From Crocinitomicaceae bacterium (GTDB lineage: Bacteria > Bacteroidota > Bacteroidia > Flavobacteriales_D > Crocinitomicaceae): a stretch of DNA of 64,000 bases. The notes beneath the pieces are model-generated. The model worked only from the letters and a program-made list of their open reading frames with translations, made no database searches and was not told the origin of the DNA. The stretch is from contig JAJTCM010000003.1 of NCBI GenBank assembly GCA_021325675.1, forward strand, positions 496,001 through 560,000, written 5' to 3'. The position numbers were made by a program, and so were the translations under genes. Every line of letters starts with the position of its first letter. Within the stretch, counting starts at the first letter, position 1. Below are positions 1-64,000 of this stretch, one piece after another.

Positions 1-185
1 GGGGAAATTTCCACTAAGTCCATTTCCTGCTCTTCCGCCAGCTTAATGGCGTCAAACGTAGACATCACACGCGGTTCCTCACCCTCAGTTACGAGACGGA
101 TCTCACGTGCAGTAATTTTACCGTTGATGCGGTGTACTTCCGTTTCTTCCTTCGGTTGAAATCTCTTTCTAGGTTCTTTTCTCAT
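1..185 (-). CDS. infC: Translation initiation factor IF-3, N-terminal part (truncated by window edge)
   Basis: Reverse-strand translation MRKEPRKRFQPKEETEVHRINGKITAREIRLVTEGEEPRVMSTFDAIKLAEEQEMDLVEISP matches the IF-3 N-domain; lies directly downstream of thrS. Confidence 0.9.
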   Translation of the reverse strand, partial: MRKEPRKRFQPKEETEVHRINGKITAREIRLVTEGEEPRVMSTFDAIKLAEEQEMDLVEIS

Positions 186-211
186 TTAAAAATTTAAGCA
201 TTATCCTGCCG

Positions 212-2155
212 CTACACGTTGGTAGCCAGTTCGTTTTCAACCGTTTGGTTCAATATCTTTGCGAAATCTTCCAGCGGCATCGAGCCCAGGTCGCCCTGTG
301 ATCTTTGTCGAACTGAAACTTCGTCGTTGGCTTCTTCTTTTTCACCGATAATTAACATAAACGGTGTTTTTTTGATTTCCGCCTCCCGGATTTTTTTACC
401 TATCTTCTCGTTTCGGTCGTCTACGAATCCGCGAATATCGGAATTATTTAGCAAATTTAAAACTTTTTCTGCATAATCATTGTATTTTTCGCTGATCGGC
501 AGTATGGCAACCTGCTCACTTGCAAGCCAAAGTGGGAAATCACCGGCGCAATGTTCGAGCAAAACAGCTACAAAACGCTCCATCGACCCGAAAGGTGCAC
601 GGTGGATCATCACCGGACGGTGTTTTTGGTTATCAGCACCGGTATACTCAAGCTCAAAACGCTCCGGGAGGTTATAATCCACCTGGATCGTTCCTAACTG
701 CCATTCTCTTCCAAGTGCATCCTGCACCATGAAATCTAGCTTTGGCCCGTAGAATGCCGCCTCGCCGTATTCAACGAAAGTCGGCAGGCCTTTTTCAGCA
801 GCCGCTTCGATGATCGCGTTTTCCGCTTTCACCCAGTTTTCATCCGATCCGATGTATTTGGACGGATTATCCGGGTCACGCAGGGAAATCTGTGCTTTGT
901 AGTTCTGGAAATCGAGTGTTTTGAAAATATACAAAACGAGGTCGATTACTTTTTTAAATTCTTCCTTCACCTGGTCCTGCGTACAGAATATATGTGCATC
1001 GTCCTGCGTAAATCCGCGAACGCGTGTCAAACCATGTAATTCGCCCGATTGCTCGTAGCGGTAAACCGTACCGAATTCTGCAAAACGCGCCGGCAGGTCC
1101 TTATAGGAACGCGGCTTGGATTTGAAGATTTCGCAGTGGTGCGGGCAGTTCATCGGCTTGAGCAAGAATTCTTCTGTTGCATCCGGCGTTTTGATCGGCT
1201 GGAAAGAATCCGCGCCGTATTTTTCGTAGTGACCGGAAGTTACGTACAACTCCTTACTACCGATATGCGGAGTAATCACCTGCTCGTAACCTGATTTGCG
1301 CTGGGCCTTTTTGAGGAAGTTTTCCAGGCGCTCACGTAAAGCGGCACCTTTCGGCAGCCACAGCGGTAAACCCTGCCCTACTCTTTGTGAAAAAGTAAAT
1401 AATTCAAGTTCTTTCCCCAATTTACGGTGGTCGCGTTTTTTCGCTTCCTCCAGTTTTTCAAGGTATTCCGTCAGCTCGGCCTGCTTTGGGAAAGTAATTC
1501 CATAAATACGGGTCAGCTGCTTATTTTTTTCGTCCCCGCGCCAATAAGCACCTGCAATTGAAGTAAGCTTCACAGCTTTAATCGGGCTTGTATCCGGAAT
1601 GTGCGGTCCACGGCAAAGATCCGTGAAATTTCCCTGGGTATAGAAAGTAATGTTTCCGTCTTCCAGGTTTTCCAGCAGCTCCAGTTTGTACGGGTCTTGC
1701 TTTTCGGTGAAATAAGCAAGCGCTTCCGCCTTGGAGACTTCTTTGCGAACGTATGGGTTTTTGGCTTTCGCCAGCTCTTTCATTTTATTTTCGATCTTCT
1801 CCAGGTCTTCTTCTTTGATCCCATATTCCATGAAATCAACATCATAGTAAAAACCATTCGTTACCGGCGGACCGATTGCCAGTTTAATTCCCGGGTAATA
1901 AAACTCCAGGGCCTCCGCCATCAAATGCGCGGAAGAGTGCCACATGGTTGATTTTCCTTCCTCATCGTTCCAGGTCAATAAGCTCAGCGTGCAATCACCC
2001 GGTAAGGCCCGGTTTGCGTCCACGACTTCGTTATTCACTTTGGCGGCCAATACATTTCTGGCCAAACCTTCGGAAATGCTCAGGGCAACATCCATAGCTG
2101 ATGCGCCTTCCGCGTATTCCCGCACTGATCCGTCAGGAAGAGTTACTTTTATCAT
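212..2155 (-). CDS. thrS: Threonine--tRNA ligase
   Basis: 647 aa; TGS domain start, [10 protein letters not shown] and class II aaRS motifs, C-terminal anticodon-binding domain. Confidence 0.97.
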
Positions 2156-2284
2156 GTGTTAAAAAAATTGAAGAGCAAAGATACTAAACTTCTTCGCTTG
2201 AGCTACGAAGTTTGAAAATTAGGATTCGAAAAAAATTGAAAAAATGTACTTTTGATTCATTTCTCCCCCTTCAGATGCAGTACA

Positions 2285-2312
2285 CAAAAAAAGGACTGCA
2301 AACGCAGCCCTT
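2285..2312 (-). terminator. Rho-independent terminator for the small minus-strand gene 2336..2728
   Basis: Minus-strand AAGGGCTGC-gttt-GCAGTCCTT followed by TTTTTT; 9-bp stem with one G-U pair. Confidence 0.75.
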
Positions 2313-2335
2313 CTTTCTCTTATTATTTAGTGTTT

Positions 2336-2728
2336 TTAATGACAATTGTTCGGCTCCGTTAAAAATAAAGCGGCAGAGCTTGCCCCAGTGTGCGGATCAC
2401 AGCACTCCCAGCCGTAAACAACAGTACAGCAGCATGCGTTTGCCATTTGCTGAGCGCGGTTCCTTGCCTGGTTTTCCGCACCTTCACAAGGCATTAAGCC
2501 TGAGCCGGCGCACGGATTTGCTGAGCTCATAATTTCAACGGTTTGCAAGGACTCCAAATTCACATTGCCTTTAAGAATAATGTTTTCGCCATAGGTTTTC
2601 TTCAATTCTTCGAGCGTGTATTTTCTCACGGTTACGTCATTTTTTTCACCGTTGCCTGGAGTTGTAAAACCGAACACCACACATGCCAATGCCACAATTG
2701 CAGCCGAAAATAAAAATTTTGCTTTCAT
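2336..2728 (-). CDS. Small exported Cys-rich hypothetical protein
   Basis: ORF track gives 183 aa, but MKAKFLFSAAIVALACVVFGFT looks like the real start with a signal peptide; C-terminus NPCAGSGLMPCEG...NACCCTVVYGWECCDPHTG...NNCH. Confidence 0.7.
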   Translation of the reverse strand: MKAKFLFSAAIVALACVVFGFTTPGNGEKNDVTVRKYTLEELKKTYGENIILKGNVNLESLQTVEIMSSANPCAGSGLMPCEGAENQARNRAQQMANACCCTVVYGWECCDPHTGASSAALFLTEPNNCH

Positions 2729-2877
2729 AGATATAGTTTTTATTGTGTTAATAATGAACCGAATATAAAAATAAATCTGAATACAAAACCACAAAATATG
2801 CATTCTTTTTTCAACAAAAAACACGTGCTTTATTCTGTACGTTTTAGCTGATTTTCCAAAAACCATGAAAAAATAAA

Positions 2878-2909
2878 TTGCCGACATAAATCACTTTGCA
2901 TTACATTTG
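2878..2909 (+). promoter_or_regulatory. Bacteroidota-type promoter upstream of mnmD
   Basis: TTG-N21-TACATTTG fits the TTG / TAnnTTTG consensus, 29 nt before ATG at 2938. Confidence 0.6.
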
Positions 2910-2937
2910 TCCTGTAATCATTAAATTCTTTCCTGCG

Positions 2938-3609
2938 ATGATCGAAAACAAAGAGCTTTTCACAACGGCCGACGGCTCCAAAACCTTTTTCCTTCCTGAG
3001 CTGAACGAATATTACCATTCGCATCACGGGGCGATCCAGGAAGCACGCCATGTGTTTCTGAAAAACGGTTTAGCGGAAAAATCGGCACAAAAACAACTGA
3101 GCATATTAGAAGTAGGCTTCGGCACGGGTTTAAACGCCTTTCTGACAGCCATTGAAGCAGCAAACAAACAACTTGAAATCAATTATACCGGGCTCGAAGC
3201 TTTTCCGCTCACGTCGCAGGAAGCGCAGGAAATGGCTTACACCAGCAACCCGGACCTGGAGCTCTTCGACGATCTTTTCAGTGAGATCCATGCAACGAAT
3301 TGGGGAGAATTTTCGCAGATCAACTCCAATTTCAAGCTCAAAAAAATCAAAGAAACCCTGCAGCAAACCTCCTTCGAAAACGAGAGCTTTGATTTGGTTT
3401 ATTTTGACGCTTTCGGTCCGCGCGTGCAGCCTGAGCTCTGGACTGAAGCTTTGTTTGCTAAAATTTACGCTGCCCTCAAACCCGGTGGAATCCTGGTGAC
3501 TTATTGCGCCAAAGGACAAGTAAAACGCGATTTGAAATCCGCTGGCTTCAACGTAGAAACCCTGGACGGCCCTCCGGGAAAACGGGAGATGATCCGGGCG
3601 GGGAAGTAA
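2938..3609 (+). CDS. mnmD: tRNA (5-methylaminomethyl-2-thiouridine) methyltransferase, MnmD family
   Basis: LEVGFGTGLNAFLTA, DLVYFDAFGPRVQPELWT, GGILVTYCAKGQVKRDLKSAGFNVETLDGPPGKREMIRA. Confidence 0.88.
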   Translation: MIENKELFTTADGSKTFFLPELNEYYHSHHGAIQEARHVFLKNGLAEKSAQKQLSILEVGFGTGLNAFLTAIEAANKQLEINYTGLEAFPLTSQEAQEMAYTSNPDLELFDDLFSEIHATNWGEFSQINSNFKLKKIKETLQQTSFENESFDLVYFDAFGPRVQPELWTEALFAKIYAALKPGGILVTYCAKGQVKRDLKSAGFNVETLDGPPGKREMIRAGK

Positions 3610-3640
3610 AATCAAAATTCATAAATTAAAAGCTCAACGC

Positions 3641-3680
3641 AATAAATTCCGAGAGGTATCGCAAATTGCGATACCTCTTT
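3641..3680. repeat. Palindromic repeat unit, copy 1 (palindrome 3653..3677)
   Basis: aataaattccgaGAGGTATCGCAA-a-TTGCGATACCTCttt; perfect 12-1-12 inverted repeat. Confidence 0.9.
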
Positions 3681-3749
3681 AGCATAAATCAATTATTTTT
3701 CAACTCAAAGCCCCCTAACACATTGGTATAAAACAATTTAAATTGGAAT

Positions 3750-3789
3750 AATGAATTCCGGGAGGTATCGCAAATTGCGATACCTCTTT
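3750..3789. repeat. Palindromic repeat unit, copy 2 (palindrome 3762..3786)
   Basis: aatgaattccggGAGGTATCGCAA-a-TTGCGATACCTCttt; differs from copy 1 at 2 of 40 positions, 109 bp away. Confidence 0.9.
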
Positions 3790-3864
3790 TTGTTTAAAAT
3801 TTGGTTTTAAAGTGGATTTTAATTATATTCACTCTTATTATCAACCTTTTATAATTAACAAACA

Positions 3865-4398
3865 ATGACCAAACCCCTTATTCTACCTGATCAATTGATC
3901 ATTGAAAAAATCCATTTTATTCGTAATCAGAAAGTAATGCTCGACAGGGACCTTGCCGATCTTTTTGATGTTAAACCGATTCGTTTACGCGAACAATTAA
4001 AACGAAACCTTTCCCGTTTCCCGTCACATTTCATGTTCCAGCTAAATGACGATGAAGCAAATTTTCTTGTTGCACAAAATATCATTCCCTCAAAACATTA
4101 TTATGGTGGAACAATGCCGTATGTTTTCACGGAGCATGGCATATTACAGCTTTCCAATATTTTACGCAGCGATAAGGCGATTGCCATAAGCATTCAAATC
4201 ATTGACGTATTTATTCAAATGCGTGAAATCCTGCTTACTGACAAAAATTTACTCACTGAATTAGACAAAATCAAGCAGACAATCCATGGTCATGAAGAAC
4301 GAATGGACCTGATGTATAATTACCTTATGGAATTTGGGAAAGAACAGAAGATTGAGCGAACCCGTATTGGATATAAAAAGCAACAGCTCAACAGTTAA
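3865..4398 (+). CDS. ORF6N domain-containing (phage antirepressor-like) DNA-binding protein
   Basis: IHFIRNQKVMLDRDLADLFDVKPIRLREQLKRNLSRFPSHFMFQL...YVFTEHGILQLSNILRSDKAIAISIQIIDVFIQMRE. Confidence 0.88.
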   Translation: MTKPLILPDQLIIEKIHFIRNQKVMLDRDLADLFDVKPIRLREQLKRNLSRFPSHFMFQLNDDEANFLVAQNIIPSKHYYGGTMPYVFTEHGILQLSNILRSDKAIAISIQIIDVFIQMREILLTDKNLLTELDKIKQTIHGHEERMDLMYNYLMEFGKEQKIERTRIGYKKQQLNS

Positions 4399-4462
4399 TT
4401 GAAATTTAGTAAACGTTTAGCAAAACTTTTTTTGTTACTTTGTGCTATCAAAAAACAGGGGC

Positions 4463-6082
4463 ATGCAAACAGTTTCAGGGAATATCGTTGATGTGATCGC
4501 TAAAACGATCCGGAAAGGCACTATTCATTTCGATACCGCAATTCGCAGGATTGAATATGGGGATACAGCTTCAGAACAATTTATTATTCCAGGCTTTGTT
4601 GATGCCCACGTACATGTGGAAAGCTCCATGCTGATCCCTTCTGAGTTTGCGCGGCTGGCCGTTTTGCATGGTACGGTTGCCACGATTTCAGATCCGCACG
4701 AAATCGGGAACGTATTGGGAAAACAAGGCGTACGTTTCATGATCGACAACGGAAAACAAACCCCGTTTAAATTTTATTTCGGCGCGCCTTCCTGTGTTCC
4801 TGCTACCAATTTCGAAACTGCCGGGGCAACCATTTCGCCTAAAGATATTGAAGAAATCCTATCCTGGCCGGAAGTCAATTACCTGGCGGAAATGATGAAT
4901 TATCCGGGTGTGGTTTACGGCGATTCTGACGTAATGGAAAAAATCGCAATCGCCCACCGGATGGGTAAAGTTATCGACGGACATTTGCCGGGAATCCGGG
5001 GCGAAATGATGCAGAAATATGTTGCGGCCGGCATTTCAACCGATCACGAATGCTTTACACTCGAAGAAGCATTGGAAAAAATCGCAGAAGGCATGAAAAT
5101 CATTATCCGGGAAGGAAGTGCTGCTAAAAATTTCGAGGCGCTCTGGACGCTTATCGATCAACACCCTGAAATGGTGATGTTCTGCTCAGACGACAAGCAT
5201 CCGAATGACCTCGTTGTGAGCCACATTAACGAACTGGCCAAACGCGCCGTAGCCAAAGGCTGCGATCTGTTTAAGGTGCTGCGTGCCGCTTCTAAAAACG
5301 TTATCGAACACTATTCCATGGAAGTTGGTTTGCTGCAAAACGGTGATCCGGCCGATTTTTGTATTGTGAATGACCTGACTGATTTTAAAGTAAAAGCAAC
5401 TGTCATCAATGGAGAATACGTTGCTGAAAACGGCAAATCGCATATTCAACCGGTGAGCGTTGAGCCTTTGAATAATTTTTCCTGTGACCGGATTGCAGCT
5501 GACGAGCTTAAAATTGCCGCCGAATCGGAACAGATTAAAGTGATTGTCGTTGAAGACGGCCAACTGATCACAAAACAGCAAAAAGCCAGCCTGATTGCCC
5601 AAAACGGCTACCTGGAAGCTGACATTGAGCAGGATATTTTAAAACTGGTTGTTGTAAACCGGTATACTACAGAAAAGCCTGCGATCGCTTTCATCAAAAA
5701 TTTCGGCTTGAAATCCGGTGCGATTGCGAGCTGCGTTGCACACGACAGCCACAATATCATTGCCGTAGGAACGAATGATGAATCTCTGACTGAAGCCATC
5801 AACCTCATCATTGAGCATAAAGGCGGGGTTTCTCTCGCGTCAGAAGAACACAGCAGTATCGTTGCTCTGCCCGTTGCGGGGATTATGTCCCACCTGGATG
5901 CTTACGAAATTGCCGCAGCTTATGATAAAATCGACAAGGAAGCCAAAGCGCTTGGATCTACGTTGAAGGCGCCGTTTATGACCTTATCCTTCTGTGCTTT
6001 GCTCGTAATTCCTGAATTGAAATTAAGCGACAAAGGCTTATTTGACGGAAAGGAATTCAAATTTGTCCCGCTTTTCAATTAG
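4463..6082 (+). CDS. ade: Adenine deaminase
   Basis: IPGFVDAHVHVESSML, ISDPHEIGNVLG, DGHLPGIRGEMMQKYVAAGISTDHE, FCSDDKHPNDL; ATG at 4463 preferred over GTG at 4442. Confidence 0.93.
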   Translation: MQTVSGNIVDVIAKTIRKGTIHFDTAIRRIEYGDTASEQFIIPGFVDAHVHVESSMLIPSEFARLAVLHGTVATISDPHEIGNVLGKQGVRFMIDNGKQTPFKFYFGAPSCVPATNFETAGATISPKDIEEILSWPEVNYLAEMMNYPGVVYGDSDVMEKIAIAHRMGKVIDGHLPGIRGEMMQKYVAAGISTDHECFTLEEALEKIAEGMKIIIREGSAAKNFEALWTLIDQHPEMVMFCSDDKHPNDLVVSHINELAKRAVAKGCDLFKVLRAASKNVIEHYSMEVGLLQNGDPADFCIVNDLTDFKVKATVINGEYVAENGKSHIQPVSVEPLNNFSCDRIAADELKIAAESEQIKVIVVEDGQLITKQQKASLIAQNGYLEADIEQDILKLVVVNRYTTEKPAIAFIKNFGLKSGAIASCVAHDSHNIIAVGTNDESLTEAINLIIEHKGGVSLASEEHSSIVALPVAGIMSHLDAYEIAAAYDKIDKEAKALGSTLKAPFMTLSFCALLVIPELKLSDKGLFDGKEFKFVPLFN

Positions 6083-6236
6083 TTACAACCCTATTTTTTT
6101 GAACCAAAAGAAAGGCGATAGCTTTTGACCGCCGAAGGGAGGAATTGAAGACATTTAGACAAATTTAGTTTACAGAACATGAAAGCTTGCTCACGTTTCA
6201 GCCTGATGTGGTCTTTAAAATACTTTTCTCTTCACC

Positions 6237-6956
6237 TTATCTGTTTCCAAATAACCCAAAAGCCTGTTCCAGGATTTCTTTCCGGGAAATTTCATGGGAT
6301 TGATGCAGGAAAAGCAGTTTTTCTTCCGGGTTCACGATCAAAAATGCGTCTGAAAATTCAATACTCAAATCCAGATCGTGGGAAGACTGAATGATGCAGC
6401 ATTGTTTTTCACGCGCGATCTCACGAAGCAGCTCCAGGATCTTCAGCTTATTCCGGTAATCCAGGAAGGCAGAAGGCTCGTCTAATAAAATCACGGGAGT
6501 TTCCTGCACCAAAGCGCGCGCGATGGAACAAATCTGGCGTTCACCGTCACTTAACAGGGAAGTATCTTTTTGGGCAAGATGCTCGATTTTCAATAAACGG
6601 ATCGCTTCTTTCACCAATTCGTGGTCTTTCTCATGCAAAGTTCCCAGGAAATTCGTGTGGGGCATTCTTCCCAAGGCAATGTAATCGTACGCTTTCAGAT
6701 GCTGAATTCCTTCAAACTTGCTGGGAACAAAAGCTATCTTTTGAGCAATTGCTTTAATTTGGGAAATGTCTTCAGCGGCAATCCATACTCTTCCTTCTTT
6801 CAGGGGAATAAAGCGGCAAAGCGTATTGAAAAAAGTCGTTTTCCCAATGCCATTCTGGCCGATGAGCGTATACAATTTCCCGGGTATCAAATCCATTTCG
6901 GGGATGCGAAAAAAGACCTCCGAATATCCAAAAGCGCTATGTTCAAACCGCAGCAT
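6237..6956 (-). CDS. ABC transporter ATP-binding protein (iron-siderophore/cobalamin type)
   Basis: Walker A LIGQNGIGKTTFFN, signature LLSDGERQICSIARALVQ, Walker B VILLDEPSAFLD; start overlaps the permease stop. Confidence 0.9.
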   Translation of the reverse strand: MLRFEHSAFGYSEVFFRIPEMDLIPGKLYTLIGQNGIGKTTFFNTLCRFIPLKEGRVWIAAEDISQIKAIAQKIAFVPSKFEGIQHLKAYDYIALGRMPHTNFLGTLHEKDHELVKEAIRLLKIEHLAQKDTSLLSDGERQICSIARALVQETPVILLDEPSAFLDYRNKLKILELLREIAREKQCCIIQSSHDLDLSIEFSDAFLIVNPEEKLLFLHQSHEISRKEILEQAFGLFGNR

Positions 6957-7945
6957 CAGAATTTCTTTAAAATGATCCAAACCACCACCGGCGCACCGAT
7001 AAGTGAAGTAATCCCGTTCAGCGGAACAGCGATTACCGGTTCAAGGTAAATAATCAGCAAATCACACAGCAATAAAACCAAAGCGCCCAAAAGCAGGCAT
7101 CCCAGGATCAAAACACCGTGACTCTGGGTTTTGAAAAGCATTTTGGTAATGTTCGGTACAGCGAGGCCAATAAACGAAATAGGACCGCAAAAAGCCGTGA
7201 TAACGCCTGCAAAAAGCGAGGAAAGCAAAATCACGAGAATCCGCACTGCTTTGACGTTCAAACCGAGCACCTGGGCATTTTTTTCGCCGAGAACCAGCAT
7301 GTTCAAGGGCTTAATGATCCACACCAAAGCGGTTGTACCCACCAGGAAAAGCAGGAAAATAAAACCCAGTTGGGCGAAAGTTACCTGCTGCAGCGAGCCA
7401 AAGCTCCACAAAGTAAACGCTTTCAGCTGGTTTGCATGCGACGTCAGTTGTAAAACCTGTACCAGCGCACTCGTAAAAGCGCCGAGCATCATCCCGACAA
7501 GCAGCAGCGAAACCTGGGATTTAATGAAATAAGAGAAAAAAAGGATCAGCAAGCTGAAGCTCAAAGCGCCCAGCAAAGCGCTGAAAGTAACGCCTATTTC
7601 CGTTGTAAAAAATCCGATTCCGCTTAATAGAGAAAGGGCAACAAACAGGCTTGAACCGGAAGTGATCCCCAATACCGACGGCCCGGCCAGGGGATTGTTT
7701 AGAAAAGTTTGCAGCAGAAGCCCCGACAAAGCAAGCGAAGCCCCCGCAAGGACGGCAATTACCGTACGTGGAAACCGGATTTCGCGCAAGATCAGCTGCG
7801 ATTGATCTTCGGGGTTAAAATTAAAGATAGCGGCAAAAAACTCACTGAACGAGTTCTCCCAGCGGCCGTTATTGAGGTGCAAAAAAATAATGCACGCTAA
7901 TACGAGGAAAAGGACAAGGATGATAAGCCGGTAACTTTTTGACAT
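6956..7945 (-). CDS. FecCD-family iron/cobalamin ABC transporter permease
   Basis: REIRFPRTVIAVLAGASLALSGLLLQTFLNNPLAGPSVLGITSGSSL; multiple TM segments. Confidence 0.93.
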   Translation of the reverse strand: MSKSYRLIILVLFLVLACIIFLHLNNGRWENSFSEFFAAIFNFNPEDQSQLILREIRFPRTVIAVLAGASLALSGLLLQTFLNNPLAGPSVLGITSGSSLFVALSLLSGIGFFTTEIGVTFSALLGALSFSLLILFFSYFIKSQVSLLLVGMMLGAFTSALVQVLQLTSHANQLKAFTLWSFGSLQQVTFAQLGFIFLLFLVGTTALVWIIKPLNMLVLGEKNAQVLGLNVKAVRILVILLSSLFAGVITAFCGPISFIGLAVPNITKMLFKTQSHGVLILGCLLLGALVLLLCDLLIIYLEPVIAVPLNGITSLIGAPVVVWIILKKF

Positions 7946-7950
7946 TCCGA

Positions 7951-9051
7951 TTATTCGCTGATTTTTTTGTAAAAATACAGTTTCTTCGGGGAAATTTCAC
8001 CGGCATGAAAAATTTGGACCAGGTCAGAAAGCACTTTTTGCGGCTCAATAGCGCTCCGCTCCCAGAAATAATTGATATTATGCGAATAACAGTAAATCTC
8101 ACCGCTTTCAAAAGCTTTGAAATACTTATATTTTTCGTTGCTCAGCAGCATTTCCGCTTTGGACTTAAATCCCGGGTTGACCCAAATACCGGCATCCTGG
8201 TAATTCCGGATTACTTCTTCAAGGGTGTACGCGTAGCTTCCCGTTCCTTTTTTTTCTTTACCGACATAATCGCATTTTGCTTTGTCAAATAAATACGCAT
8301 TATAGCTATCAGCTCCAGGCATAAACCACTGATCACCGATCATTTGCCCGGAAATAACAGTGGGTTTTTGAGTCAATTTTGCGCCGGATTTTTCCAGGGC
8401 AAGGTATTCTTTTTCGATCTTGCTGAAATATGCCTGTGCTTCTTTTTCCTTTCCGAACAAAAGCCCGAATAATTTGATCCACTCTGCTTTTCCCAACGGA
8501 TGTATTTCGCGCCAATCGTAGTTTGGAATGCAGATTACACCTAGCTTCGCAAGCTTGTCTTCGTTTGCCGGCGGCGTACCGAAACCCGAATAAGAAATCA
8601 ATTTGGAAACAGCAACAACGCGCTCGGGGTTCATCTGGCTGAAATCAGGAACTTCTGCCACCTTCCCGGCTTTGTAGCCTTTTTTTACCACAGGGGAATG
8701 AATGTATTTCATATTCCCAACGCCTTTGATTTTATCTGCCAGCCCGATCATATCCAGCATCCCGATATCCGTTCCTCCCAACGCAATAATGGATGGCGCC
8801 GGGATCTGGATCTGCACCAGCTCTTTATCTAACCGGGGATTATTTTTAGAAACGAGGGCATAGCGTTTTTCAACAACTTTGGTATCGGGGTTTAGAATTA
8901 CAATTTCCGTGTACCCGTTTTGTTCAATGATGTTGAAATTTTTGGCGTATTTGGTGCCATAGTCGATTTTTTCCGTGCTTTTCTGTTGGGTATTACACGA
9001 AAATAAAACCAGCAAGGCACAACTAAAAGAAAAGAAATATTTTAGGCACAT
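7951..9051 (-). CDS. ABC transporter substrate-binding lipoprotein (BtuF/FecB-like)
   Basis: Lipobox ALLVLFSCNTQ; IIALGGTDIGMLDMIGLADKIKGVGNMKYIHSP; operonic with permease and ATPase. Confidence 0.88.
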   Translation of the reverse strand: MCLKYFFSFSCALLVLFSCNTQQKSTEKIDYGTKYAKNFNIIEQNGYTEIVILNPDTKVVEKRYALVSKNNPRLDKELVQIQIPAPSIIALGGTDIGMLDMIGLADKIKGVGNMKYIHSPVVKKGYKAGKVAEVPDFSQMNPERVVAVSKLISYSGFGTPPANEDKLAKLGVICIPNYDWREIHPLGKAEWIKLFGLLFGKEKEAQAYFSKIEKEYLALEKSGAKLTQKPTVISGQMIGDQWFMPGADSYNAYLFDKAKCDYVGKEKKGTGSYAYTLEEVIRNYQDAGIWVNPGFKSKAEMLLSNEKYKYFKAFESGEIYCYSHNINYFWERSAIEPQKVLSDLVQIFHAGEISPKKLYFYKKISE

Positions 9052-9111
9052 GGGGTGTTGAAGGTTTATTTTATTATATCTAAAATATTCTATGTACCTG
9101 TTTTTAAAAAA

Positions 9112-11349
9112 CTACTTCTCCAGGTAAGTCTGCAACGCCGAATCATAAATATCCTTCGCTTCGTGGCAGAAACCGTAATGCTCTTCGTCTACCATGAACT
9201 TGCCTTTGGTTACGTGGCCTAATAGCGTGAAGTTAGTTCCGGATTGCAGCATAAACTCAATAAAATCCTGCTCCTGGTCTTCGGTTACCGTCACCACCAC
9301 CCTGCTCTGCGCTTCTCCGAAAAGAAAAGCGTCTTCGCGGATTTCGGAATCAGTTACGATATCGAAGCCCAAACCTCTCGGGAAGGCCATTTCAGCCAGG
9401 GCAATAAACAAGCCACCGTCAGAGCAATCGTGAGCAGCATTGATTAATTCATTGCGGATCAATCCTTTTACCGTTTGCTGTAGCTCGTACTCTTTTTCAA
9501 GGTCAAAATGAGGCGCCGGTGAAGCCTGGATATTGTGGAAAGAAGCGAGGTATTCGGAAGAAGCGATATCTTCCACGCTGTCGCCCAAAATAAAGATCAG
9601 GTCGCCTTTCTGCTTGAAGTCAAGCGTCATAATCTGGTTTTTGTCTTCTACCACACCGATCATACCGATTGTTGGAGTTGGGAAAACAGGAATTTCAACG
9701 CCGTTGATCACAGACTGGTTGTAGAACGAAACGTTTCCGCCGGTAACCGGGGTTTCGAACTTCAGGCAGGCCCTAGACATTCCTTTGATCGCACCGACAA
9801 ACTGCCAGTAGGATTCCGGGTTGTAAGGGTTTCCGAAGTTGAGACAATTCGTGATTGCGCTTGGCTCACCGCCTGCACAAACGATATTCCGGGCTGCTTC
9901 CGAAACTGCGATTGCCGTTCCGATTTCCGGGTCTGCGTTCACATATCGGGAATTACAGTCAACTGTCATTGCCAGCGCCCTGTTCGATCCTTTAATATTT
10001 ACGATCCCTGCATCAGCAGGCCTGTTTGTTGTCATTGTTTTTGTTCCTACCATGGAGTCGTATTGTTCATAGACCCATTTTTTGGAAGCAATATTCGGGT
10101 GCTGCAGTAAAAACAGCGCCACTTCTTTCAAATCCTCCGGCTGCTGCACGGAATTGATATCGAATTTTTTGTATTCCTGGTAATAAGCAGGCTCTTTGTA
10201 TTCACGCTGGTATTGCGGCGCACCTCCACCCAAAACGAGGGATTCTGCAGGAACATCACCAACAATTTCACCGTCCATGAAATAACGTACGCGGCCTGTG
10301 TCCGTTACGACACCGATTTCTTCAGCATGCAGGTCCCACTTGTCGAAAATCGCTTTCACAACAGATTCTTCGCCTTTTTTCACCACTACAAGCATACGCT
10401 CCTGGGATTCGGAAAGCAAAATTTCGTATGGCAGCATGTTTTCCTGTCTCGTCGGTACGCGGTCAAGGTGGATATCCATTCCGACACCGCCACCGGCGCT
10501 CATTTCACAGGTTGAGCAAGTGATCCCTGCCGCTCCCATGTCCTGCATTCCGACAATCGCGTTTGTTTCGGATAATTCCATCGTTGCCTCCAACAGCAAT
10601 TTTTCCTGGAACGGATCGCCCACCTGAACGGACGGTAAATCGTTTGCCGAATCTTCGGTCATATCTTTGGAAGCAAATGCCGCACCTGCAATCCCGTCTT
10701 TACCTGTAGCAGAACCTACAATGTAAACCGGGTTGCCCGGGCCTTTCGCTTTCGCGGAAATAACCTTTTTAGTATCTATAATCCCGGCTGAGAACGCATT
10801 CACCAGCGGGTTTTGGTTGTAAGATTTATCAAAAAACACTTCACCGCCTACGATCGGAATCCCGAAAGCATTTCCGTAGTCGCCAATGCCTTTTACGACG
10901 CCTTTCACGAGCCATTTGGTGCGGTCTTGCGTAATATCGCCGAAACGCAGGGAATTCAGCTGCGCTACCGGACGTGCGCCCATTGTGAAAATATCGCGGT
11001 TAATCCCCCCAACACCGGTGGCAGCACCCTGATAAGGCTCCAGCGCACTCGGGTGATTGTGTGACTCAATTTTGAAAACACAGCCGATCCCGTCGCCCAA
11101 ATCCACCAAACCGGCGTTTTCTTCACCTGCTTTCACGAGCATGTGCGGCCCGTCCTTCGGTAATTGCTTCAACCAGTAAATGGAGTTTTTGTACGAACAG
11201 TGCTCAGACCACATAACGGAGTAAACACTTGTTTCAGTGAAATTCGGTGTCCGGCCGAGGATTGCTTTTATCATCTCAAATTCATCGGCGCGTAAGCCTA
11301 ATTCCAATGCCTGTTCGAGTGTTGCTTCTTGATGCAGCGTGCTTTCCAT
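9112..11349 (-). CDS. purL: Phosphoribosylformylglycinamidine synthase subunit PurL
   Basis: [58 protein letters not shown]; start trimmed to MESTLHQ. Confidence 0.96.
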
Positions 11350-11499
11350 GAAATATTTTTTTGGCAAAAATAGAGATTCTAATCGGTTTAGGCTTACAAA
11401 ATATGGATAATATTTGCGAATTGTTAATTAAATTTTGATTTCCGCACAGGTATAAAAATTCAAAGCATTACCTTTGGGAAAAAGTTACTCAAAAAGCGA

Positions 11500-12243
11500 A
11501 TGAAAGGATATAACCGGATTAAAAAAATGGCGCTGCGCCTTGTGCCCAAATCATTTTTAATTCGCAATGAAGCCTTTTTCCGTTCGATGCTGTCTGTTTT
11601 TTACCGGGGAACGAACTTCCAGTGCAATATCTGTGAAGCCAGGTTGAAATCCTTTGTTGAAAACGAAAACCGCAGCTGCCCGATGTGCGGAAGTATCGCC
11701 CGGGAACGCCGTTTGTGGGAAATCCTCAATCGCGATTACCTTCAACAGGCGACTTCCATCCTCGATTTTTCCCCTTCACGGGCAACGTACCGCAAATTAA
11801 AAGCCCGCTTCGGGAACCAGTACACCGGAACGGACCTTTCAGGCGATTTTCTTTCCGACCAGGCGTATGATATCACGAAAATTGAATGTGCCGCCGAAAG
11901 CTTTGACCTGATTTTGTGCTACCATATTCTCGAGCATATCGAAGACGACCGCCAGGCCATGCATGAATTGTACCGGATCCTGCAAAAAAACGGGACTTGT
12001 CTCATCCAGACGCCATTTAAGGAAGGTGAAATATATGAAGATTACACGATCCGCAAACCTGAAGAACGCCTGCTTGCTTTTGGCCAGGACGACCATGTTC
12101 GCGTTTACAGCCTGAACGGTCTCAAATCCCGTTTGGAAGAAAGCGGCTTTACCTGTGAAGTGCTCCATTTTGAGGAAAACTCCCCGCAGGAAAGCTACAA
12201 CGGGTTAAAAGAAGAGGAATACATTTTAATCTGTAAAAAATGA
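11500..12243 (+). CDS. Class I SAM-dependent methyltransferase with N-terminal zinc-ribbon-like Cys motif
   Basis: CNICEARLKSFVENENRSCPMCGSIARERRLWE; LDFSPS...FDLILCYHILEHIEDDRQAMHELYRIL. Confidence 0.82.
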   Translation: MKGYNRIKKMALRLVPKSFLIRNEAFFRSMLSVFYRGTNFQCNICEARLKSFVENENRSCPMCGSIARERRLWEILNRDYLQQATSILDFSPSRATYRKLKARFGNQYTGTDLSGDFLSDQAYDITKIECAAESFDLILCYHILEHIEDDRQAMHELYRILQKNGTCLIQTPFKEGEIYEDYTIRKPEERLLAFGQDDHVRVYSLNGLKSRLEESGFTCEVLHFEENSPQESYNGLKEEEYILICKK

Positions 12244-13745
12244 CTTTTCCCGACCTCTATGCCCTCCTTTTATTCCTCGGTGTGTGTTTTGCACTCGGTT
12301 ATTTCCGTGTTTTCAGGGTAGAAGGATTGGGTAAGTGGGATTTATCCTTTGCTTTTGCCCTAAAAGGCCTTGCTTCCTTATTTTTCATATACATCTACAC
12401 GTATTATTACGGCGTTGGCTTCCTTTATTTCGATTCCGGGTTTTACATCAACGACGCTAAGATCCTGAACCAGGTCATTTACAAATCGCCGCTGGATTAT
12501 TTCAAGCTCCTGACAGGGATCGGTGAAACAAACGAGCTGATCCGGCAACATCTTTCCCTGACTGAAAAATGGTCCAGGCCATACAGTTTACTGACCGACG
12601 ACGCGAAAAATGTAACCCGGATCAGCAGTATCATCCATTTCTTTTCTTTCAATTCAATTTACGTTCATTTCATCGTATTCAATCTGTTTGCTTTGAGCGG
12701 AATGAAAAACATTTATGTCTTTTTCCGGAAATACATCACTGTCAACGACCGGATTTTCTTCTTCGCACTGATCCTTCTGCCTTCGCTTTTGTTCTGGAGC
12801 AGCGGTGTACTCAAGGAACCTATGCTGATTTTTTCCATCGGCCTGTTCTTAAAATCCCTCCGGATCAGCAATGAGCGGAAAATTCTGAAGCTATTTTTGC
12901 TTGTGATTTCGTTAATCCTGATGCTGAATTTCAAAACGTATGTGTTGCTTGCCTGCATTATTCCTTTCATATTTGTCATTATTTCCACGCTTATATTTGG
13001 AAAAAAACCGCTTTGGGTGGGCTTGGTGACCGTTTTTGCTTTCCTGGTAATCTGTCTTGTTTCCCTGCCAAAGCAGCGGCAAAAAATCGTAGATTATATT
13101 TCCCTCAAACAATTTGATTTCAACAACATCAGTATGGGCGGAATTTATTTCCTGCAGGAAAACCAGCCGTATGCCTACAATATCCAGCCTGACGATTACA
13201 ACAACCTGGAAATGGAGGGCGATTCCCTGAAGATCATCCACCGCACGAAAGCGTACATTTTTCACCGGACGGAAAAAAACGGCCTCCGGAAAATTTACCT
13301 CGAAGCCGATACAACCAAAAAAATCCCGGTACTTGGTGTTTACCACCGTTCCAATTCCTACATCGAAACGACCCTGATCTTTTCTTCTTTCCGGCAAATG
13401 ATGTTCAACATCCCGGAAGCGCTGGTCAATTGTCTTTTCCGGCCTTTCTGGAACGACCCCAGCCCAAAATTCAAGTTCATCACGATTTTGGAGACCTGGC
13501 TTCTCTTCGGGTTCCTCGCTTTTGCACTTTTTAAGCGTAAAAAACTGACGCGCATGGAAAAGATCGTGATCGTTGCCCTGATCCTGTTTGCGATCAACCT
13601 CAGCTTAATTATTGGCTGGGCAACCCCGGTTTTAGGCGCAATCGTACGCTACCGCACGCCCGTCTATCTTGGCATTTTAATTATCGCATTTATTTTGCTT
13701 CAACCTTCATCAGATTTATGGAAAAAGAAAACAGATATATCCTGA
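12240..13745 (+). CDS. Polytopic membrane protein, unknown function
   Basis: 501 aa with many hydrophobic segments; overlaps the methyltransferase stop by 4 nt and the SDR start by 28 nt. Confidence 0.75.
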   Translation: MTFPDLYALLLFLGVCFALGYFRVFRVEGLGKWDLSFAFALKGLASLFFIYIYTYYYGVGFLYFDSGFYINDAKILNQVIYKSPLDYFKLLTGIGETNELIRQHLSLTEKWSRPYSLLTDDAKNVTRISSIIHFFSFNSIYVHFIVFNLFALSGMKNIYVFFRKYITVNDRIFFFALILLPSLLFWSSGVLKEPMLIFSIGLFLKSLRISNERKILKLFLLVISLILMLNFKTYVLLACIIPFIFVIISTLIFGKKPLWVGLVTVFAFLVICLVSLPKQRQKIVDYISLKQFDFNNISMGGIYFLQENQPYAYNIQPDDYNNLEMEGDSLKIIHRTKAYIFHRTEKNGLRKIYLEADTTKKIPVLGVYHRSNSYIETTLIFSSFRQMMFNIPEALVNCLFRPFWNDPSPKFKFITILETWLLFGFLAFALFKRKKLTRMEKIVIVALILFAINLSLIIGWATPVLGAIVRYRTPVYLGILIIAFILLQPSSDLWKKKTDIS

Positions 13746-14500
13746 TTTCCGGGGCGACATCCGGCTTTGGTTATTATACGGCACGCATTTTTGCCCAAAA
13801 CGGCTGGAACCTGGTTTTAACCGGCCGCCGAAATGACCGCCTGGAAGAAGCCAAACGGGAGCTCAGCTCAACATACAGCTGCGAAATTGAAACACTTTGT
13901 TTTGACGTTCGCAACAATGAGGAAGTAGAGCGCAGTATCGCTTCCCTGCCGCAGGAAATCCTGCAGAATATCCGCATTCTTGTGAATAATGCCGGTTTGG
14001 CGCTCGGCCGGAATTCTATTGATAACGGTGATATCAACGATTGGGAACAAATGATCGATACCAACCTGAAAGGCCTGCTCTACCTGAGCCGGCAGATCAT
14101 CCCGCTTTTCAAGGCAAATAAAGCCGGGCATATCGTTAACATTTCCAGTATTGCCGGCAAAGAAGTTTACCCCGACGGAAACGTTTACTGCGCCAGCAAA
14201 CACGGCGTGGACGCTTTATCGAAGGCCATGCGTATGGATTTACTTCCTTACAACATCAAGGTAACCAATATCGCTCCCGGGGCGGCTAATACTGAATTTT
14301 CGCTCGTTCGCTTCAAGGGCAGCCAGGAAACGGCAGATGCGGTGTACAACGGTTTTGAGCCGCTTGTAGCACAGGATATTGCAGAAACCATTTATTTCGC
14401 CTGTACCCGCCCGGCACATGTCGTGATTAACGACCTGACAATCATGCCCGCTGCCCAGGCTTCAGCTACTGTATTCCATAAAATCAAGAATAACAAATAA
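13718..14500 (+). CDS. SDR family NAD(P)-dependent oxidoreductase (YdfG-like)
   Basis: ISGATSGFGYYTARIFAQNGWNLVLTGRR, ILVNNAGLALG, YCASKHGVDALSKAMRMDL. Confidence 0.9.
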   Translation: MEKENRYILISGATSGFGYYTARIFAQNGWNLVLTGRRNDRLEEAKRELSSTYSCEIETLCFDVRNNEEVERSIASLPQEILQNIRILVNNAGLALGRNSIDNGDINDWEQMIDTNLKGLLYLSRQIIPLFKANKAGHIVNISSIAGKEVYPDGNVYCASKHGVDALSKAMRMDLLPYNIKVTNIAPGAANTEFSLVRFKGSQETADAVYNGFEPLVAQDIAETIYFACTRPAHVVINDLTIMPAAQASATVFHKIKNNK

Positions 14501-14510
14501 ACAAATTTAT

Positions 14511-14641
14511 ACCACATAAAAACATAAGTTTAATGAATAAGGTTATCAAAGATGCTCATATACTTAATCTGCTAGCGGACTGAATCTTATGCGGCCTATT
14601 TTCTATGTTTGTTAACTTTATCCCTTATGTATCTATGTGAT
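14511..14641. repeat. Intergenic element with imperfect terminal inverted repeats (CCACATA..CATAAG family)
   Basis: Left ACCACATAAAAACATAAG (14511-14528) pairs with right CTTATGTATCTATGTGAT (14624-14641), 15 of 18 matches. Confidence 0.6.
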
Positions 14642-14686
14642 TAAAAAAACAACTTGTGAAGCATCATTAATCTTACAAAAAAACAC

Positions 14687-16312
14687 ATGAAAAAACTTAT
14701 TTTTCTCTTTCTTGGAGCGTTCTTTTTGCAAGCCTGCATGAAAGGCCAGCGCGTTGACCTTGTTGTGCACAATGCTAAAATCCATACGGTGGATGAAAAT
14801 TACAACGTTCACGAAGCGATGGCGATCAAAGACGGTGAAATTGTTGAGGTGGGACCGGAACGCCAGATCCTGAACAAGTATGCCTATGATGAGGAAATTG
14901 ACGCCAACGGAAAAGATGTATATCCCGGTTTTACGGATGCACATGGACATATCCTGAGCCTGATCGACCAGCGTTTGAACCTCGATCTTTCGGGATCTAA
15001 ATCTTTCGGGGAAGTCATTTTTAAGCTGGAAAAATACGCTTCCGGCCAAAAACGCAAATTTATCGTCGGGCGCGGCTGGGACCAGGCAGTTTGGGGAACG
15101 AAAGAATTCCCGGACAACGAAAAAATCAATGCCCTTTTCCCGGATATCCCGGTTTTGCTGATCCGCGTCGATGGCCATGCAGCGTTGATCAATGATTGCC
15201 TGTACAAAAAAGCTAAGCTGGAAGGAAAAAATATCGAAGGCGGAAAAATACTGCTAAAAAACGGAAAACCTACCGGGATTATCCTTGACAACACGATCAC
15301 GGAAATCAGTAAACTGATCCCTCCGTTTACAAATCAGGAAAGACAAAAAGCTTTTCTCGAAATCCAGGAAGAATTGTTTCAATACGGGATCACAAGCGTG
15401 CACGAAGCCGGGATTGAGTTCAAAGACATTGCATTTTTTCAGTCGATGAACAAAAGCAAGCAGCTGAAATTACAGTTGAACGCAATGCTTTACCCGAGCA
15501 AGGAAAACATTGATTTTGCACAAAAAAATGGCGTTTATCACGAAAACAACCTGCTGATCCGCAGCTTTAAAGTGGTAGGTGACGGTTCACTCGGATCGCG
15601 CGGCGCATGCCTGAAACATCCGTATCACGACGATCCGCTGACACATGGTTTTTTAACGACGCCGGTGACCGAAATGCGCAAAGTGGCGGATGTTTGCCGG
15701 AAAACGGGTTACCAGATGAATACGCACGCCATCGGGGATTCTACGAACAAAGTGGTGATCGACCTGATTGCCGAAATGTATGCTTTCAAAAAAGACCACC
15801 GCTGGCGGATTGAGCACGCGCAGGTCCTGGATCCGGCGGATATTAAAAAAATGGGGGATTATGCCGTTTTTCCATCAGTTCAGCCAACGCATGCCGTGAG
15901 TGACCAGCGCTGGGCTGAAGACCGGCTTGGAAAAGAGCGTTTGAAAGGCGCTTACGCTTACCAGAGTATTTTGAACACAACAGGAATTTTTGCGCTGGGA
16001 ACTGATTTCCCGGTGGAGTCTTTCGATCCTTTTGCGACGATCCATGCGGCTGTGAAACGCAAAAACAAAGAAAATTTTCCTTCCTCCGGTTTCCTGGCTT
16101 CAGAAGCTGTTTCCCTTGAAAACTGTATCCGCGGAATGACCATCTGGCCGGCCTTTGCCTGTTTCCGGGAAAAAAGCACCGGTTCACTGGAGAAAGGTAA
16201 AGAAGCGACTTTCATTATCCTGGATTATCCGCTTACAGTTTCCGGAAATTTCAAGGAAAACTTTGCTTACATGACGTATATAAAAGGAAAAAAGGTTTAT
16301 TCAGCTGAATAA
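14687..16312 (+). CDS. Amidohydrolase (YtcJ-like), predicted lipoprotein
   Basis: FLGAFFLQAC lipobox; YPGFTDAHGHI; WRIEHAQVLDPADI; FALGTDFPVESFDPFATIHAAVKR. Confidence 0.9.
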   Translation: MKKLIFLFLGAFFLQACMKGQRVDLVVHNAKIHTVDENYNVHEAMAIKDGEIVEVGPERQILNKYAYDEEIDANGKDVYPGFTDAHGHILSLIDQRLNLDLSGSKSFGEVIFKLEKYASGQKRKFIVGRGWDQAVWGTKEFPDNEKINALFPDIPVLLIRVDGHAALINDCLYKKAKLEGKNIEGGKILLKNGKPTGIILDNTITEISKLIPPFTNQERQKAFLEIQEELFQYGITSVHEAGIEFKDIAFFQSMNKSKQLKLQLNAMLYPSKENIDFAQKNGVYHENNLLIRSFKVVGDGSLGSRGACLKHPYHDDPLTHGFLTTPVTEMRKVADVCRKTGYQMNTHAIGDSTNKVVIDLIAEMYAFKKDHRWRIEHAQVLDPADIKKMGDYAVFPSVQPTHAVSDQRWAEDRLGKERLKGAYAYQSILNTTGIFALGTDFPVESFDPFATIHAAVKRKNKENFPSSGFLASEAVSLENCIRGMTIWPAFACFREKSTGSLEKGKEATFIILDYPLTVSGNFKENFAYMTYIKGKKVYSAE

Positions 16313-16553
16313 ACCTTCCAAATCAAAACATACCTTTGTCGTTTAAAAACCAGATAAATTACGACCTAAGCATTTCGTCATTCCAGTTAAAATTCATCAA
16401 AAAAGCTGCAAGACATTCTTTAATGGATTTTAACTACATCTTTATAAACTCAAATTTCAGCTAAAAGTTACTTTGCTTTTCCCGGAAATGAATATTTGAG
16501 TATTTCTGACGAATATAACTCCCTGCTAAATGAATAATTCATCCGCAAAAAAA

Positions 16554-18812
16554 TCATTTTATTTCTCCTGTCAGTACGAGCCGCAAGGGATCAGAGCTGC
16601 CCTTCACATGGACATAAACTGACTTCACCAGTTTTCCGGTGTAGCCTGCCGCGTTGAGTGTCACTTTCACCGTTCCTTTTTCTCCCTGATCAAAATGCAT
16701 GTCAGATATTTCGGCGGTGTTGCAGTCGCAGGGAATTTCGAGCTTTTCAATGTCAAGGGGCGTTTTCCCGGAATTCTGAATTTCAAATATAAGCTCGTAT
16801 TTCTTCGCAGGGTCAATTTTCCCTAAATCTTTCAGCTGTTCCGTAACCGTCAGGTAATTCACAGAATCACGGTTGAGAAAAGAAACGCTCTGGATCTCAA
16901 TTTTCCGTTCGAGGGCCGCCACCCGGGAATAAATCGAGTTTTTGAGGTCGTTCGGGTTATCGCTGATCGTTTTGTCTGCCGTATATTCCCCGAAAGGAAC
17001 TTCCTGGATCTGCAAACGTGTGCCGCTTGGATGCGTACCGTCGAGATACGGCTTGAATTTCCCTTTATCGTAGCGCGCCAGGTAATTCGCCAGGGAAGCA
17101 ATCCTGCGCTTGGTAAGGTTGACGTTGTATTCGCTTTTCGCCAGCGGGCTCGCAAAACCTTTGACCGTCAGTACAATTGAATGGCCCTTCTCCAACTCCC
17201 CGAACAATAAATCCCGGAAAATTTCCAGCTCTTTGACGCCCTGCTCAACATATTCGGTAAAGAAGCTTTCGATATCTTCCTGCGCGTCTTCCGCTTTTTG
17301 GCCATTCAAGCCTTTGGAATATTCCTTTTTATATTGCGGGATCATTCCCATATAATCTTCGTAGCTGGCAATGTAATTGACATTCGTTGTCGTATCCTTG
17401 GATTTCGGATTGGGAATATCGTTGTGAAAATAAAGCGTAACCGGCAACTTTTTGTTGAGCTCCTCGAAGGTCATTTTAATTTGTTCCACAACAGCTACCG
17501 GGGTGGTATCCTGCACAGGCTCCGGAATCGTGTAGCTGAAAATATCCGTACAGCAAGTCGGGTTGCTGGTATAATTCACGCCCAGCCTGTTCGTGGAGAA
17601 ATAAGAAGTGTCACGGTGAATGAAATAATAGAGATCGTTCGCCGGGCTGTTTACCGGTAAGCCCAGGTTTTCCGGCTTCTGGAAACGGTCATTTTCAAAA
17701 TCTGATGAGAAAATATCGTAACCTCCAAATCCGTAGTGCCACGACGACGAGAAGTACAGCTTTTTGTCAATAGAATCGTAAAAAGGGCTGAGCTCGTTAT
17801 CCGGGGAATTGATCGCCTCTACCGGCAAAGGCTTCGAAAACTGCGTGCCATCCGTGATGTAGGAATAAAATACATCGAGCCCTCCTTTGGTCCCAACCCT
17901 GTCCGAAGCAAAAAACAGGACTTCGTGCTTGTCGAATTTCGCAATGAAGGGCATTGTTGTGTTGGCGTCTTCTTCGTTGATAATTTCCCCGAGCGTATCA
18001 ATGGAGCGCATATTCCCGTTGACGTACCAGGCCACCATGATTTTGCAGTGCATGCCTTCCTCCTTTTCGGTACACAAACTATAGTAAAAACGTTTTTTAT
18101 CCAGCGAAAAAGTACCGTTGCCCAAATGAAACTTCCCGGTGTACAAATCCTGCTGTTTTTCTTCCTTTCCTTCAAAAGACCGGTCAATTTTGTAAATCGC
18201 ATTTTTGTAATCGACGGAATAAATCTCATCAGCCAGGTTGGACGAATCGCCGCGCAGTGAAGAGAAGAAAAAGCGGTTGTCGAAAAAGCTGTGACCAAAC
18301 TCCGAATCGACCGTATTCACTGTTCCAGGGAGCGGGTTTATTTGAAAATCTGCCGTGTCGCGCAATGCTTTTTTGGCCCAGAGACAGGCTTCTATCTCTT
18401 GCTTGGATTTCAGGTAAAGATACCCGCTTTTTTCTTTGGCATATTTCTTTTTGGCAGTCTTGAAAGTCTCAATCGCATCCTCGTATTTTCCGTTGTATTT
18501 TTGCATTTCACCGAGGTAAAACAAGCTCCTGAAATAGAGTGCGGTTTCTTCTTTGTCGTATACTTTCTGATAAATTTCTTCGGCTTTGCGGTAATCTTTA
18601 TACAAACGCAGGCATTCGGCGTATTCCCACAAAACACTCACGGATTCGGGGTCGAGCGCGAGGGCTTTTTCGTAATAATCTATGGCCGCAATGTAATCCC
18701 CTTTCGCTTTCTGGTTTTGGGCAAAAGCAATATAGTCTTCCCTGGTTCCCTGTTGTGCAGCGAGATGGAAGGAAAACAACACAAATAATATCTTCAAATA
18801 AATTCGGGGCAT
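16554..18812 (-). CDS. TPR / PD40 beta-propeller / OmpA-family protein with DUF1573-like C-terminus
   Basis: N-terminal TPRs; ASDRVGTKGGLDVFYS, SSWHYGFGGYDIFSSDF; OmpA-like VKGFASPLAKSEYNVNLTKRRIASLANYL; C-term FEIQNSGKTPLDIEKLEIPCDCNTAEI...GTVKVTLNAAGYTGKLVKSVYVHV. Confidence 0.85.
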   Translation of the reverse strand: MPRIYLKILFVLFSFHLAAQQGTREDYIAFAQNQKAKGDYIAAIDYYEKALALDPESVSVLWEYAECLRLYKDYRKAEEIYQKVYDKEETALYFRSLFYLGEMQKYNGKYEDAIETFKTAKKKYAKEKSGYLYLKSKQEIEACLWAKKALRDTADFQINPLPGTVNTVDSEFGHSFFDNRFFFSSLRGDSSNLADEIYSVDYKNAIYKIDRSFEGKEEKQQDLYTGKFHLGNGTFSLDKKRFYYSLCTEKEEGMHCKIMVAWYVNGNMRSIDTLGEIINEEDANTTMPFIAKFDKHEVLFFASDRVGTKGGLDVFYSYITDGTQFSKPLPVEAINSPDNELSPFYDSIDKKLYFSSSWHYGFGGYDIFSSDFENDRFQKPENLGLPVNSPANDLYYFIHRDTSYFSTNRLGVNYTSNPTCCTDIFSYTIPEPVQDTTPVAVVEQIKMTFEELNKKLPVTLYFHNDIPNPKSKDTTTNVNYIASYEDYMGMIPQYKKEYSKGLNGQKAEDAQEDIESFFTEYVEQGVKELEIFRDLLFGELEKGHSIVLTVKGFASPLAKSEYNVNLTKRRIASLANYLARYDKGKFKPYLDGTHPSGTRLQIQEVPFGEYTADKTISDNPNDLKNSIYSRVAALERKIEIQSVSFLNRDSVNYLTVTEQLKDLGKIDPAKKYELIFEIQNSGKTPLDIEKLEIPCDCNTAEISDMHFDQGEKGTVKVTLNAAGYTGKLVKSVYVHVKGSSDPLRLVLTGEIK

Positions 18813-19804
18813 ATCCGGTGTTGAATTTGTTTGGGTTTAAAGCGATTAATAACGTATCGGGTTACAAGCTCAAATCCGCCTCTATTCCCGCTGGCAGGCG
18901 TCAGGGTAGAAATATTCACGTCGTAGCTCAGGCCAAAATACCAGGTGTTGTAATCCAGCCCAAGGTTGAGATAAAAAGCATCACTGGTCCTGAAAAACAC
19001 GCCGCCATAAACTGCCTTGTAGCTCTTTTCCTCGCTTTTGAGCGTATACTTCACCCGGCTGCCAACGATTATTTCAGTGTATGAGCCTTGTTTCTGGAAC
19101 AGTACCGACGGCAAAAGGCCCAGCTTGTCTTTCAGCTTCAGGTCGAAATTGAAGAAGAAGCATAAACGCAGGTCGCGCTTCACTTTATCACCGTAAAATC
19201 CCTGGTTCGGCTGATTGATATTGAAAGCCGACAAACCGGTTTCCAGGCTTTTTTTACGATCAAAGCGATGGCGGTACTTCGCGCCGAAACCCAAACTAAG
19301 GTTGGTACGCTTCTCCGTAACCAATTCCTCCGTTACCGGCAGGTTGGGATCAAAATTCACCCCGTTGTACTGCTCATCGAAATAAAAATTAGGAAACGTG
19401 AAATTACGGTGGTTCAATGCGATTTGCGCACCGAATGAAAGCACATCTGAGCTGTCGCGGTTAAGAATTTTCGTATAAGATGGCGCTGCCTGCATTTCCA
19501 GCGTTTTGAATTTTCCGTCACCGCTCACATCGTTCAGCACAAGAAACCCAAGCCCAAACTGCGGCTTATCCCTCAAACGTGTATCGTAAGAAAAGGAAAA
19601 GGTTTGAAAAGCTTTCGTAACGCTCCGCCACTGATCGCGGTACTGCAAATGAAAACGGGAAGTTCCTTTGAAATTGCCTGCACTCGCCGGGTTTAAAAAT
19701 ACGGGATTGTCGAAAAACTGCGACCAATGCACATCCTGGGCAAAAGTCAATCCACCGGAAAACAAGACCGAAACAAGTAGTATATTTTTCAACGTCGCAA
19801 GCAT
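18794..19804 (-). CDS. PorP/SprF family type IX secretion system membrane protein
   Basis: AQDVHWSQFFDNPVFLNPASAGNFKGTSRFHLQYRDQW is typical of the PorP/SprF N-terminus. Confidence 0.92.
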   Translation of the reverse strand: MLATLKNILLVSVLFSGGLTFAQDVHWSQFFDNPVFLNPASAGNFKGTSRFHLQYRDQWRSVTKAFQTFSFSYDTRLRDKPQFGLGFLVLNDVSGDGKFKTLEMQAAPSYTKILNRDSSDVLSFGAQIALNHRNFTFPNFYFDEQYNGVNFDPNLPVTEELVTEKRTNLSLGFGAKYRHRFDRKKSLETGLSAFNINQPNQGFYGDKVKRDLRLCFFFNFDLKLKDKLGLLPSVLFQKQGSYTEIIVGSRVKYTLKSEEKSYKAVYGGVFFRTSDAFYLNLGLDYNTWYFGLSYDVNISTLTPASGNRGGFELVTRYVINRFKPKQIQHRICPEFI

Positions 19805-19895
19805 GCGCTGATGAAATTACATATTATTTTTGAATGTTGAATTATGAATGTAGAATTATGAATGTTTCAGATCAACACTCATCGTTCATCATTCA

Positions 19896-21209
19896 TCACT
19901 CGTATAAAAGATATTTCGCGCGGACCTTACGGAATTCCTGGATTCCCGGTCTCCACGAATGACGGATTTCTTTGGCTGACCAACCTTCATACAATTGGCG
20001 GCGCAGCTCGGAAGTACCCGCAAGGCGATCGAAAAAATGCGGCTGGTTGATGAATTCCACCGTATCACCGAGGTATTTTTTAGCCGCGATCAGCCAGCTG
20101 AGGTTAATGTCAAACATGTGTTTTCCGGCGGCTTCCGTGAGATCAAGCCCGTTACACATGCGATTTTCCCACAAAGGATTTTTGGCGCCGATGTTTGGTG
20201 AAGGCATAAAATTAAAGCCCAGGTTTGTAGGGAAAAGCGGGTGACCGATGATTTCAAACGGACGTTCTGTTCCCCGGCCAACACTGACAGTTGTAGCTTC
20301 AAAAAAGCAAAGGCTAGGATAAAGCGCCACAGAAACATCCGATTTCAGGTTCGGGCTCGGCGGAACTTTCATTTTGTAAGGCATTTTACGGTTGTAGTTT
20401 TTACAGCTGACAACCTGCAGGTCGCAGTAAGCGCTGTCGCTCAGCCAGCATTCACCGTTGATCATCAAAGCGTATTCACCGATGGTCATCCCGTAAACAA
20501 TCGGAACGGCATGCATCCCGATGAAGGATTTATAGCGCGGCTCACGTACAGGCCCGTCCACGTAATGCGTATTCGGGTTGGGCTTATCAAGCAGGATGAG
20601 CTTCTTTTTGTTTTCAGCGCAGGCCTCCATCACGTAATGCAAAGTGGAAATGTAAGTGTAGAAACGTACGCCTACATCCTGTACATCAAAGATAATCACG
20701 TCCACATCGGCAAGCTGCGAAGGCTTCGGTTTTTTATTGCTTCCGTAAAGAGAAATAAGCGGAACACCTGTTTTTGGATCAACGCCGCTGTAAACTTTTT
20801 CCCCGGCATCTGCATCCCCGCGGAAACCATGCTCCGGCGAAAAAACTTTCTGGATCCTGATCCCAAGTGAAATCAATGTATCAACCAAATGTGTATCCCC
20901 GACCATGGAAGTCTGGTTACCAACAATTGCCACGCGCTTATCCCGCAGGGAATCAATGTAAAGGTCGAGACGCTCGTTACCGAGAATAAGTGGCAGATGT
21001 TTGACACGCTCTACCGCTGCCTCTTCAATTTCAGGGTGGGCTTCGGTAATTTCCTGCTTTTCAACAACCGCTTCTTCCTTCTCTTTGTTGGAAAAAGGAT
21101 TATTTACACCACAGGATGCGAGGAAAATCAATAAAAAACTTTTCAGGCACAAAAGCTTTGTGTACTTTCGCACTGTAAATATGTTCTGTTTGAAATTCGA
21201 GTTCTTCAT
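19896..21209 (-). CDS. DUF1343 domain protein (NamZ-like exo-beta-N-acetylmuramidase), lipoprotein
   Basis: RVAIVGNQTSMVGDTHLVDTLISLGIRIQKVFSPEHGFRGDADAGE; lipobox LLIFLASC; exact start uncertain (ATG 21209 or a TTG near 21150). Confidence 0.87.
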   Translation of the reverse strand: MKNSNFKQNIFTVRKYTKLLCLKSFLLIFLASCGVNNPFSNKEKEEAVVEKQEITEAHPEIEEAAVERVKHLPLILGNERLDLYIDSLRDKRVAIVGNQTSMVGDTHLVDTLISLGIRIQKVFSPEHGFRGDADAGEKVYSGVDPKTGVPLISLYGSNKKPKPSQLADVDVIIFDVQDVGVRFYTYISTLHYVMEACAENKKKLILLDKPNPNTHYVDGPVREPRYKSFIGMHAVPIVYGMTIGEYALMINGECWLSDSAYCDLQVVSCKNYNRKMPYKMKVPPSPNLKSDVSVALYPSLCFFEATTVSVGRGTERPFEIIGHPLFPTNLGFNFMPSPNIGAKNPLWENRMCNGLDLTEAAGKHMFDINLSWLIAAKKYLGDTVEFINQPHFFDRLAGTSELRRQLYEGWSAKEIRHSWRPGIQEFRKVRAKYLLYE

Positions 21210-22842
21210 AGCATCCAAAAACCTAAAAAACGAAGTCGGCGGTAAAACCATTTCCCGGCCCATCGTGAAAATATCCGTAATCAGTATCAGCCTGGCCGTC
21301 CTGGTCAACCTGATTACTATTGCTGTCGTTATCGGTTTTCAGCATGAAGTCAGTGACAAAGTACTTGGTTTCGGCTCCCACGCTTTTATAAGTTCCTCAG
21401 CTTCTACTTCTTTGTTCGAAAACGAGGCAATTTTAAAAGAGCAGACTTTCCTTCAAGACCTTAAAAATCAGACTTTTATTAAAAACATCCAACCTATAGC
21501 TTACAAGCCGGCTATTTTCCAGACCGACAAAAGTAAGTTTAAAAGCCAAGAAATACAAAGTATTTTAGTAAAAGGTGTAGATCAAAGTTACGATTTTAGT
21601 TTTTTCCGTCAAAATTTAATCGCCGGAAGACTCCCGGATTACGACAAAAGCCACAAATCGGATGAAATTCTCATTTCAAAGCGTATTGCGAAAGACCTGG
21701 ATTACACATGCGGAGACACCGCCCGGACCTTTTTCGTTAAAAACCAGCCTGTGCGGCGGAACTTTAAAATCGTCGGGATTTTTGAAACCGGCATGGAGGA
21801 TTTTGATAAAAAAATTGTGATCTCCGACATCCGCCACATCCAGGAACTGAACGATTGGGGGATCCAGGCTTCGGTTGATGTGCTCGACACCCTGGCAAAC
21901 GGCTACCTCGTCATCAAAGCCAATGCCGTTGGCGGAAACGCGAATTACCGGTATGATTGGGGCAAAGGCTACGGAAATTACGCCGGTTTTACCTGGTACC
22001 CGGTGAAAGACACCGTTTTCCGCGTCATAGTTTCCGATTACTGGATGTTTATTGACGGAAAAGGTGAGCAAACTTCCATTCCCGACACTGCTTACCTGGA
22101 GGTAAAAGTAAAAGCTGCTTCGGAAAGCCATCTTCCAATTCCGCTTAACAGCGACGGAACTGTTAAAAAAGAATACGACGGAATGACTTTTTTTATCAGG
22201 ATTCCCGAACGCAAGGTCAGCTTCCGGAAAACCGACGGGAAAGGGAGCTACCGCAATTATATCGGCGCTTACGAAATCAATTTTAAATCCTGGGACAATT
22301 TTGATCAGAACATCGATCTCCTCAAAAAGAAGGTCAACTTCGTCCAGGCCTCCGAAGAGGAAGATTTACGCGTTACGAGCCTGAAAGAAAACCAGGAAGA
22401 AATTTTCGTCTGGCTGTCTTTTCTTGATATCAACGTCTGGATCATTATCGTGCTGATGCTTGTCATCGGGATTATCAATATGGGATCAGCAATGCTGGTA
22501 CTGATTCTTATCAAAACGCCGTTCATTGGCCTCATGAAAGCAATGGGCGCAAATAACTGGATGATCCGTAAAATTTTCCTCATCCAGGTCGGTTACCTCA
22601 TTTTACGGGGTATGTTCTGGGGCAACCTCATCGGGATCAGTCTTTGCCTTTTACAGGATTATTTCAAAATTTTCAAGCTTAACCCCGAAGTGTATTACCT
22701 GAACGCCGTTCCGATCGAGCTGGGCCTTGTTTCCATTTTTTGGGTCAATGCGCTGACACTTATTGTTTGTCTTTCCGCTATGCTGATCCCGTCTTACGTT
22801 ATTTCCCGCATCAACCCGGCGCGGTCTATTCGTTTTAATTAA
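21181..22842 (+). CDS. FtsX-like permease family protein (LolC/E-like ABC transporter permease)
   Basis: FFIASKNLKNEVGGKTISRPIVKISVISISLAVLVNLITIAVVIGFQ; C-terminal GLMKAMGANNWMIRKIFLIQ; start trimmed to MFCLKFEF. Confidence 0.88.
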   Translation: MFCLKFEFFIASKNLKNEVGGKTISRPIVKISVISISLAVLVNLITIAVVIGFQHEVSDKVLGFGSHAFISSSASTSLFENEAILKEQTFLQDLKNQTFIKNIQPIAYKPAIFQTDKSKFKSQEIQSILVKGVDQSYDFSFFRQNLIAGRLPDYDKSHKSDEILISKRIAKDLDYTCGDTARTFFVKNQPVRRNFKIVGIFETGMEDFDKKIVISDIRHIQELNDWGIQASVDVLDTLANGYLVIKANAVGGNANYRYDWGKGYGNYAGFTWYPVKDTVFRVIVSDYWMFIDGKGEQTSIPDTAYLEVKVKAASESHLPIPLNSDGTVKKEYDGMTFFIRIPERKVSFRKTDGKGSYRNYIGAYEINFKSWDNFDQNIDLLKKKVNFVQASEEEDLRVTSLKENQEEIFVWLSFLDINVWIIIVLMLVIGIINMGSAMLVLILIKTPFIGLMKAMGANNWMIRKIFLIQVGYLILRGMFWGNLIGISLCLLQDYFKIFKLNPEVYYLNAVPIELGLVSIFWVNALTLIVCLSAMLIPSYVISRINPARSIRFN

Positions 22843-22935
22843 GATCTGGCAATCTATCCAAAAAAAATCCTCATTCATTTGCTTTTCCTGAAAATAATTG
22901 TAATTTGGTGTCAAAATTAGAAAACCCGGAATCAC

Positions 22936-24555
22936 ATGATACCAGAAGAATACGTTGAAGCTCCCGTATCGCTGAGCCTCACACCTTATGCCGGACCGTG
23001 GACCCAGGCCCATGCTGCCCATCTGCTCCGCAGGACACTTTTCGGCCCGAAACTGGCACAAATCAACGCAGCAGTAACAAACGGAATGGATGCCACGGTA
23101 GCCCAGTTGCTTGTTGCACCGGCATTTGCCCAACCCCTGACGCACGATACCAATGACAGTATTGTTTCCCAGGGCTCGACCTGGATCGGCGCTGTTTGCC
23201 CGACCAACCCGATTGATATTGATACGACTGAAACTTCCCGCAGGCAATCACTTATTGGCTGGCAGTTTGAGCGGCTCAACATGGAAGGGGTCAGTATTTA
23301 CGAAAAAATGTGCCTTTTCTGGCAAAACCATTTTGCAGCCGAATCAACGTTTGATTCCCGGGCGACATACAACTACCTGCACCTTATCCGGACACATGCG
23401 CTGGGCAATTTCAGGCAGTTTGTCAAAGATATAACGATTGATCCCTGCATGCTGATTTTCCTGAATGGCGCCCAGAACAACCAGTTCAGCCCGAATGAAA
23501 ATTATGCGCGTGAGTTACTGGAGCTTTATACCATCGGGAAAGGCCCGCAAATCGGTGAAGGCGATTATACAAACTATACCGAGCAGGACGTCATGCAAGG
23601 AGCAAAAATCCTGACAGGCTGGAATGTCGAAGGCTTCCTGAGCAATACGGAAACTACCACTTCTTCGGTTTTTGTGCCGATCCTCCACGATACATCCAGC
23701 AAAACGCTTTCCGCACATTTCGGCAATGCTGTAATCAATGATGCAGGTGCCAGCGAATATGCGAACTACATTGATATTATTTTCCAGCAGCCGGAAACCG
23801 CAAAATTCATCTGCCGCAAAATTTACCGCTGGTTTGTGAATTATGATTTAACCAGTGAAGTCGAAACAACTGTCATCGCTGACCTGGCCGATATTTTGAC
23901 CGCCAATAATTATGAAATCCTGCCGGTGATCGAAACCCTGCTGAAAAGCGAGCATTTCTATGATTCAAGTGTCCGTGGGGCCATTATCAAAAATCCGCTG
24001 GAATACATGTTCTCCATGTTGAACACAACATCCACGCAGCCTGCGTTCGACCTTAACATCAATTACCGCATGTACCTTTCCCTCTACTGGGCGAGCGCTT
24101 CGCTGGGCATGGCTTATCTTCAGCCACCGAGTGTTGGCGGTTGGCCGGCTTATTACCAGGCACCGAATTATACCAAATTATGGATCAATTCCAGCTACGT
24201 CAAGCTGCGTTTTGACTTTGCAAGCTATATCGCGCTTTGGGGCGGGATCAATGTGGATGGAAACCGTCTGCCGATCAATCACCTGGGTTTCCTGGATTCC
24301 TTATCACTTCCAAGTGATGCACCGCAAGTGATCGAAGATATGGTAACCGTTTTCTGCCCGAAAGGATTGACAAGCACGCAAAAGCTTTTGTTAAAAGCAG
24401 TATTGACAAATGGCCTGCCGGATTTCGAATGGACCCTGCAGTACAACGAATATCTCGCCAACCCGGGCAATACAACTTATTCCGACCCGGTGAAACAGCG
24501 TATTGGCCTGACTATTGACCAGATTTTTAAAATGCCCGAATTTCAAACGATTTAA
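22936..24555 (+). CDS. DUF1800 domain-containing protein
   Basis: HAAHLLRRTLFGP, FWQNHFAAES, NENYARELLELYTIG. Confidence 0.92.
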   Translation: MIPEEYVEAPVSLSLTPYAGPWTQAHAAHLLRRTLFGPKLAQINAAVTNGMDATVAQLLVAPAFAQPLTHDTNDSIVSQGSTWIGAVCPTNPIDIDTTETSRRQSLIGWQFERLNMEGVSIYEKMCLFWQNHFAAESTFDSRATYNYLHLIRTHALGNFRQFVKDITIDPCMLIFLNGAQNNQFSPNENYARELLELYTIGKGPQIGEGDYTNYTEQDVMQGAKILTGWNVEGFLSNTETTTSSVFVPILHDTSSKTLSAHFGNAVINDAGASEYANYIDIIFQQPETAKFICRKIYRWFVNYDLTSEVETTVIADLADILTANNYEILPVIETLLKSEHFYDSSVRGAIIKNPLEYMFSMLNTTSTQPAFDLNINYRMYLSLYWASASLGMAYLQPPSVGGWPAYYQAPNYTKLWINSSYVKLRFDFASYIALWGGINVDGNRLPINHLGFLDSLSLPSDAPQVIEDMVTVFCPKGLTSTQKLLLKAVLTNGLPDFEWTLQYNEYLANPGNTTYSDPVKQRIGLTIDQIFKMPEFQTI

Positions 24556-24565
24556 ATCAAGATAG

Positions 24566-26122
24566 ATGAAAAGAAGAACCTTTGTCAAAAATTTGTCTCT
24601 TGCATCGGTAGCAGTACCGTTTATGTTCAAAGATTTAAAGTTTGAAGCCATTTCCAAAAAACTGTTCGAACATTCGCGCTTTGCTGAAGACCGCGTTTTG
24701 GTTATCGTGCGTCTCAACGGCGGAAACGACGGGCTCAACACGCTCATTCCGTTGGATCAGTATGATAATTTAATGCTCCAGCGGCAAAATGTTATTATAC
24801 CCGAGTCATCCATTATCGGGCTGACGGCTACGAACGGTTTTCACCCGTCCATGACCGGGATGGCAAACATGTTCAACAGCGGTAATCTCGCAGTGATCCA
24901 GAATGTCGGCTACCCGGAGCAAAACCGCTCGCATTTCCGTTCGATGGATATCTGGTCTTACGCAAGCCTTGATCCGGCAACAAATACCGGCTGGATGGGA
25001 CGCAATTTCGACGCGCACTTTCCGAATTTCCCGGATGAATACCCCAATACGGATTACCCGGACCCTTTTGCCATCAGCATGGGCTACGAAGTTTCGGCCA
25101 CCTGCCAGGGATTGATGGGTAATTTCTCGCATACAGTCGACGACCCTTTCCAAACGGTAAATGTCGGTAACGGCTCAGCGGTTAATGACGGTACGTATTA
25201 CGGCAGTCACATGGAATACCTGAGCACCATCATTGCGCAGACAAATGCTTACGGGGGACAGGTAAACGACGCAGCCAATAACGGAAGTACGGAATCTGCG
25301 TTATATGATGAGGACAACCCGCTGGCAGTTCACCTGCGTTATGTAGCGCAAATGATTTCCGGGGGATTGAAAACCAAGGTTTACATTGTGAATATCAACG
25401 GTTTTGACACCCACTCCGAACAGGTGGAAGAAGGCGCAACAACAACCGGTACGCACGCCAACCTGATGAAAATGGTTTCCGATGCAATTGCGGCTTTCCA
25501 GGACGATTTAAATTTGATGGGGCTCAACCAGCGTGTTGCAGGGATGACTTTCTCCGAATTCGGGCGCCAGGTTGCATCCAACGCGAGCCTCGGAACGGAT
25601 CACGGTGATGCCGCTCCCCTTTTCCTCTTCGGTTCCTGCCTGAGCGGAACGATTATCGGACCAAACCCAATTATTTCCGACACGATTGAAGACCAGGCCG
25701 GCTTACCGATGCAGATCGATTTCCGTGATGTATACGCTTCCATTATCCGCGACTGGTTCCAGGTAGAGGAAGACTCCGTCCAGGCTATGTTTGAGCATAC
25801 GGTTACTTTTTATCCTTTGCTGCGCGCATGCAACCTCGGGATCAGTGACCTGTCGAAAATCGCTTTTGAATCGCTGGTATACCCGAACCCTTGCGTGAGC
25901 CACGCCACACTTAAATTCCTCTGCAAAGACGAATGGGTGAAAGCGGATATCTACGATATGAACGGGCGTCTCATCCAAAACCTCGTTGACAGGCAGCTCG
26001 ATCCGAATAAACATGAAATTCCATTCGATACAGATAAGCTTCCGCTGGGAACTTACCAGGTTTACATTCAGAAAAAGTCCGGGAACGAAACCGTGAAATT
26101 TGTGAAGCTGAAGACGAATTGA
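24566..26122 (+). CDS. DUF1501 domain-containing protein with T9SS C-terminal sorting domain
   Basis: MKRRTFVKNLSLASVAVPF; VLVIVRLNGGNDGLNTLIPLDQYDNL; C-term VYPNPCVSHATLKF...GTYQVYIQKKSGNETVKFVKLKTN. Confidence 0.93.
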   Translation: MKRRTFVKNLSLASVAVPFMFKDLKFEAISKKLFEHSRFAEDRVLVIVRLNGGNDGLNTLIPLDQYDNLMLQRQNVIIPESSIIGLTATNGFHPSMTGMANMFNSGNLAVIQNVGYPEQNRSHFRSMDIWSYASLDPATNTGWMGRNFDAHFPNFPDEYPNTDYPDPFAISMGYEVSATCQGLMGNFSHTVDDPFQTVNVGNGSAVNDGTYYGSHMEYLSTIIAQTNAYGGQVNDAANNGSTESALYDEDNPLAVHLRYVAQMISGGLKTKVYIVNINGFDTHSEQVEEGATTTGTHANLMKMVSDAIAAFQDDLNLMGLNQRVAGMTFSEFGRQVASNASLGTDHGDAAPLFLFGSCLSGTIIGPNPIISDTIEDQAGLPMQIDFRDVYASIIRDWFQVEEDSVQAMFEHTVTFYPLLRACNLGISDLSKIAFESLVYPNPCVSHATLKFLCKDEWVKADIYDMNGRLIQNLVDRQLDPNKHEIPFDTDKLPLGTYQVYIQKKSGNETVKFVKLKTN

Positions 26123-26155
26123 TTTAACGCTCCATAAATAATTTTTGAAATTATT

Positions 26156-26197
26156 TGTTCCCAATACGGGAACATTATCTTATTTTTAGTACCTTTG
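26156..26197 (+). promoter_or_regulatory. higBA promoter region with inverted-repeat operator candidate
   Basis: TGTTCCC-AATAC-GGGAACA (26156-26174, 7-bp perfect arms) upstream of TACCTTTG (26190-26197), ATG at 26207. Confidence 0.65.
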
Positions 26198-26206
26198 TAT
26201 TAAACC

Positions 26207-26509
26207 ATGAAGAATATTGTTGCGTTAAGAACTTTAAAAGAACACTGGGAAAAACCCGGAAGAGAAGATTCCGAACAGCAATTGAAAGCATGGTACCATG
26301 AAGCCAAACAGGCGGAGTGGAGCAATCCGAATGAGGTGAAAGCCAAATATCACAGTGCAAGTATCGTAGGTGATAACCGCATTGTTTTTAATATTTGCGG
26401 CAATAAATATCGCCTGGTTGTTAAAATAAACTATGAGTCACAGTGGATTTTTATTCGCTTTGTTGGAACACATAAAGAATATGATAAAATCAATGTGACA
26501 TTAATTTAG
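26207..26509 (+). CDS. higB: Type II toxin, HigB family
   Basis: LKEHWEKPGREDSEQQLKAWYHEAKQAEWSNPNEVKAKYHSASIVGDNRIVFNICGNKYRLVVKINYESQWIFIRFVGTHKEYDKI. Confidence 0.92.
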   Translation: MKNIVALRTLKEHWEKPGREDSEQQLKAWYHEAKQAEWSNPNEVKAKYHSASIVGDNRIVFNICGNKYRLVVKINYESQWIFIRFVGTHKEYDKINVTLI

Positions 26510-26516
26510 TATACAG

Positions 26517-26867
26517 ATGGAAGCAAAATTAATTAAAACAGAAGCTGATTATAACCGTACATTAGCCCGTATCGATGAACTATTCGATGCTAAACCAGGC
26601 GATAAAAATTACGATGAGGCGGAGCTCCTGATGGTTCTTGTTGAATTATACGAACAGGAACATTACAAAATCGATGCCCCGGACCCGATTGAAGCGATTA
26701 AATTCAGAATGGAGCAGCTCAACATGAAACGGGTTGATCTGGCAAAATATTTCGGTACCCGCGGCAGGGTGTCTGAAATCCTGAACCGTCAACGAAAACT
26801 GACACTTGAGATGATCCGTAAGCTTCATAAGGAATTTGGAATTCCCGCAGAATCACTTTTAGCTTAA
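26517..26867 (+). CDS. higA: Type II antitoxin, HigA family (HTH)
   Basis: PIEAIKFRMEQLNMKRVDLAKYFGTRGRVSEILNRQRKLTLEMIRKLHKEFGIPAESLL; immediately after higB. Confidence 0.92.
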   Translation: MEAKLIKTEADYNRTLARIDELFDAKPGDKNYDEAELLMVLVELYEQEHYKIDAPDPIEAIKFRMEQLNMKRVDLAKYFGTRGRVSEILNRQRKLTLEMIRKLHKEFGIPAESLLA

Positions 26868-26877
26868 GACTTAAGTT

Positions 26878-27765
26878 TTATTTTTTCAAAGAAGCGTAAT
26901 ACCCCAGCTTATACAAATTAAACAAGATCAGCGAAACGTTTCCTTTTTCAAGGGAGCGGCGGATTGGGTTTTTAAAGATTTGGCAGAAGAAAAGCACTAA
27001 TCCTAGTATTTTCCTTGCTTTTAAGCGTTTGTAAAAGGCCAGCAAAGCGACATTTTGCTGCAAACGGGCCGGATTTTCCATTTTTTGTTCAATAGAAACG
27101 AGGTTGCGAATGCCTTCTTCCGTTTTGCGCAGGAAATTTTCGTTGGTCTCAATATCGCCGTTCAGTACCGGGTTTTCGATTTGCGTTACCGGGATTTTGC
27201 GCTCCATCAGTTCCAGGCCGAAAAGCGTGTCTTCATGACCGTAACCGCTCAGGCTTTCGTCGAACGGGATTTGCTCAAACAAGGATTTCCGGATGACAAA
27301 ATTGTTCGTCATAAAAGACCTTGCGGGGTTTTTCTGCCGTTCGGAAGCGGGCTTGCTTTCGCGGTAAACACCGTATTTCCAGCTTAGCATTTTTTCCTTT
27401 CCCGGTTGTTCTGCCGGATAAATGCGGCCGCCGGCAATTACAAAAGGATTGTTCTCCAGTTCCTGGATATAATTCACGAGGAAGTTCCTGGAAATTATGA
27501 GCGAGTCACAATCAAGGAATAATAAATAATCAAAGCGGGCAAATTCCAGAAACAGGTTACGAATTCGCGAACGCCCCCTGTTTTCTGTCAATTCCAGGTA
27601 CGTATGTTTCTGACAGGCAGCAGCATTCTCTTCCCTGAAAAGAGAAGAGCCGTCATCCAGCAGGATCAGCTCGCTTTCAACCCCCAGTTCCGACATTTGG
27701 CGTGAAAGCTCTTCCACCAGTGGGGAGACAGGAAAATTATATACCGGGATGCAAATACTTATCAT
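26878..27765 (-). CDS. Glycosyltransferase family 2
   Basis: MISICIPVYNFPVSPLVEEL...ELILLDDGSS...NRGRSRIRNLFLEFARFDYLLFLDCDS. Confidence 0.9.
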   Translation of the reverse strand: MISICIPVYNFPVSPLVEELSRQMSELGVESELILLDDGSSLFREENAAACQKHTYLELTENRGRSRIRNLFLEFARFDYLLFLDCDSLIISRNFLVNYIQELENNPFVIAGGRIYPAEQPGKEKMLSWKYGVYRESKPASERQKNPARSFMTNNFVIRKSLFEQIPFDESLSGYGHEDTLFGLELMERKIPVTQIENPVLNGDIETNENFLRKTEEGIRNLVSIEQKMENPARLQQNVALLAFYKRLKARKILGLVLFFCQIFKNPIRRSLEKGNVSLILFNLYKLGYYASLKK

Positions 27766-27872
27766 TACATTTATTCCTGACAAACTTATGAAAATCTTTC
27801 AATGACTGTTAAAAAAAGTTAAGCCCTTACGTCAGGTAAATACTTTCACCTACATTCGTTGAACCCAAAAAT

Positions 27873-29501
27873 ATGAAGAAAATACGGATCAATTTCATCG
27901 TTTTACTGGTGAGCATTGCTATGATAGCTTTGCTGATTATCCAGTTATTCCAGACTGCCCAGCTTTACGACAGGAAATCGACCCAATTCAAAAACCACGT
28001 ACAAACGGTGCTTGACCGGATCGCCGTTCACCACGAAAAAGCGGAGGACATCCGCCGCTACCTGCAGGTGATGAACAAGGATTTCAGTGGGCGCTACAAG
28101 GATATCCTGAAAAAAGAATTCCAGAATTTGCTGGCGGCGCAAAAATCCATTTCCATTAAAGACACTTCAATTCTTGAAAACGGGGAAATTAAGAACTACC
28201 TTATTATTCAAGGAAAAGCTTACGATACGATTTCGGGCTTAACAGCCGAACACCGCGTCCTGGCCAGGGACGTGCGCCACCTCCGGGAATTGTTCAACAA
28301 AGAAACCGGCGCAATCCCAAACAGCGATTCGATGTCTGTTTCCATTCAGCTCGATCAGCGCGTGATGCAGCAGATTTTCCGGAAAGCGACTTTTGTCAAC
28401 GAAATGATGGTGGAAGCCTTCCGCAGCAATGTTTACGGCGACCCTTCCAAGCGGATCGATGTGGAATTCCTTGATTCTGTAATTGCACACGAAATTACTT
28501 TAGAAAACCTGCCCAAAGATTACGAATTTGTTGTCGCGGACGAAAAAGGCAAACCAATCAGCTTTGATCCCAAAAAACAGCATATCCCGGTGTATTACCA
28601 GGTTGGGATGGATACCAGCGGCGTATTGAGCACAACGCTTTTCCCGCAGAACATGTTTGATGAAAAGCTGAACCTTTACCTGCGCTTTCCGGCGCAAAAC
28701 AGTTTCGTACTCAAGGAAATGGGTTCCATGCTGATCGTAAACATCGGTTTGGTACTGCTTATTGTTGTCGCTTTTTCTTTTATGTTCAACACGATCCTCA
28801 CACAGAAAAAGCTCAGCGAGATGAAAAACGATTTCATTTCCAACATGACGCATGAGTTCAAAACACCGATTTCTACAATATCACTCGCTTGCGAAGCATT
28901 AAATGACAAGGACATGGTGAAGGCCAGCTTTGAAACTTCCCCTTTCATCAAAATGATCGCCGACGAGAACAAACGCCTGGAAGTATTGGTAGAACGAATT
29001 CTCCAAAGCGCCGTGATCGACCGCGGGGAGCTGAAGCTCAAAACGGAAAAGCTGAACCTGAACGAGATCATCCACCAGATCTGCAACAATGCCCAATTCC
29101 GGATCTCAGGCTCCAAAGGCGAGATCAAAAAACATTTTCCGCTCGAGCCTGTTTATATTAACGCTGACCGGGTCCATACAACAAATATTATCTCAAACCT
29201 GATCGATAACGCTATCAAATACAGCAAAGACGCACCTAAAATCGATGTGACGCTCAGAAGGGAACACAACAAGATCCATATATCGATCCAGGACCAGGGC
29301 GTCGGGATTTCGAAAGAGCATTTGAGCAAAATCTTCGATAAGCTTTACCGCGTCCCGACAGGTAACCTGCATAATGTAAAAGGCTTCGGGCTGGGCTTAA
29401 GCTACGTGAAGGCGATTGTCAATTTAAATAACTGGAATATCCTTGTGAAAAGCAAGCCGAATGAAGGCTCCACTTTCACGCTGGTAATTCCGCAAGCATA
29501 A
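27873..29501 (+). CDS. Two-component sensor histidine kinase
   Basis: ISNMTHEFKTPISTISLACEAL; NLIDNAIKYSK; GFGLGLSYVKAIV. Confidence 0.95.
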   Translation: MKKIRINFIVLLVSIAMIALLIIQLFQTAQLYDRKSTQFKNHVQTVLDRIAVHHEKAEDIRRYLQVMNKDFSGRYKDILKKEFQNLLAAQKSISIKDTSILENGEIKNYLIIQGKAYDTISGLTAEHRVLARDVRHLRELFNKETGAIPNSDSMSVSIQLDQRVMQQIFRKATFVNEMMVEAFRSNVYGDPSKRIDVEFLDSVIAHEITLENLPKDYEFVVADEKGKPISFDPKKQHIPVYYQVGMDTSGVLSTTLFPQNMFDEKLNLYLRFPAQNSFVLKEMGSMLIVNIGLVLLIVVAFSFMFNTILTQKKLSEMKNDFISNMTHEFKTPISTISLACEALNDKDMVKASFETSPFIKMIADENKRLEVLVERILQSAVIDRGELKLKTEKLNLNEIIHQICNNAQFRISGSKGEIKKHFPLEPVYINADRVHTTNIISNLIDNAIKYSKDAPKIDVTLRREHNKIHISIQDQGVGISKEHLSKIFDKLYRVPTGNLHNVKGFGLGLSYVKAIVNLNNWNILVKSKPNEGSTFTLVIPQA

Positions 29502-29519
29502 CTTATTAAAACAAAACTC

Positions 29520-30212
29520 ATGGAAAAAAAACTGAACATTTTACTTGCTGAAGACGACGACAACCTGGGCTTATTGCTCCATTCATTTCTCAAATCCAAA
29601 GGCTTCAACGTAGAGTTACTGCGCAACGGCAAGCTGGCTTTTGAACGTTTCAACCAGGCTGCTTTCGATTTCTGTATCTTTGATGTGATGATGCCCGAGA
29701 TGGACGGTTTTACGCTTGCAAAGGAAATCCGTGAAATTGACAAAAAAGTGCCGATTCTTTTCCTGACAGCCAAATCCATGAAGGAAGACAAGCTGGAAGG
29801 ATTTTCAATCGGCGCGGATGATTATATGACCAAACCTTTTTCCATGGAGGAATTGCTCGCCCGCATCGAAGCCATTATGCGCCGCTCGGAAACGACCCAA
29901 AATGTGGAAGATGACGTTTATATGATCGGCAATATCAAATTTGATTCGCAATCGCGTCTACTCTATACGCAAGGCGAGCCAACCAAGCTGACAACGAAAG
30001 AAAACCAGCTGCTCAAGCTGCTTTGCAAAAACAAAAACGAAATCCTCGACCGCCAGGCTACGCTGCGTGCTATCTGGGGCGACGACAATTATTTCAACGG
30101 CCGGAGCATGGATGTCTACATTGCCAAGCTGCGTAAATTGCTGCGCGAAGACGACCGCATTGAAATCATGAATATCCACGGGAAGGGCTTTCAGCTTTTA
30201 GTGAAGAACTGA
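29520..30212 (+). CDS. OmpR/PhoB-family response regulator
   Basis: ILLAEDDDNLG, DVMMPEMDGF, FLTAKSMKEDKLEGFSIGADDYMTKPF; winged-helix C-term. Confidence 0.95.
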   Translation: MEKKLNILLAEDDDNLGLLLHSFLKSKGFNVELLRNGKLAFERFNQAAFDFCIFDVMMPEMDGFTLAKEIREIDKKVPILFLTAKSMKEDKLEGFSIGADDYMTKPFSMEELLARIEAIMRRSETTQNVEDDVYMIGNIKFDSQSRLLYTQGEPTKLTTKENQLLKLLCKNKNEILDRQATLRAIWGDDNYFNGRSMDVYIAKLRKLLREDDRIEIMNIHGKGFQLLVKN

Positions 30213-30290
30213 TTACAGAATATTCGAAAATTGAACCGGAAAAATCTTCGAATCTTTGAATTTCAGATCTTCGAATTATAAAAATTTTCC

Positions 30291-30298
30291 TATTTTTG
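30291..30298 (+). promoter_or_regulatory. TAnnTTTG -7-like element upstream of yebC
   Basis: TATTTTTG 22 nt before ATG at 30321. Confidence 0.45.
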
Positions 30299-30320
30299 CC
30301 TGCCTTAATTAATACAAACG

Positions 30321-31031
30321 ATGGGAAGAGCATTTGAATACCGCAGAGCAGCCAAAGAAAAACGTTGGGACAAGATGTCCAAGTTGTTTCCGAAATTAGG
30401 AAAAGCCATCACGATGGCCGCTAAAGAAGGAGGAGTTGATCCTACAACCAACGCCAAGCTGCGTACAGCAATTCAGAATGCCAAGGCGGAGAATATGCCG
30501 AAGGACAACATCGAAAACGCAATTAAGCGCGCCAACCAGAAAGACATTGCTTCTTTCACGCAAGTGGATTATGAAGGAAAAGGCCCTCACGGCGTTTTGG
30601 TTTACGTGGAATGTGCAACGGACAACCCGACACGTACGGTAGCCAACGTAAAATCATACTTCAATAAAGCCGGCGGAGCAGTTGTGCCGAACGGTTCCCT
30701 CGAATTCATGTTCAATCGCAAATGCGTTTTTGAATTGGTAAAAACAGATGCTATCGACCCGGAAGAGCTCGAATTAAACCTCATCGATGCCGGCTGCGAA
30801 GAAATCGAAGTGACCGATGACCGCATTTTTGTTTACGGCGATTATACTTCCTTCGGAACGTTGGCGCAAGCCCTGGAAGATCTTCAACTGGAGGTAACAA
30901 AATCCAACCTGCAGCGCATCCCGACTTCCCCTGTGGAGCTTACGGAAGAGCAAATGGCGGATGTTGAGAAGATGCTCGACAAAATTGAGGACGACGACGA
31001 TATCCAGCAGGTGTTTACGAATATCGCGTAA
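30321..31031 (+). CDS. YebC/PmpR family transcriptional/translational regulator
   Basis: [71 protein letters not shown]. Confidence 0.95.
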
Positions 31032-31059
31032 TTTTCACAATTAAGATTTCCCGCTGATT

Positions 31060-31249
31060 TTGGCGCAGATTTTCGCCGATATGATTGTTTGACACGGTTT
31101 TCATCAAAAACACGCGCCAAAACTTTGATTCGCTTTCCTTTTGTAGGCGGGTTTTCATCCCCACAAATAATATTACATGCCTGCGGTATTTGATTCAAAA
31201 ACACGTACTAACAAAAAATCTCGCCATCCGCGCTATTTATCTGCGCCAA
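31060..31249. repeat. Intergenic element bounded by inverted repeat TTGGCGCAGAT / ATCTGCGCCAA
   Basis: Perfect 11-bp ends at 31060-31070 and 31239-31249, with further imperfect pairing on both sides. Confidence 0.6.
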
Positions 31250-31274
31250 CCGGGAAACAATCGCTAGCAAACCT

Positions 31275-31958
31275 TCACTCGTAAAACGACTTATTCTCCT
31301 CGTAGATTAAACGGATCAGCTTCAAATCAAAAGGTGTGGTGATTTTCACATTAAACTCCTCCCCTTCCAGCAGCCTGATTTCGTAGCCCGCTTCTTCGGC
31401 CAGGGACGCATCGTCTGTGATCCCTTCGTGATATGGCAACTCGTATGATTTTTGGAGCACCTCCCGGCGAAAAACCTGCGGTGTTTGTACAATAAAATAG
31501 TTTTTGCGGTTCAACGCCCGGGTTTCGAGCTTTTCCACAAAGCGGACGGACTCTTTCACCGGGACAACCGGCAGCGCTGTTCCTGATTCTTCCGCCAGTT
31601 GAAAGGCTTCGAAGATCAGCTTGCGGCTAACCAGCGGACGAACGCCATCGTGTACGGCCACCAGCTCGCCCGTGACCAGTTTCAGGGCATTCCTGATTGA
31701 GTGAAAACGTTCTTTTCCCCCGTCAACGAGTGTATGTGGGATTTTAAAGCTGATTTTCCTGCATAAGCCTTCCCAGTAAGTGCGCCAGGTATCCGGCAAA
31801 GTAACAAGGATTTGAATTTCGGGGTCCACCCGGTGAAAACGCTCAATACTATGGGCCAAAACAGGAAGATCATCCAGCAGCAGGAACTGTTTGGGCAAAT
31901 CGCTCCCCATTCGTTTTCCGATCCCTCCGGCAGTAATAATTACAGTTTTTGTCGCCAT
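31275..31958 (-). CDS. ispD: 2-C-methyl-D-erythritol 4-phosphate cytidylyltransferase
   Basis: VIITAGGIGKRMGSDLPKQFLLLDDLPVLAHSIERF; VAVHDGVRPLVS; GITDDASLAEEAG. Confidence 0.94.
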   Translation of the reverse strand: MATKTVIITAGGIGKRMGSDLPKQFLLLDDLPVLAHSIERFHRVDPEIQILVTLPDTWRTYWEGLCRKISFKIPHTLVDGGKERFHSIRNALKLVTGELVAVHDGVRPLVSRKLIFEAFQLAEESGTALPVVPVKESVRFVEKLETRALNRKNYFIVQTPQVFRREVLQKSYELPYHEGITDDASLAEEAGYEIRLLEGEEFNVKITTPFDLKLIRLIYEENKSFYE

Positions 31959-32017
31959 ACGCATAAACAAAAAAAGGCTGCACGAGCAACCTAAATTTTT
32001 ATATCAAATAACACGGA

Positions 32018-32206
32018 TTACTTAAGCTGGTTCGGGTTATTGGCTGCTTTATCGTTGAATTTTTTCTGTGTATACATCCAGAAAGCGAAGCCAACAAAGC
32101 CCAATGCTAATAACAAATAGTTGAACTTGTTTCCAACCCAGTCAAAAAACTGGTAAGTCCACTGTAAAAAATCATTGATTGCATAAAAAACGTCTGTTGA
32201 GCTCAT
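32018..32206 (-). CDS. Small single-TM protein conserved in Bacteroidota (DUF6341-like)
   Basis: MSSTDVFYAINDFLQWTYQFFDWVGNKFNYLLLALGFVGFAFWMYTQKKFNDKAANNPNQLK. Confidence 0.75.
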   Translation of the reverse strand: MSSTDVFYAINDFLQWTYQFFDWVGNKFNYLLLALGFVGFAFWMYTQKKFNDKAANNPNQLK

Positions 32207-32327
32207 AATGTATCTAATTAATGAGGCAAAGAAACACATTTTTTTTGAAATAAAATGGATTCACCAAAAAATTTTTCAGGCTTAAAAATCAACTTTAAAC
32301 TGTTTAAAAATTGTAACTTCGCAGCCT

Positions 32328-33287
32328 ATGATCCGGATTTTTTTAGGAAACCAGGCTTATGTGCTTTTTTTGATGCCGCTTTTTGTGGTTGCTTACCTGT
32401 TCCTGAACCTTCACAGCTCTTATTTTGAGATCACGGAAGACATTGACCTGGGCTTCTGGGGATCGCTCTCTATTTCAAAATGGGTAGGCAATTTTGTGCC
32501 CTGGATCAGTGGTGTTTTTGTTTTAATCAACGCGTATTACATCAATTATTTCTTTAACTCCAACGGTTTTTACGACCGGAACAGCTACATCATTTCTTTG
32601 CTGTACATCATTTTGCTCAGCTACTACCGTTCTTTCTACTTCATGGACGGACTGCTGATTTCGCACACCTTTATATTAGCGGGATTTATGCAGCTTTATA
32701 AAATGGAGTATAATAACGACGGCCGTAAATACGCTTTTAATTCCGGGTTTTTCTTCGGTATCGCGGCTACTTTCCACCCCCCGCTGGCGCTGCTTCTGCC
32801 TTTCCTCTGGCTGATGATCACACGGATCCGTCCTTTCATTTTCCGCGAAACACTCCTGATTTCCATCGGTTTGCTCGTTCCGCTTATTTATGCTTTTTGT
32901 TCCAACCTGATCTTCAAGCATAAAATCAGCTTTAACTTTATTGAATCCACCCGGAGCTACACCCAAAAGGAGCTGATTTTCCTTTTTTCGCTCATCCTGT
33001 TTGTGTTCCTGGTGCTCACCAGCTTCTTCGGCATCCGGAACAAAGCGCTCAAAAGCTCGATCCGTTTCCGGAAAAACACCAACATCCTTTATTTGTTTCT
33101 TTTGTTTGGTTTATGTCTCGGTACGATCGATTGGTTTTTTTTTCAACAATACGAGTGGTTTTGTTTTGTTGTAATCCCGATTGCGCTTTTTCTCCCGTTC
33201 TCCTACCTGAATGTGCGTTTTAAATTTATTTCGAACGTTCTCTTTTATATTACTTTCCTTTTTTCTGTTATTAAGTTTTTCCTCTGA
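32328..33287 (+). CDS. Polytopic membrane protein, DUF6427-like
   Basis: MIRIFLGNQAYVLFLMPLFVVAYLFLNLHSSYFEITEDIDLGFW; many TM segments; next to the DUF6341-like gene. Confidence 0.75.
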   Translation: MIRIFLGNQAYVLFLMPLFVVAYLFLNLHSSYFEITEDIDLGFWGSLSISKWVGNFVPWISGVFVLINAYYINYFFNSNGFYDRNSYIISLLYIILLSYYRSFYFMDGLLISHTFILAGFMQLYKMEYNNDGRKYAFNSGFFFGIAATFHPPLALLLPFLWLMITRIRPFIFRETLLISIGLLVPLIYAFCSNLIFKHKISFNFIESTRSYTQKELIFLFSLILFVFLVLTSFFGIRNKALKSSIRFRKNTNILYLFLLFGLCLGTIDWFFFQQYEWFCFVVIPIALFLPFSYLNVRFKFISNVLFYITFLFSVIKFFL

Positions 33288-33314
33288 AGCGAGAAAAAAG
33301 CGCTTTTTTATGCT

Positions 33315-33322
33315 TATTTTTG
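33315..33322 (+). promoter_or_regulatory. TAnnTTTG -7-like element upstream of purQ
   Basis: TATTTTTG 30 nt before ATG at 33353. Confidence 0.45.
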
Positions 33323-33352
33323 TGGGCTTAAACTTAAAAAGCAAAAATACAC

Positions 33353-34039
33353 ATGAAATTCGGAGTTGTAAGCTTCCCGGGATCAAATTGCGACGAGGAC
33401 ATGGTTTATGTCCTGGAAGAAAAATTAGGTCAAAAAGTTGAAAAATTATGGCACAAGGATACCGACCTGAAAGGAGCGGATTTTATTGTTTTGCCGGGTG
33501 GGTTTTCCTACGGGGATTACCTGCGCTCCGGGGCGATTGCCAAGCTGTCACCGATCATGGGCGAAGTCATCAAACACGCTAATAAAGGCGGCTACGTGAT
33601 GGGGATTTGCAACGGTTTCCAGATTCTCACCGAGTCCGGGCTGCTGGAAGGCGCTTTGCTTCACAACAACAATCAAAAATTTATCTGCAGGAATGTTTAC
33701 CTGAAGCCGGGCAGCCAGAATACGCCGATTACTTCAGGACTTAAAGCAGATAAAGCTTATAAAATTCCGATTGCCCACGGCGAAGGACGTTTTTATGCCC
33801 CTGAGGAAACGATGGATTCCATTCTCCAGAATGACCAGGTTTTGTTCCGTTACGCTTCCGAAGAAGGAATTGTTTCCGACGAATTTAACCCGAACGGATC
33901 GCTTAACAACATTGCCGGGATCTGCAACAAAGGAAAAAATGTATTCGGCATGATGCCACACCCGGAGCGCGCTGCCGATTCCGAGCTAAACAATGAAGAT
34001 GGAAAGCTGATGTTCGAATCACTCCTGAAATTCTGTTAA
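33353..34039 (+). CDS. purQ: Phosphoribosylformylglycinamidine synthase subunit PurQ
   Basis: MKFGVVSFPGSNCDEDM...ADFIVLPGGFSYGDYLRSGAIA...VMGICNGFQILTESGLLEGALL. Confidence 0.96.
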   Translation: MKFGVVSFPGSNCDEDMVYVLEEKLGQKVEKLWHKDTDLKGADFIVLPGGFSYGDYLRSGAIAKLSPIMGEVIKHANKGGYVMGICNGFQILTESGLLEGALLHNNNQKFICRNVYLKPGSQNTPITSGLKADKAYKIPIAHGEGRFYAPEETMDSILQNDQVLFRYASEEGIVSDEFNPNGSLNNIAGICNKGKNVFGMMPHPERAADSELNNEDGKLMFESLLKFC

Positions 34040-34040
34040 T

Positions 34041-35318
34041 ATGAGAGTATTATTACTTGGCTCAGGGGGACGGGAGCACGCTTTAGCCTGGAAAATCAGT
34101 CAAAGCTCCCAATTAGACAAATTATACATCGCACCGGGAAATGCCGGTACGAAAGAGCACGGAACCAACGTAAACCTCAACATCACGGACTTTCCGGCGA
34201 TGAAGGAGTTTGTGCTCGAACACAAGATCAACATGGTCGTTGTTGGCCCTGAAGATCCGCTTGTGGAAGGAATCTATGACTTTTTCGTGAACGACAGCGA
34301 GCTGGCAAACGTTCCGGTGATCGGTCCGTCGAAGGCTGCCGCCCAGCTCGAGGGAAGCAAGGATTTCGCCAAGCAGTTCATGATGCGCCACAATATCCCA
34401 ACGGCAAAATACGCTACTTTCACCAAAAATACGCTCAAGGAAGGATACGATTTCCTCGACAGCATGAAAGCGCCGTACGTGCTTAAAGCCGACGGATTGG
34501 CTGCCGGAAAGGGTGTCCTGATCATCGACGATGTGAAAGAAGCCAAAAAAGAGCTGAAATCCATGCTCTCCGACGGAAAATTTGGCAAAGCAGGAAAACA
34601 GGTCGTTATTGAGCAATTCCTCAAAGGCATTGAGCTGAGCATGTTCGTCATCACGGACGGGGATTCATATAAAATCTTACCTGAAGCCAAAGATTACAAA
34701 CGGATTGGCGAAGGCGATACCGGCCTGAACACCGGAGGAATGGGCGCCGTTTCCCCGGTTCCATTTGCGGACAATACGTTTAAAGACAAAATCGAAAACC
34801 AGATCATTATCCCAACTGTCAAAGGTCTCAAGGCCGAAGGATTGGTTTACAAAGGTTTTATTTTCTTTGGTCTCATCCAGGTGAAAGGCGAGCCTTACGT
34901 AATTGAATACAATTGCCGTATGGGCGATCCGGAAACCGAAGTGGTAATTCCGCGCCTCAAATCAGATATTTTAGACCTTTTTGAAGGGGTTGCCAGCAAT
35001 ACGCTTTCCGAGCGCGACATCCAGTTTGACGACCGCAGCGCGGCCACGATCATGATGGTTTCAGGCGGCTACCCGGAAGAATACCAGAAAGGAAAAGTCA
35101 TTTACGGGCTCAACGCCATCAACGGGAGCCTTGTTTTTCATGCAGGAACCCTTGCTGACGGGCCAACGGTGCTTTCTGCCGGCGGACGGGTGCTGGCCGT
35201 AACTTCCCTTGGAAAAACGCTTGACCTGGCACTGGAAAAATCATACGGGAATATTCAGAATATTGAGTTTGAGAATGCTTTTTACAGAAAAGATATTGGA
35301 AAAGATGTCCTCGTTTGA
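34041..35318 (+). CDS. purD: Phosphoribosylamine--glycine ligase
   Basis: MRVLLLGSGGREHALAWKI; APYVLKADGLAAGKGVLI; NTGGMGAVSPVPF. Confidence 0.97.
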   Translation: MRVLLLGSGGREHALAWKISQSSQLDKLYIAPGNAGTKEHGTNVNLNITDFPAMKEFVLEHKINMVVVGPEDPLVEGIYDFFVNDSELANVPVIGPSKAAAQLEGSKDFAKQFMMRHNIPTAKYATFTKNTLKEGYDFLDSMKAPYVLKADGLAAGKGVLIIDDVKEAKKELKSMLSDGKFGKAGKQVVIEQFLKGIELSMFVITDGDSYKILPEAKDYKRIGEGDTGLNTGGMGAVSPVPFADNTFKDKIENQIIIPTVKGLKAEGLVYKGFIFFGLIQVKGEPYVIEYNCRMGDPETEVVIPRLKSDILDLFEGVASNTLSERDIQFDDRSAATIMMVSGGYPEEYQKGKVIYGLNAINGSLVFHAGTLADGPTVLSAGGRVLAVTSLGKTLDLALEKSYGNIQNIEFENAFYRKDIGKDVLV

Positions 35319-35352
35319 TTTTTTTTGGTATCTTTAACTTGTTAATCATCCA

Positions 35353-36609
35353 ATGGACCCTACCCAGCTTATCATCATTTCTTGCCTGATTTTTACCGCC
35401 TTCAGCTCGGGTATTGAGATTTCTTTTATTACTTCCAACCGTCTCAAAATCGAGCTGGACAGGAACAAAGGTTCCCTCAACGGCCGTATTTCTGCTTATT
35501 TCTATAAAAACGAAGGGCATTTCATTGCTACACTGCTTTTGGGCAACAACATTTCCCTGGTAATTTTCGGGATTTATTTTGCCCAGATGTTAAACCCCGT
35601 TATTGAAAACTGGGGCGTAGCGAATGATTTCCTCGTACTTTTTATCCAAACGATTTTATCAACTATTCTCGTCCTCACCTTAGGTGAATTTTTGCCAAAG
35701 GCTGTCTTCCAGCTCAACCCGAACGGCTTCCTGAAAACCTTTGCCATCCCGATGTGGCTCGTTTACTGGATTTTATATATCCCGACAAGTGTCATCATGT
35801 TCATCAGTACACAATTGCTCAAGCTTTTCAAAGTCGAGATGAAAAACAGTGAAAAAGTGTTTTCGAAGGTCGATCTTGAGCATTATGTGCAGGATCTCAA
35901 CAAGCGGATCAAGGAAGAGGAAGATTTTGGGAATGAGATGCAGATCCTGCAAAACGCGCTTGATTTCTCCAAAATCAAAGCCCGCGACTGTATGGTGCCC
36001 CGCCCGGAACTGATTGCTATAAGTGTAGATATGGAAGTCCAGGAGCTGCATGGCCTTTTTGTTAAAACCGGTATTTCCAAAATCCTCATTTACCGCGACA
36101 ATATTGACAACGTGATCGGTTACGTCCACTCTTTTGACATGTTCCGCAAGCCAACTGCAATTAACCAGGTGCTGCGCTCCATTTCTTTTGTTCCAGCTGC
36201 TATTCCCGCCAAGGAGCTCCTGGAAATTTTCACCCAGCGTAAATCCAATATCGCCATTGTAGTGGACGAATACGGTGGAACGGCCGGCGTAATCACCATC
36301 GAAGACATTATCGAGGAAATTTTCGGCGATATTGAAGATGAACATGATGTGGAAGATTGGCTTGAAGAGAAAATCAGTGAAACGGAATACCGCTTTTCAG
36401 GCCGCGTCGAGATCGATTACCTGAACGAAACCTATCACCTTAATTTTGACGAATCCGAAGAATACGAAACCCTCGGAGGGCTCATCATCCATCAGCTTGA
36501 AACTTTCCCTGAAGCCGGAACGGAAGTCGATTTAGGACATTACAAGCTTTTCATCGAGGAAGTCTCCGATCGCCGGATTGAAGTCGTGAAGCTGATGATT
36601 GAAGAATGA
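35353..36609 (+). CDS. Hemolysin/CorC family protein (CNNM + CBS + transporter-associated domain; GldE-like)
   Basis: FSSGIEISFITSNRLKIELDRNKG; ARDCMVPRPELIAIS; IAIVVDEYGGTAGVITIEDIIEEIFGDIEDEHD. Confidence 0.9.
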   Translation: MDPTQLIIISCLIFTAFSSGIEISFITSNRLKIELDRNKGSLNGRISAYFYKNEGHFIATLLLGNNISLVIFGIYFAQMLNPVIENWGVANDFLVLFIQTILSTILVLTLGEFLPKAVFQLNPNGFLKTFAIPMWLVYWILYIPTSVIMFISTQLLKLFKVEMKNSEKVFSKVDLEHYVQDLNKRIKEEEDFGNEMQILQNALDFSKIKARDCMVPRPELIAISVDMEVQELHGLFVKTGISKILIYRDNIDNVIGYVHSFDMFRKPTAINQVLRSISFVPAAIPAKELLEIFTQRKSNIAIVVDEYGGTAGVITIEDIIEEIFGDIEDEHDVEDWLEEKISETEYRFSGRVEIDYLNETYHLNFDESEEYETLGGLIIHQLETFPEAGTEVDLGHYKLFIEEVSDRRIEVVKLMIEE

Positions 36610-36617
36610 TTAAAAAA

Positions 36618-36752
36618 GCCACGAATACACGATTGTGCGTGTGTTGGACATCCATTCAAAACCATTTCACAAATTAAATAATTCACAACGTGAATTATAT
36701 TAGTGCAATTTTATCTTAATCCCGATATTAATTAAATTCGTGCATTCGTGGC
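36618..36752 (+). repeat. MITE-like inverted-repeat element, copy A
   Basis: Ends GCCACGAATACACGA (36618-36632) / AATTCGTGCATTCGTGGC (36735-36752); inner hairpin ATAATTCAC-AAC-GTGAATTAT (36678-36698); core homologous to copy B. Confidence 0.8.
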
Positions 36753-36989
36753 AACTGTCCTCAGCCCATCTAATACACTATCCTTTTATACGTTAGGCTC
36801 GGATACAGAGAATTTTTAATTAAACAAATTATTTCTTACAGATATGATTAGAGAAATCATAGTATCCAAGGATAATTTCATAGTATCCATAAGGGTAATT
36901 TGTGGCTTCCCGAAATCAAACACCTTGTTTTATCATTTTTTATGATATGCGTGCAGAGCTTTTTTTTTGCATACTTCTCTCGAATTCAT

Positions 36990-36997
36990 TATATTTG
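36990..36997 (+). promoter_or_regulatory. TAnnTTTG -7-like element upstream of the small ORF at ~37002..37382
   Basis: TATATTTG matches the consensus. Confidence 0.45.
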
Positions 36998-37001
36998 CGG
37001 G

Positions 37002-37382
37002 GTGAAAAGCTTGCTCATCTTTCTTTTAATTTCCGTTTTCATGCTGAATGGTTCTCTTCGTGAGCTGTTTAAAGTGCCGGTTATGATCACCCATTTCACA
37101 GAACATCAGAAAGTCAATGAGGATCTCAGCTTGCTGGAATTCTTGTCGATGCATTATGTTGGGGATGATATGAATGACAAAGACCAGGACAGGGATATGG
37201 AGCTTCCATTCAAGAAGATTGATATTTCTTTGTCCTTAGAGATCATCGCTGTGCCGCTGGCTAAGCTGGATTTTGAGAAAAAGCAGATTTTTCATACACC
37301 CAAAACAACGATTCCCGCATCCCGGGACTCCAACGTTTCAAGCCCTTTCCTGAACTGTCTTTTCAGGCCTCCGATTGCTTAG
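37002..37382 (+). CDS. Small hypothetical exported/membrane-anchored protein
   Basis: VKSLLIFLLISVFMLNGSLRELFKVPVMITHFTEHQKVNEDLSLLEFLSMHYVGDDMNDKDQD; start uncertain (ORF track 36900). Confidence 0.5.
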   Translation: MKSLLIFLLISVFMLNGSLRELFKVPVMITHFTEHQKVNEDLSLLEFLSMHYVGDDMNDKDQDRDMELPFKKIDISLSLEIIAVPLAKLDFEKKQIFHTPKTTIPASRDSNVSSPFLNCLFRPPIA

Positions 37383-37512
37383 CATTTTTCCCTGAATTCA
37401 TCGGGAACCATTTCCTGAATAAAGCAAGGATCAGCATTCATTTGCCGGTCGTTGCATCAACCTGTCGTATTCCACAGGTAAAAATTTGAATCATAAATTA
37501 TTAAAAAAAACC

Positions 37513-37950
37513 ATGAAAAAATTAAGCATTTTGCTGGTTTTGTGCAGCGCATTCTTTGTGTTGCCGGCCTGCAGCAAGAAAAAACAAATTAAAAACATTA
37601 CGTCCGAAATCACGGAAGGAAGCTGGAGAATTTCAAGCTACATCGACGACAGCGAAGATGAAACCAGCGATTATTCCGGGGACACATTCACCTTCAAAAG
37701 CGATGGAACACTTATCGTAACGGGGACACATCAGGCAACGGGAAGCTGGGCTGTTACAAAAGAAGATAACAGCAACGACGACGATGTTTTTGATGACCGC
37801 CATGTTGAATTTATCATCAGCCTGCCGGCTTTGTTAGACGATTTGACCGACGACTGGGAAGTTGAATCGCATTCATCCTCCAGACTGGAGCTGAAAGACA
37901 AAAGCGGCGGTGATGGCAGCGAAGATTACCTGACCTTCGTGAAAATCTAA
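37513..37950 (+). CDS. Hypothetical lipoprotein, lipocalin-like
   Basis: MKKLSILLVLCSAFFVLPACSKKK lipobox; GSWRISSYIDDSEDETSDYSGDTFTFKSDGTLIVTGTHQATGSW. Confidence 0.75.
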   Translation: MKKLSILLVLCSAFFVLPACSKKKQIKNITSEITEGSWRISSYIDDSEDETSDYSGDTFTFKSDGTLIVTGTHQATGSWAVTKEDNSNDDDVFDDRHVEFIISLPALLDDLTDDWEVESHSSSRLELKDKSGGDGSEDYLTFVKI

Positions 37951-38024
37951 ACCTGTCGCAACCCGGTCTTGTTTCCAAAACGAGGCAAGTTCCGGCGAGC
38001 GAAAATGAAAAAAACGGAGGCGAA

Positions 38025-38061
38025 AAGGTGGGCATGAGTAATTCATGTCCGCCTTTTTTTT
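38025..38061 (+). terminator. Rho-independent terminator
   Basis: AAGGTGGGCATGA-gtaat-TCATGTCCGCCTT then a T-run; 13-bp stem with two wobble pairs. Confidence 0.85.
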
Positions 38062-38087
38062 ATATTCGTACTACCATTTCAAAACGC

Positions 38088-38669
38088 ATGACCTTTAAAC
38101 GTATCTATATTCCCTTGCTTGTAATTGCAGTCGTGGGCCTGGCGGTATCAGCTTTTCAATTTAAAACGGAAAGCAAAGCACAAGGCAAATCCCTCCGGGA
38201 AATTGTCCAGGAGCGTAAAATACCGGGAAAGAGCCTGAAAATTTACGTGAAGAAAAAGAAGCGTACGCTTTCCGTCTTTTACAAAGATTCCTGCCTGATC
38301 ACCTATCCCTGTGTATTGGGATTTGCACCCGACGGCGATAAAATGCAGGAAGGAGACGGGAAAACCCCGGAAGGAAAATTCGGGATCAAATCTATGTACC
38401 CGCACAAGAGCTGGACGTATTTCATTTGGTTTGATTACCCGAACGCCACTTCACGCGAACGTTTCGAGAAACGCAAAAAGGACGGCACCATCCCAAAAAA
38501 TGCCCGGATCGGCGGCGAAGTCGGCATTCACGGTGTTCCGGAAGGTTCCGACAGCGCCATTGACGAAAAACAGGACTGGACGCTTGGGTGTATTTCTCTC
38601 AAAAATTCCGATATCACCGATTTATACAAGTCCATTTCCACCGAAACGAAAATAGAGATTGTCCCTTAA
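38088..38669 (+). CDS. L,D-transpeptidase family protein
   Basis: YPCVLGFAPDGDKMQEGDGKTPEGKFGI; EVGIHGVPEG...DWTLGCISLKNSDI; start reset from GTG 38028, which lies inside the terminator. Confidence 0.87.
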   Translation: MTFKRIYIPLLVIAVVGLAVSAFQFKTESKAQGKSLREIVQERKIPGKSLKIYVKKKKRTLSVFYKDSCLITYPCVLGFAPDGDKMQEGDGKTPEGKFGIKSMYPHKSWTYFIWFDYPNATSRERFEKRKKDGTIPKNARIGGEVGIHGVPEGSDSAIDEKQDWTLGCISLKNSDITDLYKSISTETKIEIVP

Positions 38670-38710
38670 TTTTCCTGCGTTAAAAAAGCCGAAAACAAAT
38701 TTGTTTTCAT

Positions 38711-38718
38711 TACTTTTG
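38711..38718 (+). promoter_or_regulatory. TAnnTTTG -7-like element upstream of the carboxylase gene
   Basis: TACTTTTG 23 nt before ATG at 38742. Confidence 0.45.
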
Positions 38719-38741
38719 CTCCATTCTTTACACAAACAAAC

Positions 38742-40280
38742 ATGGATTTAAGTCAGGCATTGATTGAAAAACGGAAGCAGTCGCAATTGGGCGGCGGACA
38801 GGCACGGATTGACAAACAGCACCAACAGGGAAAATTGACAGCCCGCGAGCGTGTAACTCTTCTATTGGATGATAATTCTTTCCAGGAAATGGGTATGTTC
38901 ATCCAGCACCGTTCCACTTCTTTCGGACTTGACAAGCAGCTCATCCCGGGCGATGGTGTAATCACCGGCTATGGAACGATCCACGGGCGCTTGGTATACG
39001 TTTTTTCACAGGATTTTACAGTTTTGGGTGGATCACTTTCTGAAACGCATGCAGAAAAGATTTGTAAGATCATGGACCTGGCAATGAAAAATGGCGCCCC
39101 GGTTATCGGTTTGAATGACTCTGGCGGTGCGCGGATCCAGGAAGGTGTTGTTTCCCTTGCAGGTTATGCCGATATTTTCTACCGCAATACGCGTTCATCC
39201 GGGGTTATCCCGCAAATCAGCGTAATCATGGGGCCATGTGCCGGTGGTGCGGTTTACAGCCCGGCGCTGACGGATTTTATTTTCATGGTGGAAGATACTT
39301 CCTACATGTTCGTTACTGGTCCAAACGTTGTGAAAACCGTAACGCACGAAGAAGTAACTTCGGAAGACCTGGGCGGGGCAAAGACACACGCTGAAAAATC
39401 CGGAGTGAACCATTTCACAGCTGCAAACGATGTTGCCTGTCTCAAAAAAGTGCGCGATTTCATGACTTACATGCCGCAAAACTACGGGGAACTGGCGCCA
39501 ACAACCAAATTTGAATTCAGCAACTCCAAAACGGAGATGATCAAACATATTTTACCGGCTAACGCCACGCTGCCTTATGATATCCGCCAGGTGATCGACT
39601 GCGTAATCGACGACAATTCTTTCCGCGAAGTGCAGGAGGATTTTGCCAAAAATATCGTCGTAGGCTTCGGACGCCTCGAAGGTCGCACCATCGGGATCAT
39701 CGCCAACCAACCGAACGCGCTTGCCGGCGTATTAGATATCGATTCTTCCCGCAAGGGTGGACGTTTTGTACGTTTCTGTGATTCCTTCAATATTCCGCTT
39801 TTGGTGTTCGAGGATGTCCCGGGCTTTTTACCGGGAACCGACCAGGAATGGCGCGGGATCATCACCCATGGGGCGAAGCTGCTCTACGCTTTTTCCGAAG
39901 CAACTGTGCCTAGAATCACTGTAATTACGCGTAAAGCTTACGGAGGTGCGTATGATGTCATGAACTCCAAGAATATTGGCGCCGATTTGAATTTTGCCTG
40001 GCCAACTGCCGAAATCGCCGTAATGGGTGCAAAAGGCGCGGCAGAAATTATCTTCAAAAAAGAAATCTCCGAAGCCGCAGATCCTGAAGCCAAATGGAAA
40101 GAAAAAGAAGCGGAATACGCTGAAATGTTCGCCAATCCTTACAAAGCTGCCGAGCGTGGTTTCGTGGACGACGTGATCCTGCCGGAAGAAACGCGTACCA
40201 AACTGATCGCCGCTTTCAAATCGCTCGAAAATAAAGCGGAATCTTTGCCAAAGAAAAAACACGGGAATATTCCGTTGTAA
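38742..40280 (+). CDS. Acyl-CoA carboxylase, carboxyltransferase (beta) subunit
   Basis: [62 protein letters not shown]. Confidence 0.95.
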
Positions 40281-40304
40281 GCGTTTTTTTTGTAAATTAG
40301 TCCT

Positions 40305-40538
40305 ATGAATAAGGAAATAGCAAAACTGGCTAACCTGGCTAAAGAAAGTGCCCGGATTGCAATCCGCGAATCCAAGGTCCTCGGATTAACCATCACCTCT
40401 GTTAAAGGTGGTTTCCTTGTTCGTCAGCATGCAGATGGAACAATTGAAAAACTTGAGCCTGTAGCGCGGAAAAACAGGTTTATTGGCAATCAAAAGATTA
40501 AAAAAGGCCTGGTGATCCATGCAAAAAAAGAAGCTTAG
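40305..40538 (+). CDS. Small protein, candidate antitoxin partner of the zeta-toxin-like gene
   Basis: 77 aa, basic; overlaps the zeta-like ORF by 20 nt. Confidence 0.6.
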   Translation: MNKEIAKLANLAKESARIAIRESKVLGLTITSVKGGFLVRQHADGTIEKLEPVARKNRFIGNQKIKKGLVIHAKKEA

Positions 40539-41255
40539 AGTATTTGCCGGACCTAACGGATCAGGAAAAAGCACTTTATTCAATCTTTTTAAAGAACGTT
40601 TTTCAACCGGTTTTTTTGTCAATGCAGATTTAATCGAAAGTGACCTGAGAACAAAGGGAATTTTTGATTTAAACCCTATGAATATAACTGTTTCACAGGA
40701 AGATTTAAACACCTTCAGTCAATTACCGGAAGCCCTTTCTTTACGTGAAAAATCGCTTATTGAAAAAACACCTGTTCAATTTGAATTAAAGGAAGGTTTT
40801 ATTGTTGATAAAACAAAGAACCCGAATAGTTATCAAGCTGCGTATATCGCGGCCTTTATTCGATTTTTACTCGCGAAAAACAGGAAATCCTTTTCCATGG
40901 AACTGTTTTGAGCCATCCCTCAAAAATCGAAGAAATCAGGTCTTTTCGGGAACAGAACTACAAAGCATACTTGTATTATGTTTGTACGGATAATCCTGAA
41001 ATTAATAAAAGCCGGATTGAAAACAGGCAGCAAAAAGGCGGACATTACGTTTCGCCGGAAAGAGTGGAGAAAAGATACCGGGATTCACTCAAAAATATTG
41101 TCCCTTTGTTATCCTATGTGGATCAGGCCTACTTTTTTGATAATTCCTCCCGCCAGGAGTTATTTGCCGAAATAAAAGAGGATAAGCTCGTTATACATAA
41201 TGACGATATTCCCAACTGGTTTTTTGAATATGTAATTGATTTAATTTTTGAATAA
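40519..41255 (+). pseudogene. Zeta-toxin-like P-loop ATPase, apparently frameshifted (ORFs 40519..40911 and 40908..41255)
   Basis: Part 1 has Walker A FAGPNGSGKSTLFNLF and ends SFSMELF*; part 2 continues (TV)LSHPSKIEEIRSFREQNYKAYLYYVCTDNPEINKSRIENRQQKGGHYVSPERVEKRY; adding one A near 40900-40902 joins them (ATG GAA ACT GTT TTG AGC CAT). Confidence 0.85.
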
Positions 41256-41854
41256 TGAAAAACAACCTTTACCCGCTTCAGCTTGAATTTAAGATAGGCA
41301 CATTAGCCAATGATTTTTCGATTACGGATGCTTCCGGCCGCGGAATTGCTTATGTGCGACAAAAAATGTTCAAATTCATTGACGACATCAGTGTATTCAG
41401 TGATGAGAACAGGAACGATTTGATTTACCGGATCAAAGCCAACAAATGGATCGATTTTTCTGCCAGCTACCAGTTTACGGACAACGTGGATTACGAGATC
41501 GGTCGCGTGGCACGCAGGGGAATGGCTTCACTCTGGCGGGCAAAATACGAGGTTTTCAACAAGGAACAAGTGAATGATTTCCTGGTCCAGGAGGAAAACG
41601 CCTGGGCCAAAGTGGGCGATACACTTTTCGGAGAAATTCCAATTTTAGGCTTATTGACCGGGTACCTGTTTCACCCGAAATATGCCGTAAAACGCGTTTC
41701 AGATGGAACTATTGTGGCGCGCCTGAAGAAAGAACCTTCGTTTTTCGGACGGAAATTCAGCGTTGAAAAGCTGGCTGAAATCACGGAAAATGAAGAAGAG
41801 CGCATCCTGCTCAGCCTTATGATGATGATCTTGCTTGAAAGAAGACGCGGATAG
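41255..41854 (+). CDS. LURP-one/scramblase-like hypothetical protein
   Basis: GIAYVRQKMFKFIDDISVFSDENRNDLIYRIKANKWIDFSASYQFTD; weak fold-level resemblance. Confidence 0.5.
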   Translation: MKNNLYPLQLEFKIGTLANDFSITDASGRGIAYVRQKMFKFIDDISVFSDENRNDLIYRIKANKWIDFSASYQFTDNVDYEIGRVARRGMASLWRAKYEVFNKEQVNDFLVQEENAWAKVGDTLFGEIPILGLLTGYLFHPKYAVKRVSDGTIVARLKKEPSFFGRKFSVEKLAEITENEEERILLSLMMMILLERRRG

Positions 41855-41932
41855 AAAAATATAACTAAAGTCATACTGTCCGGCTGAATTTACTGCCGAA
41901 AATATAAGTATGTTTGCAGATATCAATCAGTT

Positions 41933-42631
41933 ATGAAAAAAACTATTTTATTTTCAGGGCTTGTCTTGCTGACGGCCGCTTTCAAACCGCTTTCCGATGC
42001 TTGCGCAAGCCTCAGCTTTTTCAGTGAAGGTACGCAGTCGACGATGACCAACTTTGACGAGAAAGGAGAAATGACGGGAAAAACCGTAACGCTCTACAGC
42101 AAAATTACGGCCACCGATAAAGGCACGAACATCAGCGCTTCCCAGGAAAGCTTCGATCATAAAAACCGTTCGACCGGTAAAAACGAGTTCACAATCCGCT
42201 GTGAGAATTCCTCGCTCTATTTTGATATGCGCATGTTCATTCCGCAGGACCAGATGAAAGCTTACAAGGACATGGAAATGACCGTTGAGGGCAACGATAT
42301 GGAATTTCCGGCTACCATTTCCGAAGGTTCGGTTCTCAAAGACGCATCCGTCAATATCAAAGTGAGCTCCAACGGGACCCCAATGCCGATGATGGGCTTT
42401 GCAATTAACGTTACCAACCGAAAGGTAGAGAAAAAAGAATCGGTAACAACTGCGGCCGGTACGTATGATTGCTTCAAAATTACAGACGATGTTGAAGTGA
42501 AATCCATCATGAAGATCCGGATGAAAACGATTTCCTGGTTCTCCCCTGTCGCCGGGATTGTAAAAACGGAAAGCTACAAAGAGAATGGTAAAATGGTCGG
42601 TAAATCCGAGCTGACCGAGCTTAAAAAGTAG
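41933..42631 (+). CDS. Exported hypothetical protein (TapB/DUF3108-like)
   Basis: Signal peptide MKKTILFSGLVLLTAAF; GTYDCFKITDDVEVKSIMKIRMKTISWFSPVAGIVKTESYKENGKMVGKSELTEL. Confidence 0.65.
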   Translation: MKKTILFSGLVLLTAAFKPLSDACASLSFFSEGTQSTMTNFDEKGEMTGKTVTLYSKITATDKGTNISASQESFDHKNRSTGKNEFTIRCENSSLYFDMRMFIPQDQMKAYKDMEMTVEGNDMEFPATISEGSVLKDASVNIKVSSNGTPMPMMGFAINVTNRKVEKKESVTTAAGTYDCFKITDDVEVKSIMKIRMKTISWFSPVAGIVKTESYKENGKMVGKSELTELKK

Positions 42632-42746
42632 CATTTTTAACCACACAGAAACATTAGGTGGCATAGTCTGTTGCTCTATTCACAGAGTAATTACTTCTTT
42701 TGCGGACTTTGAAAACGTAAGCATCTTGCGATCCAAAAATAACTTG

Positions 42747-43091
42747 TTATTTCCGGAATAAATAAGCTGTTGCCCCCAAAATCAACCCGGTAAGATTGGC
42801 GAAATAATCCTGCATGCTAAATTCACGATAAGGCAGGAAGTAATGCAATGTTTCACAGAGTGAGCAAAAGAAAATCCCGATGAAAAACGGAATAAAAAAG
42901 GTCGTTTTCGGGTAAAGCAGGCGGCAAAAAATCATAAAAGGCAAAAAAAGCGCCGTGTGGATATAATGGTCCGTCCGGATTCCCAGGAAATACTCGTTCA
43001 GCCTGATCCCTGTTCCGCTCAAAGGCGAAGCAAGCAAAAGGATTACCACAAGCAGGTAGAGCACAAAACCGGGGCCGATGATTTTTCGCAT
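42747..43091 (-). CDS. VanZ-like family protein
   Basis: IRTDHYIHTALFLPFMIFCRLLYP...CSLCETLHYFLPYREFSMQDYFANLTGLILGA. Confidence 0.82.
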   Translation of the reverse strand: MRKIIGPGFVLYLLVVILLLASPLSGTGIRLNEYFLGIRTDHYIHTALFLPFMIFCRLLYPKTTFFIPFFIGIFFCSLCETLHYFLPYREFSMQDYFANLTGLILGATAYLFRK

Positions 43092-43226
43092 GGCTCAAAA
43101 TTACTTTTTTTTGAAGACTTACAGACATAAGATTAAAACATTAGATTTTTTTAGATAAAAGACTGAAGACAGTAGACAACAGATTTTTATTTATACTCAG
43201 TTCTCTCGTCTTTTGTCTCCGATCTA

Positions 43227-43258
43227 TTGTCTCCGTGTCTGTCTTTTTACTATTTTTG
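43227..43258 (+). promoter_or_regulatory. Bacteroidota-type promoter upstream of the amidohydrolase
   Basis: TTG-N21-TATTTTTG, 15 nt before ATG at 43273. Confidence 0.55.
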
Positions 43259-43272
43259 CCCAAAAATTCCCC

Positions 43273-44280
43273 ATGCTCAAAATCGACATGCACACGCACA
43301 TCATCCCGAAGAATTTGCCCGACTGGACAAGTAAATTCGGCTATGGTGATTTCATTTTTTTAGAACATAATGATGACCGGACTGCCGATATGATGCAGGG
43401 TGGGCGTTTTTTTCGCAGGATTAAGGAGAATTGCTGGGACGAAAACATCCGGATCGATGAATATGCGGATTTCAACACGCAGGTGCAGGTAGTTTGTACA
43501 ATCCCGGTGCTTTTTTCGTATTGGGCCCAGCCGAAAGACGGGTTGGAAATCTCGATGTTCCTGAACGACCATATTTCTGACTTGGTGGCACGTTACCCGA
43601 AAAATTACATCGGCCTGGCAACGGTTCCGATGCAGGACACGGAGCTGGCGATCAAAGAATTGGAACGAATCAAAAAAAACGGGCATGTTGGCATCCAGAT
43701 CGGGAGCAACATCAACAATAAAAACCTCAGCGAGCCCGAATTTTTCCCGATTTTCGAAGCTTGCGAAAAACTCGGCCTGGCGGTGATGATCCATCCCTGG
43801 CAAATGATGGGCGAAGACGATATGCGTAAATACTGGCTGCCGTGGCTCGTCGGGATGCCGGCCGAAACTTCCCGTGCTGCCTGCTCCATGATTTTTGGCG
43901 GAATTCTGGAACGTTTACCGAACCTCCGCGTTTGCTTTTCCCACGCCGGCGGATCATTTTTACCAACAATCGGGCGCATTGAGCACGGTTTCAACTGCCG
44001 TCCGGACCTCGTTGCCATTGATAACCCGGTGAACCCCCGCGATTACCTCGGCAAATTCTGGGTAGACAGCGTAACGCATGATCTTGATTTATTAAAATAT
44101 ATCCTCAAACTACAGGGAAGCGCCAAAGTCTGCTTCGGAACGGATTTTCCTTTCCCGCTCGGCGATCTCGAAATCGGGAAGTTCATCGAAGAAAGCGATA
44201 TCCCGCAAGCTGACCAGCAAAATATTTTTCACCAGGCCACACTTGATTGGCTGAAGCTGGACAAAAAGCTCTTTCTGTAA
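43273..44280 (+). CDS. Amidohydrolase family protein, ACMSD-like decarboxylase
   Basis: MLKIDMHTHIIPKNLPDW; VMIHPWQMMG; CFSHAGGSFLPTIGRIEHGF; FGTDFPFPLGDLE. Confidence 0.87.
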   Translation: MLKIDMHTHIIPKNLPDWTSKFGYGDFIFLEHNDDRTADMMQGGRFFRRIKENCWDENIRIDEYADFNTQVQVVCTIPVLFSYWAQPKDGLEISMFLNDHISDLVARYPKNYIGLATVPMQDTELAIKELERIKKNGHVGIQIGSNINNKNLSEPEFFPIFEACEKLGLAVMIHPWQMMGEDDMRKYWLPWLVGMPAETSRAACSMIFGGILERLPNLRVCFSHAGGSFLPTIGRIEHGFNCRPDLVAIDNPVNPRDYLGKFWVDSVTHDLDLLKYILKLQGSAKVCFGTDFPFPLGDLEIGKFIEESDIPQADQQNIFHQATLDWLKLDKKLFL

Positions 44281-44320
44281 TCACAATATCCAAAAATATT
44301 AAAGCATTAATCTCCCGAAA

Positions 44321-45412
44321 ATGAGCGAATTCAGAACAATATGGACTACAGCCGACCGCAACGTGGAAGTAATCGATCAGCGCAAGCTGCCGCACGAATA
44401 TACCGTTGTGAAACTGACAACGTATAAGGAAGCGGAAATGGCAATCAAAGCGATGATCGTGCGCGGCGCACCTTTGATCGGGGCAACTGCGGCTTACGGT
44501 ATTTATCTCGCTGTGCGTGAAATGATTGAAAAACAGCTGGACGGCACTTTCCTCGACCAGGCATTTTCTGACTTGCGGGCTTCGCGGCCAACAGCTGTCA
44601 ACTTGTTCTGGGCCCTGGATAAAATGCGGGCAGCCATCGATAATTCTGATGATTTCCTGGAAACTTCCTGGAGAATGGCGGGTGAAATTGTAGAAGAAGA
44701 TGTGGAAACCTGCCGCATGATCGGTGTGCACGGTTTGCCGCTGATTGAAGAAATAGCCAAACGCAAAGCAGGCGAAACCGTTAATATCCTTACACATTGT
44801 AACGCCGGAATGCTCGGTTGCGTGGAATGGGGAACGATTACCGCCCCGGTTTACCAGGCGATGAAAAAAGGCATCAAAGTTCATGTTTGGGTGGATGAGA
44901 CCCGTCCGCGGAACCAGGGCTCAAACCTCACAGCTTACGAATTGACGCGCCATAACGTTCCGCATACGCTTATCGTTGACAACGCCGGCGGCCATCTCAT
45001 GCAGCACGGCATGGTGGATTTGGTAATCGTTGGAACAGACCGCACGACGCGCCAGGGAGATGTTGCCAACAAAATCGGGACTTACCTCAAAGCGCTCGCC
45101 GCCCAGGACAATAAAATCCCGTTTTATGTAGCACTGCCTTCAACAACAATCGACTGGACGATCCGCGACGGACTGAAAGAAATTCCGATTGAGGAGCGCG
45201 ACCAGGATGAAGTACGCTACATGATCGGGAAAAACCAGGAAAGCGGTAAAATCGAATCCGTTTTGATTTGCCCCGAAACAACCCCGGCGTCCAATTATGG
45301 TTTTGACGTTACTCCAGCCCGTTTCATTACCAAGCTGATCACTGAGCGTGGCGTTTGCGATGCATCTGAAGCAGGATTGACAACGCTTTTTCCTGAAATG
45401 AAAACGGAATAG
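44321..45412 (+). CDS. mtnA: S-methyl-5-thioribose-1-phosphate isomerase (eIF-2B alpha-like)
   Basis: MIVRGAPLIGATAAYGIYLA; LTHCNAGMLGCVEWGT; VWVDETRPRNQGSNLTAYEL; IVGTDRTTRQGDVANKIGTY. Confidence 0.93.
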   Translation: MSEFRTIWTTADRNVEVIDQRKLPHEYTVVKLTTYKEAEMAIKAMIVRGAPLIGATAAYGIYLAVREMIEKQLDGTFLDQAFSDLRASRPTAVNLFWALDKMRAAIDNSDDFLETSWRMAGEIVEEDVETCRMIGVHGLPLIEEIAKRKAGETVNILTHCNAGMLGCVEWGTITAPVYQAMKKGIKVHVWVDETRPRNQGSNLTAYELTRHNVPHTLIVDNAGGHLMQHGMVDLVIVGTDRTTRQGDVANKIGTYLKALAAQDNKIPFYVALPSTTIDWTIRDGLKEIPIEERDQDEVRYMIGKNQESGKIESVLICPETTPASNYGFDVTPARFITKLITERGVCDASEAGLTTLFPEMKTE

Positions 45413-45520
45413 AATGATGAGCGATGAATCTCTGAATTCTTAATTTTCAATTTTTCACTCTCAATTTTTCATTCTTAATTCTCAATTTTTCACTATATTG
45501 CTTGTCTAAATCCAAAACGC

Positions 45521-46366
45521 ATGAAATTCACCGTATTTTTCGTTGCCGTCCTCAGCTGCGGTTTTTCCTATTCCCAAAAATGTTCCGATTGCCGGGAGCT
45601 TTACAACAATAAAAAGTACGAGGAAGTGATCGAAAGAGTGGCTGTTACGGCAGACAGCGCTGCAATTGACGATCTCGTCCTGCTGGCCAAAAGCTACCAG
45701 AACCTCGGTATGAAAAAAGATGCGATCGGCGCGTACAGCTACATTTTGATGGAAGACGAAAATAATGTAGACGCCCTTGTTTCCGTAGGTGCGCTTTTCA
45801 TTGAAATGGAAGAATACGACAACGCTTTATTCGCCACGGACCGCGCTTTAAAGTTTGATGCCGGAAACCAGAATGCGCTTTACAACAAAGCCGTTGTTTT
45901 ATATTACAAAGAAGATTCGCCAGCCCTGAACAAATTTGTGGAGGAAATCATCAAAAAGCATCCTTTAAACAGTGATTTTCTGTATGTAAAAGGCATGAGC
46001 GAAATTGAGAAGCAGCAATTTGAAGCAGCGGCCCAAACTTTTGGAAAAATCGAGCAGATCAATCCGAAAGCGCCCAACTTTACGTTTTACCAGGGATACG
46101 TGAATTACAAGCTTAACCGTATGGATCTAGCCAAGGAAAAACTCAAAAAATCCATTGAGATGAAGGACGAGCAAATCATCGACGCTTATTATTACCTGGC
46201 GCAAATTTATGTGCAGGAACAAAACAAGGTTGAAGCCTGTGAAGCATATACCAACGCAATCAACCTGGGTGACATCACCTTAAATAAAGAAGCCGACGAT
46301 TACTGCCTGGAGAAAAAACCGAAAAAAATAAAGTTGAGGGACCGCGGCGTGCGCACTTCTTTTTAG
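45521..46366 (+). CDS. Exported tetratricopeptide repeat protein
   Basis: Signal peptide followed by repeated TPR-like helices (KSYQNLGMKKDAIGAYSYIL..., ALYNKAVVLYYKED...). Confidence 0.85.
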   Translation: MKFTVFFVAVLSCGFSYSQKCSDCRELYNNKKYEEVIERVAVTADSAAIDDLVLLAKSYQNLGMKKDAIGAYSYILMEDENNVDALVSVGALFIEMEEYDNALFATDRALKFDAGNQNALYNKAVVLYYKEDSPALNKFVEEIIKKHPLNSDFLYVKGMSEIEKQQFEAAAQTFGKIEQINPKAPNFTFYQGYVNYKLNRMDLAKEKLKKSIEMKDEQIIDAYYYLAQIYVQEQNKVEACEAYTNAINLGDITLNKEADDYCLEKKPKKIKLRDRGVRTSF

Positions 46367-46368
46367 CG

Positions 46369-46376
46369 TATTTTTG
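46369..46376 (+). promoter_or_regulatory. TAnnTTTG -7-like element upstream of the THUMP methyltransferase
   Basis: TATTTTTG 16 nt before ATG at 46393. Confidence 0.4.
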
Positions 46377-46392
46377 CAGCCTGAATTCGAAG

Positions 46393-47562
46393 ATGGAAAA
46401 ACAACTCACAATCACCTTAAAAACCCTATTTAGCGCTGAAGAAGTGCTTCGGGAAGAATTAAACGAACTGGGCTATCCCGATGTAAAAGTGCTCAACCGC
46501 GCTGTACAAATCACCGGGAGCTGGCGTGATGTTTATTTCCTGAACCTGCACACCCGCTGCGCTATTTCGATTGTAGTTGAAATCGCTACTTTCCGGATCC
46601 GGGACGAAAAAGACCTGTACAAGCAGGCAAAAAAAATCGACTGGACGCAGTATTTCTCCAGCGATAAAACCTTTGCTGTGAAAGGCTCCGTTTTTTCAAC
46701 CTTGTTTTCGCACACGCAATACCCGTTTTTGCTGGTAAAAGATGCCATTGTTGATACTTTTCGCGATAAAGAAGGCATCCGCCCGGACGTAAACATCAAA
46801 AAGCCGCAGGTTTTATTCGATATCCACATCAAGGAGAACCTTGTTACTTTGTCGCTGAACACCAGCGGGCTTCCGTTGTATATGCGCGGTTACCGCGAAG
46901 AAGTTGGAATGGCGCCGCTTAATGAAGTTTTGGCAGCGGTGATGATCCGCATGTCGGGCTGGGACCGTAAATCAACTTTTTTAGATCCGTTCTGCGGATC
47001 GGGAACTTTGCTGATTGAAGCAGCCTTACTCGCCGCAAATATTCCGTCCTGCATTGAACGCCAGCATTTTGCTTTCAAGAATTTCAATGACTTTGATAAT
47101 GAAGCCTGGGAGATCATTCAGGCCGAAGCCCGCAAGAATTTTAAAAAGATCGATTTTGAGCTCCTGGGTTCCGACATTGATTCCGAGATGATTTTTGCCG
47201 CCAAGCGCAATATCCGGCCTTTACAGATTGCCCGCAACATCAATCTTTCCGTTAAAAGCTTCGAAGAATGGAAAGACCTGGATATGAAACCCGGAACACT
47301 GATCTGCAACCCGCCGTACGGGGAAAGAATGGGAGAAGAAATCAACGAAATGTATGAAAACCTCGGTAACTGGTTCAAACAGGAATTAACCGGTTTTTCC
47401 TGCTGGATCATTTCATCCAATCTCGAAGCCATGAAATTCATCGGATTGAAGCCTTCCCGCAAAATCAAGCTGTATAATGGCGATCTGGAATGCTCTTTCC
47501 GCCAGTTTCAAATGTTCAGCGGATCGAAAAAAGATGAGGTAATGCGCAAATTAGAAGCTTAA
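46393..47562 (+). CDS. THUMP domain class I SAM-dependent RNA methyltransferase (RlmL-like)
   Basis: SLNTSGLPLYMRGYREEVGMAPLNEVLAA; FLDPFCGSGTLLIEAALLAANI; LICNPPYGERMGE. Confidence 0.93.
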   Translation: MEKQLTITLKTLFSAEEVLREELNELGYPDVKVLNRAVQITGSWRDVYFLNLHTRCAISIVVEIATFRIRDEKDLYKQAKKIDWTQYFSSDKTFAVKGSVFSTLFSHTQYPFLLVKDAIVDTFRDKEGIRPDVNIKKPQVLFDIHIKENLVTLSLNTSGLPLYMRGYREEVGMAPLNEVLAAVMIRMSGWDRKSTFLDPFCGSGTLLIEAALLAANIPSCIERQHFAFKNFNDFDNEAWEIIQAEARKNFKKIDFELLGSDIDSEMIFAAKRNIRPLQIARNINLSVKSFEEWKDLDMKPGTLICNPPYGERMGEEINEMYENLGNWFKQELTGFSCWIISSNLEAMKFIGLKPSRKIKLYNGDLECSFRQFQMFSGSKKDEVMRKLEA

Positions 47563-47575
47563 GTTTTTTTACTTT

Positions 47576-47708
47576 GCCACGAATGCACGAATTTTTTTGA
47601 AAATCTAACTTGTTAAAGTATTACACTAATATAATTCACAATGTGGATTATAGATTTGTGAAATTTCCATAATAACTATTGAACTATATTAATTCGTGCA
47701 TTCGTGGC
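47576..47708 (-). repeat. MITE-like inverted-repeat element, copy B (inverted relative to copy A)
   Basis: Perfect 18-bp TIRs GCCACGAATGCACGAATT / AATTCGTGCATTCGTGGC; core 47620-47664 reverse-complement-homologous to copy A core 36664-36709. Confidence 0.85.
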
Positions 47709-47748
47709 CAAACTTATCATCAATATTAAGTAGAACAGACGCAGTAAA

Positions 47749-49002
47749 TTAGTTCACTACTATTTTTTGCACAGATTGCCCCGCAATTTCCACGAAATAC
47801 AATCCTTTCGCTAAATTTTCCACCTGCCCGTCTGTAGCAAGTGTAACGATCATTTGTCCAAGCTCGTTGAAAATGCGCACAGGATGCCCTTCCAGGACAT
47901 TTTTAACGTAAAAACTCCCGTTGTTCGGGTTTGGATAAAGCTGTACCGTGTTTTCGGCTTCACAATTCACGTGAATCAATTCGGAATACAGCGATTTACC
48001 ACTGTAATCCGTTTGCTTTAAGCGGAAATAAGTTCCTTTAACCTGATTGATTTTCAGCTCATAATCCAGCACCTGGTCCGAATTTCCTGCGCCTTTGATT
48101 GTTCCGGCATTCTCAAAAACAATTCCGTCCTCGGTCGTTTCGACGGTAAAAAAATTGTTATCCCGCTCCGAATAGGTTGACCAGCTGAACACTTTATCCC
48201 GGCCTTCGCAATGTCCGTTAAAAAAAGCCAGGTTAACCGGCAAAACAACATTTGCGGGAACATCCCATGGGGTCACTTCCAGGTCATCAATTTGCAGGTG
48301 ATGGTCATTGGAAGAATTATCCGCGTCATACCAGCGAAGCATGATTTCCTCCCCGGGATTGAGCGTTACGTTAAAAACAGCATACCTAAAAACACGGTTG
48401 GCGGCATTGTTCCCGTCCAGCGCCAGGCATTGATTGGAAGTTCCCGTGCAAGCCGTTCCTCCTTTTGCTGAGCTTTGGCTGCTCGTCCAGATTTGCTGAA
48501 AATTCAGCGCACTTACTGCCGTCCAGCTCCCGGAATTCAAGCTGCTGATCGCTGAAGCACTTTTTTGATAATGGAACTGCAGGTTATTCACATTCGTTCC
48601 GTTTTCAGCAATCGTCCATTGTTCGCCGTAATAACCAACTTCCAGCGACTGGATCGTTGAACCGGTATTGTTTTTAAAACGGGCTCCGATGTATATGTTA
48701 TTATTTGGCGAGCTGCCTGAAGCCCGGCTGCCAATGCTCATATCCGAACCGTTTTTGTAAATATACGGCTTCCCGGTGTTACTCATTGTGGTGTAGCTCG
48801 CTTCATACAGCATCGCATTGGGCAAAACATAAAAACCGGTCAGTGAAGTGTTGTCCGACCAGGTGATCGTACCACCATCCGAAGTTGTCGGCAGTCCATT
48901 GAAGTTCTGCGTGTAGGGCGTTCCTGTTGTTGCAAAGGAAATCTGGGCTTTTAAAGGAGAAAAGAAGAGTAATGATAAATACAGGCAGTATACATATTTC
49001 AT
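47749..49002 (-). CDS. Exported protein with T9SS type A sorting domain
   Basis: Signal peptide MKYVYCLYLSLLFFSPLKAQ; C-term VQLYPNPNNGSFYVKNV...LAKGLYFVEIAGQSVQKIVVN. Confidence 0.88.
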   Translation of the reverse strand: MKYVYCLYLSLLFFSPLKAQISFATTGTPYTQNFNGLPTTSDGGTITWSDNTSLTGFYVLPNAMLYEASYTTMSNTGKPYIYKNGSDMSIGSRASGSSPNNNIYIGARFKNNTGSTIQSLEVGYYGEQWTIAENGTNVNNLQFHYQKSASAISSLNSGSWTAVSALNFQQIWTSSQSSAKGGTACTGTSNQCLALDGNNAANRVFRYAVFNVTLNPGEEIMLRWYDADNSSNDHHLQIDDLEVTPWDVPANVVLPVNLAFFNGHCEGRDKVFSWSTYSERDNNFFTVETTEDGIVFENAGTIKGAGNSDQVLDYELKINQVKGTYFRLKQTDYSGKSLYSELIHVNCEAENTVQLYPNPNNGSFYVKNVLEGHPVRIFNELGQMIVTLATDGQVENLAKGLYFVEIAGQSVQKIVVN

Positions 49003-49189
49003 GGCGATCATTTTTTGTACTGCAAAAGTACGCCTGCTTTATGAGGGCTATATTAAGAGAAAATTATACTTGTTTAAACAGCGAAAATTTAATATAGGAG
49101 CCTGTTTTCAATCACCTATGACTAAAAAGGCTTTGCTTTGAATTCATCGGATGTTTTTGTTATTTTTACCCCTTCAAAACTGGAAATCC

Positions 49190-50548
49190 ATGAAAAAATT
49201 TATACTCTTTCTTTTGCTTTTTACCGCCGGTCATTTGTTTGCTCAAAGCGATTCAGCCTTCATCCGCAAAGTCTATGACATGGCCCTCAGCAAAGGAAAC
49301 GCTTATGAAGACCTGCGCTCGCTCTGCAAAGATGTCGGTGCACGGCTCTCGGGGTCAGCCCAGGCGCAAATGGCGGTTGAATGGGGTGAACAAAAAATGA
49401 AAGGCTACGGTTTTGATAAAGTCTATTTGCAGGAAATCCAGGTTCCGAAATGGGTGCGCGGAAACAAAGAAGTATGCTGGATCCACGTTGGCCAAAAAGC
49501 CATTCCTGTTAAAATCCTGGCGCTCGGTGGCTCAGTTGGCACAAACGGCACAATTAAAGCCGAGCTGGTGATGTTCAATACGCTTGACGAGCTCAAAAAA
49601 GCCAAACGCAGCGAGGTGGAAGGCAAAATCGTTTTTCTCAACCAGGCGATGAATGAAAAGGACATCAATACCTTCAAAGCTTACGGAGGATGCTACGGGA
49701 TCCGTGCCCACGGGGCAGCTGAAACAGCAAAACTGGGTGGAAAAGCCGTTGTGATCCGTTCACTCGCCATGCCGGTAGACGATCATCCGCACACGGGGTC
49801 GCTCCATTACGAAGACGGTATTGAAAAAATCCCGGCGGCGGCGCTTTCCACCAAAGACTGTGAGCTGATCGCTTCGCATTACGCCAAGGGCAAGCTTAAG
49901 CTGACACTTGATATGGACTGCAAAGACCTCGGGATGGTAACCAGCTACAACGTGATCGGCGAGCTGACAGGCAAAGAAAAACCGGAAGAAATCATCACTT
50001 TCGGCGGCCACCTGGATTCCTGGGACACTGGCGAAGGCGCCCACGACGACGGAGCGGGAATTGTACACAGCCTGGAAGCAATGCGGATCCTGAAAGAAAG
50101 CGGCTATAAACCCAAACATACTTTACGCGTGGTTTTCTTCATGAACGAGGAAAACGGCAACAAAGGCGGAATGAATTACGCGCGGATAGCAAAGGAAAAA
50201 GGCGAAAAGCACATTGCTGCACTCGAAAGTGACCGCGGCGGATTTTCCCCGAAAGGTTTCAGCTGTGACGGTGATCTTGCGAAATTCCAAAGCATGTTTG
50301 ATTTTCATAAATTGTTCAAAGCTTACGAATTGAGTGAATTTGAACGCGGTTACGGCGGCGTGGACATCAACCCGCTAAAAGAACATTTTCCGGGAATTAC
50401 GCTTTTTGGCTTTGTACCCGATTCACAGCGCTATTTCGATTTTCACCATGCGGAAAGCGATGTGTTTGAAGCCGTGAATAAACGTGAGCTGGAACTGGGC
50501 TGTGCAGCGATGGCTTCGTTCCTGTATTTGATTGATAAAGGCCTGTAG
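49190..50548 (+). CDS. M28 family peptidase (carboxypeptidase Q-like)
   Basis: GGHLDSWDTGEGAHDDGAGIVHSLEAMRILKESGYKPKHTLRVVFFMNEENGNKGGMNYA. Confidence 0.93.
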   Translation: MKKFILFLLLFTAGHLFAQSDSAFIRKVYDMALSKGNAYEDLRSLCKDVGARLSGSAQAQMAVEWGEQKMKGYGFDKVYLQEIQVPKWVRGNKEVCWIHVGQKAIPVKILALGGSVGTNGTIKAELVMFNTLDELKKAKRSEVEGKIVFLNQAMNEKDINTFKAYGGCYGIRAHGAAETAKLGGKAVVIRSLAMPVDDHPHTGSLHYEDGIEKIPAAALSTKDCELIASHYAKGKLKLTLDMDCKDLGMVTSYNVIGELTGKEKPEEIITFGGHLDSWDTGEGAHDDGAGIVHSLEAMRILKESGYKPKHTLRVVFFMNEENGNKGGMNYARIAKEKGEKHIAALESDRGGFSPKGFSCDGDLAKFQSMFDFHKLFKAYELSEFERGYGGVDINPLKEHFPGITLFGFVPDSQRYFDFHHAESDVFEAVNKRELELGCAAMASFLYLIDKGL

Positions 50549-50656
50549 TTTAGTATCGCGAAGGGCCGCGAAGTTCTCGCTAAGTTTACAAAGTTTTTCT
50601 GGGCGTAACTTTGCGCGTAACCTTGTATAAGCTTCTAAAACATTTGCGTTCCAAAT

Positions 50657-51394
50657 TTACTTACGCAGCACCCCGCGGCAAAACTCCGAGAGCAGCACCG
50701 CACCGGCAATTGCCACATTGAGTGATTCCGTTTCACCCGCTTTGGGGATTGTGAGCGCCGTTTGAACCTGTTTTTGCACCGTCTCCGAGATCCCGTTCCC
50801 TTCATTTCCAAGCACGAGGATCCCTTCGGGCTTCAATTCTTTTTGATACACATTTTCACCGTTCAGCAAGGCGCCGTATACCGGGATTTTGCTTTCGGAA
50901 AGATAGGCTGGTAAATCCGTATAAAAAATCTTCGCCCGGAAAACAGACCCCATGGCTGCCTGCACCACTTTTGGGCTGAAGTGGCTCACAGTATTCGGTG
51001 AACAAACGATTGCATCGACGCCATACCAGTCTGCCAGGCGGATCAGCGTTCCGAGGTTGCCGGGGTCCTGGATATCATCCAACGCCAGTACAAAACGAAA
51101 ATCTTCCCATTCGCTTTCCCAGCGCTTGCAAACCACGAGGATTTTATTGGGTGTTTTTAATCCCGAAGCCTGTTTCAACTCGTTTTCACTGATCAGCTCA
51201 ACGGACTTTCCCTGTTTTTCAAAACGCTCAAAAAGATGCTGGTCCGTGGTAAAAACCTGCTCAATAGCATGTGCCCTAAACTCCAGAACTTCGGCCGCGC
51301 TTTTCTCTCCTTCTACCACAAATAAGCCTTGTTCATCGCGTACTTTTTTGATTTGGAGCGATTTCAAAAATTTAAGTTTGTTTTTAGACAACAT
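50657..51394 (-). CDS. TrmH/SpoU family RNA methyltransferase
   Basis: LALDDIQDPGNLGTLIRLADWYGVDAIVCS; ILVLGNEGNGISE; TIPKAGETESLNVAIAGAVLLSEF. Confidence 0.94.
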   Translation of the reverse strand: MLSKNKLKFLKSLQIKKVRDEQGLFVVEGEKSAAEVLEFRAHAIEQVFTTDQHLFERFEKQGKSVELISENELKQASGLKTPNKILVVCKRWESEWEDFRFVLALDDIQDPGNLGTLIRLADWYGVDAIVCSPNTVSHFSPKVVQAAMGSVFRAKIFYTDLPAYLSESKIPVYGALLNGENVYQKELKPEGILVLGNEGNGISETVQKQVQTALTIPKAGETESLNVAIAGAVLLSEFCRGVLRK

Positions 51395-51426
51395 CGAAAA
51401 ACTTTATTAGTTTTGTATAATTATAA

Positions 51427-54084
51427 ATGAGAGCGTCCAAACTTACATATTTTAAAGCTATTTCCCTACTGTTGCTCTTATATTCCTGCAACGCTACGAA
51501 ACTTGTTCCGGAAGGTAAATATCTCCTGGATAAAAATAAAATTGTTTATACGGACGAAAAGCTCAACACGGACGAGGTCAACACGATCATCCGCCAGCAG
51601 CCTAACCGGGAACTGCTCGGTATCAAGCTCAAGCTGCACACCTACAACCAGATTGATTCCACCAGGGTACTGAAAGCCCGCTCGAAGCAATACAACAAGG
51701 TAATTAAAAAAAATAAAAAGCGCAAAGCCCGTGAAAAAAGGATCAATGACCGGCGGATTGCCCGTGCACGCGCCAAGAACAAGGAAGAATATACACAACG
51801 GATCATTCCCCTGAAAGATACGGTAAACGTCCGGCTTTCCGTTTGGGAATGGATTAAGTATAAACGGGGCGAAAAACCTGTGATTTACGACTCAACGGCC
51901 ATGAATAAATCCGTTGACCAGCTCAAAAAATACCTGCGGAAAAAAGGCTATTACTATGGCAATGTCAGCGCCGCGGTTGAAGACAGCAAAAGCAATCCTA
52001 AAAAACGCACCGTTACTTATACAATTTACTCCGGAAAACCTTATTACATTGATTCCGTAACTGTTGACTGCCCAAACCCGAGCGTACTCGGATCTTATAA
52101 TACTTTCCTGAAGAAACAGCTTTTTGATCCCCTGATCGGGCATAAATTCGATGAGGATTACCTGAATTCTTACCGCAGCAAAGTTGCCAAATACATGCGT
52201 GATGACGGTCTTTATGGCTTCAGCCCCTCAAGCATCAACTATATTGCCGACACCAATAACATGAAGCTGGGCCTTACAATCATCTTCTCCGACCGGAAAA
52301 TCATCCGGGGCGATTCCGCTTATCTTGTTCCTTACGCCAATACTTATGTGGAAAACGTATATTTCCACATCCCGGATACAACCTGGTACACAGGAAGCTT
52401 CACCCAGGATATGGATAAGCTCGGATTAAGCGTTATCGAAAAGGAAAGCGGCTTTTTAAGAACAGTTGATACCTTTTTTTACAACGATATCGTTTACACC
52501 AACAGGGAACGGAAGGCAATGGCAAAAAGGAATATCATCGTTGAGAAAAATACGCCCAATCCCCTGCGCTTTACTTACGTGCTTTACAACGGTAAATCCG
52601 TCATCCGGCCTTCCATGCTGGAATTGCAGAATTACCTGGAGAACAAAAATATTTACAAGGAATATTACATCGACCGGTCGTATAACCGCCTGGTGCAGCT
52701 CGATGTGTTCCAAACGATAAAGCCCGTCATTAAAGAGATTGGCAACAACAAGATTGAAGTCCATTATTATTTAGTTCCGGCCAAAAAGCAGGTGTTCAAC
52801 ATTGAGCAGCGTTTCACGAACTCCAACGGTTTCCTCGGTTCATCGGCATCCGTGAATTACAATAACAAAAACCTCTTCCGCGGCTCAGAAAAGATGACGA
52901 TCAGCTTCGGGGGTGGTTTTGAATCCCAGCCAACGGTCTTTAACGACGACGCCACAGAAGAAGAAAACAAAAAAGCGGCGCGAAGCTTCAACACCTTTGA
53001 AATCGGGCCATCGATCAAATTCGATTTACCGGGTTTATTCCTCATTCGCCGGGCAACCAAGCTTTCCAAGCGCCATCGTCCGCGTACTATTCTTTCTGCA
53101 GCTTACAACTACCAGAAACGGAATGATTTTACACGGGAAATTTTCCAGCTCAACTACATGTGGAAATTCTACATGGGCAAAACCCAGGTAATCCAGGTTG
53201 GTTTCCCCGCAGCGGCGATTAAATACGTACGGATAGATCCGCAGCCTGCTTTTGAAGAGCGGCTCAACAAAAGCAATGACCTTTTCCTGAAAAATGCCTA
53301 CAGCAACCAGTTTATCTGGGAAAACCTGAAAATAATGTTCGAATACAACAATAAAATGTCGGACAACAAGAAAAAGTACAACTTCGTTTATAACACTTCA
53401 CTTGTCAGCGCAGGATGGATCCTTGCTCAGCTGAACCTGAAAGACACCAGCGCCACAGGGCAGCAACAGGTTTTCGGTGTGGCTTACTCCCGTTTCCTCC
53501 GTTTCGACAACGATGCCATTTTCGGTTACCCGATCAATAAAAAAACGTCTTTCCACGCCCGGGCTTTTGCCGGTGTCGGGATCCCGCGCGGAAACAAAAC
53601 GACTTCCCTTCCGTTCGACTACAGCTTTTTTGCGGGCGGGGCCAACGACAACCGCGGCTGGCATGCACGTGCCCTCGGACCGGGATCGTACCAGTATTAC
53701 AAAGATTCTTTACGCACCGCCACCCAAATTGGCGACGTGAAGCTCGGACTTTTCGGTGAATTGCGTTATTCTTTGTCCCCAACATTCAAAACAGCCCTTT
53801 TCATTGATGCGGATAACATCTGGACGTACGAAAATGACAAGCAGCGCCCCGGCGGACAATTCTCTAAAAATTTCTACAAAGAGATCGCACTGGCTGTCGG
53901 CGCCGGGATCCGGATCGACTTCACCTTCCTCGTTGTACGCTTTGACCTCGGTTTCCCGATCACCAACCCTTCCCTTCCATACGGACAGCGCTGGATTTTC
54001 CAGGACCAGGATGACGAGCTTAAACAGTATATTTCCAAGCCTTTCAAACCAGCCTTCCAGTTTGGTATCGGGTATCCGTTCTGA
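51427..54084 (+). CDS. BamA/TamA-family outer membrane protein, TamL-like lipoprotein
   Basis: Lipobox LLLLYSC; NATKLVPEGKYLLDKNKI; POTRA-like region; C-term beta-barrel with FAGGANDNRGWHARALGPGSY. Confidence 0.92.
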   Translation: MRASKLTYFKAISLLLLLYSCNATKLVPEGKYLLDKNKIVYTDEKLNTDEVNTIIRQQPNRELLGIKLKLHTYNQIDSTRVLKARSKQYNKVIKKNKKRKAREKRINDRRIARARAKNKEEYTQRIIPLKDTVNVRLSVWEWIKYKRGEKPVIYDSTAMNKSVDQLKKYLRKKGYYYGNVSAAVEDSKSNPKKRTVTYTIYSGKPYYIDSVTVDCPNPSVLGSYNTFLKKQLFDPLIGHKFDEDYLNSYRSKVAKYMRDDGLYGFSPSSINYIADTNNMKLGLTIIFSDRKIIRGDSAYLVPYANTYVENVYFHIPDTTWYTGSFTQDMDKLGLSVIEKESGFLRTVDTFFYNDIVYTNRERKAMAKRNIIVEKNTPNPLRFTYVLYNGKSVIRPSMLELQNYLENKNIYKEYYIDRSYNRLVQLDVFQTIKPVIKEIGNNKIEVHYYLVPAKKQVFNIEQRFTNSNGFLGSSASVNYNNKNLFRGSEKMTISFGGGFESQPTVFNDDATEEENKKAARSFNTFEIGPSIKFDLPGLFLIRRATKLSKRHRPRTILSAAYNYQKRNDFTREIFQLNYMWKFYMGKTQVIQVGFPAAAIKYVRIDPQPAFEERLNKSNDLFLKNAYSNQFIWENLKIMFEYNNKMSDNKKKYNFVYNTSLVSAGWILAQLNLKDTSATGQQQVFGVAYSRFLRFDNDAIFGYPINKKTSFHARAFAGVGIPRGNKTTSLPFDYSFFAGGANDNRGWHARALGPGSYQYYKDSLRTATQIGDVKLGLFGELRYSLSPTFKTALFIDADNIWTYENDKQRPGGQFSKNFYKEIALAVGAGIRIDFTFLVVRFDLGFPITNPSLPYGQRWIFQDQDDELKQYISKPFKPAFQFGIGYPF

Positions 54085-54200
54085 TTTTTTTTAGATCGTT
54101 GGATTATCGGATTCTTAAGTTGTTGGAATCCGTAAAAAAAGTGCTCCTCTAAAAATCTAACAATCCAGCAATCTTATTACCTCCGTTTTCATTTTTTTAC

Positions 54201-54208
54201 TATTTTTG
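54201..54208 (+). promoter_or_regulatory. TAnnTTTG -7-like element upstream of fbaA
   Basis: TATTTTTG 20 nt before ATG at 54229. Confidence 0.45.
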
Positions 54209-54228
54209 TACGCTAAAAAAGTTGATCT

Positions 54229-55296
54229 ATGGCTCATACTATCAAGCCGGGAGTTGCAACCGGTGACCAGGTACAGGAAATTTTCAGATATGCGAAGGAA
54301 AAAGGCTTTGCTTTGCCTGCAGTAAACGTAACCAGCTCCAGTACGGTGAATTCCGTGATGGAAACGGCTGCGAAACTGAAATCGCCCGTGATTATCCAAT
54401 TTTCGAACGGAGGTGCGCATTTTAATGCCGGAAAAGGCTTATCCAATGAAGGCGAAAAAGCAGCGATTGCCGGTGGAATTGCCGGTGCAAAGCATATTCA
54501 CGAGCTGGCTGAGCTTTATGGCGCGACTGTGATTTTACACACCGACCACTGCGCTAAAAAGTTATTGCCCTGGATCGACGGTTTGCTGGATGCAAGCGAA
54601 AAATTCTTTGCCGAAACAGGCAAGCCGCTTTACAGCTCCCACATGATCGACCTTTCCGAAGAGCCGATTGAAGAAAATATCGAAATCTGCAAGCAATACC
54701 TGGCACGCATGTCTAAAATGGGCATGACCCTCGAAATCGAGCTTGGGATTACAGGCGGTGAAGAAGACGGCGTTGACAATTCAGATGTTGACAGCTCCAA
54801 GCTCTATACCCAGCCGTCTGAAGTAGCTTATGCTTACGAAGAATTGATGAAAATAAGCCCGCGTTTTACAGTAGCGGCTGCTTTCGGTAACGTACACGGT
54901 GTTTACAAACCGGGAAATGTGAAGCTGACCCCGAAAATCCTGAAAAATTCCCAGGAATACGTTCAGGAGAAATTCAATACAGGAAAAAACCCGGTTGATT
55001 TCGTTTTCCACGGCGGTTCAGGCTCAACACTCGAAGAAATCCGCGAGGCGATCAGCTACGGGGTGATCAAAATGAACATCGATACGGATTTACAGTTTGC
55101 CTACACGGAAGGTGTGCGCGACTACGTGAGCTCCAAAATCGAATACCTGAGAACGCAGATCGGGAACCCGGAAGGTGACGATCAGCCGAATAAAAAGCAT
55201 TACGATCCGCGCAAATGGGTACGCGAAGGCGAGTTAACCTTCATTAAGCGTCTCACCCAGGCTTTTGAGGATTTAAATAATGTGAATACTTTATAA
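54229..55296 (+). CDS. fbaA: Class II fructose-bisphosphate aldolase
   Basis: FALPAVNVTSSSTVNSVMETAAKLKSPVIIQFSNGGAHFNAGKG; ILHTDHCAKKLLPW; VFHGGSGSTLEEIREAISYGVIKMNIDTD. Confidence 0.96.
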   Translation: MAHTIKPGVATGDQVQEIFRYAKEKGFALPAVNVTSSSTVNSVMETAAKLKSPVIIQFSNGGAHFNAGKGLSNEGEKAAIAGGIAGAKHIHELAELYGATVILHTDHCAKKLLPWIDGLLDASEKFFAETGKPLYSSHMIDLSEEPIEENIEICKQYLARMSKMGMTLEIELGITGGEEDGVDNSDVDSSKLYTQPSEVAYAYEELMKISPRFTVAAAFGNVHGVYKPGNVKLTPKILKNSQEYVQEKFNTGKNPVDFVFHGGSGSTLEEIREAISYGVIKMNIDTDLQFAYTEGVRDYVSSKIEYLRTQIGNPEGDDQPNKKHYDPRKWVREGELTFIKRLTQAFEDLNNVNTL

Positions 55297-55379
55297 GAAT
55301 GTAAAATGGAGAATTGAAGTGGAAAATGAGTTTTAAATCCCAATTTTCCATTCTCGATTTTCAATTCTAAAATTTTAAT

Positions 55380-56225
55380 ATGAGTTGGTTTAAAAGAAAT
55401 AAAGAGGGGATTACGACTTCCACCAAGGAGAAAAAAGAAACCCCGGAAGGCTTGTGGCACAAGTGTAACAACTGTAAAACGGTATTTACACAGGCTGATT
55501 TTGAGAAAAACGTATATGTTTGTGATCGCTGCTCTTACCATGAGCGCATCGGTTCTGAAGAATATTTCCAGATTATTTTTGACGGCGGCAAATACAAGGA
55601 GCTGGACAAAAATATGTCTTCCGGAGACCCGCTGAATTTCACGGATACTAAAAAATATACTGACAGGATCAAAGCTACCCAAAAAGCTTCAGGACTGAAA
55701 GATGCTATCCGCACCGCTCACGGAACGCTTAACGGCATGAACTTCGTGATCGCCTGTATGGATTTTAATTTCATCGGTGGATCGATGGGATCGGTTATGG
55801 GCGAGAAAATTTCCCGCGCCATTGACAAAGCTATCGAATTGAAAGCCCCGTTTATGATCATCTCCAAATCCGGGGGCGCGCGTATGATGGAAGCCGGATA
55901 TTCCCTGATGCAAATGGCTAAAATCAGCGGAAAGCTCGGTGTTTTGTCTGAACACAAATTACCTTACATTTCTTACCTCACCGACCCGACGACAGGTGGA
56001 GTAACCGCTTCGTTTGCAATGCTGGGTGACCTCAACATTGCCGAGCCGAACGCACTGATCGGTTTTGCCGGGCCGCGCGTGGTAAAAGAAACAATCGGAC
56101 GCGACTTGCCGGACGGTTTCCAGACTTCTGAGTTCGTACTGGAGCACGGCTTCCTGGATTATATCGTTGACCGTACTGAAATGCGTGATAAACTGGCGCA
56201 TACGCTCAAACTCTTTTTAAGTTAA
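55380..56225 (+). CDS. accD: Acetyl-CoA carboxylase carboxyltransferase subunit beta
   Basis: [72 protein letters not shown]. Confidence 0.97.
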
Positions 56226-56232
56226 ATTAACA

Positions 56233-56261
56233 TTGGGCGACGCCTTTTTAACGTATTTTTG
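56233..56261 (+). promoter_or_regulatory. Bacteroidota-type promoter upstream of bamD
   Basis: TTG-N18-TATTTTTG, 5 nt before ATG at 56267. Confidence 0.5.
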
Positions 56262-56266
56262 AACCC

Positions 56267-57067
56267 ATGAAATTTGCTTTAACGCTTCTTGTTTTTACAG
56301 CCTTGATGACTTCCTGCTCGGAATATAACAGAGTGTTAAAAGGAGATGATTACACCCGTAAATTTGAACTTGCGAACGATAAGTTCGACAATAAAAAATG
56401 GCCGCAATCCATTGCTTTATACGAACAGGTTTACCAGCGCATGCCGAAATCCGGTGAGGGTGAGCTTTCATATTACCGCATAGGAAAGGCATATTACGCA
56501 GACGAAGATTATTACATGGCCGGGTACTATTTCGGTTCTTTTTTCGATAAATTTCCTTACAGCACAAAAACCGAGGAGGCATTTTTCCTGAAAGCCTTGT
56601 GCAGCGTGAAAAATTCGCCGTCATCCAGCCTGGACCAGCAGGAAACCGAGCTTGCCCTCAATGACGTTCAGCAATTCATCTATCTTTTCCCGAATTCAGA
56701 CCGGGTTGATACCTGCAACCAGATCATGGATAAGCTGCGCGAAAAGCTGGAAAAAAAGGAATACGACAACATTCGCCTGTATGCCAAAACACTGAATTAC
56801 AAATCAGCGGTGGTAACTGCAGAAACTTTCCTGGTGGACTATCCAACGTCCGGATTCAGGGAAGAAGTCATTTATATCAGCATCAAAAATTCTTATTTAC
56901 TGTCTAAAAACAGTGTTGAAGAGAAAAAAAAGGAGCGAATTGAGAAATCAATTGAAACTTATCGTAACTTTGTAACCCAATTTCCTGAGAGTAAATACCG
57001 GAAGGAACTGGACGATCTGCACAATGAGCTGCAGCACGAACTTGTAACAGTAACTAATTCAAAGTAA
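56267..57067 (+). CDS. bamD: Outer membrane protein assembly factor BamD
   Basis: Lipobox LMTSCSEYNRVLKGDDYTRKFELANDKFDNKKWPQSIALYEQVYQRMPKSGEGELSYYRIGKAYY. Confidence 0.92.
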   Translation: MKFALTLLVFTALMTSCSEYNRVLKGDDYTRKFELANDKFDNKKWPQSIALYEQVYQRMPKSGEGELSYYRIGKAYYADEDYYMAGYYFGSFFDKFPYSTKTEEAFFLKALCSVKNSPSSSLDQQETELALNDVQQFIYLFPNSDRVDTCNQIMDKLREKLEKKEYDNIRLYAKTLNYKSAVVTAETFLVDYPTSGFREEVIYISIKNSYLLSKNSVEEKKKERIEKSIETYRNFVTQFPESKYRKELDDLHNELQHELVTVTNSK

Positions 57068-57075
57068 AATACACG

Positions 57076-57414
57076 ATGAATCTGAATTTAAAAAATAACA
57101 CCTCCGAGCGTTCAACTATCACGCGTGATACGATCGAGTTTGAAGAACAAACCGGGAATATCTACGAATCGATCGTTGCGATGTCAAGACGTTCGAACCA
57201 GATTTCCAGCGAGCTGAAAGAAGAATTAACTTCTAAATTACAGGAGTTTGCTTCTTCAACTGACAACCTGGAAGAGGTTTTCGAAAACCGCGAGCAGATC
57301 GAAATTTCCAAGTATTACGAAAAGCTTCCTAAACCGGTTGCTATCGCGATGACGGAAATGCTGGACGACAAAATCTACATTCGTAAAGTCGAGGAGGAAA
57401 AAGACAAAGCGTAA
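57076..57414 (+). CDS. rpoZ: DNA-directed RNA polymerase subunit omega (Rpb6-like)
   Basis: TGNIYESIVAMSRRSNQISSELKEEL; conserved position between bamD and coaBC. Confidence 0.85.
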   Translation: MNLNLKNNTSERSTITRDTIEFEEQTGNIYESIVAMSRRSNQISSELKEELTSKLQEFASSTDNLEEVFENREQIEISKYYEKLPKPVAIAMTEMLDDKIYIRKVEEEKDKA

Positions 57415-57472
57415 GCTTTGATCCAACATGCGTTAGCGCAAGCCCTATGCTGTGCTATCAACATCAAAGAAC

Positions 57473-58663
57473 ATGAAAGGAAAACGCATCCTTCTCGGAA
57501 TAACAGGAGGAATTGCAGCATATAAAATTGCGTTCCTTATCCGGATATTAAAGAAAAAAGGGGCAGAAGTCAAATGTATTATGACTCCTGCCTCTTGTGA
57601 TTTTATAAGTCCGCTAACCCTCGCCACCCTTTCCGAAAACCCGGTATCCATCGATTTCTGGAACAGGCAAAACGGCGAATGGGTCAACCACGTTGATTTA
57701 GGAATGTGGCCCGATGTATTCGTGATCGCACCGTGCACAGCCAGCACACTGGCAAAAATGGCAAACGGCTTCTGCGACAACCTGCTCACAGCGACATATT
57801 TATCCGCCAAATCACCCGTAGTAATTGCCCCGGCAATGGATCTCGACATGTATGCACATTTTTCCACGCAAAAAAACCTGGACCTCCTGGCCGCAAACGG
57901 AAACCGCATCATTCCTGCTGAGGAAGGTGAGCTTGCCAGCGGTTTGATTGGGCAGGGAAGAATGGCAGAGCCGGAAAACATCGCCGCTTACCTCGAACAA
58001 CTGTTTGAGAAGCAAACCGATTTCGCTGGCAAAAAAGTATTGCTGACTGCCGGGCCTACCTACGAAAAAATCGATCCTGTGCGCTTTATCGGGAACCATT
58101 CTTCCGGGAAAATGGGCTATCGCATTGCAGAAAGCTTTTTGCAGCGCGGCGCTTCCGTCGTTTTGATCAGTGGCCCGACACAGGAAAAACTAACGCATAC
58201 CAGGCTTGAGCTGATTTCCGTGGAAAGCGCAGAAGAGATGCTCAAAGCCGTTCAGCAGCACTGGCCTGCAAGCGACATCGGAATTTTTGCCGCAGCCGTA
58301 GCGGATTACAGACCAAAACAAGTCGCCGGGCAAAAAATCAAGAAAAAGGAGGAGGAGCTCACCATTACTTTGGTAAAAAACCCGGATATTCTTTCCTGGG
58401 CCGGGCAAAACAAAACGGATCAGCAGCTCTTGGTCGGTTTTGCACTTGAAACAAATGACGCTATCGCCCATGCACAGGACAAGCTGAAACGCAAAAACCT
58501 CGACCTCATTGTTGTCAACACGCTGGAAGACGAGGGCGCCGGTTTTAAAAATGATACAAATCGTATCCAATTGTTGGATAAGCACAATAAAATAACTAGT
58601 TTTGAGTTAAAAAGCAAAGCTTTGGTCGCCGAAGACCTTGTCAATTACCTGAAACACGTATGA
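57473..58663 (+). CDS. coaBC: Bifunctional phosphopantothenoylcysteine decarboxylase/phosphopantothenate--cysteine ligase
   Basis: MKGKRILLGITGGIAAYKIAFLIRILKKKGAEVKCIMT; VIAPAMDLDMY; LLTAGPTYEKIDPVRFIGNHSSGKMGYRIAE. Confidence 0.96.
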   Translation: MKGKRILLGITGGIAAYKIAFLIRILKKKGAEVKCIMTPASCDFISPLTLATLSENPVSIDFWNRQNGEWVNHVDLGMWPDVFVIAPCTASTLAKMANGFCDNLLTATYLSAKSPVVIAPAMDLDMYAHFSTQKNLDLLAANGNRIIPAEEGELASGLIGQGRMAEPENIAAYLEQLFEKQTDFAGKKVLLTAGPTYEKIDPVRFIGNHSSGKMGYRIAESFLQRGASVVLISGPTQEKLTHTRLELISVESAEEMLKAVQQHWPASDIGIFAAAVADYRPKQVAGQKIKKKEEELTITLVKNPDILSWAGQNKTDQQLLVGFALETNDAIAHAQDKLKRKNLDLIVVNTLEDEGAGFKNDTNRIQLLDKHNKITSFELKSKALVAEDLVNYLKHV

Positions 58664-59562
58664 AATTTATATTTGCCTTCTTTGTTGTATTAAGCGCCTC
58701 ATGGAGCTTCAGCCAGGAGTTAAACTGCCAGGTGACCGTTATCGTGGATAACCAGATCCCGGTGACCTCGGTGGAAAAAGAAGTGTTTGACCAGCTCAAG
58801 CAAACAGTTTACGATTTGATGAACAACACCAAGTGGACGAAAGACAAGTTCAAGCTGGAGGAACGCATCAACTGCAACATCCAGATCCAGATTTCTTCCA
58901 TTCCAAGCTCGGGGACTTATTCCGGTTCGATCCAGGTGCAGTCTACGCGCCCCGCTTTCAACAGCAATTACAACTCAACGATCGTGAATTATCAGGACGA
59001 AAACGTGACCTTTAACTTTTCAAGGAACGCGATCCTGATTTATGCCCCGAACCAATACCGCGACGAGCTGACATCGATTTTAGCATTTTACGCGTATTTC
59101 ATCATCGGCATGGACTACGATTCTTTTTCCCCGCAGGGTGGAACAGCTTATTTCAACGAAGCACAGCAAATCGTTTCACTCGCACAGTCTTCCGGAAACC
59201 CGGGCTGGCAGTCCTCAGACACGAAGAAACGCAACCGTTTTTACCTGATTGACAATGTGCTCCACCAGCTTTTTGAACCGCTGAGGGCGAGCAATTACAT
59301 GTATCACCGCAAAGGCATCGATATGCTGTATGACGATCCTGAAGCAGCACGCAAAAACATGTTCCAGGCGCTGACCAATCTCAACAAAGTTGTTTCAACG
59401 CGTCCCAATTCGATCAACCTGCTGAATTTTGTGCAGGCCAAGCAAGTGGAGCTGAAAAATATTTTCGTGGATGCCGAAAGCGCTGAGAAAACCGAAGTCG
59501 TGAATCTCCTTAAGAAAATCGACCCGGCCAATTCTACAAAATACCAAACCATTTTAGAATAA
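58660..59562 (+). CDS. DUF4835 family protein (PorD-like, T9SS-associated)
   Basis: QELNCQVTVIVDNQIPVTSVEKEVFDQLKQTVYDLMNNTKWTKDKFKLEERINCNIQIQI. Confidence 0.92.
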   Translation: MKFIFAFFVVLSASWSFSQELNCQVTVIVDNQIPVTSVEKEVFDQLKQTVYDLMNNTKWTKDKFKLEERINCNIQIQISSIPSSGTYSGSIQVQSTRPAFNSNYNSTIVNYQDENVTFNFSRNAILIYAPNQYRDELTSILAFYAYFIIGMDYDSFSPQGGTAYFNEAQQIVSLAQSSGNPGWQSSDTKKRNRFYLIDNVLHQLFEPLRASNYMYHRKGIDMLYDDPEAARKNMFQALTNLNKVVSTRPNSINLLNFVQAKQVELKNIFVDAESAEKTEVVNLLKKIDPANSTKYQTILE

Positions 59563-61211
59563 TGCTCCAGCACCTCAAAATTGAGAACTTCGCTTTAATC
59601 CCCAGCCTGGAACTGCATTTTTCACCGGGATTTACTGTTTTTACCGGGGAAACAGGTTCCGGAAAATCAATCCTTTTGGGCGCCCTGAACCTGATTTTGG
59701 GTGAACGCGCAGATTACACCGTGATCCGCGACCCGCAGCAAAAAACCATTGTTGAAGGCATTTTTACGATCAAAGAATACGATCTCCTCCCCTTTTTCGA
59801 GGCGAACGACCTGGATTATTCCGATGAAACATCTATCCGCCGCGAAATTACCGGGCAGGGAAAATCACGGGCCTTTATCAACGATACGCCGGTACAGCTC
59901 AGCATTTTGAAAGAGCTAAGCGAACAATTGGTCCACATTCATTCGCAGCATCATACGCTTGAACTGAAAAGCCAAAGCTTCCAGTTCGACGTGCTGGATT
60001 ACCTCTGTGACACCATGCCGCTCCGCAAGGAATTTGCAGCAAAAAACACGGCTTGCAGGCAATTGGAACGCTCATTGGAAGAAAAGACCCGTGAGCTGCA
60101 AAAAATGCTTCAGGATGAGGATTACAACCGGTTTCAGCTCAGCGAGCTGGAAAAGCTGAACCTGCACAAAACGAATTACAGTATACTTGAACAGGAACAG
60201 GAACAAATGGATCATTTTGACGCCATTAAGCTGACTTTTGATTCAATGGGCGAACTGCTCGAAAACGAAAACCAGGTGCTCGAAAAGCTCAACCAGCTGA
60301 AAGCAATTATTGATAAAAACAAAAACCTCCACCCTTTTTTCGAATCGGCTTCGGAGCGTTTGAAAAGTATTTACCTCGAAGTCAAAGACCTCGCTTACGA
60401 AGCGCAAAACCAGCAGGGAAGCATCGAATTCAACCCGGCGAAAAAACAGGAGCTGGAAAACCAGCTTTCCCTTTACAATGCCGCTTTGTTTAAGCATGGC
60501 GTGAAAGAACAGGCTGAACTGATCGCAGTTTATGAAAATTTTGAACAGCAGCAATCGCGCTCCGGGCAGCTCCAGGAAGAAATAACGGAAATCAATTCCC
60601 GCATTATAAAGCTCAAACAGGAACTGACGGAAACAGGCGACAAGCTCCACAGCGAGCGCCTTTCTCAAAAAACCGGTATTGAACAAAACATTGAAACATT
60701 GCTCAGCGAGCTGAAAATGGAAAATTGCAAGGTCATTTTTGAGCTGGAAAAAACAGCCCAGGCCAACGCTTTCGGGTTTTCCACTTTAAGCCTGAATTTC
60801 AGCCCGAATGCCGGACTCGCTCCCAAAGCGATTGAGAAATCCGCCAGCGGTGGTGAATTATCCCGCCTGATGCTTGCGATCCAGACTTTACTGTCACAAA
60901 AGAAAAAATTGCCCGGCCTGATCTTCGATGAGATCGATACGGGCGTTTCCGGGGAAGTAGCCCAGAAATTAGGTGAATTGCTCAACAAAATGGGACAAAA
61001 GATGCAGCTGATGGCAATTACGCATTTACCACAAGTTGCCGCCAAAGGCCAAAGCCATTTCAAAGTGCAAAAATCCAGCAGCACGGGCAGCACCGTAACC
61101 GAAGTCCGGAAACTCAGCAGCGAAGAGCGCATCCAGGAAATCGCACGTTTGATGAGCGGGGAGGAAATCACAAATGCTGCAGTGGAGAACGCCAAGGCTT
61201 TAATGAATTAA
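59562..61211 (+). CDS. recN: DNA repair protein RecN
   Basis: LQHLKIENFALIPSLELHFSPGFTVFTGETGSGKSILLGALNLILGERAD; SASGGELSRLMLAIQTLL; IFDEIDTGVSGEVAQKLG. Confidence 0.97.
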   Translation: MLQHLKIENFALIPSLELHFSPGFTVFTGETGSGKSILLGALNLILGERADYTVIRDPQQKTIVEGIFTIKEYDLLPFFEANDLDYSDETSIRREITGQGKSRAFINDTPVQLSILKELSEQLVHIHSQHHTLELKSQSFQFDVLDYLCDTMPLRKEFAAKNTACRQLERSLEEKTRELQKMLQDEDYNRFQLSELEKLNLHKTNYSILEQEQEQMDHFDAIKLTFDSMGELLENENQVLEKLNQLKAIIDKNKNLHPFFESASERLKSIYLEVKDLAYEAQNQQGSIEFNPAKKQELENQLSLYNAALFKHGVKEQAELIAVYENFEQQQSRSGQLQEEITEINSRIIKLKQELTETGDKLHSERLSQKTGIEQNIETLLSELKMENCKVIFELEKTAQANAFGFSTLSLNFSPNAGLAPKAIEKSASGGELSRLMLAIQTLLSQKKKLPGLIFDEIDTGVSGEVAQKLGELLNKMGQKMQLMAITHLPQVAAKGQSHFKVQKSSSTGSTVTEVRKLSSEERIQEIARLMSGEEITNAAVENAKALMN

Positions 61212-61362
61212 ATCTTAATGTGCTAATACGGTAATATGCTAATGAGTTAGTTAACTTCATTCTTGCATCAAATTCATTAGCATATTATCACATTAATAAA
61301 TCAGCACATTTAAAAAGTGAACGTTTTGTATCCCGGCTTGTACAGCCCGGAAATTGATTGCT

Positions 61363-62472
61363 ATGAAACGTTTGTCTTTTATTTTTGTGGCCTTGCTGTG
61401 GCTCAGCGTATCCGCCCAGTACCAGGGGAAAATCCAGATTGCTATTTTATTTGACACCTCCAACAGTATGGACGGTTTGATCGACCAGGCGAAATCGCGT
61501 ATCTGGTCCATTGTCAACACCATGTCGAACCTGCGCTACCAGGGACAAACACCGGCGATCGAAATTGCATTGTACGATTACGGGAACGATAATATCCCGG
61601 CGGCCAACAACCACGTACGTCAAATCCTGCCTTTCACCGGTGACCTGGACCTTGTTTCCCAAAAACTGTTCGGTCTCACTACCCGCGGCGGACAGGAATA
61701 TTGCGGGGCGGTTATCTCGAATTCACTCGCCGAGCTGAAATGGAACGGCAACCCGAACGATTTGAAAATGATTTATATTGCCGGGAATGAGCCCTTCAAC
61801 CAGGGACCGGTTGCATATAAAGAAGTATGCGCACTGGCCGCCCAGCGAAGCATTTATGTCAATACCATATACTGCGGCGATTACCAGCAGGGGATCACGG
61901 AATTCTGGTACGACGGCGCACAGCAGGGAAAAGGCGAATATTCCAACATCAATCCCAACCTGCAGGTGAAACACTACGATACGCCTTACGATGAAAAAAT
62001 CCGGGTTTATAACGATTCACTCAACCGCACCTATATGGGCTACGGCAGTACGGGAAAAAGCAAGAAAAACGCCCAGGCGGAGCAGGACAAAAATGCAGAA
62101 GAGCAATCCGTTCAGGTATTGACGGAACGCGCTGTTGTGAAATCCAAATCGGTTTATAAAAATGATTCCTGGGACCTGGTGGACGCCAATGTTTCGGATT
62201 CAACCCTGGTTAAGCGCCTGACGAAAGACGAGCTGCCCGATGAGCTGAAAGGCAAAAGTGAAGCTGAGATTAAGGTTTACCTGGACGAACAAAAAGTAAA
62301 ACGCAGCACATACCAGAAAATGATCGGGGAATTATCTGTCGAGCGGGAAAAATACATCACAGAACAGAAAAAGAACGAGCCTGAAGGAACTGAAAGTGAT
62401 TTCGGAAAGGAAGTGCAGAAAAACGTCCTGAAAGTTGCCAATGAAAAAGGCTTTGAGGTGGAAAAGAAATGA
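61363..62472 (+). CDS. Exported VWA-domain protein
   Basis: Signal peptide MKRLSFIFVALLWLSVSAQ; IQIAILFDTSNSMDGLIDQAKSRIWSIVN (MIDAS-like DTSNSM). Confidence 0.85.
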   Translation: MKRLSFIFVALLWLSVSAQYQGKIQIAILFDTSNSMDGLIDQAKSRIWSIVNTMSNLRYQGQTPAIEIALYDYGNDNIPAANNHVRQILPFTGDLDLVSQKLFGLTTRGGQEYCGAVISNSLAELKWNGNPNDLKMIYIAGNEPFNQGPVAYKEVCALAAQRSIYVNTIYCGDYQQGITEFWYDGAQQGKGEYSNINPNLQVKHYDTPYDEKIRVYNDSLNRTYMGYGSTGKSKKNAQAEQDKNAEEQSVQVLTERAVVKSKSVYKNDSWDLVDANVSDSTLVKRLTKDELPDELKGKSEAEIKVYLDEQKVKRSTYQKMIGELSVEREKYITEQKKNEPEGTESDFGKEVQKNVLKVANEKGFEVEKK

Positions 62473-62692
62473 TGAATTCATTATTATTTTCGATTTAGCT
62501 GAAGGCAAGCTCATCAATTCTGCATTTTCCATTTTCAATTCTCCCTTCAAAAAACCGCCTTTCATCCCAGTGAATCAACCTTTTATATTTTATGATTCCG
62601 CGATCATCTAAAAATAGCGAAAATTTAACCGCTTTCTAATTGCATTATTGATTTATTTGGTTACATTTATCCAAACTTGAAGCTGCGGGACT

Positions 62693-64000
62693 ATGAAACG
62701 ACTCTTTGATATTCCATACCACCAGTTGGATAACTACCCGAATAATACCATGTTCTCAACCAAAAGAGACGGAGAATGGACGGGAATTTCAACGCGGGAA
62801 TTTTTATCATCTGTTAATGAATATTCGAGGGCACTTGTCGCTTACGGGATCAAGCCCGGTGACAAAGTATCCATCGTTTCAACCAACCGCTTTGAGTGGA
62901 ATATGATCGATATCGCGGTCCTCCAGATTGGCGCGATCGTCGTTCCGGTTTATCCCAATATTTCGACCAAAGATTACCTCTATATTTTCAACGACGCGCA
63001 AATTAAGCTTTGCTTTACAGGCTCAGCCGATTTGTACACCAAAATTTCGGGGATCCAGGGTGAAATCCACTCGCTGGAAAAAGTGCTCTGCTTTGACCAC
63101 GGACCGGCGATTGAGCATTTCTCTTCGCTCCTCGGGCTGAAAGAACATGTGGACCAGCGCACGGTGGAAGAATTAAAAGCGAATGTGCGCAACGAAAGCC
63201 TCGCTACGATCATCTACACTTCCGGAACAACCGGGAACCCGAAAGGCGTCATGCTTTCCCACAATAACATTATTTCAAACGTTGAGGCCTGCGTGGAGCG
63301 TATCCCTGCAGATCAGCATTCGCGTGTTTTGACCTTTTTACCGGTTTGCCACATTTATGAGCGCATGCTGCATTATTTGTATATGTACCTCGGCTGCTCG
63401 ATTTATTTTGCCGAATCCATGGATACCATCGGCGACAATATCCGCGAAGTGAAACCGCATATTTTTACTGCCGTTCCGCGCCTGCTGGAAAAAGTTTTCG
63501 AAAAAATCATGGCGAAGGGCGACGAGCTCAAGGGCATCAAGCGTTTCCTGTTTTTCTGGGCGGTTGACCTGGCCGAAGAGTTTGAGTTCAAAGGAAAATC
63601 CTGGTGGTACCGTTTTAAGCTGAAAATTGCCCGCAAGCTTATCTTTTCCAAATGGATGGATGCCCTCGGCGGCGAAGTGAAAGCGATCGCTTCGGGAAGT
63701 GCCGCTTTACAGCCCCGTTTAGCGCGGATTTTCCTGGCGGCAGGCATTCCGATCCTCGAGGGCTACGGATTAACGGAAACTTCCCCGGTTATTTCGGTGA
63801 ACTGCCTTAAAAAAGGAATTGGGATTGGTACCGTTGGCCCGCTGCTGAACAACGTAAAAGTAAAATTCGGACCGGACGGTGAAATCCTCGTAAAAGGCCC
63901 GAACGTGATGATGGGCTATTACAACCTGCCGGAAGTTACTGCGGACACATTAACACCGGAAGGCTGGCTTAAAACCGGCGATATCGGCGAAATGACAGAT
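62693..64000 (+). CDS. AMP-dependent synthetase / long-chain fatty acid--CoA ligase (truncated by window edge)
   Basis: Open frame from ATG 62693 (MKRLFDIPYHQLDNYPNNTMFSTKRDGEWTGISTREF) with LATIIYTSGTTGNPKGVMLSHNN and EGYGLTETSPVISVN. Confidence 0.93.
   Translation, partial: MKRLFDIPYHQLDNYPNNTMFSTKRDGEWTGISTREFLSSVNEYSRALVAYGIKPGDKVSIVSTNRFEWNMIDIAVLQIGAIVVPVYPNISTKDYLYIFNDAQIKLCFTGSADLYTKISGIQGEIHSLEKVLCFDHGPAIEHFSSLLGLKEHVDQRTVEELKANVRNESLATIIYTSGTTGNPKGVMLSHNNIISNVEACVERIPADQHSRVLTFLPVCHIYERMLHYLYMYLGCSIYFAESMDTIGDNIREVKPHIFTAVPRLLEKVFEKIMAKGDELKGIKRFLFFWAVDLAEEFEFKGKSWWYRFKLKIARKLIFSKWMDALGGEVKAIASGSAALQPRLARIFLAAGIPILEGYGLTETSPVISVNCLKKGIGIGTVGPLLNNVKVKFGPDGEILVKGPNVMMGYYNLPEVTADTLTPEGWLKTGDIGEMTD

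Follow-up and report, generated by a model that had tools for sequence, protein, structure and literature searches.

Palindromes that fit the predicted recognition residues of ORF6N-domain proteins lie beside or inside the genes that encode them

Operators inside genes are known from lac O2 and the gal internal operator, and the C proteins of restriction-modification systems, with their C-boxes, are autoregulators with palindromic operators. The ORF6N genes described here resemble autoregulatory factors in having a dyad-symmetric duplex site near their own gene, with bases that appear to be determined by recognition-helix residues, but they differ from the classic cases in that the main site lies in the codons of the reading domain, at one fixed place, and in that the arrangement spans phyla and apparently three domain families. 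In REP/RAYT systems, as here, palindromes flank a single gene and their sequence is matched to that gene; however, the ORF6N locus has no Y1 (HUH) transposase and no genome-wide dispersal, and what it encodes is a DNA-binding domain of the helix-based type. Rickettsia palindromic elements (RPE) are also palindromic DNA that is translated in more than one reading frame, but they occur in many unrelated genes, whereas the ORF6N palindrome occupies one fixed place in one domain family. By sequence, the protein studied here is a member of the "Bro network" of phage antirepressor-type proteins (PF10543, PF04383, PF02498), with which it shares related predicted folds. Phages, plasmids, and bacterial genomes commonly carry genes for ORF6N, KilA-N and Bro-N proteins. 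The literature searched, with most subscription papers outside it, gives no DNA target for prokaryotic proteins of these three kinds, no palindromes for ORF6N, and neither in-gene palindromes nor a recognition code for the three domains; a readable in-gene amino-acid-to-base code is undescribed there.

We analysed a window of 64 kb, the whole stretch of DNA under study, from the genome of a Crocinitomicaceae bacterium, which contains the following features.

3641 to 3680, forward strand: upstream unit 1, 40 nt, with palindrome GAGGTATCGCAAATTGCGATACCTC at 3653-3677; predicted ORF6N binding site
3750 to 3789, forward strand: upstream unit 2, 40 nt, with the identical palindrome at 3762-3786; predicted ORF6N binding site
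3865 to 4398, forward strand: ORF6N-domain gene, 177 aa, PF10543 E 4e-26; predicted reader of the palindromes
3976 to 4005, forward strand: codons of the predicted recognition helix, residues 38-47 (covariation peak at 43, 40, 39, 42; helix in the AF2 model)
4066 to 4090, forward strand: decayed in-gene site CTTGTTGCACAAAATATCATTCCCT, where relatives have ATGGTATCGCAAAATGCGATACCTT (alignment position)
4171 to 4338, forward strand: codons of a long C-terminal helix, residues 103-158 (AF2 secondary structure)

The perfect 12-1-12 palindrome GAGGTATCGCAA-A-TTGCGATACCTC is exact in both units, which differ from each other by 2 mismatches, are offset by 109 bp and both stand upstream of the ORF6N gene, just as an earlier note on this DNA had described. 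The T run that the note placed after each palindrome is uneven, with 5 T behind unit 2 and 3 T behind unit 1, and unit 2, which doubles as a terminator-like hairpin with a T tail, was the only one to score in a test for a GC-rich hairpin plus T run. The centres of units 1 and 2 lie 200 nt and 91 nt before the ORF6N start codon, and the genes around them encode a methyltransferase, the ORF6N protein and an adenine deaminase. With up to 3 mismatches allowed, the palindrome occurs only at these two places in the window and in the whole 3.57 Mb genome, and 100 dinucleotide shuffles of the window gave no match at this tolerance. A genome scan for the inner 17-mer, allowing up to 2 mismatches, brings in one further site, which has 2 mismatches (C4:1675), and neither genome scan found a second strong target. 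The note's suggestion of a dispersed, REP/RAYT-like family was rejected because the genome has two copies only, which show no dispersal and come with no transposase. Elsewhere in the window, a perfect palindrome with 13-bp arms, AAGGTTTATTCAGCTGAATAAACCTT, spans the end of an amidohydrolase-like gene, stop codon included (16292-16317), and is possibly a terminator.

The window protein is a full-length PF10543 member above the gathering score (91.5 bits against a cut-off of 27.8, covering profile positions 2-86 of 86). It matches the PADLOC family PDC-S05 (E 6e-50), whose defence role is that of a candidate, and its PHROG match is an anti-repressor. The helix of residues 38-47 is present in its AF2 model, which is of medium confidence (pLDDT 78), and the C-terminal helix is a possible dimerisation coiled coil. 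A sequence search of the PDB with this protein returned no relatives, and the Foldseek matches of the model in the PDB were weak, leaving the fold unconfirmed by any solved relative. Its viral structure matches are KilA-N and antirepressor proteins.

The exact core GGTATCGCAANTTGCGATACC was scanned in 85,462 GTDB species genomes (264 Gb) and in viral contigs, and 29 of its 36 places are inside or at most 206 bp from an ORF6N gene, which bears out the enrichment that the earlier note had asked about; two of the remaining seven sit right where the fetched sequence begins. A search of 395 genomes of the class with a degenerate palindrome pattern gave 13 places, spread over 9 genomes, and all but one of the 13 are in or beside an ORF6N gene. 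The window's own genome has seven PF10543 matches, and its other ORF6N genes have palindromes of the same kind inside and around them: L005 has three upstream with a different sequence (GGTGGTCACAA...), and L004 and L006 have theirs within the coding sequence. At C4:53540-79520 in this genome (L215, L216; fragments L009, L007), an ORF6N gene is seemingly split at its in-gene palindrome by an insert of about 26 kb, which encodes a tyrosine integrase, an AlpA-like protein, a Drt2 reverse transcriptase and its WYL partner, and a protein of 3014 aa. The palindrome at either junction is a hybrid, with one half of the TCACAA type and the other of the window's GGTATCGCA type. At L078, L082, L143, L175, L180, L187, L190-L193, L209, L304, and L307, the gene immediately before the ORF6N gene, in the same orientation, encodes a tyrosine integrase, and the two often overlap or lie within about 85 bp of each other. 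At L299, on a Treponema saccharophilum plasmid, the ORF6N gene stands between the genes of a DNA methyltransferase and a restriction specificity subunit.

A survey of PF10543 loci from 99 genomes showed that nearly every full-length gene contains a near-perfect palindrome of 25-43 bp inside its coding sequence, and that the LTxEE helix invariably precedes it and the PxxFTExG motif follows. Taking the best centre within the segment, with controls handled alike, at least 10 of 12 symmetric pairs were found in 67 of the 78 unique ORF6N genes but in just 1 of 149 control windows from the same genes, and synonymous resampling gave a mean of 7.4 pairs versus 10.7 observed. Counted over all ORF6N genes, the in-gene palindrome is present in 122/140, and in viral ones in 28/30. 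The symmetry extends to offset 13 and is at background beyond, and offsets 2 and 3 (CA...TG) are symmetric in every gene that passes the threshold. Mismatches of the G:T and A:C types are equally frequent (12 versus 14), so there is no G:U bias, which indicates duplex DNA and argues against an RNA hairpin. Depending on the gene, the same DNA core is translated in one codon phase (56 genes) or in another (11 genes), with LRSQIATS, VSQNAIPS, and EVVANCDHL as example translations. The window gene's own segment reaches a best symmetry of just 8/12. In L307, L059, L064, and L006 the segment carries two palindromic modules in tandem and in frame, and where the older module looks decayed the newer one suits the recognition residue that the protein has now, which looks like a switch of specificity through module addition. 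In a comparison of sister genomes for empty sites, synteny was too diverged.

We compared the palindrome bases with every protein column of the family (window residue numbering) and found that, outside the stretch coded by the palindrome itself, residues 43, 40 and 39 are the most strongly associated, followed by 42; they lie in the predicted recognition helix, which is coded about 30 codons upstream of the in-gene palindrome. Gln43 goes with A in 46 of 47 genes, Glu43 with G in 46 of 46, Arg or Lys43 with C in 21 of 23, and Lys39 with G in 56 of 58; residues 40 and 43 taken together give CG for RE (45/45) and TC for NK (5/5). Columns between the helix and the palindrome have covariation near zero, and since linkage would make them covary, shared ancestry was rejected as the cause of the code. 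It is also opposed by a quick maximum-likelihood tree, which still shows concordant switches although the helix and palindrome columns had been left out of it. On this tree the residue-43 class changes 39 times, the independent pairs on supported branches are all concordant (Glu/Gln 7/7, Gln/Arg-Lys 5/5, and a further 3/3), and for residue 39 the independent pairs agree 7.3 versus 0. Ten ORF6N genes were collected later, nine of them plasmid-borne and one from a phage contig, and they represent Bacteroidota, Pseudomonadota, Fusobacteriota, Campylobacterota, and Bacillota (two more fetched loci were unparsed); residue 43 fits in all ten, three of whose sites have a symmetry below 10/12. By these patterns of covariation, the bases of the site are predicted near-deterministically by residues of the ORF6N protein. 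For the window protein, the prediction from I39, R40, R42, and E43 is A, C and G at offsets 7, 5 and 4 respectively, in the half-site A-T-C-G-C-A-A, and Ile39, Arg40, and Glu43 predict exactly its two upstream palindromes.

Many ORF6N genes also have copies beside them. Within 500 bp of ORF6N genes we found 19 palindromes of the same kind in 76 kb, against none in 155 kb of background; the centres of upstream copies gather between 20 and 111 nt ahead of the start codon, and those of downstream copies between 14 and 74 nt past the stop. The code of the neighbouring protein is fitted by 38 of 52 flanking copies (permutation mean 23, p 5e-5), including 9 of 9 downstream ones, while 14/52, about a quarter, do not fit; some of these loci had been found through the palindrome pattern, and 17/29 fit among loci picked independently of it. 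Three survey genes, those of the window, L005 and L092, have flanking copies without an in-gene copy, and the flanks match in all three, with two fitting upstream copies for the window gene (I39 R40 E43 to A, C, G), three for L005 (Gln43) and one for L092. The single Gln43 gene with a G-type in-gene site, L145, has a downstream copy that fits. Two Sediminibacterium species have kept the upstream and in-gene palindromes intact amid diverged sequence, and a downstream copy is present in one species and absent from its sister. A separate observation comes from an Omnitrophota MAG (L156, 2800-3100), in which four palindromes with four different cores stand in a row upstream of one ORF6N gene.

KilA-N and Bro-N genes had been intended as negative controls and were dropped as such, as in-gene palindromes were found there too, in 9/10 KilA-N and 21/29 Bro-N loci in the class and, at 10/12 or better, in 51/58 KilA-N and 31/35 Bro-N viral genes. 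These loci, which show signs of covariation with upstream residues, are as follows.

L341-L350: KilA-N in-gene core CGAATTCG with variable arms, at a fixed place
L312-L339: Bro-N in-gene palindromes of two kinds, at fixed places
L356-L469: viral KilA-N and Bro-N loci with in-gene palindromes at fixed places

The best covarying residues not coded by the palindrome lie 27-32 residues before its centre in KilA-N, much as in ORF6N, and 15-22 before it in Bro-N, but the effective numbers are small (37 and 31), and this covariation is therefore a lead only.

The earlier note had suggested that the ORF6N protein could bind the upstream pair as operators, and we consider this probable, together with autoregulation; the linkage of the palindromes with ORF6N genes and the prediction of their bases from the protein's residues support the proposal, and the operator function itself stays a prediction. 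A dyad-symmetric duplex site stands at the regulator's own gene beyond chance, and the evidence, all of it covariation (the code, the tree and the later-collected genes included), points to recognition residues as what specifies its bases. Because the residues of the window protein predict both upstream palindromes exactly, these are very probably the sites that the protein recognises and operators are the most likely reading, and a dimeric regulator with dedicated sites at its own gene makes autoregulation the simplest one. The ORF6N linkage, the duplex-level symmetry and the amino-acid/base code are observations; from them we infer physical binding, a dimer and repression. The protein would most likely bind as a dimer held by the long C-terminal helix, each recognition helix (38-47) reading one half-site through residues 39, 40, and 43. 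The standard site of the family would be the one inside the gene, among the codons of the DNA-binding domain, to which many genes add flanking copies, and in the window gene it has decayed and the upstream pair is left. Binding near the promoter, together with an in-gene roadblock to RNA polymerase, could then produce negative autoregulation that travels with the gene. The upstream copies that do not fit the neighbouring protein, and the four different palindromes at L156, speak against this reading. Simple autoregulation does not explain why the in-gene site is near-universal and the promoter site optional; the position suggests a roadblock, or a site that is inseparable from the gene.

In a serious rival reading, the site inside the gene is an identity tag: by binding it the protein would recognise other copies of the gene, for example on an incoming phage or plasmid, for exclusion or defence, with regulation being secondary. 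The PDC-S05 listing as a candidate defence family, the phage anti-repressor match and the integrases nearby make copy recognition worth considering, as do the presence of ORF6N genes on phages and plasmids, the near absence of other targets, and the near-universal site inside the gene, which would not be lost through promoter exchange. However, a 177-aa protein without an effector domain, among housekeeping neighbours in the window, speaks against it, and we regard it as unlikely. We are somewhat less doubtful, though still tentative, about a broader proposal that ORF6N, KilA-N and Bro-N genes are self-addressed, each with an in-gene palindrome read by its own domain that serves as a tag to silence or exclude copies and not merely as an operator. 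Gene and address would then move, mutate and switch specificity together; in L307, for instance, the switch would have taken the form of a fresh palindromic module next to an old one in decay.

The remaining readings leave the residue-base code unexplained. In favour of the palindromes being recombination or attachment sites of tyrosine-integrase elements is the split gene in the window's own genome, with its hybrid palindromes at both junctions and its integrase and Drt2 locus in about 26 kb, and 16 of 180 ORF6N loci have an integrase within 1.5 kb, in many cases immediately ahead of the ORF6N gene. Yet this is the one such split found; the other integrase-ORF6N pairs have no second end nearby in a search of integrases and whole contigs, a test for chimeras of N- and C-terminal halves gave no clear case (the best pairs were fragments), and relatives of the integrases are rarely near palindromes, so we consider the idea improbable. 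Slightly less probable still is a palindromic element that moves or copies itself, with some likeness to REP/RAYT or RPE, and inserts in or near ORF6N genes. Tandem in-frame modules in L065, L066, L090, L180, and L307, one frame-breaking copy in L085 and the variable downstream copy in Sediminibacterium fit such an element, and copies may be gained, but it is not dispersed, has no transposase, and palindrome-less genes show no empty site. The window palindromes do form a stable hairpin (-20.3 kcal/mol, z -6.3), terminator-like in unit 2, but RNA hairpins acting as intrinsic terminators or mRNA structures are very hard to reconcile with a symmetry that holds up to the centre, with the lack of G:U bias and with bases that covary with a protein helix; the capacity to form hairpins may be a side effect of the palindrome.

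If the operator reading and its code hold, the target of most such proteins could be read from their own genes, with a code that is near-deterministic for ORF6N, and DNA recognition by ORF6N, KilA-N and Bro-N proteins would be testable at once. The family would also offer a large natural set for the rules of protein-DNA recognition, in which the coding sequence would be selected twice over, for the protein it encodes and for the DNA site that this protein binds.
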